Assembly (NCBI RefSeq): GCF_022201045.2
Contig: NC_068560.1
Location: 26,615,501-26,679,500, forward strand
Direction of reading: 5' to 3'
DNA: 64,000 nt
From: Citrus sinensis
Lineage: Eukaryota; Streptophyta; Magnoliopsida; Sapindales; Rutaceae
Shown here: piece after piece, positions 1 to 64,000 of the stretch
How positions within the stretch are numbered: the stretch's first letter is position 1
How the letters are laid out: the number at the start of each line of letters is the position of its first letter
Position numbers and translations under genes: made by a program
Notes under the pieces: model-generated
What the model was told of the DNA's origin: nothing
Databases searched by the model: none
Seen by the model: the letters and a program-made list of their open reading frames with translations, nothing else

Positions 1-60
1 CACTCGGGAGCAAGAACTTTAGCCTTCAAGGCACTCCGGCAAGGATACTTCTAGCCAACC

Positions 61-1026
61 ATGCACCAGGATGCGAAAAGGATGGCAAAGAATTATAAAA
101 CATGCCAAAGCTTCTCCGAGGTTCCTGCACAACCCCCGGAAAAGCTGACGGCTATGACATCCCCATGGCCTTTCGTTCAATGGGGAATCGACTTGATTGG
201 TCCGTTGCCTAAGGGACAAGGAGCGGCGACACGTGCAATTGTGGCAATAGACTACTTCACCAAGTGGGTGGAAGTGGGAGTTCTCAGCCAAATCACAGAG
301 AGAAAGACAACAGATTTTATTTGAAAAAATATCATCTGCAGATATGGGATCCTCTACGCCATCATCACAGACAATGGGAGGCAATTTGACAACAGCAACT
401 TCAGAGAATTTTGCCGAAACTTGGGGGTGGACCTGAAGTTCTGCACCCCCGCACACCCCCAGGCAAACGGACAAGTGGAAGCAGCCAACAAGGTGATAAA
501 GAAGCTCCTGAAGACTAGATTGGGAGAAAAGAAGGGAGCTTGGGTTGATGAGCTACCAGGAGTATTGTGGGCCTACAGGACAACTCACAAAACCGCCACA
601 GGGGAAACCCTGTTCGCTTTAGCTTTTGATCATGAGGCAGTAGTCCCAGCAGAAGTGGGAGTGAGGACACATCGGACGGAATATTTTACTGAGGAGCAAA
701 ATGACGAGCAAATCTGCTTAAGTCTGGACCTGCTGGAGGAAAAAAGGGAAGGGGCATCGCAGAAAGTGGCCCAGTGTCAACAAAGGGTCATGCGTTATTA
801 CAACAAGAACGTACGCATGAGACAGTTCCGAGCAGGAGATTTGGTACTTAGGAAGGTGAACCAGAACACCGGGGATCCTAACCATGGCGCTCTTGGCCCA
901 AAGTGGGAAGGCCCATACCGAGTGATACGAGCCACTGGACCAGGAGCATATAAATTAGCGTACCAAGACGGACGAGACGTGAAGAGGTCATGGAACGCCG
1001 AACACCTGAAGAAGTATTTCCAGTAA
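61..1026 (+). pseudogene. Integrase remnant of the gypsy element
   Basis: The plus-strand reading contains typical Ty3/gypsy integrase blocks. Examples are WGIDLIGPLPKG near the start of the catalytic core, DNGRQF, PAHPQANGQVEAANK and LPGVLWAYRTTHKTATGET, followed by a C-terminal part with GPKWEGPYRV (the GPY/F-type module). This is a fossil fragment: it looks broken and is listed only as part of the surrounding element. Its end coincides with the end of pol, just before the tandem-repeat block. Confidence 0.85.
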
Positions 1027-1182
1027 GCAAAATGCTTTATTAAATCCTCACTCTGGAAAGTTATTTCTGTTACAATGCCTGATGGCCTGTTGCACATGCA
1101 TATATTCTGTATTTTTGTAATACATTCAAATTTCAATAAAGATGAATTCAGCATGAAATCCCCTGCTAGCGAGCCCAATAAG

Positions 1183-2065
1183 AAATTTTTTACTAAGGCA
1201 ACAAAGTGCCTGTTTCTGCTCGGTCAACGAAAGACCAACAGCTAAAGCTTCGAAATACTACTAAGGCAACAAAGTGCATGTTTCTGCTCGGTCAACGAAA
1301 GACCAGCAGCTAAAACTTCGAAATACTACTAAGGCAACAAAGTGCCTGTTTCTGCTCGGTCAACGAAAGACCAGCAGCTAAAGCTTCGAAATACTACTAT
1401 GGCAACAAAGTGCCTGCTTCTGCTCGATCAACGAAAGACCAGTAGTTAAAGCTTCGAAAAATCTACTAAGGCAACAAAGTGCCTTCTCGGTCAACGAAAG
1501 ACCAGCAGCTAAAGCTTCGAAATACTACTAAGGCAACAAAGTGTCTGTTTCTGCTCGATCAACGAAAGACCAGCAGCTAAAGCTTCGAAAAATCTACTAA
1601 GGCAACAAAGTACCTGTTTCTGCTCGGTCAACGAAAGACCAGCAGATAAAGCTTCGAAATACTACTAAGGGAACAAAGTGCCTGTTTCTGCTCGGTCAAC
1701 GAAAGACCAGCAGCTAAAGCTTCGAAAATTGTACTAAGGCAAGTAAGTGACTGCTTCTGCTCAGTCAACGAAAGATCAGTAGCTAAATTCTGAAAAATTT
1801 TACTAAGGCAAGTAAGTGCCTGCTTCTGCTCGGTCAACGAAAGACCAGCAGCTAATTTCTCAAAATTTTACTAAGGCAAGTAAGTGCCTGCTTCGGCTCG
1901 GTCAAGGAAAGGCCAACAGCAAACTCTACGAAAGTTTCTCCAAGGGAAGCAAATGCCTGCTCCTACTCGGTCATCAATAAACTAGTAGATAATTTTACAA
2001 AAATGGTGATCAGGCAAATAAATGCATATTCCTGCTCGGTCCACCAAAGAACCAGCAGGCAAAAT
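1183..2065 (+). repeat. 68-bp tandem repeat in the gypsy 3' region, about 13 copies
   Basis: Units begin near CTAAGGCAACAAAGTGCCTG and repeat with a period of about 68-69 bp (for example at 1193, 1261 and 1329). Each unit contains TCTGCTCGGTCAACGAAAG and AGCTAAAGCTTCGAAA. Copies near the left are close to identical; from about 1730 onward they drift. Short minus-strand reading frames across the array only reflect the repeat. Tandem repeats between pol and the 3' LTR are common in Tat-type elements. Confidence 0.9.
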
Positions 2066-2401
2066 TAGATAAATTGTCAAGTTAATTTGTAAAAAATAAT
2101 CCATGAGCAAACACCAGACAAGAGAGCCAATGGAAAGCAGCTAGAAATTTTATAAATGATTAATTGTTTACAAGACTAATGGAACTTTAAAGTCTATACA
2201 AAAATAGACCTAAGGATTAGGAAGGTCGACAGCTTCAGCAGGTGAAGGATCAGCTATCTCAGGAGGTGGAAGATCAGCAATACTAGGAGGAGGCGGCACG
2301 AACCCTTGTCCCACTTCAAAAGCACGTCCCCCAACTCCCCCCTCCTACACCCCATCCAAAGGAGCCTCCGCCTGATCCTGCTCACCCTGCTCCTTATCTC
2401 C

Positions 2402-4330
2402 CTAGCCGACCTCAGCCATATACCTCTCCACTCCAGCCTCCAGTTTGCTCATGTCCAGTTCGGGATATTCTTCCTTGAGCACGGACATAATGCACTTATA
2501 GCTGAAAGCAACTCCAGAGTCATACTCGGCATCCAGCCGATCATCCACGTCAGCAGATTTGCCCTTCGCTTCGGCCAGCTGTTCCTCCAGGGATTTGATT
2601 TCCCCCTCAAGGGCGGTCCTCAGAGTATCCCTTTCACTTTGGGCAGCCTGAAGATCAGACTTCAAGTCACCCAACTCGCCCTCAAGCTTGGAGGTAGTGG
2701 ACTCAGCAATTGCAACTTTCTCCTCCAGCTCCGTAACCTGCTTGTTCAGCTCGGCCAGCTTCTCCTTCGACCGATCAGCAGACTCGACCTGCTTCTTCAA
2801 GTCCTGAATTTCAGCTTGGAGTTTCCTTTCATGGCGCGTGACCCTGTTCTTGTAGCAGGAAACTATGGTAGCCAGCTTGAAGGAGACCCTCTGGACAGAA
2901 CCAGCCAATTCATTGAGATTCATACTCTCAATGTCTAGGACCATTTTCGGTCCCACTGACTTCCAATAATCCCTCTGATACGGGGTCAAGTAATCACCCT
3001 GGTCACGAGCCGGAAGAGGGGAAGATCGATCCCCGGAGCGAGTGCTGACCTCAGAACTTTTTTCAACAACTTTTTCCCCACCACTCTTACGAGGTGGGGG
3101 AGGGGGCAGAGCAGGAACAGGAGCCTTGGAAGGGCCGACGCTGGACTTCTTTGGAGGAGGAGGAGGAGGATTGCTGGAGCTGCTCGAAGTCCGACCACGC
3201 TTTCTGGTCATAGCGCTGAGAATCTTGCTATCCATCCCTACAGCTATGTCGACTAAGCCCGAGCCGACCAGATTTGTTGACGACAAGAGGTCTTGGCAGG
3301 TAGACGCGTTCAATAGAGCCGTTTCCATCTGAAGCAAAGGTCGATCCTCAAGCCCCCCGATCAAACCCCACGACTCTGAAATAGCAAAGAAGGTTAAAGA
3401 ACCCAATAAGTGGCAGTTTGATTAAGAATGTAGGCAAAAAATGAACGACCTGGGGTGACAAAATTCGTGGGAAGGTAAATATCACCACCCAACGAATGAG
3501 CTGCCAGACACCAATTTCCCCCAGCAAAGAAGAATTTGTTCTTCTAATTTTTGCATGAGGAGGGGAAGCCGGTGATTGGTTTTCTCTTCGCAGAGCTCGA
3601 CATGAAATAATACCAGCCTGCTTCCTTCGAGCTACTCCTCAGCTGGTATAGGTGCTTCACTTCAACAAGAGAATGCTCCTCTGATCCACACCTCTCCCAC
3701 AACACATACATAGCCGAGAGAACCCTCCACCCGTTGGGATGTAGCTGACCTGGGGCCAGGTGCATACCACCCAGTATCTTAGCAAAATAGCGTTGAAGGG
3801 GCAGCCGAGCTCCTAATTTGAAGCTCTCCAAATGCATCGTCACATACCCCCGCGGAGGCCGACTGGGAATGTCACCTTTCCCAGGAACTACCAGGAGAAC
3901 ATCCGCAGGAATGTTGTAAAGGTTCCTCAGCTTGAACAGATCAGTTTGGGTGGTCGCACAAGCTGTGAAGTCAATAGGGTAAGAATCCGCCTCCACCCTA
4001 TGACCAAGGTGCCTTCTCTGAGGGGGTCTGCTCGATCCGGAACTACTCCCCTCACCATCACAAACTCCTTCAGGGACCCCAACCCCACCATAGCTGTGGT
4101 TCTCACCAGACCCCGACGCAGGTCCACCTCTATTCCCTACAAGCTCTAGTTCGGGGGAGGGAGAGACAACCAGGGGGCGTGGGTATTCAAGGGTATCCCT
4201 GCCATGGGAAGGACCTATACAACTGGAGGGACCTAAGAAATCGGTAGGTATTAGCACGTTGAGGCCTGAATCCCCTGATTCTTCATCACCCTCATCAACA
4301 ATTAACTTTCTTTTCCGGTTTGACATATCG
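2402..4330 (-). other. Antisense ORF region of the gypsy element (PF04195-like plus coiled coil)
   Basis: Two blocks on the minus strand have protein-like composition. The upstream block (about 4330-3544) resembles the 'putative gypsy type transposon' domain family (PF04195), with phrases such as YNIPADVLLV and LHPNGWRVLSAMYVLWERC. The downstream block (3406-2402) has a proline-rich stretch and then a long heptad coiled coil. In Tat-lineage elements an antisense ORF of this kind is known, and part of it can be spliced. Function is unknown. It is treated as a part of the fossil element, and its coding state is not judged here. Confidence 0.6.
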
Positions 4331-4934
4331 AAATCCCAAAAGAAAAACAAAGAAAACTCGAATATACGGATACAACAGGGGGGCAACACAAAACCCAATC
4401 AACAACAACAAAAGCAGGAGTTAAAGGCTGTACCTGGAATACACTGGCACTAATAATGTTGCTGTGATGAAGGTAATATCCCGCAAACGGAAGTCCCAGA
4501 CGCAGAGAGTGTGAACGAAGTTCGTAGGAATTGACTCGCGACAGAAGAACGAATAGAACGAAACAACGAGGATTTAAGTCTAGGGATTTGAAGCGAAAAG
4601 GGAAATGAAAGCATTTAAGTGAGGGAGATGCCAGCTCACTCACCAAATATCGAGGACAGATAGCCCGTCGTTTCAAATTTCAAATGCGAAGAGTCTGAAA
4701 AGGCCACGTCACTAACCATTACAAGAGGCCAACTTAGATGAAAGCCCAGATAGGCAATGGATACACTCATTCAGGCCCATGTTCAGGTCGGGAACCCCCA
4801 GAAGAAGAATGATGCCTCAGGTCAGTTCCAATAAACAGAAGATCAGATGAGAAGCTCCCCGGGTTGGTAAGATTTGACCATCAGTTTCTACTCTTAACTC
4901 ATTTCACTCACCAGACCAGAAACTGGGGGACTGG

Positions 4935-5563
4935 TGTTGAGTACATAAAAGCACCAGGTCGGTCATGATACTATTTCCGCCCCAGCACGGATCGCTTCAG
5001 CCAAGCGATGCGAGCAGAACACGGGAGCAAACATGAGCCGACCAGAGATGAGTACAACTAGGAAAACATACCGGTCATAGGTATATACCGAGCCGATACT
5101 CATCCCCAAGAAAGCGGGAACACGATCCCACAGAATCGCGGTAGTTGCGCTTTTCCCAGAACCGTTGAAGGGCACGCGAGACCCACGTTTGCCCACAATG
5201 TAACAGTTAGAGCCCCATGAGGGGCTGCCACCACCCGAAAAAGGAGGGATACAGGATAAACGGAAAACGGGAGACAGAGGGCGGCTATAAAAGAGAAAGA
5301 AATCGATGAAGAAAGGGATAGAAAAACGGAGAGAGGGAAAACGCTGCCAAATTGCAACCAGGCCATTTCCTTACAAATTTCTAACAAACTTCTTGAATCC
5401 AAATTATATTGTTTTCCCGTAAATACCTTGTGCTAACTTAGGCATCGGAGGGTTTACGCCGGCAAAACCACCGGCGTCTCTGACCCATTTTTGTGAACGC
5501 AGGTCTAGTGAGAGAAAGGAGGGTGATTCCAGCCTTAGTGGTTCGAGCAAACAGTCGATAACA
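4935..5563 (+). repeat. Candidate 3' LTR of the gypsy element
   Basis: The proposed LTR starts TGTTGAG after a purine-rich AACTGGGGGA and ends GATAACA, so the ends match as TGTT..AACA. A TATA-like CTATAAAAG lies near 5285, leaving a U3 of about 350 bp. The start is uncertain: TGTAACAG at 5199 and TGATGCC at 4810 were alternatives. The right end is supported because unrelated sequence similar to a host promoter begins about 60 bp further on. The 5-bp target duplication cannot be checked without the 5' LTR. Confidence 0.5.
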
Positions 5564-5624
5564 TAAACGTTGGTGAAAGAATCTAATCGGTCCAAGGGCG
5601 AGCAGATTTCAGCATCAACATACA

Positions 5625-5812
5625 CTTCCGAATTGGAACGCAGCCAAGATAGAAGAACAAAACTCGTATGTTTGAAGCCAGCTTTTGTCCTGAATAAAAC
5701 GATGCATGTTTCAAGACTCGGACAGAACAGGAGGCTGGTTGGCGTCGCGGGACTATGGGCACCGTAAACACTCCCATTGACTCTTGAACAAATTCAATTG
5801 CTAGCAGGAACA
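5625..5812 (+). other. Orphan copy of a CCR-like gene promoter/5'UTR
   Basis: This stretch aligns by eye with the DNA just upstream of the CCR-like gene at 21401 (about 21163-21390). Shared blocks in the same order include CGGAATGCAGCCAAGA-like, AAAACTCRTATGTTTGA, TCAGCTTTT/CCAGCTTTT, ACAAAACGA/AATAAAACGA, GGGCAC..., ACACTC..TTGACTCTT and GCTWGCARGAAC. Similarity stops about where the start codon would be, and no reductase coding sequence follows. It is probably the stump of a third tandem copy, or a displaced promoter. It lies directly next to the gypsy 3' LTR. Confidence 0.65.
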
Positions 5813-6052
5813 TTTCCAGGGTAATGAATCCACGATCTTTATCACATTCATTGTACACAAGTTTAAAATATATAGTCAACTGTTATCACATGGGGTGGGG
5901 TGTCACCGGGTCTGGAGTAACGTACAATCAAAGGCTAAAATATTATGCTTCAGTGGCAGCACTGTTTGATATTTTATTCTCGTTTTTGCGCAGCTTTCAA
6001 GAAATGATCACTATGACCAATAATCTAGTTATGTTTTACCTTTTTTTTTCCC
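5813..6052. other. Spacer, no gene seen
   Basis: No supported gene. The weak minus-strand reading that looks a little like an EF-hand overlaps the promoter-like relic and is not convincing. Confidence 0.5.
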
Positions 6053-6669
6053 GGGTAATTTTTAAAAATCTCTCCTGAAGTTTGGGCTTATTGCAAGTAG
6101 ATGGCGAGAATTTGTTTATTTATAAAAAAATCTTCTACCATCAGTTAATTTTAACATTGACCGTTAGTTGACAGTGCAAAGATAATATTCCCCTTAACAA
6201 TAGTTTGTAGACGGAAATAATTAAAAAAAATCAAATTTGTTGGCTATTTTATCCTCTTTAAATTATTGATATTTTCTTAAAGTTTCTACAAAAAAGATAA
6301 AATTAAAAACTTAAAAAATCCTCTTTAAATTATTGATATTTTGCTTAAAGTTCCTACAAGAAAGATAAAATTAAAAACTTGAAAATGAAATAGTCATAAT
6401 CTTTACCTATGATATTGTAAATCTTTGAAATTGACAAAGATAAAATTGTCAAAAAATAGGATTTGTGCTTTTTGCGCCAACAATTTTAGTTTTTTTTTTT
6501 AGTTATGTCAGTCTACAAACTATTGTTAAGTGTAATATTGTCTTTGTACAGTCAACTAACGGTCAATGTTAAAATTAACTGATGGTAGGAGATTTTTTAT
6601 AAATAAACAGATTCTCGCCATCTATTTGCAACAAGTCCAAACCTCAAGGGAGGTTCTTAAAAATTACCC
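6053..6669. mobile_element. Mutator-type MITE (617 bp, 9-bp TSD)
   Basis: Long terminal inverted repeats of about 165 bp start GGGTAATTTTTAAAAATC and end with the complement. Both arms carry TTGCAAGTAGATGGCGAGAA-type and AACGGTCAATGTTAAAATTA-type blocks. The flanks repeat TTTTTTCCC (6044-6052 and 6670-6678), a 9-bp target duplication as expected for the Mutator superfamily. The centre holds two direct copies of a 70-bp AT-rich segment. No coding capacity. The first 50 bp match the ends of the Pack-MULE at 48002-49427. Confidence 0.85.
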
Positions 6670-6678
6670 TTTTTTCCC

Positions 6679-7971
6679 CCCTAAATCTTCAATTTGTTGG
6701 ATGAAAGCTTTTGCGTGTCAATGGATGATTGCTTCCACTTTTATCTTGTGAGCTGAACCTTTCAAATCAATCAAAACATACTCAAGTGCCTTCACTTTCA
6801 TCCTTATTGGACATCATTCATCTTCAAGGGGGAAAAAATATCCATGGCCAAAGCTAAAGTTGGAGAAATTTGGCTTAAAGTTATGAAGCGATCTCAAAAG
6901 ATGGAATCCATTGTAACACTATAAGCCGTACATTATTATTTTCATACAACCAGAACAGATTAGCTCTAAGTGTGTGGATTGAAAATTGTTTTGCATGTTC
7001 ATGTACTGCTTTGGTGCCTTGATAATACTTGAAGGTGGGACTATTTGTGCTCTAAATATTTTGGAACATTCTATTACTTTACACACTCATACATTAATTA
7101 TAAAATATTAAATTTTACTTTGTACACTCTTTAAAATTTTAAAAATATCCTTACTTAAACTATTTAAATTACTTAACTTTATTTTCTTAAAACACTAAAA
7201 AAGCTATTCAACCGACTAATTTTAAAAGATTTAATATGTACTTACAACAATATAATTAAGTCAAGTTGTAAATAAATTATTTAATATAATTTTAGTTATT
7301 AATTTTTTAGTTATTTATGTTCAATATTGAATTTCAAACCCAAAATAACTTGCAATGAAAATATAATAAAAATATATATATTCCGTAGATACTACCAAAA
7401 AAAGAAAAGAGAGAAGAAGTCATAGAGATGAAGAAGATGAGAAGAAGGGACGAAGCAAAAAAAATAGAAGAGGAAGACGTAGAGATGAAGAATATGAGAA
7501 GAAGGGCGAAAGCCCAAAAAAAAAAAAAGAGTTCGTTTGTAGTACCTTTTTATTTTATTTTTTAAAAAATAAAATGTATCACACATACCGTATAATTAAA
7601 ATCTTTCTCAAAATTAATTTCCTTATTATTCATGAAAATATTAATTAAGATGTTGAAAATAAAAGTTTTAAGGTTTATAGTATGATAATTAAAAATGAAT
7701 AATGAGTGTGTTATATTTGTGTTCAAAACAATTATATAATATTAACTTATAATAAATTGTCCTTAGTAATTTATATTATGGGTATTTTTGTAGTATATAT
7801 TTTTATTAAAATTAGAGTATTCTGAATAATTTTTTGAGTGCAAATAGCCTCACCTATACTTTAATCATATAGATATATACAAGTACATACACAACTATGA
7901 GTATATTCATGTATTTGAAATAACTAGCAGCATGCAAAACATTTTCCAACTGAAGTCAAATATCTTCAATT
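6679..7971. other. AT-rich spacer and 3' flank of the nucleoside hydrolase gene
   Basis: No gene recognised. At about 7417-7515 a GAAGA-rich stretch is present twice (roughly 67-bp units containing AGAGATGAAGAA and GAGAAGAAGGG), which gives a low-complexity reading on the minus strand. The last 100 bases before 7972 are presumably the 3'UTR of the minus-strand gene. Confidence 0.5.
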
Positions 7972-10900
7972 TTATTTCTTTGCCTGATGTAAGCGGTCTA
8001 TTCCGTTTGGTGGTGTATTCCATGTCTTTTCCTGGTCATAAAAGCTTCCAATTACAGCAGACTGCCTATGATCTCCTAACACTTCTGCAAAATGATCATA
8101 GTATGCTGCCACATTAAGACTTTCCAAGACTTTTACCAACTTTCCTTGTTCTTGATTGACAATAATCTGTCCAACTTTTGATATGTCTCCGTCCGGAATG
8201 ATCTCGAGAGACTTGATCTTATACGTTTGATTCAAATGCGGATTGCCACCCAGAATCACTGCACCAAGTACCTCTCCCAGAAATGTGTCCTGTAAAGTGA
8301 CATAATGAGCTCGAATTCATTCTATGGTCTGTCTAAGAAAAAGCTGACTGATGCAACATGCATTGTCAGTGTCAGAATTTTTTAATGTGTACCACATGAT
8401 GGTAGCTGTGATGACTCTGCTGCAATGTCATTAGTCTTTGAAGTAGACGCTGGGAAAACACGCTTTCAGGAGTCTTATTTCTGTCCTGCAACTTATGAAG
8501 GATTTTGAAGAAAGAAGCAACTCTCCTTTGCATGTGCAGTGGAATGAGTTTAATCTCCAGTTTTGATTCAAAAACTGCCTTTGCTGCTAAAGGATCAAGA
8601 AACATGTTGAATTCTGCATACTTACTGGAAGGAACGGTGAAGACATTGCCTTTTTCATTGTCTTGGCCTTTGTTTCCTCCAACAATATATACATCCTGCA
8701 TTAGAAACAACATCAGCACACAGGATGGCTATTGGATTATTGCATGCTGACTTGCATAGTTAAAATTAAAAGTGCTTTTGGAACCTACCCACATTAGCCA
8801 GAGGCTATAACCGACTCAACACTCAATTAAGTGAAGCATTAAGCAGAACCGAACCAAGCCATTACCAGTGTCTTGGTGAAACCAATTCTAATGAAATATA
8901 GTGAGCAACATTACCTGAATTACGGAGCTTGAGTTCTGCAAACCAATGATTTGTGCTAAATTTGTTAACGGTCCGTTGGTCAATATAGTAATCTTTGACC
9001 CTGGCTCTATTGATTCTACAATAGACTTCCAAACATCTACTGCCAACGGCTGCCTAAGTTCAGGATGATCAGTATCCTGAGAAGCTCCAACTCTGACAGA
9101 GTTTTCTGCTGTGTATCTTCAAAATTGAAATTGAATATTCAAAAATATATATATATTTGTTACATAGCTTTTATACACCAGCAATACAATTGAACATCAT
9201 CTGGCTGCATATTTCAACTGATTATAGAACTCATGAACCAGCTCTCTTAAAAATACCAATAACAAAATTCAGAATGAAGAATCAAGCATACCTTCTGGGA
9301 CTACGAGGTAAGTCACGAGCAAGTCCATAGAGGGTATCGGAGTCCAAGAAACCGCCACTGCCAAGAGGGATAGCCTTGGCATACTTGCAGCCTCCAATAG
9401 GAGGGAATTTTGGATTCACTTCACCAACTGCAAATACATCTCCTAGACCAACTGGAATGTCATCGCGCCCCATCATATGAAGTAAATCATATACAACATC
9501 TACTGTCGCAGAAGTTGCCCACCCAGTCGAGCTAACTAGTATTCCCTGGTTGAAAAATAGAAAAATCAAACTGAAAGAAGATACTAAAGTACTAATGAAA
9601 CTGGAATACTAAGATCTCTTGTTGCTTTTATTTCAAATAAAGAGTCAAGAAGAGCAAAAGAGACTTTGTACCTTGAGATTGATAAGTTCCACTGGCAATT
9701 TTAGGAGATATATAAGTGCTAGGAAGTCCCCGGCACTCATATCGATATCAAACACAACAGGTTTTCCCATTAATTTCTTTCCAAAGTCTGGTTTGCGAAG
9801 GATTTCCTCGTAGTAAGGAAATTGTGTGCTGATATTGAACCTTCCGGCTTGCTGAGGGAAGTTTAAAGCCTGCATTTGACCATGTAACCATTCAGTTGAT
9901 GAGCACAAAAAAGACTATACAAGAGTTTGAATCCAAGGCAGTTACAGGAGTAATTGTCAAAATCACTCAGTTCTTATTTTTCTTATAACCCATACTAGAT
10001 ATTCGTTCAGCAGTACTGTTCTTTCATATCTTTCAGTAGTACTGTTATTTGATATATAGAGCAGCTGATCGTTGAGCTAAAAATGGAAATTTTACTCTAT
10101 TAATGGACCATTAGTGTTATACAGAAAATTCGTAAAGCTTACATTCAAAAAGCTTAAATAAAATTCTTTTTCAAGTAAGCTTCCCAAGTCTTGACTTGGT
10201 TTAGCTTTTGTAGCGACGAGAACTCGGACTGCTTCTGGACCCTTGACCTCCTTAATGTAACCGTCCTGTCACAGTTGTGTATGATTATTCAGATAGTATA
10301 TGCTTCTTTTCCTGGAAACAACATGAGATTATTTTATTACACAAAAAAATTAAGTACCTGGCATTTTGCTTTCCCACTCTCAAGGCAAAATGGATCTTGC
10401 ATTCCCGTTTGAACATGACCAGAATGTACTCCATTTTTCTGTACATTGAATTTTGGGACCTCAAGTCCATCGATAAGTGGATTTGAGCCATCTGATATTC
10501 CATATGGTTCGTTTGAAGTAACTACTGTCAGATTCATATATTCCATCTCGCTGCATGCATTTTCCCCATTATGACTAGATGAATTGCGCATAATTGATAG
10601 TGCGACACCAGCCATGAAGGAGTCCCACATGCAGTATGCCTTGAAAAATGTTAATCGTATCAAATGTGATGGAAATTGATTTCATAATACCTTGCGGCTT
10701 TCTTATATATAGAAAATGATCAAGCAATTTTAGGAGATTACCTCATGAAATGGTGGGCTACCGGACCATGTATCACGGATCATTTTCAAGGATTGGAAGC
10801 AATATTGTGCCTCGTACGTATTCTGTCTCCTTTCAAATTCTACAAAGAAATTCTCACTCACAGGGATAGTCTTTGTTGCATCCAGAGGAATGATTGTGAC

Positions 10901-12503
10901 TGGAATTCCAGAATGCAACACCTGCTTCAGAAAAAAGCATTGCCGGACCCCACAAACACACACATAATTTTACATTTTAAATGCATCAATGCTGCAAGTA
11001 GACAGAATGCCAGATATTGTTACACTTAATTGGCTAGAAAATTACCGTGTATGCAGCAAAAGGATCTGAGAAAATATTGAACTCTGCATATGGGTTGCTA
11101 TCGTCTGGATATAAATTACCAATACTGTCACATTGTTCTGACTGGGAAGAGTTTGTGCTATTGAAGCAGTCTGATCTAATTGCACCTCCCATGACATAAA
11201 TATGCTCAATATTTTTCTTCAAATGAGGATTGTTCATGAGAAATATAGCGAAGTTTGTGTGGGATCCCATTACAAACACGGTGATAGGACCTGCAGATAT
11301 CGCATTTATCAACACTTGTTGTGCAGTAGGTTGCCTCAGAGGAGCATACTTCCTGCCACCCTGCACCGTGTCGAGACATATAAAAGCTAGATTATATCGT
11401 TCTTACAGAAAAGATCTAAAATTAAGTTCTCTATAGAAGTGCCTTGTGTCTTAAGAAAACATGAAAACCTGGGGAAGAAAGGCTTTTCTCAGGCCATAGT
11501 TTGTATTAACATATAGCCTTTGCCCCACTGGAATTGCTTGTCTATACCTACACTCTCCAGCTGTTGACATGCCCTGTCACATAAATTACCAAACATCATA
11601 TTTGTAAGTTGATTTTCGAATGTTACAAGTTTAACATTTCATGTTAGTGCTAATATTAGTGGGTGAATCACAGATCGAAATCGAAGAGATGTACCTGATC
11701 AATGATAGGCTGGTATCCGCCAACATCCGGAAGAATGGTTCCATTAGGCAAAATGCCACCTTCTCCTCCAACTCCAACGGGGATATCATCTCGGTTCATC
11801 ATAAAAAGGATGTCGTATATATGATTAACTGCATGCCCAGCATCACTCCATCCATTTGCATTTATAGTTATTGCCTGCTCTAAGATTTGTTTGCAATGTT
11901 ATTGTTATTATTCAGTGCAGACTTTCGCATGCAGACTTATACGTAGGCCCGAAACAATTTAGTATAAAATTATTAACAATATTGTATTGAATGAGTCCAT
12001 AAGAAGCACTTGTGTACCATAAATAGTAACATAGTACCTACAGGATAATAAGAAATGAAAATGAAAAACCTGCAAGTCGAATTCGGTTCTGTTTTGCTTC
12101 AACAGATAAAAGAGAGCAAAAACATCATCTGCATCAACATCTGTATCTACAAGAATCCGGCGAGGTCGATCATACTCCGAAAATTTTCCAATGGACGCAA
12201 CCAAAATTATTAACCAAATAATCCCAGGTAGGACAACCACTCTATTACAATTTCCACAAGAAAAAAAAAATTATTATCATTATTATAAACTCTTATGTTG
12301 TGCACAATAAGAACAAAAAGGTGGCAAACAAACTTTCATGAAAATTGTTTAAAGAACACAAACCCAAAATGGATTTATGTCAATACCAACAACCAGAATA
12401 TTAATTCACTGTGAACCGGACAATAATATTCATAAATAATATACCTGAAATTTGGCAATTTTTTAACATCTTTCAAAGTCAAAACAGGTGTAAACAATGT
12501 CAT
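7972..12503 (-). CDS. NSH3: Two-domain nucleoside hydrolase, NSH3-like (13 exons)
   Basis: Hydrolyses ribonucleosides to base plus ribose; Arabidopsis NSH3 is the extracellular enzyme with two tandem inosine-uridine nucleoside hydrolase domains. Exons (high to low): 12503-12445, 12241-12070, 11874-11695, 11573-11469, 11360-11046, 10921-10742, 10639-10358, 10265-10143, 9869-9672, 9545-9292, 9116-8915, 8695-8393, 8289-7972; 896 residues, like Arabidopsis (about 890). Domain 1 has the Ca-binding motif DTDVDADD (52-59); domain 2 starts near 473 and has the looser DIDMSAGD (513-520), as in NSH3. A hydrophobic segment at 21-38 suggests a signal or anchor. The exon after the first opens in GTG with an upstream stop, so the ATG was placed in a small upstream exon that splices in frame (GT at 12444, AG at 12242). 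All junctions keep the frame. That first exon is the least certain part. Confidence 0.9.
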
Positions 12504-14829
12504 GTTACGGAGAATTAGAGATGTCCCCCAGGTTTTGACTTCTGAAAAATGGAAGAGAGTGCCAAAATGATGGGAAGAAATACCGGATTCGCATTTGATG
12601 ACTCAAAAAGGAAAAAAGTGATACAAAAATCTTATTTGGATTCATCTACCATGTATAACACTTCTTACTTTTTTTTTTTTAATAAAATTATAATCTTTCA
12701 CATATAGAATATATTAGTTGATCACTGAATGGTGACTATTCAAAGAAAAGCATTGAGCCGAACAGACCAGCCCCCGGCATATACTGATATACATGACTAG
12801 TTGACTACACAGCCATGATAATTAGACTTCGAGTCATAAGTAGATACAAGGTGCAGAAGAGGAATAAGGTGTGGGTGTGGGCTTGGGTTTGGCCTTGGAC
12901 TTAATCTATCCGTTAAAGAGTAGGTCTTTTGAGACTCCTAAAATATTCCTAAAAAATATTATTCTAATTGAAATTGATTAAACCAAGAACAAAAAACAAA
13001 GAAGAACAATTTCATTCATTTCTCTTTTATTAAACAAACATTCTACATGCACACACTATTTGATAATTTATACCTATATTTTAATTTCAATAAGAAATTA
13101 TCTTTTGTGAAAATTGTAAGAAATTAAAGCTAACGAAATAGAAATTATATAATAAAAATAAAATGATTTACGATTTTACAATTGTATGTATTCTATGAAT
13201 AAATATTTTTAAAAAAGATTTTTCATAGTGAATTTTTATGGTTAATTTTAATATACTATATAGATTAAACTAGGGTATTTTATAAAAAAAAATTGAAAAG
13301 GGAATGTTATAAGGATTTCAGAGGGTGTTAAAACTCCACTCTTTGCTCAATGTTTTAAAAAAAATTATAGTGAAGTTTTATGATTAGTTTTAATACATAA
13401 ATGTGTATTTTATAAAATAAATTAGAGTATTTTATAAAATGAAATTCAAAAGACAATGATATAAAGATTTCAAAGTGGTGTTAAAAACTTCACTCTTTGC
13501 TAAATCCCATGATTATTAGACTCAGGACCTATTTAATAGTGAGGTGTTATGGCTTTTAATCTACGTGAAATAAAAACTAAATTTGTTAAAGAAAAGCTTA
13601 TAGATTATGGTAAATAATAAATTTTGTATTAATTTTTATATTTAACAATTATTACAAATATTATGAAATTTTAAAAAAAAAATCTATTAGACTGTAGAGC
13701 AACAAGCAAATAGTGAATTTTACCAAACGAGTCATTATTATTTTTAATGGAATTTTTTTTTTACCCTCTTATGAAATTATAAAAAAGGATTCATTTTATT
13801 TATGCGTGCCTGATAGAGAAGTGGCATTGTTGCCGAAGTGTGCGAATGCCCTCATTTTGCTACAATTATCAATTAGTGAGAACTGAGAAGAGCACGGTGC
13901 AGATTTGCGGTCTTTTGTTACTTCGCTCGCATGGTCGTTGCTTTGTTGCTATGGATGACTTGGCAGTTGGCTCTGCTCATTGCCACGTGCTGGTCTGTGT
14001 GGCAAAGTTGAAACTCTTTGCTTTTTCTCCCAAAGCCGTGAGCTTTCTGTTTGGTCCTGCTCATCGTTATTGTGTAAATGAATTTATGGATGCAGCTGAT
14101 GTTGACTAAAGATAGTGATGGCAAGGAAGATTTTTTGACAGAAGATTTCCTCATTTTTTATACCGATAAGAATGGATTAATATTGAGCATGGAGTTGAGA
14201 AGATATTTGTTAAGAACATAAAATGATACTCAACCTTTGGACGAGTGGTAAACTACTATCTTCAAAAGTGTGTAAGGGTATGCACTCAATTTTTCTTAAT
14301 TAAGTATGATTAGATAGGATTAATTTTTAATTTTTTTATTTTACGAAATGCGAGTAGAGCAGGAATATCCCTCGTTTGTGAGAGTTATTTGTTTGGACTA
14401 CTATTTTATAAAATTTAATATAATATTGTAATCCCAAGTATATATGTGATGATAAATATCAATATAATTATCTGCTGTAATAGTAATTATAAATATATGA
14501 TGTAATATCAGTTAAAAAATCATAAAATGATGAAAAAGTAGGGGTAACTTTAGTATAATGTGGGGTTCTTTGAAAAAGAAAAATTATTTTTGAATTCTTT
14601 ATGGGTTAATTGAAAAGCAGTTGTTGTTGAGGTAAATTAAGAGCTGAAATATCAGCATTCTTACACTGCCTACGGCTTAGCGGTCGTAGGGTACATTTGA
14701 GAGTAAAAAACCGTAACTTTTAAGCTGTAAGTATTGTAGAATAAAAGCCGTACCTATAGAGTAAAAACTTTAACTTTTAAACTGTTGAACTGTTAAAGTC
14801 CAACTGTAAAAGTATAACCAAACACTTTA
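12504..14829. other. AT-rich spacer upstream of NSH3-like gene
   Basis: No gene supported. The first few hundred bases should include the promoter of the minus-strand gene. An open stretch at 13840-14109 (+) has no recognisable domain. The sequence near 14640-14829 (ending ACCAAACACTTT) looks like the edge of another repeat. See the separate entry for a diverged tandem duplication. Confidence 0.45.
13222..13502. repeat. Diverged tandem duplication, two copies of about 130 bp
   Basis: Copies at about 13222-13349 and 13365-13502 share in order ATAGTGAA(T/G)TTTTATG, GTTAATTTTAATA, AGRGTATTTTATAAAA, AAAGRSAATGWTATAA, GATTTCARAG and the end ACTTCACTCTTTGCT. Function unknown. Confidence 0.6.
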
Positions 14830-15630
14830 GGGCCCGTTTGGTAGCGTTTTTTACCCATTATTTTCATAATACAAACATAATATGGGATCACGCTACGGTA
14901 CCACAGTGGTACCGTACCACTGTTTTTGTCTTTTGTGCCAGCACAACTGTAAATTTTTATAGAACCCCTTTTACTCAATTTTATTTAATCTTTGCTATAC
15001 AAATATTAAGATAATTTCTACTGCATCCATATGAACATTTTAGGTAGCACCTTAAACTATTTACTATTTACATATTTTTATTTTTTATTGCACATATATT
15101 ATAATACCCCTCTCTTTATCACAATACCCACGAACCCGACCCGAATTTTATTTCCGTTTCCGGCCACTCCTCCGACTTTTCACTTCAGAGAAAATTGAAA
15201 AATTTAGGAAGAAACAACATCAGAGTTGTTAATCTTCGACTTTTACAGTTTAAGGGGCTGATATACCAACTTGATATTAATTTAACTTTTCCCTTCAATT
15301 TCGTAGCAAAAAGAAGGAGGCCTGGGGGTTTCAATTCGAAAACGTAATTTTTAAACCCTCTTAAGTTCAGTTTGCACTACAGGAAAAAAAAAATACCATC
15401 TTTGAATGCAAAATTTCAGCTTAAACGAGGAAGTTAAATCTCAGTTCAAAGTATGTATAGACATTCGAATTTCAAATGTTTAAACAAGAATGACACAGCC
15501 AGCTAAGCTATGGCTATGCTAGAAACAAAATTTAGACGAGCACTCCAAGTAAACCACAGATGAATAGTGGAAAAAAACTATGAACACCCACATAACGGAA
15601 CCAAAAATCCAATTCAATTACAATACCTAC

Positions 15631-15960
15631 CTAGCACTCGGAACTCGACACGGGACCTCCACCTCAAACTCAACAGGAAGACCCAGAAAGTCGTTGAACC
15701 GATCGAAGGTGATGTGAGTAATGTGCCGAACATTTGTGGGACACCCGATCTCCATGTTATGAACGGCGGAGATCACGTCTTCGCCTCTTTCAACACGACA
15801 AGACACCATCGATTTCCTCAATGCCGCCATAACAAACGCTACCAGCGAGAGTTGGTTCTGTTCCTCTTCAGTCGTTCTCGCTCCTTTTGTCGCCTTCCCA
15901 TTCCCCCGTCCCCGCCAGCGCAGCCACCTCCCTTTGTCATCATCACAAGCCCCGTCATTT
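15631..15960 (-). pseudogene. Captured RopGAP exon (CRIB motif) inside Pack-MULE
   Basis: The minus strand encodes EEEQNQLSLVAFVMAALRKS, followed by a CRIB-type segment NMEIGCPTNVRHITHITFDR and then FNDFLGLPVEFEVEVPCRV ending PSA. This matches the N-terminal part and CRIB motif of plant Rho-of-plants GTPase-activating proteins (family: MEIGWPTNVRHVAHVTFDRF). It stops at an intact-looking donor (AG|GTAGGT at 15631/15630) where the family has its first intron. The RhoGAP catalytic domain is absent. Many residues differ from the family norm, suggesting decay since capture. It is a fragment, not a functional GAP gene. Confidence 0.85.
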
Positions 15961-16099
15961 GGCTTTTCTTGTTACTACTAATCCACTGTATCAAATTCCT
16001 CTTTAAAATTGTATATCTTTAATGGCTTAGTTTCTGGTTATTATTATTTTCGCAAATTGTATATCCTTCAACGATCGCCTACTTAAAAATCATTGTCGC

Positions 16100-16430
16100 A
16101 AAAAGAACCAGTTCGACCCGAACCCTCGAACTCGACCCGGATTCTGTTTTCTTTTCTGGCCACTATACCGGCGAAGGTTGGTACCGATAGGAAGCTCGTG
16201 CGACTTCGGTTATGTCCATGCCATCCTTATCGCAGGAAACCGTTCGGAACGCTGTCGATCAAAGCCATGAAAAGTCGCGGAATAGCCGCTTCAATTCACC
16301 GCGATTTCACCGGTTTCCGGTGACGAAACCACTTGGATTTTGTTCCCCACAATTCCCTCTGTCGTTTCCGACCAACCACAGCCACCGGGGGAGCCGATTT
16401 ACGGCCGTTGAAACATTCACAGCTTTGGGA
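16100..16430. other. GC-rich segment in the Pack-MULE, possible second capture
   Basis: This stretch is clearly GC-richer than its surroundings and reads open in more than one frame, but no domain could be recognised on either strand. The nearby ARCTCGACCCGGATTY-type block resembles a block near 15130 (CCCGACCCGAATTTTATTTC followed by TTTCCGGCCACT) and may belong to the inner arms of the element. It could be captured genic DNA. Confidence 0.35.
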
Positions 16431-16891
16431 GAAATTAACTTAATATTTGTGAAGCAAAATTATAATAAAAAGGAATAAAAGGAGTTCTATGGAAGTTTAC
16501 ACTAGTGCTGGCACCAAAGACAAAAGCAGTGATACGGTACCACTGTGGTACCGTAGGTGAATCCCATAATATGTGTTTGGTGAGATGAATTCAAAAAACA
16601 AATTATAAAACAGATAATTTGAATTTTCATTTGTAGTTATAAAAGTGAGAACGTGTTTAACACGTTCTCAAAGAATCCCAATACAAATTTTAAAATAAAT
16701 TACAAAACAAACCAAGCCTCATCTCATTATCCGAATCTAAAAAATTCACGGCTCTCTCTCCGTCGCAGTAACCAAAATCAACTGTTGTTGCTGCCGCCTC
16801 TTGGCTCTGTCTCGGCCGGTGGTGGCACTACTACTTCGTCTCTGCTCTGGTTCCGCCATGGTAGATCGACTGCAGTTGCTGCGTCTCTGTT

Positions 16892-17053
16892 GAGAAGGGC
16901 TTGGCGACCAGAGGCGGCGAGTGAATCGCCGAGTGGAGTGAAGACTAGGAGAAAGAAGACAAGGAGTAAGCCGAAGACTATGGCGGAGATGATGTCTAGA
17001 AGTTTCCATTGTTGAGCTTTGCGTTTTGATATGAGTAAATTCAGGTGACCCAT
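16892..17053 (-). pseudogene. QUA3-like methyltransferase N-terminal fragment
   Basis: The minus strand reads MGHLNLLISKRKAQQWKLLD, then a membrane segment IISAIVFGLLLVFFLLVF and TPLGDSLAASGRQALL. This is the Golgi-anchor N-terminus of QUASIMODO3-type putative methyltransferases (DUF248; Arabidopsis: SKR..RQWRLLDIVTAAFFG, TPLGDSMAASGRQTLL). Right after this the reading diverges, and no methyltransferase domain follows. It lies between the Pack-MULE and the right end of the outer element, so it is best explained as a captured piece of the first exon. Confidence 0.8.
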
Positions 17054-17170
17054 GCTGCAGGTGAAGGATCCAATTCACTTAAATACTTAATTGCATTTTC
17101 GATAAACTACTCAAGTAGTTTTGACAAATTTTGACTCTCAAAAGCACTCAAATTTTGACAGCTGAAAATC

Positions 17171-17289
17171 AGCCCCAAACGGGTCCTCAACCTCAAGTTG
17201 CGGGATGGAATTACTTTATTCAAAACTAGACCTACCGCCAATCCAGAAGCGAAGAGATAAGGATCATCCGAGAAGAGACGAGAGGCCAT
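17171..17289 (-). other. Short open stretch divergent from the CCR-like gene
   Basis: An ATG at 17289 opens a short minus-strand reading beginning MASRLFSDDPYLFASGLAVG and running into the right end of the outer transposon near 17186. It lies head-to-head with the CCR-like gene (start 17562). It could be the stump of a small host gene cut by the insertion, or chance. No family recognised. Confidence 0.25.
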
Positions 17290-17454
17290 TATGAATATTA
17301 TTTTTAATTTTTTTTTTAAAGTAAAATTTTGTCTTCTGAGCGAGTTCTGACGTCATTGCGTAGCTAATCAAACAATTTTGTTTTACTTCGATTTGAAAGT
17401 CGGTTAACGGAAAGAGACATTTTTCAATTTAACTGGGAACTTAACCTTTTACAA

Positions 17455-17466
17455 ACTTATATAAGT
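17455..17466 (+). promoter_or_regulatory. TATA-like box of CCR-like gene 1
   Basis: ACTTATATAAGT lies about 100 bp before the start codon at 17562, a normal distance for a TATA box plus short leader. Confidence 0.55.
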
Positions 17467-17561
17467 AAAAACGGAAGGGATCATCTACACAGACCCAGAA
17501 AGAGAGAAACAATCTTTTAAGTTAGTTTATAGACTTGAGTGGGTGTTTTAAGGTTTTGGAA

Positions 17562-19333
17562 ATGGCGTTAGAGAAAGGAAGAGTTTGTGTAACAGGTGCT
17601 GGTGGGTATCTTGCCTCGTGGGTCGTCAAGCTCCTGCTCTCCAAAGACTATTTTGTTCGTGGAACCGTGAGAGAACCCAGTAAGTGTCCTCTTTTTCTCT
17701 TGCTCTTATTTTTAACCCGTAGCTACCAATATCAATTTCTTTTCCATTTTTCATGGTTGGTGTGCATTTGTGATGTTTCTTGTAGATCTAATATGATAAT
17801 TTCAAGCGGAATTATGCTTTTGTTGGCGCAAAATTTTCAGTGGTGTTTTTTCATAGTAAATTTCTTGAAAAACAAAATTGCAGGTGATGAGAAAAATACT
17901 CATTTGTATAAACTTGAGAAAGCCTCTGAGAATCTGAAACTCTTCAAGGCAGACTTACTGGATTATGATTCTGTTAAATCTGCCATTGTTGGATGCAACG
18001 GTGTATTCCATGTTGCTAGCCCTGTTCCATCATCCAGTGTTCCAAATCCTGAGGCAAGCAAGCATGCCAAAATTTTGTTTTGTTTACATTTTAATGATAT
18101 ACAATGGTATATGTGACAGTGTTCGATGGTCTATCGTAGGTGGAACTGATTGAGCCGGCTGTAAAGGGCACACTCAATGTGCTCAAAGCATGTCTTGAGG
18201 CAAAAGTTAAGCGAGTTATTGTAGTGTCTTCTGGAGCTGCTGTTGGCCTGAACCCCAGATGGCCCAAGGGCCAAATTATGGATGAGACTTGTTGGTCTGA
18301 TAAGGAATACTGCAGAACAACGAATGTAACTAATTCCCGTATTCAGCTCTATATCAAATTTATAGCCTTGCCTGTTGTTCTTATTAACCTCAAATTAATT
18401 TTTAAATGTGACCAGTGCAGCAAATGTTCTTTGTAGTATGCACTGAATGCTGATTTTTATGTTTTTACTAGAACTGGTACTGTCTTTCAAAAACCGAAGC
18501 AGAAAGTGAAGCTCTGGAGTTTGCAAAAAGAACTGGGCTTGATGTTGTAACCGTTTGTCCTAACCTTATTTTGGGGCCTCTTCTGCAGTCCAACGTGAAT
18601 TCAAGTAGCTTAGTTCTCATTAAGCGATTGAAAGGTATGTGGCCAATGCAATGTTTTTCTTTTTTTAGTTTTGTAGAGCTGCAACTTGCAAGTTGTATTT
18701 GGACATTTGAGTGTGGCTTGTGGATCATTAGTAGTTTTGGATAGGCAACAAACTGAGTTCTGTTGTTCGTGTTAGTGCATGTGATGATAAAGAGAATTTC
18801 TTGGCTGCTTGTCTAGTTGCCGTTGGTACTGGAGTCTTCCAATTCTTATATGCATATCTGAATTCTAACAAGCAGTCTCTATTGTCTGTCTACACAGAAG
18901 GTTATGAATCATTGGAAAACAGGCTTCGGATGATAGTTGATGTGCGTGATGTAGCTGAGGCATTGCTTTTGGCATATGAAAAGGCTGAGGCAGAAGGGAG
19001 ATATATATGCACTGCACACTTGATTAGAGAACGCGACCTGTTTGATAAACTGAAGAGTTTGTATCCTAACTACAACTATCCTAAAAAGTAAGCCTTGGGT
19101 AACTGTACCATTGTGACTTTTGAAGTATCAGTATCAACCTTTTGCATTTTTTTTGCATTATTTCTGGTGATTTGTAAATGAAATTGCTTGCGTGCTACAG
19201 CTTCACTGAGGGAAGGGAGGACGTCACGATGAGTTCGGAGAAATTGCAGAGGCTGGGTTGGAGTTTTCGCCCTTTGGAGGAAACTCTCATCGATTCCATT
19301 GAGAGCTACAAGAAAGCTGGAATTTTGGATTAA
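17562..19333 (+). CDS. CCR-like NAD(P)H reductase 1 (extended SDR, 6 exons)
   Basis: Cinnamoyl-CoA-reductase-like member of the extended short-chain dehydrogenase family; cytosolic, NADPH-dependent; substrate not predictable. Exons 17562-17679, 17884-18053, 18140-18325, 18472-18634, 18898-19087, 19201-19333 give 319 residues, the usual family size. The nucleotide-binding motif TGAGGY is at 11-16; the catalytic Tyr-x3-Lys is in NWYCLSK (159-165). True lignin CCRs have NWYCYGK here, so this is a CCR-like rather than a bona fide CCR. The start ATG at 17562 was chosen over one at 17535 because the protein then begins just before the Rossmann fold, as in gene 2. Intron 2 starts GCAAGC, so it is a GC-AG intron; frame is kept only with this border. 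Tandem partner at 21401. Confidence 0.9.
18054..18139 (+). other. GC-AG intron in CCR-like gene 1
   Basis: Exon 2 ends ..AATCCTGAG and the intron begins GCAAGC and ends CGTAG before GTGGAACTG. No GT donor nearby keeps the frame and the conserved protein sequence ([14 protein letters not shown]). GC-AG is a known minor U2-type class, typically with strong AG|GCAAG context as here. Confidence 0.8.
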
Positions 19334-19338
19334 GAGTA

Positions 19339-19418
19339 GATGTTTACATCTATCATTCCAACATTTTATCTGTTTAGTGATGTTTACATTTATCTTTCCA
19401 AAATTTTATCTGTTTAGT
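19339..19418 (+). repeat. 40-bp tandem duplication in the 3'UTR of CCR-like gene 1
   Basis: Two adjacent 40-bp units, each beginning GATGTTTACAT and ending TTTTATCTGTTTAGT, differ at only a few positions. They start five bases after the stop codon. Confidence 0.85.
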
Positions 19419-19682
19419 GATAAGATAAATTTAATGACTGGTATTGATTCAAGTCTCATGGTCATTGATTTGTTGAGAAAATATCTATTATTGCCTTTTG
19501 CCTTTCTGCAATGGATATGATAGTTATGTATGACGCTTAGCATGTAGTTCTAGCCTCTAGGATGATAAATTTGGGACATGAATGTCAAAATTAGGCTTAT
19601 AAATGTGTCCCTTCAAAGCTTGGACGCTTTAATATTTGTTTAACTGGCTAATAATACACATTTGTTGCCATAAGAAAATTTA

Positions 19683-20370
19683 GGGTTATTATCATTTCAC
19701 TACTTCAAAAATTGAAAAATATCAAATGACTACAAAAAATATTGTTTCCTATATTTTTCTATTATATCTTTATAAAAATATTATTTTGTTATTTTTTTGT
19801 TACAATTATTAGTTGATCAATTAGTTGACTAACAAAATATTAATTTTACCCTTCATAATTAAAAAAAAATACTTAAAGCGTATTTACAAAATCTTTCACA
19901 TTCATTCGATCATCCAAGTTTCATTTCCAACATTAAGATATAAAAATAAATTTATTAATAAAATAAATTTATAATTCATATATCATAATTGCAGCAAAAA
20001 AAATCATATTGTTATTTTGTATCCATTTTAATAAATATATTGTAAATTTATCTTATTAATAATTTCATTTTTATATTCTAATGTTGGAAATGAAACTTAG
20101 ATGATCGAATAAATGTAGAAGAGCTGATTTTGTAAATAAGATTTAATTATATTTTTTTTTAATCATGAAGGGTAAATTTAATATTTTGTTAGTCAACTAA
20201 CTGGTCAACTAACGATTGTAACGGAAAAGTAATAAAATGATATTTGTTGTAAGAGAAAAATAATAAAATGATATTTTTATAAAGATATAGTAGCAAAATG
20301 ATAGAATATAATATTTTTTATAGTCATTTGATATTTTTTAATTTTTGAAGTAGTGAAATGATAATAAACC
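19683..20370. mobile_element. Palindromic Mutator-type MITE (688 bp, 9-bp TSD)
   Basis: Arms of roughly 330 bp are inverted copies: the left starts GGGTTATTATCATTTCACTA and the right ends with its complement. Both arms contain TTGACTAACAAAATATTAA-type and TTTCATTTCCAACATTA-type blocks. The flanks carry GAAAATTTA on both sides (19674-19682 and 20371-20379). No coding capacity. It sits between the two tandem CCR-like genes. Confidence 0.9.
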
Positions 20371-20379
20371 GAAAATTTA

Positions 20380-21400
20380 ACATCTAAAAGGAGATTGACG
20401 CTTAAAGCAAAAGAAGAGGTGCCTGGGCCTGGGGGCTGTTTTTTCTAATCTTGATTCCTTCTTATCCATCTTGACACTTTTTAAAGTTTATCCCGTAGCC
20501 GGCAGCACAATGAAATTTGGTTTTTGCTTTAACCTATGCTGACGAGGGAATCCTCCGGAACCCAAAAGGGACGGACCATTATTTCCTAAAGAATATTCAT
20601 GAAAGTGTACAGAAATTTCTTAAAATAATTCTTGTGATAGGCGCAATTTTGAATATCTGAGAAAGAGACGATCTTTAAAACCGGAGTCGGGTTGTGTTTG
20701 ATATTCACTCTCAGGCTCAGCCTCAGGCTCCTATAAACTAAGAGATGTATGTCATGGATTGTTAAACGACATGGACATATGACTCTGGTCTGCTGTGGGG
20801 ACACTTCTAGTTCCTAGAGAGGATGAATTGAGCTTACATAATGTGTCCTTTGAAAGCAAGCCCATCTGATTACTTTTTCATCTTTCATCAATAAAATTTT
20901 CTCTTTCAGTTTCAGATATTTATGCTACTTTATCTTGACAAAACCAATAGCAGTAGAAATGATACCTTTGGTGAAGTTTTTGGTATCACAATTAGCCAGC
21001 TGCAACAATGACTAGAAGTAAAAATATTGAAGTTATTGGTTTTTTCTTCCTTGGAAAGAGCATTTATCTTGCCCTTGTGACCATTCCATTACCATTAGTT
21101 TTAAAAATATATGCGGTAGCGTAGATTTACCAACTATAAATTTAAAAAAAAAAATTACTAATCGGAATGCAGCCAAGAAAGAAATACAAAACTCATATGT
21201 TTGATGTCAGCTTTTCTCTTTAACAAAACGAGGTTTGTGTCGAGACCAAATCAAAACAAGCGGCTAGATGGTATCGCCAAACTGACAATTTAATTTTATA
21301 TTTATATCATAATCTGCATGTCCATTTGGGCACTGAAAGCACTCTGTTGACTCTTAGAACATATTGAAATGCTTGGCAAGAACTGGAAGTGAGATTAGAG
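20380..21400. other. Spacer and promoter of CCR-like gene 2
   Basis: No gene seen. The segment about 21163-21390 is the part duplicated at 5625-5812 and presumably contains the core promoter and 5'UTR of the gene starting at 21401. Confidence 0.55.
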
Positions 21401-23205
21401 ATGAGCGGAGAAGATAAGGAGAGAGTGTGCGTGACTGGTGCTGGAGGCTACATAGCTTCATGGCTTGTCAAGTATCTGCTTTTGAAGGGCTACATGGTCC
21501 ACGGAACTGTAAGAGACCCATGTAAGTTTCTTTCTTGGTATCAAAAGATTCATAAATAATTCTGTTTCTGTTTGTGTTGTTAGCTATTTCAATGGACCTA
21601 CTTGGAATTTTTTTTTTTTTTTTTTAAATAAAATATTCTATCTTCAGGTGATGAAAAGAATGCTCATTTGAAGAAATTAGAAGGTGCTTCAGAGAATTTG
21701 CAGCTATTCAAAACAGACTTGCTTGACTATGAAGCTCTTTGTGCTGCTATGGCCGGCTGTACTGGGGTTTTCCACGTTGCATGCCCTGTTCCAGTTGGCA
21801 AAGTTCCTAATCCTGAGGCATGATTTTTAGTCACTTAATTTACTGTTTTTGCCTATTGAAGTTTGGTCAACTTACGATTAGGATGAAGGAATTTTTGTTC
21901 GATAAAAACATGCAAAGCTAATTCTCTCTGGCTTGAGTCTAATAAAAATCTTTTGTGCAGGTACAACTGATTGAACCAGCTGTTGTTGGGACAAAGAATG
22001 TTCTCAATTCATGTGTGAAGGCAAAAGTAAAGAGGGTTGTGGTAGTGTCATCTATTGGAGCTGTTATGCTGAATCCAAATTGGCCAAAGGGTCAGGTCAT
22101 GGATGAGGAATGTTGGTCTGATGAGGAATTCTGCAAGGCAACTGAGGTATCCAATTAACAAAAATTTCATTAGCTTTCATATCATGGACTTATAGAATTT
22201 TGTCAAAAGATTGCTTTCATTAATATACCTGAGCTCTTGTAAATCCCAGAACTATTATTGCCTGGCGAAAACAATAGCAGAGATTCAGGCTTTGGAGTAT
22301 GCTAAGAGGGGTGAACTTGACATTGTGACGGTTTGTCCATCAATTGTTATTGGGCCAATGCTGCAGCCAACAATAAATACCAGTAGCTTACTGCTTCTAG
22401 GATTTCTCAAAGGTTTCTTCTTTACAACACCATCTCATTCCTACATGTTAGAAAGGACACTAGTTTTAAACCAGGGAGTACGTCTATATAGATGCAAAAT
22501 ACAAATTCCCACACTGTGAATTCGAAAGATGCTATCAACATTAGCTTGTTATATCATTGCACCTACGACGTTTCTGAGGCATTTGTAATTAAGCATCCAA
22601 GGAATTTGGGGCTCCACGATATTCTGTGTCATGCTTAGGATGCATTTTGTTTGCTTGGTTGATGTTTACCATTAATTCTGAGATTTGACATGGATAATGT
22701 TAGATAGAACTGAACCACTGGAAGATGAAGATCGACCCTTGGTAGATGTGCGCGATGTGGTTGATGCTATTTTGCTAATATATGAGAAGCCTGAAGCAAA
22801 AGGAAGGTACATATGTACTTCATTCACAATCAGAATGCAGGCATTGGCGGAGAAGATAAAGAGCATGTATCCTAACTATGATTACTCTAAAAGGTAAGTC
22901 CCGACAGATCAGCTATGCATCATGATTCAAAAAGTTATATATATATGTGTACTAACAAAACAAGAAAAATAAGTGATTGTATGACGGCTGCAGCACTTCT
23001 TTTGTACTCCTTTCATCAGCTTCTAATTTAACATGTATTCTTGTTATTTGATGCATATCATGACAGTTTCACTAAGGTGGATGAGGAGTTAAGGCTGAGT
23101 TCAGGAAAATTGCAGAATTTGGGATGGAAGTACAGGCCACTAGAAGAGAGCATCCGCGATTCTGTCAAGAACTATGAGGAGGCCGGCATCCTGCACAAAG
23201 AGTAG
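21401..23205 (+). CDS. CCR-like NAD(P)H reductase 2 (extended SDR, 6 exons)
   Basis: Paralogue of the gene at 17562 with the same exon plan: 21401-21521, 21648-21817, 21961-22146, 22250-22412, 22704-22893, 23067-23205; 322 residues. Exons 2-5 have identical lengths in both genes (170, 186, 163, 190 nt). TGAGGY at 13-18; catalytic NYYCLAK at 160-166; the conserved VDVRDV segment lies in exon 5. The lignin-CCR signature NWYCYGK is again absent, so the substrate is unknown. Intron 2 begins GCATGA, a GC-AG border with a weaker context than in gene 1. The start of exon 5 (after TTAG at 22700-22703) was picked because it alone keeps frame with exon 4. Probably arose by tandem duplication. Confidence 0.9.
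21818..21960 (+). other. GC-AG intron in CCR-like gene 2
   Basis: Exon 2 ends ..AATCCTGAG and the intron starts GCATGA, ending TTGTGCAG before GTACAACTG. The donor matches the consensus less well than in gene 1, but the position is identical in the protein ([14 protein letters not shown]). Confidence 0.7.
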
Positions 23206-23405
23206 CAGACCGGGTTTTCCTTATAAAAGTCAGTCCCAGACTATGTAAACAGTTTCCTATCTTCCCCTAAGGAAGATGTTGTTGTTGGAATAGGCATGTT
23301 ACTTTCTGTCTTCTTGTTAGATGAATGGATGAAATAAGTTTTCTTTGCAATGTAATGGCTAGGTACAATCTCATGGTGAATTTTATATTAAAACAGTTTA
23401 AATTT

Positions 23406-25480
23406 GGGAAATTTACAAAAATGGCCATAAAAATTTTGCGTTTTTCAACTTTAACCCCCCAAAGTTTTTTCTATCATAATTAGCCAAATACCCTATATTT
23501 GGACTACATTACCCTCGTCACTTTCATCAAATTTACAAAGGCATGTCACTTTTTCAATTCCAGCAAAAGTAAATACGGATTTTCCTCAACAACTTAACAA
23601 ACCTTCATCACTCTCAACAAACTTCATCATTCTCGATAAATCAATTGCATAATCAAATATATAATTATCAATGTGAGAGTTTCTTAAAATTAGTTTATGC
23701 TCTTATACAATGTAAACCTTTAATCTATTAATTTTATCAACTAAATTCGAAATTAAAGTGGGTTTTGTTGTAAATATTGTTATTTTTCATTTATAAAACA
23801 ATGTGATTTGTTAAAGTACTTAGTTTGAGTTGAAAAATGAAGAAAAACCATTGAAAACACAGAAGAATCGGGCAAAAAACGAAGTTCAGAACAAGTGAGA
23901 CATGCAAGTGGGATAGGTGCATGTCTCACATAAACGCACTGCATTTATGTGCGACAGGCACCTGTCCCACTGCCTGCCCCACATAAACTCACGGATTTTA
24001 TGGAGTACATGATTTTGAATTTGATTTATCTCGTCGTAAGCTTCGAAACGGTATATTATACGCCTAAAACGGACATATATAGCTCAAGTTATGGCTTTCG
24101 AAACATAAATGAATTTGGTGAGACAGGCAAGTGGGATAGGTGCTGCGTTTATGTGCGACAGGCACCTGTCCCACTGCCTGCCGCACATAAACTCACGGAT
24201 TTTATAGAGTACATGATTTTGGATTTGATTTGTCTCGTCGTAAGCTTCGAAACGGTATATTATACACCTAAAACGGACATATATAGCTCAAGTTATGGCT
24301 TTCGAAACATATATGAAATTTAGTGAGACAGGCAAATGGGACAGGTACATGTCTCACTAAATTTCATATATATTTCGAAAGCCATAACTTGAGCTATATA
24401 TGTCCTTTTTAGGCGTATAATATACCGTTTCGAAGCTTACGACAAGACAAATCAAATCCAAAATCATGTACTCTATAAAATCCATGGGTTTATGTGCGGC
24501 AGGCAGTGGGACAGGTGCCTGTCGCACATAAACGCAACACTTATCCCACTTGCCTGTCTCACCAAATTTCATTTATGTTTCGAAAGCCATAACTTGAGCT
24601 ATATATGTCCGTTTTAGGCGTATAATATACCGTTTCGAAGCTTACGACGAGACAAATCAAATCCAAAATCATGTACTCTATAAAATCCGTGGGTTTATGT
24701 GCGGCAGGCAGTGGGACAGGTGCCTGTCGCACATAAACGCAGCACCTATCCCACTTGCCTGTCTCACCAAATTTCATTTATGTTTCGAAAGCCATAACTT
24801 GAGCTATATATGTCCGTTTTAGGCGTATAATATACCGTTTCGAAGCTTGCGACGAGACAAATCAAATTCAAAATCATGTACTCCATAAACTCCGTGAGTT
24901 TATGTGCGGCAGGCAGTGGGACAGGTGCCTGTCGCACATAAATGCAGTGCGTTTATGTGAGACATGCACCTGTCCCACTTGCATGTCTCACTTGTTCTGA
25001 ACTTCATTTTTTGCCCGATTTTTCTGTGTTTTCAATGGTTTTTCTTCATTTTTCAACTCAAATTAAGTACTTTAACAAATCACATTGTTTTATAAATGAA
25101 AAATAACAATATTTACAACAAAACCCACTTTAATTTCGAATTTAGTTGATAAAATTAATAGATTAAATGTTTACATTGTATAAGAGCATAAACTAATTTT
25201 AAGAAGCTCTCACATTGATAATTATATATTCGATTATGCAATTGATTTATCGAGAATGATGAAGTTTGTTGAGAGTGATGAAGGTTTGTTAAGTTGTTGA
25301 GGAAAATCTGTATTTACTTTTGCTGGAATTGAAAAAGTGGCATGTCTTTGTAAATTTAATGAAAGTGATGAGGGTAATGTAGTCCAAATATAAGGTATTT
25401 GGCTAGTTATGATAGAAAAAACTTTGGGGGGTTAAAGTTGAAAAACACAAAATTTTTATGGCCATTTTTGTAAATTTCCC
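23406..25480. mobile_element. Foldback Mutator-type element with internal 204-bp repeats
   Basis: A 2,075-bp near-complete palindrome starting GGGAAATTTAC and ending GTAAATTTCCC, flanked by TTTAAATTT on both sides (23397-23405 and 25481-25489). Each arm has a unique outer part of about 500 bp (with TTACTTTTGCTGGAATTG-type sequence) and an inner array of roughly 204-bp units containing GACAGGCACCTGTCCCACTG and GTAAGCTTCGAAACGGTATA. The left arm has about two units and the right about three, so the arms differ in length by one unit. The centre is near 24345. Reading frames through the array follow from its period (204 = 68 codons) and are not taken as genes. Confidence 0.9.
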
Positions 25481-25489
25481 TTTAAATTT

Positions 25490-25777
25490 GAAAAAGTACT
25501 CGGTCATTAATGTATAGGCCATTTTCAATTGGGACACCCTGTAAGCTTTGTTTAGGTCACTTGTTTTGTCACCTGCATCAAGAGTTCCATTGCATTAGTC
25601 TGCCTGCCTATTTCATTCACCATAAAATTACTGTCTAGAATTAGGGATGATAAGAAAGTTTGCCCCACCTGAGCTCAGGTGTTTCAAGCTCTGTCCGAGC
25701 ACCTTCTATAAATACTCGAGCTAGGCTCATATTTCACTTTAAAAGTCCGAATCTAAAAAACATGAGAAATGCTTTAA

Positions 25778-25817
<40 letters not shown>

Positions 25818-27207
25818 CATATTTTTACATTTATATAACCCACTCATAACATATGTTTATAATTTAAAATCCTAGTCCAATTTTTAAAATCTAATCTTAA
25901 GAAAAAAAATATAAATCATAAATTTATAAAACGTTATGATTTTTTAAAAAAATATATATATAGAACGTAAAATTCATGCTCTTGCCCCCGCCCCAGAAAT
26001 ATACGTCAATTAGAAAATTTGCGAATCAAATTACAAATTCAAAACACTTCAAAAGTATCTTATGATATAACCGAGTGATTTTTTAAGTATATTCATTTAG
26101 TTGGTCATTTGAGTTTTTAACTCTAAAAGAGATAGAGAATTAAAAATGTAATTTAAACTTTAATCACTCGTTTTCTTTTAAAAGAAAAAACTTTCAAAGC
26201 TAACTCTGTTAACGCAGGAGCAAAATATGTATGCCAGTGAAATAATTAAAAATTAACTATAGAGATGATTTCACTTCTACTGACGCTTGAAGTAACTGCC
26301 CTTTGAGTTGCCTCTGGAAATGGATCTGATTATGATAATCAAAGACTCATATACATATCTAATTAGAAGTTAATATCTTTTTCTAAATAAATAGAAGGTC
26401 ATCTTAAAAAAAATAAAAAAAAAATAAAAAGACTAAAGGTCGAAGTCCCATCTTTTCCTTTCTTCTAAAAAAATAAATGTATTGTTGTTTTCATGTTTAA
26501 ATATTACCAACTATCCTCTCGTTTGTAGTAGAAAAAAAAAACTATTTTTTTAAATAATGATAAGCTATTTTCTTAATTTGTATTACTACCTCTATCCTTT
26601 GTATTTTCATTTCTCTTTAATAAAGCTTCTGTATTTAAAAATAAAATAAAATAAAATTGCAATGAGTAAAGTATAATTTTTACCCCAATAAGATAAATCA
26701 TGAAGATTAGGGCAAGGCTCAGCTAACGAATGTGCTATAAAACAATACAACTTCTTTATTGAATATGTAAATAATATCAAAACCTTGAAAAATAATTTTA
26801 AATTACAGACAAAATTAAACAATTTCTAGGCTTCTAGCCCCAAAAAACAGATAAATGATGGATGAATTATTATCACTACGATATCAATAAATGGCCAAAT
26901 GTTCTTTATCGAGAACGCCGACAGACCACCCACATTTATATGAAAAACCATATCCCATTACAAGATCAATTAATAAATCCCATATTTTAAGGTACCTAAA
27001 GGCTTACAAAGTCCCAAAAATCCCTAAAACTGTGGGCCCCAATATTTGAATTCTTGGAACAGCCCTCCACTTTCTCTCTCTAAATTCTTTCTCTCTGTCT
27101 CTCTATCTTCACAAGTCACAACTGCATTTCTCCACCATAAAAACAAACCCGCCCCAGCAAAAACCCTAATCTTCGAAATCTGAAATCCCATCATCTCCAC
27201 CTCAAGA
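25490..27207. other. AT-rich spacer and promoter of the coiled-coil gene
   Basis: No gene seen. Contains a TA microsatellite (about 25793-25815) and poly-A tracts. The last 150 bases have CT-rich microsatellite sequence (TTTCTCTCTCTAAATTC, about 27070-27112) typical of plant 5'UTRs. Confidence 0.5.
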
Positions 27208-29097
27208 ATGGCCAAAAAGAAAGCGACCCAAAAGACCAATGACGCCAATGAAGCAAACCCACAAGAGCAAAAGAATAACCAAAACCTAACTCAAGGCAAA
27301 ACCGTAGCCCTAACCCACCGAAACTCTATGGAGGACCCTTCAGAGCAGATAAAGCGTCTGAAATCCCTGAACGATTTGCTTGTTCACAGGAGCCATGAAC
27401 AGAGGCAACAGGTTGAGTCTTTGAGTCAAGCCAAGGCCGCTTTAGAGGCTGAGTTGAGTCTGTTTGGAGTTGAAAAGAGTGAGCTTTTGGCTGAGTTGAG
27501 TGGTGAGAGTGACAAAAAAGTCAGCTTGGAGATTGAGAAGGGTTTGTTTTGTGTTTTTCTGATGACCCAGATGAAGGAAATGGGTGAGGGGCTCGATGAA
27601 GAGAAGAATGAGAGGGAAAATGAGATTATCGCTTTGAAGAGTGAAGTTAGTGGATTGATGGGTAATATTGAAAATGAGAGGGAGAGATTGAGCCAGGCAT
27701 GTAGGGAGAAGGATTTGATGAAGGGTGAGCTTGATTGTCAAGTTAAGGAGGCAAGTAGGTTGAAAGATAGACTGATTGAAATGGAAGGAAAAGAGAGGAA
27801 TTTGAGAAGTGAGATTTTAGTGCTACAGAGTGATTATGGAAGGTTAAAGAAGGAGAAAAATGAGAGGGATGGAGATATTGAAGCTTTCACGAAAGAAAAA
27901 GGTTTGCTTGGGAAGAGATTGGTTGGATTGGAAAAGGAAACTGATGATTTGAAGCTAAAGATTAAAGTGATTGTGAAGGAAAAGAATGCAATTGAGATGC
28001 AGAACAGTGAGCAAAAGGTGATTAATGATGAGCTGGAGAAAGAAGTAAACAAATTGAATGAGATTGTTTTGGCTTTGCAAAAGGAGGAGAAAGTTTTGTG
28101 TGGAAAGATTCTTGAATTGGAAAATAGTTGCAGCGAGGCTATGGATGAGAAACTAGAGATGGTTTTGGAGATCAAAGCTTTGTTGGATCAGGAAAGGGAG
28201 AAGCAGAAAAGGATTGAGAGGCTGATAGAAGAGAAGGATGAGATCTCCCATAGGTTGGAGAAGGCTGTGGTGGTGTTAGATGATAAGGAGGGAGAGATTG
28301 CAAAATTGCTTCGAGAGAAGAATGATATTGAGGAGAGGAAAGTTTGCCAGGATAATGAGATTTCTGGGCTGCATAAGGAGATTGGTGAATTGAGGGATGT
28401 TGTTTTTAAGCTAAAAGCGTCTTGTAGAGATCAACAAGATAAAAGCAAACAATTGGTCAATGAACTTGCAGATTATAAAAGTGCTCTTGATCAAGCTACT
28501 CTAGAGAGAGATAATGCTTGGAAGGATTTGGATGAGCAGAGAAAGAGTGGCATGGACTTGAGGTTGAAATTATCAGAAATGGAAAAGAGGTTTGAAGAGA
28601 AGGTTGAAGAATTGGCAAAAACTAGGAATGAGCGTGAGACTCTAGTTGATCTAAGGAAGAAAATGGAGAGTCACATTGGACTGTTGGCAGAGGAGAAAGA
28701 ATTGATGCAGAAGAATCTTTTGGAGGCAAAACGAAATGCTGATGATTTGAGGGCTAAAATGGAATCAATTGGTTTTAATTCTGATCGAGCTTTGAGCATG
28801 TTGAAGAACACTGCAGCTATGGTATGTCAATCCGAAAATGATATTGATGGACAGCAAGAACTGTTTGTTGATGAGAAGAAGCTGCAAGGTGAAACTGATC
28901 AATATGCGGCTGAGTTCCAAGCAATTGTGAATGCTTTTAGGAACAGGGAGAAATTGGTTGACGACATGAAGCATCGAGTTGAGTTAATGCAGAACTCCGT
29001 GGAGGCACAGAAGAAGAAGAGCTTCTGGACTGTGGTGTCTTCTGCAACAACTATCTTTGCTGCAGCTTCTGTTGCATATATTGCTAGAATCCGCTGA
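27208..29097 (+). CDS. Tail-anchored coiled-coil protein, PMD-like (single exon)
   Basis: 629 residues in one exon. Residues about 45-600 are almost continuous coiled coil, rich in E, K and L with no catalytic domain. The C-terminus has a cluster KKK, then a single membrane segment (about 607-625, FWTVVSSATTIFAAASVAYI) and a short tail ARIR, i.e. a tail anchor facing the cytosol. This plan fits plant PEROXISOMAL AND MITOCHONDRIAL DIVISION FACTOR (PMD1/2) and related tail-anchored coiled-coil proteins, but Arabidopsis PMDs are only about half as long, so the family call is an inference. The N-terminus is basic (MAKKKATQKTND). The start follows a CT-rich leader. Myosin- or PICC-like coiled-coil proteins are alternatives. 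Confidence 0.75.
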   Translation: MAKKKATQKTNDANEANPQEQKNNQNLTQGKTVALTHRNSMEDPSEQIKRLKSLNDLLVHRSHEQRQQVESLSQAKAALEAELSLFGVEKSELLAELSGESDKKVSLEIEKGLFCVFLMTQMKEMGEGLDEEKNERENEIIALKSEVSGLMGNIENERERLSQACREKDLMKGELDCQVKEASRLKDRLIEMEGKERNLRSEILVLQSDYGRLKKEKNERDGDIEAFTKEKGLLGKRLVGLEKETDDLKLKIKVIVKEKNAIEMQNSEQKVINDELEKEVNKLNEIVLALQKEEKVLCGKILELENSCSEAMDEKLEMVLEIKALLDQEREKQKRIERLIEEKDEISHRLEKAVVVLDDKEGEIAKLLREKNDIEERKVCQDNEISGLHKEIGELRDVVFKLKASCRDQQDKSKQLVNELADYKSALDQATLERDNAWKDLDEQRKSGMDLRLKLSEMEKRFEEKVEELAKTRNERETLVDLRKKMESHIGLLAEEKELMQKNLLEAKRNADDLRAKMESIGFNSDRALSMLKNTAAMVCQSENDIDGQQELFVDEKKLQGETDQYAAEFQAIVNAFRNREKLVDDMKHRVELMQNSVEAQKKKSFWTVVSSATTIFAAASVAYIARIR

Positions 29098-31490
29098 GTA
29101 GTTTGATTCATTTGTCTGTTTTTTTCATTCAAAGAAATCTCTATTCGAGAATTAGATGATCATGAACTTCTTGACCAATTGCTGTTTTGATAGTTTTTTA
29201 ACTTCTAAACACTAATAATGTCTTTTGAATGATGCTGAAATTACAGCATAAGATGATAGGATCAGAATTCAGATCAGGAGAGGATCCTATTTCAAGATGA
29301 TAACTTTGAACTGCTTTATGAGTATGAATATCATCAATTCATAATCTCAGTTCCCGTTTTCTCTTATATGCTCATTTGCAGTTATAAATTATTGATTTTA
29401 CTCCGTGCTCTGACTGGTTCTATGTGGATTTATTTGCATTTCCATTTGCATTGTTGATTAGATCAAAATGGTTATTGTTTTTGTTAAGTAAGAATGGAAT
29501 ATGATGCATGGATAAGGTATCTGTTCTACTAGTACATACATAATGGTCCCTATTAATTCTGCTGATGAGAATTTGATTCTGAAGTAATCATTTCCATTTG
29601 AACTTTTTCTACAATTTCCATGTCTCTTTTTTGGGTCAAGCATATGATTAAGGCTAATGAATTGTGACCTAATTATTTCATGTTAGGTGAATGCAATAAA
29701 TGAAGCATCAATTTTATTGCACTTCACCTGCATCACCATGTTCACTTCCCTTCTTTTACCTGTTTATGGTTCAATGATTTACAAAATTGTCAAAATTTAA
29801 ATCATCGAAAGTGCTGTTATATTTTGTTGTGGCATTGTAGATGCACACATTATGTACATTTAATTTCTGTTGTGGCATAGGCAGAGGCAAGATTTTATTG
29901 CTGTGCCCTTTGTTTGATTTCTATTGTACATTATAATGGCAAATATAAGTGCCAAAAATGTCACCTGATAACTTGCTGGCTAATTCACATTCCATGGCAA
30001 CAATTCAATTTGTCCTTTAACAGACTACAGATTGTCCGTGTATAGCTAGCTAAAAATAAGGTTTGTTGTGAGAAAGAAATCATCATTGCATTAGTACACA
30101 TTAGCGTTCAATGGTGCAAGCAATTTCTGCTGATTACTTAGAAGCATAAAAGTTGCTAACATCATGCTTAAGTTGGTCCACAAAGGTTCAAATTAGAAAT
30201 GGTTAATGTCTCAATCAAAGCTTAGCTGTTTCTTTTATCCCCATGCTAATGTTCTTTTGTCATTCTGATAGCAAATTCATGTTCTCAAGAGAGATGTGTG
30301 GTTTACTTAAGTGGTCCCTTAAAATGCATCCAAAGTCTAACCATCATTTATATTCTTTTGGTTCCTCCACTAACAAAACAAGCCAATTTTTGTATCTTGT
30401 GCTATCCCCAGCTCCAGATTACTCGCATTCAAGAACTGACAGGATTGAACCAAATCAATCTCTATCCACAGCCAAAATGGACCAGCGAAAATTGCTTCCC
30501 AAGTTCCAATCATTTTGTGGGGTTGAATTTAGGCTAATCTGAACACAGGATTCCGTGGAGGGAAAGGCAATACCTTTAAAGTTGACAAGGAATTAAAACT
30601 TCTTCCCAACTTCTAAATGACTATTATATAAATGTACTCCATGCCATTAGCCTATTATCTCTAATAAACATATATCTTAGCTGATCACAAATCTTCCGTC
30701 AAAAATAGAACAGTAGAGATGCAGGAAACCAATGGGCTGATGATAATATAGAGTATGTTTTTCAAGGTTGTTTACCTTAAAATCTGTTGCATATCAATAT
30801 AACTGTGAACAATGGACATAAGACTACAGCAAAACTACCACATTTTCTCAATGTTATTATATTTACAGTTACCAAGCAGTAAGGCACAAATTAGGCACAG
30901 AATACCAGAATTGAAGTCGAATAAAGAAGAAAATGAAAACAGTTACAACAGATAAACGATCGTCTTTATATATACTAATACATGTATACACATAACAGGA
31001 TCACAACACCACGGAAGATTTCCCATCCATGTTCTTGAAATTAGCTTATATAATATGAGCCAGGGACCGAACCCAATTGATCGGCCACCAAATGTTATAC
31101 CAATACTCAGTCTTCCTCTCCATTGTGGCTGGAAGCTAGAGCGAGCACTCTCAAATTTTATGGGTTTACTAAACTTAGTCAAACAGTTCATGCTGCATTA
31201 AAGCTTCATTGAACTATATCACCCACGTTCAGATGACTGCATGTATAACAGAACACATCCACATCCAGCTAGTTGCCGAACTAAATTTTCTGGCCCTGAT
31301 AACCGAGTGCCTCAGTCTAATCATATCTAGAATTTGACTCAGGCACCTTATAGTAGAACACCACCACAATTAGTAAAACAGAATAGCATAATACTAGACA
31401 ACTATATAAACTGCAAACAACCTTTGATTAGCCCAAGTGCAATCTAAAGCTTCTGTGTGGTCGACTGCCCATTGGTAAAAGTTAAGCATA
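29098..31490. other. Spacer between convergent genes
   Basis: The first part should be the 3'UTR of the coiled-coil gene and the last part the 3'UTR of the GID1 gene on the other strand. No further gene or repeat recognised. Open stretches near 30243-30542 have no domain. Confidence 0.5.
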
Positions 31491-33413
31491 TCAATAGTTA
31501 CAACTCACAAAATTACTTATCTCGTCCATGACTGTGTAGAAGTGACCGTTATTAGGCAAGAAATAGAACCCGATAGTTGCCTGCTCCAGATATAGAAGTT
31601 TTACATCTTGGCCAGCCTTCTTCAGGCCTTCCATGTAAGCTAGTTGCCAGTCCTGAATGAGATCCAAACCAGCTACCACAACAAGACTCTTAGGGAATTT
31701 CACTCCTACAAGATCTATACCTTTTGGACCAAATGGATTACATGCCGGATGATCCCTATCTGCTCCTTCAGGAAGATAAGCTCTCCAATACCAGTCCCGA
31801 TCTTGGACAGTGACAAAATATTTTCCATCTAATCTCTTCTCAGATTCAGTACGCTCCTGCCCACCAAACATTGGGTTGAGCAGTATATTCCCCAATATTT
31901 CGACTTCTGATTCTACTGCTCTTAAAGCAACATGGTGAACTATGTTGCCACCAGAGCTATCCCCAGCCAAGTAGATATGAGCTTTAGAGTCCTTACTTTG
32001 AAGCCATGATCTCGATTTAGCCCACTTTAGAACTGTCCATCCATCATCATAAGCACAAGGATATCGATTTTCAGGTGCACGCCTATAATTCACAGAGACC
32101 ACAACAGCCTTACAAGTCCCGACGAGTCTGCGACATAAGATATCATATATGGCACTATTTGCAGAGGAGTGTGCAAAGCTTCCTCCATGGAAGAAAATTA
32201 TTACTGGCACAACAACCTCAGAGCTCACAGGCTTCTCCAGCTCGGCAATATTTGGCCGATGCTCTTCCCCATTTGTAGGTCGATAAATCCTGCAAAGTAG
32301 GTTGGTGCCACGGTCAACAATGACATCAAAGGAAAAGACACCATCAACAGGATTTGCATTTGCTGGGACTTTCCGGTCAAGGAACTCTGCCAAGTGGCGA
32401 TTGAAAGTGCCATCAGGACGACGAAGAAGATTGTAAGCCAACTTAAAATTAGAGATAAGAACCCATGTATGCAATGGAACCACCATCTAGACAGAAAATC
32501 ACAGGATCAGACTTCAACTTCATGCCAACATATTACCAAGATTTGTAGCTATCCAAACAGAAGTTAAGAAACTGAAAACAATATAAAAGAGAAGAGCTAT
32601 AGAAACCCCAGATATGAACAATCACACACTTTAATTACATAGCAGAAAATCAAGGAGCAGATGCCAATATGGAAGGGACAGAAGCAAAAGTCAAGGCTCT
32701 AACCAAAAATGCAAATCAAAGGTGCCCTCCAAATTAAATTGATCAAATCCCCCCAAAAAAAATAAATAAATAAAAAGTGATAACGATGATAACAATAGTA
32801 AAAGAAACTCATAAGCAAACCCTCCAATAATCCTTTTTTTTTTCTTTGGTTTTTAATAAGACCCTCAAATAATCTTCAAAATCTATCAAAAACCTACTGA
32901 AAACAGCTTTAAACTGGAAGCGGAACTGGTGACTTTTCAACTTCAGCATAAAAAGAGAAGAAAAGTAGAAGCAATGGGGCAAAATCTAAACTTTAGGCAA
33001 CCCAGAGTCTTAAAACCAGCCATAGCATCCTATGACAGGAAATCAAAACCAAAAACAAAACAATCCCAAATTTTCAAGAAAAAGGGCAAAATATTCCCCT
33101 ATCAAGAACACAATCCCAGAACCCAAATAACCATATACAAACGAACAATAACAACAACAAACCAGTACAAAAAATCGACATATGCATCATTTCCCCCAAG
33201 AGGCCGACTTAAAATCAGAGAAAATTTCAACTCTCAGAAACCAAAACACTGATCAAATCCATATACCGACAGCAAACCCATCAGGAGTTTCAAATCTTTC
33301 AACAAAACTTTGAACTAAAAAGATCACAAAATGAACAAAATAAGTAAATTTTCCAAGGGAAAAGAAAAACACACCTTGGAATCATTGAGGTTCACTTCTT
33401 CACTGGCAGCCAT
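31491..33413 (-). CDS. GID1: Gibberellin receptor GID1 (2 exons)
   Basis: Soluble nuclear/cytosolic receptor that binds bioactive gibberellin and then DELLA repressors, leading to their degradation. Exon 1 33413-33375 encodes MAASEEVNLNDSK; exon 2 32486-31491 the rest; 344 residues, the usual GID1 length. The intron after codon 13 (888 bp) is the conserved GID1 position. The N-terminal lid contains VPLHTWVLISNFKLAYNLLR. Hormone-sensitive-lipase features: HGG at 113-115 and GDSSGG at 188-193 (Ser191), Asp near 288. The catalytic His is replaced by Ile (ATIGFYF, about 318), as in all GID1 receptors, which explains the lack of esterase activity. Closest to eudicot GID1A/C-type by sequences such as VNYRRAPENRYPCAYDDGW; subtype not decided. 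Confidence 0.95.
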
Positions 33414-34230
33414 CAGAACTAGTTCTCCAAAAAACAAAATCCCAAAATAACGATAAAGCCAAAAACTTTTGAACACAGATCCTGTTTAAAGAGCAGCCCA
33501 CTTCATCAGTTTTTCACATACTTTAATCCCCACTTCACAAAATCATCAAATATTCATTCACTCTACTAGGATCGCGCTAAATAAAGCCACAAACTTCCAA
33601 TTTTTCGGGCTCTCATTCACTATCTTTTCAGAAAAAAAGTAATAAGGTGGCAGTAATCACTTACTGAAAATATTATAAAATTGCTACAACTTTATAAAAT
33701 CTAACTGCAATAAAACAGAGAGAGAGAGAAGTGATGTGATAAGAAGGGAGGCGTAAATTAGCTAGAGGTTAAAGACAAATACTAAAGTGCGCACAACAGT
33801 GAATGGGGACAAGATAGACGACAAAGTGATCGGCCGAAAGATAGCTGGTAAGTGGGACCCATGTGATAAAAATTGGCAAATTAATTACTAATTCGTTAAT
33901 ATGTTTTGTTATCATTTATGTCTTTTAAGAGTTTCTATTTTCATTATTATTTTGGTCGTAATAAATAAGTGGAATTTATTTTTTCTTTTTCATTTTTTTT
34001 TAATTTCGAGAAAGAAACAAAGAAATAGAACGGGACAGGACAAAAGCTTCCGTGCGTGCGGCCAACGCCACGCCACGTGACGACAAACGGGGTCCGTTCG
34101 GAAACTCTTTCCAAGGTCTGCAAAATTTAGGAAAAAAAATAATTAATAAAATAAGAAAATAAACAGACATTAACCTGTATACTGTAAAATTTTGAAAAAA
34201 AAAACTAATAAAATAAGGAGCCACAGGTCA
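33414..34230. other. GID1 5'UTR/promoter region
   Basis: Upstream DNA of the minus-strand GID1 gene. Notable are a GA microsatellite near 33718-33730 and a G-box-like CCACGTGA near 34073-34080. No other gene seen. Confidence 0.45.
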
Positions 34231-35158
34231 AATATATATCAGCACCGATATTCAGCCCACAATAAGCACCACAGTAAGTCCCGAACGGTGCGTTTTATTT
34301 GTAATATAAAAGGGCACTGTTTGAACAAGCAAACACACTGCACGCGCATCTCATCTCACGCACGCATCACTCTCACTCATGCATTTCACACCAAGCAACG
34401 AGTTCAATTGCAGCCAGTTCTTTGCCATCTTCAAGCTCTGCTCTTCATCGTGGGATTGCTCTGTCTTTCAGTTTTCTCTCTTTCTCTCTTTCTCTCTCGA
34501 GCGTGGGTCTCTCTTCGGTTGTGGCTCTCTCTCTCGCCTTGGGTCTGTCTTCGGCAGTGGCTCTCTCTCTCACCGTGGGTCTCTCTCTCTCGCCTTGGGT
34601 CTGTCTTCGGCTGTGGCTCTCTCTCTCACCGCGGGTCTCTCTCATCCGGCCTCTCACTCATCTCGCTGCTCTCTCCTTCGACTTTCTCTCGTCGTGGATC
34701 TCTCTCGCGCATCTCGTTGGGTTTCTCTTTCTCTGTCTGCCCTGTAGATAGTTGTAGCCGTCGTAATCAATTAGTGGAGGTAATTGGTTTAATTAATGCC
34801 CAATTTTGGTTGTAATAATTCCAAATGTGTGAAGATTCAATTGTGAAGTCAAATTTTTATATATTAAATCAATTGCGCAATAATCTTAAGGGTATCAATT
34901 GCGCAATAATCTTTATATATTAAATCAGCATCCATTGGAAAATTAATAAGCACATTGGGTTATATATTAAATAAAAAATCACTAAATTCCAATCAAAGGC
35001 ATCTCGTATGCTGCAAATTCTGCTGGTATATATTAAATTTGTGTTCACAATTTGCATCACTAGTTAGTTTAGTTGTGTGAGGTTGTGCTGAATTATTTGT
35101 ATTTTGTTACTTTCATTTTGTCAATGTGAATTATTTCAATTTTGTAGAAATAAATAAT

Positions 35159-36277
35159 ATGGAAAAAGACATCGAAGTTGAAGAGTTGGAGAAATTTGAG
35201 GAGAACGATGAGCCAATAATTGGGATGTCATTTGATAGTGATGTTGATTTGTTTATTTACTTCAAAGAGTACGGTAAAAGAAAAGGGTTTCCGATTTTGA
35301 GGAGAACTAGTAGAAAGGATAGTGGTGGGATTCTTAGAAATGTGACTTTTGCTTGTGGGAGAAGTGGTGAAACAAGAAGCAAATCTGTGAATATTTTAAA
35401 ACCCCAACCTAATGCAAAAACAGGCTGCAATGCTAGATTGGGAGCTGGTTTAGGGGATGATGGAAAGTGGACAATTCGAAGCTTAAATCTTGAACACAAC
35501 CATGTGCTGTTAACTCCAACCAAATCCAAGTATTTTCGGTGCAATCGTAGCCTCAATACATATGCAAAAAAAAGGCTTGATGTAAATGATCGAGCAGGAA
35601 TCAGATTATGTAAGAATTATCAATCACTTGTTATTGAGGCTGGTGGTCATGAAAATGTGACATTCATAGAAAGAGATTGTAGAAATCATGTTCAAAAAGA
35701 AAGAAGATTGCGGCTTGGAGATGGGGATGCTGCTGCTCTTCAAAACTATTTTATGAAAATGCAAGTAGAAGATAATAGGTTTTACTTTAGTATGCAAGTG
35801 TATGATGAGGGACGATTAAAAAATGTTTTTTGGGCCGAGCCAAGGAATAGGGAAGCGTACAAGGAGTTTGGAGACGTTGTTACATTTGACACCACGTATC
35901 TTACAAATAAGTATGATATGTCGTTCGCTCCATTTGTAGGAGTTAATCATCATGGGCATTCTATTCTGTTTGGGTGTGGATTGATTTCACACGAAGATAT
36001 TGAGACATTCACGTGGTTATTTCGAACATGGCTATCTTGCATGTCTAATTCAGCTCCTAATGGAATCATTACAGATCAAGACAGGGCAATGAAAGTTGCA
36101 ATTCAGAATGTCTTTCCCAATACTCGACATCGGTGGTGTTTATGGCATATAATGAAGAAAGTTCCAGAGAAGCTAGGGGGTTATTTGGTCATGTGCTATT
36201 GGATTGGAATTGAGGGAGATGCTGCAAATCTGTTATTCCTTAATTGTGTGCTACTGGAATGGTGGATGGATAAATGA
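35159..36277 (+). pseudogene. FAR1/MULE transposase, C-terminally truncated
   Basis: The reading (probable start ATG at 35159, about 372 residues) contains a FAR1-type N-terminal zinc-binding region (from FDSDVDLFIYFKEYGK to LNLEHNHVL, about residues 25-115) and then a MULE transposase domain with VVTFDTTYLTNKYDMSFAPF (first catalytic Asp), NGIITDQDRAMKVAI (second Asp) and HRWCLWHIMKKVPEKLGG. Known family members continue for about 200-300 residues with the last catalytic Glu and a C-terminal SWIM zinc finger; here the frame ends soon after KLGG, in unrelated sequence before the tandem repeat. It is therefore most likely inactive. A TTTTGTAG just upstream of the ATG could be a splice acceptor. 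Confidence 0.85.
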
Positions 36278-36400
36278 TATTCTGTTATTTTTTAATTCTA
36301 TGCTACTGGAATTCTGATATTCTTTAAAGTGCAGAAATTGTTTTATGTTATTCTGGAATTCTGGATGTATTCTATGCTACTGGAATTCTGTTATTCTTTA

Positions 36401-36890
36401 AAGTGCAAAAATTGTTATGCTACTGGAATTCTGGAATTATTTAAAGTGCAGAAGTGCATAAATTGTTATGCTACTGGAAAGTGCAAAAATTGTTTAAAGT
36501 GCAGAAGTGCAGAAATTCTGTTATTGTACTGGAATTCTGGAAAGTACAGAAATTGTTATGTTACTGGACTTCTGGAATTATTTAAAGTGCAGAAGTGCAT
36601 AAATTGTTATGCTACTGAAAAGTGCAAAAATTGTTTAAAGTGCAGAAGTGCAGAAATTCTGTTATTGTACTGGAATTCTGGAAAGTGCAGAAATTGTTAT
36701 GTTACTGGACTTCTGGAATTATTTAAAGTGCAGAAGTGCAGAAATTATTATGCTACTGGAAAGTGCAGAAATTGTTTAAAGTGCAGAAGTGCAGAAATTC
36801 TGTTATTGTACTGGAATTCTGGAAAGTGCAGAAATTGTTATGCTACTGGAATTTTGGAATTCTTTAAAGTGCAGAAGTGCAGGAATTATG
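36401..36890 (+). repeat. 141-bp tandem repeat, about 3.5 copies
   Basis: Units start at 36401, 36542 and 36683, with a partial one at 36824. Each unit is itself built of shorter pieces such as AAGTGCAGAAATTGTTATG and TACTGGAATTCTGG. Because 141 is a multiple of three, one plus-strand frame stays open and would encode a 47-residue Cys-rich repeat (with KCRNCYVTGLLELFKVQKC). No evidence that it is translated. Confidence 0.85.
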
Positions 36891-37104
36891 TTATTGCTTT
36901 TTATTTGGTCAAAATATTATAATTATAAATGATTATATTTGGCTTTGCAACAGAGGAAAAATTAATTGATTCAAAGAAGCAAATGACACAGGAGTTATGG
37001 ACTACCAACAAATTTTTTGCAAAAAAAGGAATATCATTTCCCCATCAATACCAAAGTTATCTTAAAAACTGGTTCAACAAGTCATTGCACTAACAATACA
37101 TTAA

Positions 37105-37503
37105 TTAATTACACAACTTAAATATAATACATATTAAAAGAGTTATCATTATTTGCGGGACGTATGTTACAAGAACACTTGGTTGTTGTCTTCGCTGAAA
37201 TTCTTGCTCAAGCAACTGAAATTTAAGAGATATGCATTCGATTTGATGGCCCAACTTGCGGACTTCTGCTAACAACATGTCAATTTTATTCTGATTTATA
37301 ATACGATCTTCCATCCCTCTAAAATCATTACATTCACTGCTCTTCCAATCATCATCCCATTCAAAAGCCCCACATCCTTTGCACTTCCAAAACCTACGAT
37401 TCGGATTTTCTTTTGTTCGTGAAGTTCGCAAGACCTTATTGTTGTTGCAGCATTTATCACAAGCTTTCAGTTGTGTTTGAATTTCGTTTGTGCTTGAAGA
37501 CAT
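37105..37503 (-). CDS. GRF-type zinc-finger protein of the MULE
   Basis: 132 residues from the ATG at 37503. Residues about 13-50 form a GRF-type zinc finger: CDKCC..., RTSRTKENPNRRFWKCKGCG and FEWDDDW, with the GRF-like NRRFWKC core. It is followed by a short coiled coil and a hydrophobic C-terminus (VTYVPQIMITLLICIIFKLC) that looks like a tail anchor. Such small GRF-finger proteins with a C-terminal membrane segment are abundant in plant genomes, often near transposons. The gene runs towards the transposase remnant from the opposite side. An upstream in-frame extension exists, but the finger-proximal ATG is more family-like. Role in transposition unknown. Confidence 0.7.
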   Translation of the reverse strand: MSSSTNEIQTQLKACDKCCNNNKVLRTSRTKENPNRRFWKCKGCGAFEWDDDWKSSECNDFRGMEDRIINQNKIDMLLAEVRKLGHQIECISLKFQLLEQEFQRRQQPSVLVTYVPQIMITLLICIIFKLCN

Positions 37504-39309
37504 AATGATTGAACAAATTCTGTTCAATATACACTTCAACCCAGATTCCTTCCAGAAAGAAAAAATGGTAGCCAATATATTAAAAACCAGCTTATTGATT
37601 TTTTTTCTCCCCCCCAAAAAAAGAAATACATCTTACTGCATTCATTCAGCTCAAATAAAATTATTTAATTTCAACTACAAAGAAAACAAAAAGAAGAAAA
37701 ATATGGTCAAATGAGAAGAAGGGGCATGGCTCTGTTCTTAGAAATGAAAGTGAATTGATGGAGTTGACTAGTTGGGGGTTAGTGTAAGTAACTTTAGACC
37801 ATCAGCACTTGCAGGATTAGTGTAAGTAATTAAAATATGATGTTATTTTTTATTATCTCTTGTAACTTAAAAATAACTACGGGATAGTAACATAATGGCT
37901 AAAGATCTTAATGTTTCAAAACCTTAGTTGCACTATTACAACTCCATAATTAACTTTTTATTTTTCCTACCTGATTTAACATATATATTTGTTTTCCAGA
38001 GAAGTATTAAAATATGGTGACTTGATAAACTCAAATATCATGGGTAGAATGTTACTCTACGGCTTTTAACTCAAGTGGGTTGAGTCATGCTGGAGGTCAA
38101 CCAAAACCCAAAATGTGGAATGAAGAATACTCAGCTCCAAACACACAGCTGACATATGCTTCAGCAGACTCTCGCACTAACTTAATGCGTGCATAGCTTT
38201 TTAACAGAAATTCACTTCAGGAATAGCTAAAGCTATAATACTTTTAACCTTGATTCAGGACATAAAACCCCAAGCTTAAACAGATTGGTTTCAACTTGCA
38301 TGACTAACTTCAACACGTGGAGAAAAAATTTCTAATATGGTAAAATTAGAGATTGGAAGTGTTTTTGTCTGTGCTTACTGTAAGTGAATTACCTAGGGGT
38401 TTTAAAGGGCTGAAAGAAATTTTTCTTTAGTTCAAAGCTTTGAGTATGCATACTTAATAATCTAGCAATTATTACTTACCAGTATATCAATACAATATTT
38501 TCATCTTTTAGTCCTATAACTTGTTGTATTTGTTAGAAATCATGTCAATACGGAAATCTAAATCAAGGGCACTGCAAAATTTCACACATCCGTCATGTAA
38601 AACAAAAGGGCCTTCCAACTAAACTAAAGCTATTTTTCCTGCAATTATGACCCAGCAAACATGAGAGGAACTAGGCAATCACATTTACAATCTTTACTAA
38701 CTGATGTGATGAATAATCGAAATAAACTAGCTTTTGGATAATGCTATCACTCTCTACTCATCTTCAAACATAAAAGAACAAATTTCAAACTTAAATCTCT
38801 CTCTATCACTATGAACAGTTGCAATTTCACCCCTTCCAAAAGAAAATCATCCTTGTCCGGTAACACACAAATAAATAATTCACAATAGTCAATGACAAGC
38901 AATACTCACGAAATTTGCCATTACCTACACAATTTGAGAGCAGCAGAGACGATAGAGAAGAGAGAAAGCAGACCCACGGTGAGAGACCAACGACGAGAGA
39001 TCCACGGCCAGAGACAAATGCCAAGCACCACCGCCGAGAAAGTTTGAGAATAGAGACGACAGGGAAGAGAGACAGCAGACCCACGGCCAGAGACCAACGC
39101 CGAGCACCCTCAGAAGGTTTGAGAACAGTGAGATTTCTGTGAGAGCAAATGGAGAAAAGTTGTGCGTCGCGTGAGATGGATTGCACGTGTGTTGGGATTG
39201 CTATGTGTATTACACGTGAGTTGGCTCATTTTATAGTATGTCCAAAACGCACCGTTTGGTGCTTATTGTGGTGCTTAACGTGGGAAGAATCTCATTTTCC
39301 AATATATAT

Positions 39310-42300
39310 ACAGTAATGATTTAGTTAAATAGAAATTAATTGTAAAATTTCTGCATGAACTGACTCGTCACAAAACAGGTCTAGCCAACCCATGTACAAT
39401 TATATTAAAAATTAGGAAAGAGTTCTTAAAATTAGTTAAATAGAATTTAATTATATTTTATTAATGAAAAGTACGTATATATTATGATCAAGTACTAAAC
39501 TATGACCTATGAATCCTACACCGTTGGATCATCGGTGCCTAGGCGCTGATTACATTGGTAAGCCGCTTGGGAGCGTAAGGTTAGACGTTAAGAGTGAAGA
39601 TACAAAATTGTTGGCGTTATCCACCGTTCATTTATGTTGATAGGGAAATCCAAGGGCCCATCGTTATCAGAAAGCACCCTGTCCTTGCTATAAGCCAAGT
39701 ACACACGAGTACGTTGATAAGGGTAGCAATTTTCTACGTATTCCTGAACGTAGGCTCAAAAAATCACAACCTTTTGATTGGTGGACCGTGAGAGAACGAA
39801 CACGCCCCAAAAAATATGTTACATGTGATTAATAGAGTGGAGATATTTGAAGATAACCTTTTCTTTTTAATCAATTTTCTACAAATTTATGAGAGATTAT
39901 TAAAAATTTTGAAAGGCAAAATTTAAATTTATAATGAATAATACAAATTCAATTTTTTTTGGGTTCTACCACTCATTTGTACAGGAATTTAATTTAAACA
40001 TTTTTATTTTGGAAGCCTACATGCCCCTTTTATTTATGAAATATATTTTTGAATGTAAGACAACCTACTGATAATTGTTTAAAAAATCTATTAAAATTTT
40101 ACATAAATTAATACTAGTTTCGTTATCTATCTCTACTTTATGATAACTTTAATTAAATTTATAATAATTTTGATAGAGATAAGATTTTCTTCAAGATATT
40201 TCAAATAAAATCTTCTCTCACTCAAAACAAAATTAAAACGCAATGCAAACAATGTAGATGAAATTAAGATAATCATAAATTTAATTCGAATATCATTTGG
40301 TCTAATAAGACGCTAAGAGTATCATAATAATTTTATAAACCCATCTAAATCAAAGTCATTTATAGACTATAATTTGTAACTCGTTCTTAAAGAGAGTGTT
40401 TATCACATATAAAGAAACAAAAATATTTCCATAATTAGAGAACACTTTGCTATCGTGCTAGGAGGTTGTTGCGAGTATTAAAGCCACTCTAAATTAGAGG
40501 TTATAATAGGAAAATTTACATCCGAGATCATCATTCCGATGCCTAGAGTAGTAAATAACCAATAATTTGGATCAATAATGGGTTCACTAGGCGCCATACA
40601 CAAAATGAACCAAAGAAGCACTTGGAAACTTATAAATAAAGGTCGTTTTCGTGAACTTCACTATCAATACGGTACCTCTGGGGGGACTTTACTATTATTG
40701 AGAAGCCCACAATGCACAGTATTTTTTGGAAGCACTTGTGTGGTGTCGACAACTAGCAACTGCTTTTGGCTTTTTTTGGGTTAACCTTTTTACTGTGCAT
40801 TCCAAGGGGTCAGATTTTTATCTCCACGCGTATTTGTAACTCATGAATAACTTGTAATGATCAATTAGTCTTAAATATGGTGGTTAAAAAAAGTTCTTTA
40901 ATATCCAAGTTAGCCTTTAATTTTGATTAACGAGGGAAGAAAGAAAAAAAGGTTTCTCTCTAATAATAAATAGTATTTTTCAAAGGTTAAAGTTCTTTTT
41001 TTCTTTAGAGATGAGCCTCTTATTTATAGATGATGGATGACGTAAATTTAAGATTTTATGTTGAATTATTGTCCTAATGACATATACCATCCATCATTAT
41101 TATATACGTGAATGTAAATTTCATTGTGCGGAAACATACATATTCGTTTTGTATATGCTTGTTTTCCTATCTTTATAACTTTGGATGTAGTTTTTTTAGA
41201 TCATAGATTTTAAAATCAGCATGAGTGTAATTCATTCTCTTATCATTTTTGATAAGTTTTTGAGAAACTTTATCTTAAGTGTTATTTTTCTTGAAATAAT
41301 TTCTTTTTATCTAAAAGAGTGGATACGTTTTGTAACGTGGTGCCTTTGAGATATGGCACCAACACCATCAAAACTTACAAAATTTTTTTTTAAAAAAAAA
41401 AAAAAAAAAAAGCAAAATTGCCAGGATATCATCCTCCCTTCACGACTCCACACTTTGACTTTGTCAAATCTAATGTGCTTGTACGGACCATCACCGATTT
41501 GGTAGTTCAATACGAGAATCTGCACCTTAAAAGTTCAGAGAAGTAGATTTTAATCTTACTATTAAAAAGCTATTGTTAAGAATTAATTATTCTCCTCTTA
41601 TTAATTGATGATAGTAATCAGAAGTTCATATTTTCTCCTATTAACAGATAGAAGTAGATAGGAAAATTAGAAACAAAAACGCCTATGGACCAAATCTCAC
41701 CACGTCCTCACATATGCTTTATTTATTAATTTGATAATTACATATCCCTCTTCTTTTGGCCTTTTTTCTATATTCTTTATTCCTTTAATCTGTCTATGGA
41801 TAGAGATGGCAAAAAAACCGGCCAATCCATTTGAGTCTGCAAAAATCCACTCGCTGTAGGTAATTTTATAAATTTTAACCTTTAAGCATGGTTGGTATTT
41901 TAAACTAAAATTTACTGTGGATTGCAACTAGTTTAGTATTAAGAAAAATCTGTCAAATATATGCACGGTATATGCCAACCCACATTCTTTATTTTTAATT
42001 ATTTATATTTTTAATTTTAATCATAAAAATTATATTAAAAAATTTAATCATAAAAATATATGATTAAGTTTTTAACTTAACCCCCCCCCCCACACACGCG
42101 CGTGTGTGTGTATTTGTTTTTTTATTTAGCTAAAGTTAGGTTTTTATTTTTTTAAATAATTGTTAAGAATAGTTGTACAAAACTAACTTATTAATGTTGT
42201 TGATAATACTTGTATAATGATTAAAAGATAGAGTAATGCATTAATATTAGTGATGATGATTTGCCTACGACAAAAATATATTTATGTTATATTAATATAT

Positions 42301-43814
42301 TATATTTTGTGTATTTGTTTTAATGTTAAAATCTTTTTTTTTATTTACATTGATAAAATTTAGAATTGATTATCATATACAGATTTTTTAGGCTATTGTC
42401 ATAAATTTATAGTTTGAATTATATAATTTAATTTTTTATGTATTATTAAAAGTATTTTTTTAATATTTGTAATTTTGAATGACAAAACCCGCAAACAATC
42501 TGTTGCGGGTTATGGGTATGTTTGGTAATTTTTAAAATTTACAACGGATTTAAAAAAAATAAAAACTCATCACAGGTTGCGAGTAAATTTAGTAATTAAA
42601 ATTTTTTACAAGTGCAAGTTTGGTAATAACAAACCCGCAACGGGTAGTGTTCGTAGCATTCCTTACCTACAGTACATGTATCAATTCTGTCCTCAACTGT
42701 CAAATGTGTGTTTTGAGTTCTTTGATGTGTTGATTTTTTTTTTTAATTTGTATGAATGTCTGACTGATGACTAAGAAGGTTGATTTACTGAAAGAGTGAT
42801 CAACTTGTCGTTCTTATAACCTTATTATTCACGTAAATTGGTGATAATTTGTATTTTTGTGCCAAACTGAAGATATGGGGATATAATGTTGTTGTTGGAA
42901 TTTATCGTCATATAATCTAAAGTCCCACTATTGAAAGTTCTTCGTCTACATCAACTCATCCAAGATTAATAATTAACATTTTGGTTTGTATATGCTTTTA
43001 GTCAATGTCGTTATTACTAATATCGTTAATTTTATTGGGCAAAAAAAAAAGCTTGATTTTTTGTAATACTTTTCATTCTTGGTAAAATTAATTAATTATC
43101 ATTTTTTATTTGGGTAAACGCTTGATCAAGTGGTTTTTATCTCTTAAGTTCAAATTATTTAATTACAAAATTTGAATGAAGTAAAATTAAAATATTATCA
43201 TTTCATTCTCCAAGTTAATTTGTTAGTCTATAGTGGCATGAAACAGACCCAGATATTTTATCATTAAATTTTTTTTTTCCAGCAAAATGAAATATCATTT
43301 AATTTTATCATAATATTATTACGAATGCATGAATATAACACAAGATTTGTGGAAACTCAAATAAGAAGATCCAACTCTTGAACAACTATCAAATGAAATT
43401 GTGACAATATTATACCATCCACACAGCAGTAATGGCAAATGAAACGAGTGAACATCGATTAACATTTATTAATTGGTAAGTGTTGTCACCAACCCTTCGC
43501 CATTTGTCGCACTGAATTTATTTTAATTTGGGAGTTTGCTGTTTCGATACATTATTAGATTAACTGTAGAATGATCATTTGCAGAAAAAAACAGTGATGG
43601 TTAATCATTGTGAAGTTGACAATTGAAAGAAGTTTTTCTGCTGGTAAAAAATTTTTGCAGAGAAAATGAACCCGCATAATTGAATTTGTCTGCAATCATT
43701 AGTCATCAACAAGGGCGAAGGACTTCATGCATTGATACCAGAAAACGTGTGGGGTACTTGTTCTCAATGCCAATTATATATGTTTTACCCGTCTCACTGT
43801 CTTATGCCTTGAAA
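39310..43814. other. Long AT-rich spacer
   Basis: No gene supported. The stretch about 39490-39830 is GC-richer and looks unlike its surroundings but has no coding or repeat signature I can name. A small imperfect inverted repeat (AATGCACAGTA ... TACTGTGCATT, about 40708-40805) may be a short MITE. The rest is AT-rich with A/T tracts. Confidence 0.45.
42081..42110. repeat. C-tract and CA/CG/TG microsatellite
   Basis: A run of C followed by alternating CACACACGCGCGTGTGTGTG. Confidence 0.85.
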
Positions 43815-43823
43815 AAATAGATT

Positions 43824-45372
43824 GGGTTATTTTTAACCAGTACCCAAATATTTCAACATTTTTTTTATCGTACACCCACTTGTTTTGACAACTATCACCA
43901 CACACCCAAAATGTTAAAATTTTATGTTAGGTAGCGTTTGTTTTTTTATCTGAAATCTGAATAAACTTGAATTAATCTGAATTTTGAATAGATCTGAATG
44001 TCTGAATCTGAATAATATGTTTATTTTTTTATCCGAATATCGAAAAATAAGTATTAAGTTGTTTGTTTTTTTAAACTTAAAAAGCTGAAAATATGTACAT
44101 TTACATTTGTATCCTTATTAAATTTAAATGTTAAATAAATAATAAATTAAATACCATAATATTTTAACATTTATAAGTAAAACTATATTCAATACCATAA
44201 ATTTTAAATTTTATCGTATATAATATAAGAAAGAAAAAATAGGAAAATTTTTATGTGGTGCAAATATCTATGGGTGAGTTTTGGAATAGACATGAAAAAT
44301 AAATTATAAAGCAGGGATATTTTTGAGATTAGCAAGTAATTGACTTAATTCAGATTTCTCCATTAAGTAAAAAGTTAAAAAAATTGACTTATTTTATTAA
44401 GTCAAAATTATCTAAAAAGTCTCATTAAGTTATAAAAACAAACACCTCTAATTAACTTAAATAATTAAGTTAAGTCACTTTAAATCATTAAGTTAAAAAA
44501 TAAACTCCACAAGTTTAACGATCAAAAGGGTAAAACAGGAAATGCAAGTATGTAAGAACTAAAATAATAAAAATTATATTCATTTCCTTCTCCGTTTTCC
44601 TTTCCTTTTTTTAATTTTCTTCTCCATTTCAAACATAAAACAAAAACAATGCAAGGGTAATTTGATGTTGCCGAAATCCGATGACCGGCAACAAGGGTTG
44701 TTCGCCTTTGTTCTCCTCTGCCATCTTAAGTTTCACAAGCTGCAGCGTGGTCGGGGCAAGTGCAAGCAATTTGGCGGCGAAAATAAGTGGCGCACAAGAG
44801 TCGTGAGATGCTGGTAGCGGCAAGACGGCGGCGATGCTGCTGGTGGTGTCACGATGGTGGGGATGGCGGTTGCAAAAATCATAGCCCTTGATGGTGTCCC
44901 GATTGTAGAGATGGTGGTTGGTGGCTGCAATGCAAAAATAATAAAACCTAAAATTTTAGGGCATCTTTATTTGTTTTGTGGTTATTTATTTGGTATAATA
45001 AGTATATTGAAGTATAATCTCTACTATAAATTTGCTTTGTCCTCACTTGAAAATAAAATTTATATGGAGATATTGAATTAAATAAAATTATAAGCAAAAA
45101 TTGTTTATTTGTTTATTGTTTAGTTTTATTATATTATACTCTTAGATTTATATTTTTATTGTAAATTTTGTAAATTAGAATGGGTAATTTTGTATATGCA
45201 CAACCAAATCAATTCAATTTAGATGTATTTTAGTCTTTTCAATATATAATAGCTTATGCCGTTTTACTTAACGGCAAAAAGTAACAGAATGGGTGTGCAC
45301 TAATAATTATCAAAACAATTGAGTGCACGGTAAAATATGTTGAAACATTTAGGTACTCGTTAAAAATAACCC
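43824..45372. mobile_element. Mutator-type TIR element (1.55 kb, 9-bp TSD)
   Basis: Ends are GGGTTATTTTTAACCAGTAC (left) and its near complement (right). The inverted similarity extends about 85 bp and includes TTTCAACATWTTTT, CAATTGTTTTGATAAT-type and GTGCACACCC-type blocks. AAATAGATT flanks both sides (43815-43823 and 45373-45381). The interior has another repeat-like part (about 43931-44450, ends GCGTTTGTTTTTT and AAAAACAAACACCT, hAT-like, no clear TSD) and a GC-rich stretch at 44650-44935 that may be captured genic DNA. Confidence 0.8.
44650..44935. other. GC-rich segment in a MULE-like element, possible captured DNA
   Basis: A sharp rise in GC compared with the AT-rich flanks. It includes runs such as GGCGGCGATGCTGCTGG and GGTGTCACGATGGTGGGG. 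Open readings on both strands are short and proline- or glycine-rich, and no domain was recognised. Confidence 0.35.
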
Positions 45373-45381
45373 AAATAGATT

Positions 45382-47992
45382 TCATTACTTGAATTGTTTA
45401 ACCCAAAAGCTTAATCAATATGCATTTCAGGGTCTAAAATATAGATTAAAACAAGTGATGAAAAATAAGTTAAAATAAAAAAAATTGAATATATAGTCTC
45501 AAAGATAAGTCTAAACGATAGATCCCCCCACATGGCTGAGACAATTCCAAACATTGAGTTAAGATAATTGGTTCGAATCAAAGTAAGACATTATCTAAAA
45601 TGATATTAATTAAACTGTCTAACCTATGAGCGTGTACACAATAATATAATCAACAACATTAAAGGCAAGCCTCAATAAATTTTAAAATAGGTTCATACGT
45701 GCCATGTGAAATTTCATAACTTATTTTTTGAAGTTATATTACAATCTATTCATATATTACACTATGGGTTAATAAAGTAATAGTATAGTCTGAGAATTTG
45801 TCGACTGTAACATTGAAAATAAAACCAAATAAAAAATGAGATCTATCCCACATACGTAAATATTTAGAAGGAATAAATTTTTATTATTAACATAGAAGAA
45901 AATATAATTTACCATCCAAAATCAAGTGTAGAAGGAATAAATTCTTTATAATTAACATAGAAAAAAAAATATAGTTTACCATCTGATCAATGGCCTAAGT
46001 GATGATTCCGTGTATATTTTAAAGGCTAAATTTTAGATTTTCTCTACTCACAAAATGATAATTTTCAAAATAACTCTAAAATTATTATGGACTTCAATTT
46101 ATCTTTATTTTTGTTCAAAAAGAAAAAAAAAGGAGAATTGATAAAAGTTCTTATTTTTATAAGAAGTAGATTGTGATTTACAATAATTTTAAAAAAATTT
46201 AAAAATTATCATTTGACGAGATGGATAGTCTAAAATTAACCTTATTTTAAAACTGGCCAGGAAATTTGAAAAATATGGGCACGGCTGTAATTTAAAAGTA
46301 CGCGGATAAACAAAATGTGTAAAGGAAAATTTTTGATTGATTGATTGATTTGGGGGTGGGGGGCCAAGCCTCTATTTGCCGATTCCGTAAAGCCTCAACG
46401 GACATGCACTGACACATTTGATAGAAAACCTAATAGATCCTAGAGGCGGAACCTATGAAATGTAGGTTTTTAAATTGTTTACTAGGTTGAGAATCTAAGC
46501 TGCAGCCTGAAAATAATGCAAGTGGATGCTGGAAAGCAATATGAAACAGGAAACTTTGATTCACATATCCAAATACGTCCATTAGTACTTGCTTCCCTTT
46601 GCCAGCAGTGAAATGTAATGTGACCAAATGGGGTAATTTGTTCAGGAATCAACATAGGATAGAGACCACAGAAGTTATGTTGCTCTATTCCAGGGGAGTA
46701 ATTATGTTAAAATTCATGTCTTTATTAGAAAGAACTTTGTTCAATGTGTAACTTTTTAAGGTTTAATTTCTGTTTAACCACTATATCTACACAAGAGCAC
46801 CCCTATTTAGCACTTCAAACACTGGGGTCAATGGGGGGTCACGCTGGTGAAATTTTTTTATCAATTTTTTTGTGTTCCGGATGGTAAATTGGGGAGGGTT
46901 GAAACTTTCAAGATAATCAAACACACGACATGGTAATGTATGGGAATCAATATAAGATAGACTATAGAAGCCAATGTTGTCCGTTTTCAAGGGTGTAATT
47001 ATGTTTGAAAGGTATGAGTCCCTTGAAAAGATTTTTGAGTGAGGGTTAATTTTCGTTTATCTTAGATAATTGATATTTTTTAATCTGAGTGTCTAAATTA
47101 TTGAAGCAAAAAAAACAAGAAATGTTCCAACTAAAGTGAGATTAACATTTCATTTTATGTGATTTCATCATTCACGTGATAATGTCACATTGATTGACAT
47201 ATCATTTGGGATAGCGAAAAAAAAAAGAGAATAACAGTATTACCTTAGTAATAGTGGAATAATATATACGGGTGAGTCTCTTTAGAGGGTTACTAAGAGT
47301 ATTTTGAATACCAATGCAAGTATAGGAGAACATAGGATTGACTCAAAAGGAGTTGTTACTTTGACATTTGTCATGAGAAGGTTACATGAATGACAATTTA
47401 ACGATCTTGAGACTGATAATAGCCATTACACAACCCATCATCAATTGTTGATGATACTTATTCACAAAACTTCAAACTTTGACAAGCCATGCACATAATA
47501 ATTATGACAAAAATATTTAATGATTAGAATAAACAACTTTTTGTAGGAACAAGTTTGACTTTGAGTTTTTTTTTTTTTTTGTGGGTAATTTCTTGTTGAT
47601 GATTTTAAGGATTAAACTATCAATTCAGTAGGTCCAATCAACCTCAACCACATGAAAAAATATGGCCCAAATCCAGCTCATTGTTCTCATGACCCACAAA
47701 ATAATCAATCGTTCAGACCATTTGCAAAGGGCCGAAGCCTTTTGCTTGGGCCAACTCTACATTCCTATTGCTAACAGGCCAGTTTTCTTTTCCACTTTCA
47801 TGTTTTCAATTGATGATTATGCCAAATCATCTTCAATTTCCCAAAACTTAATTTTTTTAATCAATTCCAAAACCTAATTTAGTATACTATTTTTTATTCT
47901 TAAAATATAGGGTCAAGGTTGTCTTCCATTCTTTATATTCTTTTAAGTGACAATGTAGTTTTAGTTTATTTTGAATGAAAAGGAACCCCCAC
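45382..47992. other. AT-rich spacer with a diverged direct repeat
   Basis: No gene supported. Two segments, about 46640-46765 and 46935-47060, share in order GGAATCAAYATARGATAGA, AGAAG, ATGTTG, GGGTAATTATGTT-like and AAGATTTTT/AAGAACTTT-like blocks, so they look like an old direct repeat 295 bp apart. Their origin is unknown. Confidence 0.4.
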
Positions 47993-48001
47993 TAAATAAT
48001 T

Positions 48002-49427
48002 TGGTAATTTTTAAAAACCTCCCCTGAGGTTCGAGGCTGTTGCAAGTAAATGGCCAAAATCATTTTATTTGTAAAAGACCCCTTACATTTTAGTTCCGTT
48101 TGGTTGTCGTTTGACTAATTGGGGGCATTATTGATATTTTGTATTGTTATCAAAGAGTTGCCGTTTTATTGCCTTTAGCATAGAGTCATTTTGAATGGGT
48201 GAAGCTTCTCTTGGAGCTCAATCGCGTCTTGCGACCTGGTGGTTACTTTGTCTGGTCTGCAACTCCAGTTTACCAAAAGCTTCCAGAAGATGTTGGCATT
48301 TGGAAAGGTATTGGATACTTAGTGAAGTTTCCTCCCAAGAGATGTGATGGTATTGATTTTAACATCCTTGTTCTTCTACTCCATGTGATGATTGATGTCA
48401 GCAATGACTGAGCTAACAAAGCTAATGTGCTGGGATCTGAAGGCAATTAAGAGGGACAAGTTGAATGCTGTTGGTGCGGCAATCTTTAGAAAGCCAACTT
48501 CTAATGAGTGTTACAATAAAAGACCTCAAAATGAGCCTCCATTATGTGCAGACTCAGATGATGCTAATGCTGCCTGGTACTTATCCTAATAAGTATTAGT
48601 TTCTGTCTTTGCCCTTCGCACAAAACTTGAACATGATAGTGAAATCTGTTAGAGATTTCTTCAAAATTTAAAGCAATAATGACAATCAATTTTAAACAAA
48701 GATCTGAGTCCTAATATTCATCTAATGCTATTCTTTTTTCTATTATTTTGGTTAGTTTCATTTCAGTACATGTCTGTGAAATAATATTATTTCACTGTTT
48801 TGATATCACTTCATTATATTTTATGCATTTTTCTTGATATTACATATCAAATACATCTGTTGAATCAACACATGTTTTTTAGTGTGTAAAGATATCGGCC
48901 AAGTGTACATTGATTTCAGACATTGAATTTCCTTCTAGCCTCGGTTTATCATCTCTTGAATGTTTGACCTTGAGAGTACACGCGGGAGGAACAGAGAAGG
49001 GGGTAAAAACTAATGAAATAAGATGACCTTCCAATGTTCTTTCAAAAAGTGATATTTCTGATTGCCATTATGTTTCTGTGGATGCATGATTTCAGGAATG
49101 TACCACTTCAGGCATGCATGCATAAAGTACCGGTAGATAAATCAAAGCGTGGGTCTCGTTGGCCTTTGCAGTGGCCTCTAAGGTTAGAGAAACCTCCTTA
49201 TTAGCTGAATTCAGAGGCTGGAACTTCACCCATTCAAAATGATTATGTGCTAAAGGCAATAAAACGGCAACTCTTTGATAATAATACAAAATATCAATAA
49301 TGCCCCCAATTAGTCAAACGGTAACCAAACGGAACTAAAATGTAAGGGATCTTTTACAAATAAAACGATTTTGACCATCTACTTGCAACAGCCTCGAACC
49401 TTAAGGAAGGTTTTTAAAAATTACCCC
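48002..49427. mobile_element. Pack-MULE with a captured methyltransferase gene segment (1.43 kb)
   Basis: Inverted arms of about 205 bp run from GGTAATTTTTAAAAACCTCC inward to TTTTGAATGGGTGAAG on the left and the complement on the right. They include TTGCAAGTARATGG, GTTTGGTTRCCGTTTGACTA-type and AAGAGTTGCCGTTTTATTGC blocks. The flanks share TAAATAATT (47993-48001 and 49428-49436; ten bases if the preceding C is counted). The whole interior is host-derived DNA from a DUF248 methyltransferase gene, introns included. No transposase. The ends match the MITE at 6053-6669, so the two belong to one family. Confidence 0.92.
48202..49218 (+). pseudogene. Captured PMT24/25/26-type methyltransferase gene segment
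   Basis: Three exon pieces with their introns: 48202-48307 (KLLLELNRVLRPGGYFVWSA.., ..EDVGIWK), 48402-48576 (AMTELTKLMCWDLKAI.., FRKPTSNECYNKR.., CADSDDANAAW) and 49095-about 49218 (NVPLQACMHKVPVDKSKRGS, RWPLQWPLRLEKPPY). This is the middle of the putative S-adenosylmethionine-dependent methyltransferase domain of plant DUF248 proteins of the PMT26 group, thought to act on cell-wall polysaccharides in the Golgi. GT and AG borders are still present and frame is kept across them. In the third exon the family Trp after PPY reads as a TAG stop, and both protein ends are missing, so it cannot make a working enzyme. A chimeric transcript is possible. Confidence 0.9.
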
Positions 49428-49705
49428 TAAATAATTGGCTTGAATCAAATACACTTTATAAAAAAATTATGTACTTACAAAAGCTTGAATTTTATTTATT
49501 TTTTAATAAATTAAGAAATTATATATGTAACAATATTCTGAAAAGTTCTCTCACATTGTATAAATGTACAATATTAAAGTGGGGGAATTTTCTTTTTCTT
49601 TTTTTTTTTGAAAAAAAAAAAAAAGCTCCCAACGGCGCCGTTTTGAGATGCGCGAAACGAAACTTAAAATCCCTTGACCGCGAAGCAACTCCAAACAAGC
49701 ACAAA

Positions 49706-49713
49706 TTTCCCGC
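49706..49713 (+). promoter_or_regulatory. E2F-like site upstream of H2A.X
   Basis: TTTCCCGC, the classic E2F/DP consensus, lies about 215 bp before the start codon. It fits S-phase and DNA-damage-linked expression of H2A.X genes. Confidence 0.6.
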
Positions 49714-49741
49714 TAAACCAAAACTCGAGTGCCACGTTGGC

Positions 49742-49795
49742 AATCCGCGTGATTCGTCATTGACCAATCAGAACTAGTGAAGGCCCCTATATAAA
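49742..49795 (+). promoter_or_regulatory. Histone core promoter: octamer-like, CCAAT, TATA
   Basis: AATCCGCG (49742-49749) is one base off the reversed plant histone octamer. CCAAT is at 49764-49768 and TATATAAA at 49788-49795, about 130 bp before the start codon. Confidence 0.6.
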
Positions 49796-49925
49796 TTTAC
49801 ACTCCACCTGATTTCCCATTCCACAAAAATACTCAAAAGCAATTTCACCGATCTTTTTTGTGGCTTCACTTTCAATCGCTTCAAACCAAACCGAAATCTA
49901 GGGTTAGGGTTTTTCTGTAATAAGA

Positions 49926-50831
<906 letters not shown>

Positions 50832-51006
50832 ACTCTGCTCTGTCAGAATTTTACTAGTATCTGTAAAAAAGGACAAAAAGAAAAATGGTTATGAGTTTTT
50901 TTCTTATGGTAACAGAGATTGCATTTGCTAATCTTTAACTATGTGTAACTTGATGAGATTATTCCATTGCTTTCCACATGTTATTTGTTATTGAACAATA
51001 TAGAAC

Positions 51007-53752
51007 CTAGATTAATTCTCCTGATAGGGCATTCTCTATTGAATGAATACAAGAGCCAATAGATCTTCCCAATGCCATTGCCTCTGCTAGTCTTGATCTA
51101 ACTTGTATGTGGTGGTGTGATATAAGAACTGTATTCAGTGCTGCCCATTTCACTTGAGAGTCAGCCTCACTCTTATTGTAACCCAGCCATTGAAACACTT
51201 TGTCTAGCTGTTCCATGATCCAAATAAAGCAGTTAAGTAGCCCAGAAACAGTATGAGTTATGGTGAAGTTGATGAAATATAAAACCTGACCTTGTTAATA
51301 TCGCTATAATGGCCTTCTGAGTGTCCAAATACTAAATGCTCTGCCACTAGGCCTCCTAATATTACACATGAAAAGTTGTTCAGAGTCTGCAACCAATTAT
51401 CAACTGTTAGTTGAATAGTTTCGATCCAGGTGCTTGTAATGCTGGATAATTCTCCATTTTATTCCAATTAACACAGGCATAAATGTTTAAATTTGTTCTC
51501 AATGGATATGAATATGTAATGTTTCAATCCTCTATTCTTATTCCGTTCTAGTTGTATATCCCCTTAACCAAAACTAGCACATAAATGCATTGAAAGTGAA
51601 TGCTTTACTTGTCGAAAATTTGACAAAAAGTAAACTTTTCACCTTAACTGAAATTTCACCTCTGTTGCCCTGCATGGCGTAATCACACGTAGAATAAAAA
51701 CTGTGTCAAAATCATCATAAGAAGAAATAGAAACAATTATTTTAACAAATTAGCTAGCAGTGCAGTACTGAATGTATCATTCCCTGTTGCTGATAATTTC
51801 ACACAGTCCATTGTAAGGCTTGTATAATATATATTGGGCCACCTTATTCACCGTTATTGTGAAGAAACACAAAAAAGATGTCTTACCCAGCTGCCTACTT
51901 GACCAGTATCTTTCTTTTGCTTCCTTGCATCAGCGACCTGCATGCAGAGACAAACTGTGAGGTATGAAATATTTAGAGTTACAGGAGAATGCCGCTACTA
52001 TTAATGAACAGAAAAGTAGTAGTCATTTTTTTCCCCCTAAAAGCAACGTGGTAAACATAAATAAGAAATGAATTTAGGAGTAATTATTCGTTGTAGTCTT
52101 CACTGACAAGCCATCAATACATTGGCATTTAATATAGATCTGACTACGGGCATCAAATAAATGGGATTTTTTAAAAAATAATTAACCATACTGAGCACTA
52201 CCATTGAATAAAATTTAGCAAAAGGCAACATTACACTTACTTCTTTAAGAAAATCAAAACCAACAAATTGAACTCTTCCTACAGTGAAGTCATCTTGTTT
52301 TAGGGCTTCCACACTTGGTATTTCATAGCCTTTTGGAAGAACCCCAAGCAAGTAGCCAGTGAGAAAATGACCAGCTTCATGCTGTGCAAATATGTTTGTC
52401 GTCGTTAGGTACTTCCTCAGGAAGATATATATAATAAACAAGCTCAAGAAGATGATAGTTTAAAAGAAAAGTTTGCTTACTTGCACGCACATGAAATGAT
52501 CTTCTTCTTTGAGAGACACATAACTGCCATCTTCCACAATACTCTCAACTGTATCACTTGGAGCCTATTAGATAAACGTAGGACTACCTATATTAAGTCT
52601 TGACTGTAGAATCATTTCAATTATTCACACATGTAAATCATTAATTTGGTGATTCAATGATCCATCTCTTTAGGGCACACAATGAAGCAAATATTTATTA
52701 GATTAACCTTTAAAACTAACAATAAAGTTGTACATGAAAGAAAAATTGAAGAAAAATCAGTTACATATCTATACATATTAAACTTACATAAGCAAAGAAA
52801 TGGCAAAATTGCAGCATTGTGATTTAAGGTTTTCCTATGTTTGGTTGCATTGAATTCAGTCAAAGTACAGGAATTTTGTGGAATTGAAGGTCATCTTCAT
52901 CATAAAACTAGCAATTGAGATCTCTAACTCTGACTCATCACCAATTCATAATCTCTAATCCCTCTCAATCGAACACAAATCAAGAGAATTGCTATGTAAG
53001 ATCAAATGCTTCCATGACCCAATTTTGCATCTTTAACAAAATTTGGCATATTTATAACTGCCATGCTTGCACTAAATTTTGAAACTACTGACTGGTAAAG
53101 TGTTTGGTAAATAGTAAACACTCACTTACATTTGACAACTTAGCGGTTTCCTATCAAATCTGAAACACCTCAATCAATCAAATCTGATCACAATCAACAT
53201 AAATAATGTATAAGAGAAAAATGAATAAACTAAATACCTCATCTAATGAATCAAAAGGATTGCATCTTTCTATTGATTCCATAACTGAATCAAACAATGC
53301 TTGTAGAGTTAACAATTCCTTCGAGTCGAGCTCTAATTCATCTAACGATGACAGCCTTTTAGGCACCTACACAGAAATACGCACGTCCCCGTATAAATAT
53401 ACACAGATTAATACGTATTCTGGAATCTCTGAGAGAGGGAAAAGAAAAAAAAGACCAGTTTGGCGGCGCCAAAGCCACGTAGGCCGCCGGCGGGCTTGCG
53501 CTGAAGCTGCTTGACCAGAGATAGAGCCACCTTGAAATTGCCTCTAGAAAGCTCCCTATCTACCCTTTTCAGAGCTTGACGACGCCGTTTAGAGTACTCG
53601 GCTTCTTTTCCAATCGCCGCCGCTAGCTCCCCTCCGAGCCGGCAGGTCAAAGCCGAGTACATGCTGAGTGAAGGTTTCCGTTTTGGCTCGCGAGAAAATG
53701 AAATTACAGTTGAAGATAACGCAGTCGAAGATTCCCCACATTCAAACGACAT
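51007..53752 (-). CDS. FtsH-like plastid metalloprotease paralogue without membrane exon (7 exons)
   Basis: Exons (high to low) 53752-53456, 53366-53238, 52564-52481, 52381-52241, 51937-51887, 51386-51291, 51207-51007; 332 residues, all phase 0. It resembles the plant family of FtsH-like proteins without an AAA domain (Arabidopsis At5g27290; related to VIR3, At1g56180). The zinc-protease motif HEAGH is at 171-175, in CVQHEAGHFLTGYLLGVLPK. Other family blocks are TLNNFSCVILGG.VAEH and EADSQVKWAALNTVLI. The N-terminus is Ser/Arg-rich, compatible with a plastid transit peptide. Compared with the divergent neighbour at 53954, exon 2 stops before the membrane segment and exon 3 is replaced by an acidic APSDTVESIVEDGSYVSLKE segment, so this copy looks soluble. 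Shares a 201-bp spacer with that neighbour. Confidence 0.85.
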
Positions 53753-53953
53753 CGTAGAAGCATTGTAATTTTGTTATATAAACAGTGGCTTTTATGTCAT
53801 TTTAAATGAAAATACTCACACGTGTAAGTTCGTTATCCGGACAATAATCTGGCGCGATTTAATGTCACTGACACTGTTCAATGTGTTTCTGGTTACCGTT
53901 AAAAACCTAGAATTAATTTTTATTTCCTCTCAAATTATATAATCATTAATTTT
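53753..53953. promoter_or_regulatory. Bidirectional promoter between paralogous protease genes
   Basis: Only 201 bp separate the two start codons of the head-to-head genes. The spacer must hold both 5'UTRs and promoters. Visible are CACACGTG near 53817 and CTGGCGCG near 53850, plus AT-rich parts. No clear TATA box on the minus side. Confidence 0.6.
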
Positions 53954-56396
53954 ATGGCCACGTTAATTTACAATAACTTGTGCTTATTATCTTCGCGTCC
54001 CCGAGTGAAGGTCCTCTCTTTAAGTAGAATTGTAAGTTCATCTGAGGTTGAAGTCTCAAAACGACGAGTTTTGAAGCAAGTGGACGAGGAGCTAAGCAAG
54101 GGAGATGAAAGGGCTGCGCTTGCTCTGGTCAAAGATTTGCAGGGAAAGCCTGGTGGCCTTCGATGTTTTGGCGCTGCCCGTCAGGTTCGCTAGATTGTTT
54201 GATAAAAAATATTGTTGTTGTTATTATTTTTCTTGCACTCAAATGTAAGGGAAATAACTTATTAGTAGATTTCTAAAATTGATTTGCTTCAAAATTAGAA
54301 TCAATGCATATTTAATTACGGGTGTGTGCAAAAAGAACTTCATTATGGCCAAAAAGTAGAGAGTCATTATAAAGGTGTTCCAACTTGCAGATACCTCAAA
54401 GGCTTTACACCTTAGATGAATTGAAGCTGAATGGAATAGAGACGAGATCACTTCTGTCACCGGTGGATGAAACTCTTGGTTCGATAGAACGAAATCTGCA
54501 GCTTGCTGCCATTGTGGGAGGCGTTTCTGCTTGGAATGTGTTTGGTTTTAACCCACAGCAGATTTTGTATCTGTCTTTGGCATTGTTGTTCCTCTGGACA
54601 GTGGACTCGGTAATTTGTAACCTTCACATCTGGAATTGTTATCGATTTGCGTGTAGCTCAATCAATTTTTGTGGTAAAAAATTTCTCGTCAATTAATTTG
54701 CTACTGTGTTTAATCATAGTGGCTTTTGCAGGTCTCTTACAATGGAGGAGTTGGCAGCTTGGTTCTTGACACAATTGGTCACACCTTCAGTCAGAAGTAC
54801 CACAATAGGGTTATTCAAGTGAGAAACATGTTTTTTTTTTTTTTTCTGTTTCTGGAATTTCGTAATAACATTTTTATCTAGCTAAGTGAGAAGAATTTTC
54901 AGTGAAATTCTATGGGAAAATCCTTTACATATATGTCATAACAAACTCTATGCTAGTTTCTTCTTCTCTGTGGCTGTAACATGTTAAACAGTTATGCTTT
55001 TTTGGCATTTTGGTAGGATACTACCTTTACAATCTATTCCGGATCTTTTTATTTAATATAACTAAGAATGCTTCCATTTAATTCTGCAAATATCATCATT
55101 CTATGCAGCATGAAGCTGGGCATTTCTTGATTGCCTACTTGGTGGGTATTCTTCCTAAGGGATATACACTGACTAGTTTCGAAGCTTTAAAGAAAGAAGG
55201 ATCACTCAATGTTCAAGCAGGGACTGCATTTGTGGATTTTGAATTTCTAGAAGAAGTGGGTAGTTTTCCTCAATTTATTTTTCTTTCGGTAGCTTGTCTT
55301 CTGTAAATCCTATATTGTTCTGCTTCCTCAAGGGTTTGCGCTGTCTAGTATTATATCTTGGTAACTTATAGACCTCAATGGTATCCTCCTTTTTTTTGCT
55401 TCACTTAGGTCCTCTTAGCAAAGAAATTGGGATGATATATCATGAAAGCCACAGGTTCTGCCATGTCTTTGTCAGTGGTTAATTGAGGACATGTGTAATG
55501 GAATGGGAAAAAAGGGGGTAAAAATGAAAAAGAAAAAAGAAATAGTAGCATAGTATGTATGCACTTTAAGAAATTCTAATGAAATAGATTGATCACTTCA
55601 GCTCAACTTTGGTTTCATAGTGAAGAATCACTATATCTAGAGCTGTCACCTATCAAGTGAGTAAACTATGTAACATCTGAAAAATTTACATGGAGTTTGA
55701 TGGTCTGTTGTTAAATTTTACGCCCTGAGGTGCAGTCTGATGTCTGAGAACACTTTTAGGCATTAGCTATTTGGCAATTGTTTTGTGTTTGGTCATGTCC
55801 ATTTTCTAGCCTTACTATTTTCTTCTGATTTTCTCATGTCATTGGCAGGTTAATTCTGGTAAAGTATCAGCTACGGTATGTTTTTAACTTCTCACATTCT
55901 TTAATCACTGCTCATAGCCATGTTAGATCGTATATTACTCTTAAAATAACTGGTTATCTTCTCTTGCTTATATAATTTTAAAGGTTGAATATATCTTCTC
56001 AGACATTGAACAGATTCTCATGCATAGCGCTAGCAGGTGTGGCAACTGAATATCTATTATATGGATACGCTGAGGGTGGCCTTGCTGATATAAATAAGGT
56101 TCCACACAACTCTGCTCAATTGACTGCTAGTGAAATCCAGGTCTTGGCTTCTACTATCTTAACTGCTAGTTGACCTTTGTTCGATCATGAAACAGTTGGA
56201 TGCATTACTCAAAGGCTTAGGCTTCACGCAGAAGAAAGCAGATTCTCAAGTCAGATGGTCTTTATTAAACACAGTCCTACTTTTGCGTCGCCATAAAGGA
56301 GCTCGAGCTAAACTTGCAGTGGCCATGACAATGGGGAAATCTGTAGGATCTTGCATCGACATTATAGAAGATAACATAGATGATACTGACATTTAA
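53954..56396 (+). CDS. FtsH-like plastid metalloprotease, VIR3-like (7 exons)
   Basis: Exons 53954-54184, 54391-54609, 54732-54818, 55109-55255, 55849-55875, 56003-56098, 56196-56396; 335 residues, all phase 0. Close to Arabidopsis VIR3 (At1g56180), an FtsH-like putative plastid metalloprotease needed for normal greening. Order: Ser/Arg-rich N-terminus (possible transit peptide), conserved LKQVDEELSKGDERAALALV, two membrane segments (about 114-128 and 135-147), HEAGH at 180-184 in VIQHEAGHFLIAYLVGILPK, then FSCIALAGVATEYLLYG and KKADSQVRWSLLNTVLLLRR. There is no AAA ATPase domain, as in the family. Paralogous to the gene on the opposite strand; last exons are equal in length (96 and 201 nt) in both. 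Confidence 0.88.
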
Positions 56397-56723
56397 TTTC
56401 ATCTCCAATTTCTTGATTGCAAACAAAGTTATGCAAATACTGTAATTTGTTATATGTACATAAAATTTCCAAACGTCTATGTTAAATTATGATACAGATG
56501 TATGTGAAAATTGAAAATCTACCATTCTTGATAGGAGCAAAATTCGAGCCTCAGACGATAGTATTTTTTTTTTAAACATAGAAATACTTTAATTTTTTAT
56601 ATGATTCAGTTAAAATTCAGGGACCTAAACGTTAAAATTGACAAATGAAATTATTAGTCAAAGTCAAACTTCAAGACCAATAAAACCTCAGAAAACTGCT
56701 CTGAAACACCGACGTAGGAGACG

Positions 56724-59700
56724 ATGGATGTACAATGGCTTCTGATAATTCACGGCTTGCTGACGCTATTAGTAGTGGTATCGTTTCTCTGCGGGCAATG
56801 GCCGATCTTCGAAGGCACTCCAATTCAACGCATCCATTATTTCCTCACTTTTGGCGCCTACGATTACTTCCTGTACTCTCTTTCGCACCAACCCAGTTTT
56901 CTCTCTTTTTCGAGAATCGATTCCCTGTGATGATTTTATCTGTGGGTTTCTTGCAGCCGGTTCGTTGGGTTCGTGTTTGGTGAAAAGGCCATCAATGCCA
57001 TCCTCTCCGTTGAGTATTTCTGCTGCGATCGCCCCAATCCAGTCTTGCAGGTTTCTAATTTGTTTTTTTCCTTTATAATTTGTTTGAATTGTGCGTGCAA
57101 GTTGTATGACGATGTGAGTTCTTGATAAATTTGACAACAAAAAGGGAATTTGAAAGTCGGACTTTTGGGATTATTCAAAATTGACAATTGCTTTAACTGG
57201 GGTTGGTATTTTTGTACTAAGTGAGTTAGTTTTAGGGTGCTCCTTTTGTTCGTTGGAAGTCTGCTAGTGTAAAGCCAAAATACCTAAAAGCACTTATAGA
57301 AAAAGCATCTATTAAGTGCTTCTTTAGAGAACTGTTCAAGTGTATTTGACTGAACCGTCTATTATCTGCTTCTCCAAATAACACTTTGGCTGCCTTTTTG
57401 ATGTTGAATATGCATTTTTCTATTTCATCTATGTATTTCAAGATAGGCATAAATGTGCATTTTGATGTTTGAAAGCATTTTTCGGGGTCTAGAAAGCACT
57501 TGGGATCTGTAAGTTCAGTTTTTGGACTCTAAATTCTGCATTCTATTATGGAAATTATCATTACCAGCTAAATTGCATGGCAAAAGGAAAATCTTTGTCT
57601 TATGCTGTTGTGGAAGAAGACATTTAATTCTCATATCTTTGATTGTGATCCATCAGTTCTTATTCTTGAGGTTAGGGAATGGATCACTTTAGGGATGAAT
57701 TTTCAGATAATTTTATTTAGGGATTATATAATGATGAAGGTACTTTCTTGAAGTTAGAGAATAACAGTTTTATGTGCAAGTTCTTAGATGGTTTCTTCTA
57801 TACCTTCCTTGTAATTTTGTTTTGTTGTTTTCTATTCAATAATCTAACAAATGCCGCAACATATTGATAATTCTTTTGCTCTTTTGTGAGCTTTGACTCG
57901 ATTGATATAAAGATTTTGACTGGAAAAGGTTAGATGCTCAACCTTTTAAGAAGATTGGTTATGATTGGGTTACAGAAGATGTAAGATAGGGTGAGGTAGA
58001 ATTTTGGGTTTATCTTCGACTGCAAAGAATTACAAACTGAGTAAATGTTCTAAATTTTTCTGCTGTTGTGAAAGTTGCTTATGTATATTTTTTTCTTTTT
58101 CATTTATGAATTTATTCATATAACTTTTTCTATAATTTTACCACACAGACATATAAAAGGTTTCCCTTTCTTGTTATCACATGGTAAATCTTTTGTTAAA
58201 AATTTCTCTTTTATTGCAGATAATATATTTGGCAATAATTGGAATCACTTATTATTTTATTGCAAAGTCATCCTTTAGCTATATTCCTGGATATTATTTA
58301 AGTGGATTTCATAGGTAAGAAACCATGCATGGATATGTTATTTTTATGGCTCTTGTTTTATGCTGAACTTAAGTAATAATTTTTAAGGTCTTCCAGGTAT
58401 ACAAGCTTGTTGGGGGTTGGCATTGGTGTTTTTTTCTTTCTGTTAACCAGCTTTGCGGATCCAGGAACTGTGAAAGCTGAGAATGTTTCTCAATATCAAT
58501 CTGCTTATCCTTATGACAATATCATATACACAGAGAAAGAATGTTCAACTTGTAAAATTCCAAAGTGAGTTCCTTTCTTTCTTAATAAACACTCTCTTTA
58601 AAACTTCTTGTTTCATCTGTAATGAAAAGATTTTTCTTTGGATCTTTGTTTCAGACCTGCTAGGTCGAAGCACTGCAGCATATGTAATCGCTGTGTTGCT
58701 CGGTTTGACCATCATTGTGGATGGATGGTACAGTTTTATTTTAAACTATATTCCTTGTTGTATATGCTGAATGATGAAAATCATCAATTCTTTTGATTTG
58801 CACTGAATTTTTTTTTAACTATTGCAGAACAATTGTATAGGGGAGAGAAATACCCGATATTTCATGGCTTTTCTCTTATGGTGAGTATTCTATGATTATT
58901 AGAATCTCTTTTGGCCTTAGTTGGGTCATCACCTTTGCTAGTTGGCCCTTTAGATATACAATAAGCTGCATGTATTTTGTTCCATTGATTTATTTATGTT
59001 AAATGCTACATTAGTGTTTTGCAGGCATTTGTTTCTTTGTTTATATGGAATTGTAGCCCTTGGGTTTGTTCTGGCTGGAAGATTAAAAGAATTAAGAGTT
59101 GTATATATTCTAACAGGTAACGATGATATCAATTGAAGATCTAGTTGTTATATTGTCTGCTTTTGAGAGTCAATATGACATGTCTTTCTTCATCCTTTTT
59201 GCAGTTTATTATGGTATAGAAAATTCATTTCGCAAGTTAGCTCCACATGTTGTACAGGTGAGTATTTCAAACAATTTATCATGCTTCTTTAACATGTGAA
59301 CTTGTTCAATACATGGACAATGGGCAAAAATTGTGTTTTGAATTAACTTAAGAGTGCCTTTTCCAATGGCATATGGGATTTGCTGAATTATTTCCTATAA
59401 TAAGTTGATTGTCCCTCAGCAGAATCCGAATCTGGAGATATTTGATCTTTACATCTCTAGAAACGGGTGCTTCATCGCTTGTCTGTTATTATCTACTGAG
59501 AAATATTTTTTAACTTCAAAAAAAATCATTAAACTATCTTTTCTGATGTCAAGAAAATATATGACAGCTCTTATGGTAGCTATTAACATGTTTGTGTGTG
59601 TGCATTGGGATGTTTCTTTGCATTCACGTATCTAATCAAAAGTCCATGTGTTTGACATTTTGCACTCGCAGCCTTTTTTGGCTACTTGATTAACATGTTT

Positions 59701-60354
59701 TTGGTGTGTAACAGTGGTTGTTGGGTTCATATAACACTCAGATACTTCTTATGGTGTTTCTTGCTGTTGTTTCTCTCCTGCTGGCGAGCTTCTTTGGGTA
59801 CCATGCCAACCTTTGTCGAACAAATACAACAACAAATGAGGTAAATCTTTGGCAATTATTTAACATTTCTTGCAAATATAAGAGGGCAGGATGTGGGAAT
59901 AAACTTCATGGCTCTGTGGCTACAAGATAGCCATCCCTGCTACACGTAAAATTAGGTCTCTGTTGAGATATGCTTAACATCTCAAGAGAAAATTTTACGT
60001 CAACAACTTGACATAACATTTAAAGTTTGTTACTGAAACCCTGGTTTTATGTGTGGTTATCTACTTCAAATACAGACTGTCAAGTGGCAAGATCATATGA
60101 ACTGGCTGAGGAAGGTGAATGAAGCAAGGGCAAGTGCTGCAGCACTTAAAGCAAGCATCAATGGGATGAGCAGCGAAAGAAAGCCTCCAGATAGCAAATG
60201 GAAAACCTTTTTTCGTAGATCCCCCTTGGAAGACTCTGGGGCTGTTGTTAAGAACAACATCTATGATAAAGGCATCCTTCACAATGTTTGGGAGGTCATA
60301 TCTCCTCCATCAACAAGACGGTCATTTTTACGAACCAAATCAAAGTCCAGCTGA
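56724..60354 (+). CDS. PAT17: DHHC protein S-acyltransferase, PAT17-type (10 exons)
   Basis: Transfers palmitate to cysteines of target proteins; multi-pass membrane enzyme. Exons 56724-56872, 56957-57050, 58220-58314, 58397-58564, 58655-58727, 58828-58880, 59025-59116, 59205-59257, 59715-59840, 60076-60354; 393 residues, frame kept throughout. Two or more N-terminal membrane segments (from [19 protein letters not shown]), a TM pair before the zinc region, then the [27 protein letters not shown] and [20 protein letters not shown] with DHHC at 187-190, then two more membrane segments. The cytosolic tail holds [13 protein letters not shown] and GILHNVWEV, as in Arabidopsis PAT17 (At3g04970, from memory). 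The ATG at 56724 gives the N-terminus of that family. It begins only 327 bp after the VIR3-like gene. Confidence 0.92.
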
Positions 60355-61316
60355 GAACGCTGTAAAAAACTCAACACTCACTGTGTTATCAATGCAGTTG
60401 GCATTCCTGTAGTGTCATGGCTCATCTTGTAGTTCAGATTTGTCATCATTACTGGATAGAGAGGTTGATAGCGTGTATTATTGTGGGAGATTCTGAAGAA
60501 ATAGGAAAGTAGGCATATCTCATTTTGTAAAACAACATTACATATTTTGAGTTCCATTAAACCTTTTCTTTCTTTTTTTTTTCTAAAGGAATTTTTTTTT
60601 GTTTAATTTAATGATTCTAATTTTCTCCCCACCGATGTGAGCGGGGCTGGAATACTGAGAATTTTATTTTCAACAAGATATTGTACTGCCTAATTAGATG
60701 AAATCCACAAATTAAAGTTGAATTACACTGGGAACGGTGCTATAATTAAAAAAAGAATTTGAAAAAAAAAATTGGTGCAGTTTACTTTGGAAATCACCAT
60801 ACAAAATTCAACATCTTTTTGTTTTCTTTTGTTTTCATTAATACACACGCGTACTTTTTTTTAGCATGTCCTCTTTATAGTAAAATATGATATAATATTT
60901 TACCAAGTAGTTTTTATAGTTTCATTTTTAGCTGGATGTTCGGTAGTCATGAGTGTATAAACTATGCCAGAATAACATTTTTCTTGGAACAATACTCGTG
61001 TATAAAATTTCACTGTAATATTTTACAAAGTTACTTAAACATAAAATCTCTATGATCTCCTAGCATTTAAGAACGGAGGATCTACATCGAAGAGAGGACG
61101 GGATTCTTATTTTATTATAAATTAAAGTTTTACAGAGTTATTTGAAAACTGAAACCTATCTATTTTAACTGACTTTAACTAACTTCATATACGAGTAAAC
61201 AAATTAGTTTTTTTCTAATATCTTGTCAGTTAAAATTTCAATTCATAACTTAAGACTTTGAAACAGAAAAACTTTAACTACCTTCATCCATGTAAATAAA
61301 TTAGTTTCTTCTACCA
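60355..61316. other. Spacer, AT-rich
   Basis: No gene seen. The first part is the 3'UTR of the S-acyltransferase gene. Two stretches near 61180-61245 and 61230-61310 repeat ACTAACTTCAT/ACTACCTTCAT and AAATTAGTTTYTT, an old direct repeat. Confidence 0.45.
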
Positions 61317-61324
61317 TATTATCA

Positions 61325-62864
61325 GGGATAAAAGCTTATTTAGTCATTGTATTTTAAGATTAATGTCCATTTAGTCCCTATATTTTTAAAAATATCTCGA
61401 AACATTCCTGTCGTTAAAGTATTGATACCCCTACCGTTATTTTTTATTTATTTTCACTTACTTTTACAATATTACTCTTTTATAATAATTGTTTTGTTTG
61501 GGCATTCATAAAAAGAAAATATTTAAATTATCAATTTAACCCTAAAAAATAAAAAAAAAATTATATTATTATTTTTTTTTTGCAAGCACCATTTGCACAC
61601 TTGGTAGTTTGCATACAATTTTTGACAACTAAAAAATAATATAAATTTTTTTATTTTCATTTTTTCAGGTTAAGTTTGTAATTTAATTATTTTCTTTTTG
61701 TTAATGTCCAAATAAAAAAATTATTATAAAAGGGTAATATTGTAAAAGTAAGCCAAAAGAAATAAAAAATAACGGTATGGGTATTAATAATTTAACAGCA
61801 AGAATGTTTCGAAGCATTTTTAAAAATACAGGGACTGAATGGTCACTAATAAAGGTGGCCAACGGGCCGGACGGCACGAGGCACGGCACGGGCACGGCAC
61901 GTGTCCGTACAGAACGGCACGGCACGAGCACGTCTCGGTAGAGCACGTGGCACGGCACGGCACGTACGTGGACCGTGCCGGGCTTAGATTTTAGGCACGC
62001 GGGCCTTAAAAGCACGGCACGATTAAAGATGGGTCAAAGCACGGTACGCGAAAAAGCACGCAATAAGCACGTTTCATTTTTTAATGAAAGTAAACTTAAA
62101 ATTTTATGATTTTATAAATAACTTGAAATTAAATCTTTTAATATCTTTTATTGGCTCAAGTTTTTTAAATTTATTTAATTCTTAGTTTCAAAAAATTATA
62201 ATTGATTCATGTTTATAATTTATTAAATAAATAACTGATATCATGATTTTAATAAATAAAATTATAAATATAATGATTTTATAAATATGTATTAATATTA
62301 TTATAAACTATGATATATGACTCTACGTAACTCCAAGTTAACAATTAAGTTAACCCTTAAAAAAATTATTATTATTGTTATTGTTATGTGCTAAAAAAAA
62401 ATTCTAATACCATAGAGTCAAACTTAGCAACTAATATTACATTCTCTTATTATTATTGAATATGGACTTGAGTTTTGAATTTTTTATTCTATTAAATTAA
62501 AATAAAGGCATATGGATAAAAAAAAAAATACATAAGCTTGAAAAAAATAAGACAACAACTTGGCATACGCTCTTAAAAAAATAAAAAAATAAAAACGCTT
62601 AGTGGACTATTTTTCCTAGGCACGGCACGGCACGGCCCATGGCACGGCACGTGTGGGCACGGCACGAGTGGGCACGAGCACGAGCACGTGTGGGCACGGC
62701 ACGTGTGCCGGGTTGGCACGGCACGAAATGAATAGTGAGCACGGCACGGCACGAGCACGAGCACGCGTGGGCTTCCTTTGATGGGCCTGGGCCGGCACGG
62801 CACGGCCCGTTGGCCATCCTTAGTCACTAATCTTAAAATATAAAGACTAAATGAACTTTTACCC
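61325..62864. mobile_element. TIR element (MULE-like) split by a hAT insertion
   Basis: The left end starts GGGATAAAAGCTTATTTAGT and the right end, reversed, GGGTAAAAGTTCATTTAGTC. Inverted similarity continues inside: CTTGCTGTTAAAT-type and TATTTTTAAAAAT..TCGAAACATTC blocks appear at both sides of the pre-insertion element. TATTATCA flanks both ends (61317-61324 and 62865-62872), or nine bases if a G is counted, so Mutator-type is likely but not certain. The original element is only about 560 bp; the rest is the nested hAT. Confidence 0.75.
61850..62822. mobile_element. Nested hAT-type MITE with GGCACG repeats (973 bp, 8-bp TSD)
   Basis: The ends are TAAAGGTGGCCAACGGGCCG and, reversed, TAAGGATGGCCAACGGGCCG. 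A perfect 8-bp duplication GTCACTAA flanks it (61842-61849 and 62823-62830), diagnostic for hAT. Both ends carry dense arrays of GGCACGGCACG-type repeats (about 61870-61990 and 62618-62815), typical subterminal transposase-binding repeats of hAT elements. The AT-rich core has no coding capacity. Confidence 0.92.
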
Positions 62865-62872
62865 TATTATCA

Positions 62873-64000
62873 GTAGATGATTCCAACTTATTTCTTGAAT
62901 TTCCAAACAGAAAACTTGGTTACTTAATTAACTTAAGCTTTAATTAAAATCTCTACGTGACTCATGGTCATCTGGTTCTCTTACAATTTTCGAAAGCTTT
63001 GATTTTTGTATACAATGATTATCAGCTGCAGCCCCGCACCTGAAGACTAACATATGCAAACTATCTTTTTTAATCTTTTTCGAACAGAGAATAAGATTCT
63101 AAATAAAGATAATAAACTACTTGCTACCATGAGTTATTTTAATCTTGAATATTGATAAGTGCAACCACAAAGATATAAATTTGCGTACAAATTTGATCTA
63201 CTCGTACTAATTTAATAGTAATGATATGACCACAAATTTTTGGTATAATTAATTTTATTTAAATTGTTTGTGACATAAAATGATTAATTGAATAAAAATA
63301 TTATATGGGTTACATCATTTTTTTTTATCACAGTATGTTTGAACTCAATCAATCATGCCATGACACATTGGTTTTTTAAAAAATTTAGGGCCATAATATC
63401 ACTGATAGTATAATGGGGTACCCCATCTTTTGTTCTATATTATGAGAGATATTATGATTCTAAAGAGTATCATTGTATATTAAGGAATCATTGTAGTCAA
63501 CTATTGCTTAATTGTATATTATCTATTTTTGGTTGTAAATATTTTATTCTTGCATAGTTTTTGTACTCTAGAAAGTTAGCGATAGGTGAATTATTTATTT
63601 ATTTCCTTTTCTATGCCATCTTGTAAATTGTATAAATTGTAATCGTCTCATTCAATGAAGATTGGCAAAGCCATTTTTCTCAATTCTATATTCTTCTCTA
63701 AAACCTTTTAATGATTTAAATTAAAAGGTTTTATTTTTTTAAAAATTATTATTGGTGAGACCATTAGCACCTAATAACTATTTGTATTGCTTATTTAAGC
63801 ATAATATGACAAATAATTAAGTTTTCTCTTTTTCATGATAGGGTTATTGCCCTCTTTTTACTCCAACTATGCCAAAATCTATCTCAAGTACACTGATATT
63901 TTCTATGAATGTAAGTTATATACAATAATGGCATAACCTATTGTCTACATACTAAATTATATATATGGGTTAACCACAATTCTACCGCTTCTGATCGTTT
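62873..64000. other. Spacer with a possible copia-type LTR fragment
   Basis: No gene seen. About 63400-63760 has the feel of a plant Ty1/copia LTR 3' half (TATAAATTGTAATCGTCTCA then CATTCAATGAAGATTGG), a typical transcription-start/polyadenylation part, but neither LTR ends nor internal copia sequence were identified. Fossil at most; low confidence. Confidence 0.3.

Follow-up and report, generated by a model that had tools for sequence, protein, structure and literature searches.

A Pack-MULE holding a genomic copy of a methyltransferase gene segment upstream of an H2A.X gene in sweet orange

Background

Pack-MULEs of rice, tomato and Arabidopsis are well known. As far as the accessible text of the published accounts goes (PMC3310237, PMC8903248, PMC4858842), they have MULE arms and 9–11 bp target-site duplications, lack a transposase, carry a host fragment with a known parental gene and have chimeric relatives; those of rice and maize prefer GC-rich DNA (PMC3310237). 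Mutator-like elements described in the consulted sections of the citrus literature include (i) CitMule of clementine, a non-TIR-MULE of 6.9 kb with 9-bp duplications, short degenerate arms and FAR1, SWIM and MULE domains (PMC4334395); (ii) three MULEs reported as hyperactive in sweet orange, from which 31 of 40 spontaneous structural variants derive and one insertion of which measures 5086 bp (PMC9832951); and (iii) the Mutator-like MITE families DTM1-n, which are short and non-autonomous (PMC6466647). For animal Pack-TIRs, the portion of the report available to us describes capture with 1–36 shared breakpoint bases (median 2), and proposes gap filling and template switching (PMC8277862).

Here we analyse an element in a 64,000-nucleotide stretch of the sweet orange genome, C5:26615501–26679500 (hereafter the window). 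We are nearly certain that it is a non-autonomous Mutator-like element, i.e. a Pack-MULE, holding a genomic copy of part of a methyltransferase gene. Measured against the accessible descriptions, it shares the arms, the duplications, the lack of a transposase, the host fragment with its parental gene and the chimeric relatives of the rice, tomato and Arabidopsis Pack-MULEs, and shows no difference in kind from them. Its cargo is AT-rich, in contrast to the preference reported for rice and maize; the GC content of the captured DNA is 37%, against 35.5% for the window. CitMule is likewise a citrus Mutator-like element, but, judged by its published description only, it is a different one: the duplications of the present family measure 10 bp, and the arms of several members 140–200 bp. 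The hyperactive sweet orange MULEs are also Mutator-like, and a 4970-bp relative of the present family can be likened to them by description, not by sequence. Again by description, the short members of our family (about 0.6 kb) fall into the same size class as the DTM1-n families; sequences over 800 bp were removed from that study, so that elements such as the one in the window lie outside it. The animal Pack-TIRs are similar in capturing DNA with shared breakpoint bases, but belong to other hosts and other TIR transposons. We found no description of this family in the citrus MULE and Pack-MULE literature that was accessible to us, including PMC6466647, PMC4334395 and PMC9832951 (subscription papers and supplements lie outside this survey).

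Boundaries, arms and target-site duplications

The initial annotation placed a Pack-MULE at 48002–49427. Its start stands, but position 49427 already belongs to the right target-site duplication, as its first base, and the element thus spans 48002–49426 (1425 bp), one base less than earlier reported. These limits follow from applying the family start and the 10-bp duplications to the window. The left duplication, CTAAATAATT (47992–48001, plus strand), is identical to the right one (49427–49436), giving a perfect 10-bp pair within the 9–11 bp range of MULEs. Among 14 other elements aligned, the family begins GGGTAATTTTTAAAA, the exceptions being one end each of L017, L027 and L028. The relatives mostly start GGGTAATT; the first base of the window element is T, where most of them have G.

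Long inverted-repeat arms were recovered both by a repeat finder (48003–48204 and 49224–49425) and by alignment with the relatives. The left arm occupies 48002–48204 on the plus strand (203 bp). The right arm, on the minus strand, covers 49220–49426 and consists of 203 bp that pair with the left arm (49224–49426) plus 4 bp (49220–49223) that continue as they do in relatives L018, L026 and L027. The paired arms show 14 differences, 12 of them transitions. The space between the arms is free of transposase and is filled entirely by the captured segment, in agreement with the annotated wholly host-derived interior.

The captured methyltransferase segment and its donor

The captured segment (48202–49221, plus strand, 1020 bp) is 98.2% identical and gap-free to a stretch of an intact gene on the minus strand at C5:33656432–33657451, outside any MULE, on the same contig as the element and 7 Mb away (1002 of 1020 bases identical, both introns included). 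The annotation had proposed that such a donor be looked for. The donor gene has eight exons and encodes 808 residues, and its protein fits the Pfam family Methyltransf_29 (PF03141) with an E value of 1.5e-229 over model positions 1–499 of 506, which bears out the annotated PMT-type methyltransferase and fits the label PMT24/25/26-like as a putative assignment.

The three exon parts that had been recognised correspond to the 3' part of donor exon 4 (48202–48307), the complete exon 5 (48402–48576) and the 5' part of exon 6 (49096–49221), all on the plus strand. They are separated by two copied GT..AG introns of 94 bp (48308–48401) and 519 bp (48577–49095), and the reading frame of the copy is kept across the exons up to a TAG. 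The gap-free alignment through both introns indicates capture at the DNA level, as the annotation had argued, rather than through mRNA. The TAG is also where it was said to be: at 49203 the donor has G and the copy A, which turns Trp614 from TGG into TAG.

In the searched genome (299,734,781 bases on 11 contigs), a search with the whole element returned a single interior match besides the element itself, i.e. the donor, with 40 of 532 first-look candidates scored. A search with the interior only listed four matches, two of which are the element and the donor and two of which fall in a paralogue on C7 (68% and 77%). The donor match stops where the arms begin on both sides, with overlaps of 3 bp (AAG) with the left arm and 2 bp (GG) with the right arm, and the arms have no match in the 9.2-kb donor locus.

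Copy and donor differ at 18 of 1020 positions, comprising 6 of 407 exon bases and 12 of 613 intron bases, so that exons and introns have diverged alike (Fisher P 0.63). The exon differences are three synonymous changes, F540L, G555E and W614stop, numbers too small for an estimate of synonymous divergence or selection. The C7 paralogue is readable at four of the 18 sites; it has the donor base at 49132 and 49203, and the copy base at 48502 and 48507. Because it shares the donor's G at the TAG site, the copy is most likely where the nonsense change occurred. It sides with the copy at 48502 and 48507; these two changes may date from the donor lineage or be recurrent, so that perhaps not all of the 18 differences are changes of the copy.

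The MULE family and its other cargoes

The initial reading depended on a donor that aligns with its introns and on related termini elsewhere in the genome; the alignment holds at 98% through both introns, and related copies are many. A terminal 30-mer has 515 and 522 genome matches at up to 3 mismatches (1037 termini in total), while the reversed pattern used as a control has none, which argues that the element ends are not a chance likeness. Among the first 100 terminus places listed, a good number pair at about 0.6 kb. From 29 loci (L010–L038), the duplications were read for 14 elements, and also for L039 and L040. They are perfect 10-bp duplications in 13 of the 14; in the other, L026, 9 of 10 bases agree.

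A long coding relative was sought in six extended loci (L039–L044). The 4970-bp relative mentioned above (L040, C1, 4203–9172 of the locus) matches DBD_Tnp_Mut (E 1.1e-10) and MULE (E 3.2e-19) in broken frames. Its arms are 81–83% similar to the window arm, both of its ends begin with the family start, and its flanks, which lie in TA-rich DNA, agree at 9 of 10 bases. The family thus has its termini in common with an element encoding MuDR/MULE-type transposase. No transposase was recognised by eye in the listed frames of L041–L044.

Three further arrangements were seen among the members. The window itself contains a second one at 6053–6669 (617 bp), with both termini 80–81% similar over 74 bp and T/C-rich flanks in which the 10-bp duplication matches imperfectly. 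Locus L039 (566–8392; C5, about 5.217–5.225 Mb) holds a member of 7.8 kb, flanked by the 10-bp duplications TTTAGTAAAA, with what by eye is a copia-like retrotransposon inside. In L018 (735–3186; C5, about 24.828–24.831 Mb), a member at 1000–2342 is apparently nested between two older termini of the same family that are 71–76% similar.

We then compared the interiors of five elements, picked from the best arm matches (L018, L027, L028 and L038 were left out), with the rest of the genome. All five contain segments matching elsewhere, and Pfam names the donor gene for three of them: (i) L026 carries 1008 bp (98%) from a SEC15 exocyst gene; (ii) L010 carries 437 bp (96%) from a KIB1-4 beta-propeller gene and 98 bp (92%) like an LRR (RPS2-like) gene with many relatives on C5; and (iii) L013, to which L014 and L015 are related, carries 606 bp (97%) from a sugar-transporter gene. 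As for the other two, L011 (and L012) has 659 bp (94%) matching C5:31.70 Mb, and L016 (and L017) has 397 bp (99%) matching C6:25.69 Mb, 226 bp (98%) matching that sugar-transporter gene and pieces matching a many-copy cluster at C5:27.0–28.3 Mb (73–91%). Several of the interiors tested also have in common a stretch of 200–370 bp that is family-like in appearance. With the methyltransferase segment and at least four other cargoes among five interiors tested, gene capture by this family appears to be frequent in citrus.

Two of the cargoes draw on more than one place. That of L010 (1186–1715; C3, about 37.42 Mb) is chimeric, with its LRR piece joined to its KIB1-4 piece at five shared bases. L016 and L017 are a two-copy element (C9 33.18 Mb and C4 0.39 Mb) whose pieces match at least three places.

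Neighbouring gene and alternative explanations

An H2A.X gene lies outside the element at 49926–50831 on the plus strand (exons 49926–50126 and 50610–50831; C-terminal SQEF). The element was annotated as lying just upstream of its promoter, and this agrees with a TATA-like TATATAAATTTA at 49788, 361 bp from the element end; the H2A.X ATG is 499 bp from that end. Two E2F-like motifs (49650 and 49706) are likewise found in this intervening stretch. Five such motifs were found in the whole window against 3.66 expected, which is no enrichment. The position of the TATA-like box and the E2F-like motifs between element and gene suggests that the core promoter of H2A.X was probably not displaced.

The family termini, the 10-bp duplications and the gap-free, intron-bearing donor match together identify a Pack-MULE, and the same observations bear on other origins of the copy. 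Because copy and donor share a contig, one might envisage that the methyltransferase gene was simply duplicated as a genomic segment and that unrelated inverted repeats happen to lie beside the copy. However, the similarity to the donor breaks off on either side where the arms start, perfect 10-bp duplications flank these arms, and the arms themselves belong to a family with more than a thousand termini; we regard a plain segmental duplication as exceedingly improbable and reject it on the boundaries and duplications. A retroposed, mRNA-derived copy has nothing to recommend it beyond the gene fragment itself, and the presence of both introns in a gap-free alignment makes it a practically negligible candidate, which we discarded on that ground.

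Whether the copy does something is a separate matter. The frame kept across the copied exons would suit a functional chimeric gene, but the TAG at 49203 interrupts it, the upstream arm has stops in the methyltransferase frame, the ATG at the inner end of the left arm lies in another frame, and exon divergence is not significantly lower than intron divergence. Given the stop codon, the misplaced ATG and the similar divergence, such a gene is very improbable and was dismissed. A regulatory role is improbable to a lesser degree: the element could supply H2A.X with a promoter or with small RNAs, or its inverted arms or read-through could yield small RNAs that act on the methyltransferase donor. 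Its end lies close to the TATA-like box and start of H2A.X, at the distances given above, and Pack-MULEs of rice have been linked to mRNA, small RNA and methylation in the accessible account (PMC4858842). On the other side, the TATA-like box and two E2F-like motifs intervene between element and gene, and the coding part of the element is broken. Most likely the captured fragment is neutral and without function.

Capture mechanism and age

For the Pack-MULE, the following course may be envisaged. Repair synthesis, set off by a break or a stalled fork within a parent element, would have changed template where a few bases were shared, first from one arm into the methyltransferase gene and later into the other arm, and so replaced the interior. 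The transposase of a related autonomous MULE would then have carried the product to 48002, where the 10-bp duplication was made; mobilisation by transposase in trans is presumed from these duplications. The captured piece would since have drifted as non-coding DNA.

The junctions are consistent with such switching. Strictly shared bases are the AAG and GG of the window element (left and right), TG and C at the left and right junctions of L026, and TGAAT between the two cargo pieces of L010. The 13 shared bases over these five junctions, few at each of them, have a P of about 0.0007 under independent bases, the five being the readable junctions rather than a complete set, with one L010 arm junction left out. 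The two junctions of the window element alone give P 0.027 under the same assumption.

The arms raise a further point. L018, L026, L027 and L028 have two unlike ends, similar for about the outer 85 bp only. In the window element, by contrast, both sides carry one and the same end, type A, which runs as far as the captured DNA. When the ends are aligned, the window arms are closest to each other over positions 81–203 (117 of 123 bases), the next closest being one L026 end (116 and 114 of 123), so that for the left arm the margin is one base; over positions 1–80 they are not closest to each other. Gene capture and arm extension could conceivably have been one repair event, although we consider this doubtful. 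After copying end A, synthesis would have switched to the methyltransferase gene and then resumed on end A of a sister copy, so that long arms and cargo would arise together. The part of PMC3310237 that we consulted mentions other Pack-MULEs in which acquired sequence became integrated into extended arms. Unless arms have a higher mutation rate, the 14 differences between them argue against one recent event.

Copy and donor differ by 1.8% (2.0% in introns). The allele sets of sweet orange, mostly mandarin versus pummelo, have on average 15.3 exonic differences per kb according to the accessible text of PMC9832951. This suggests that the capture is roughly as old as the divergence of these allele sets. 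The arms differ by 6.9% (14/203), more than copy and donor (18/1020; P 0.0002), with 8 of 80 positions differing at 1–80 and 6 of 123 at 81–203. Arms and capture thus do not date alike, and dating by the arms was dropped because its figure differs from that of the captured segment. Arms that were unlike from the start, or faster mutation of methylated arms, would explain the excess.

Implications

In brief, the window element is new as a member of the Pack-MULEs and not as a kind. If capture and arm extension did occur together, this might be a general gene-packing route of the family. Because donor, insertion site, arms and junctions are each legible to the single base, this locus offers a clear example for the study of DNA capture by MULEs.
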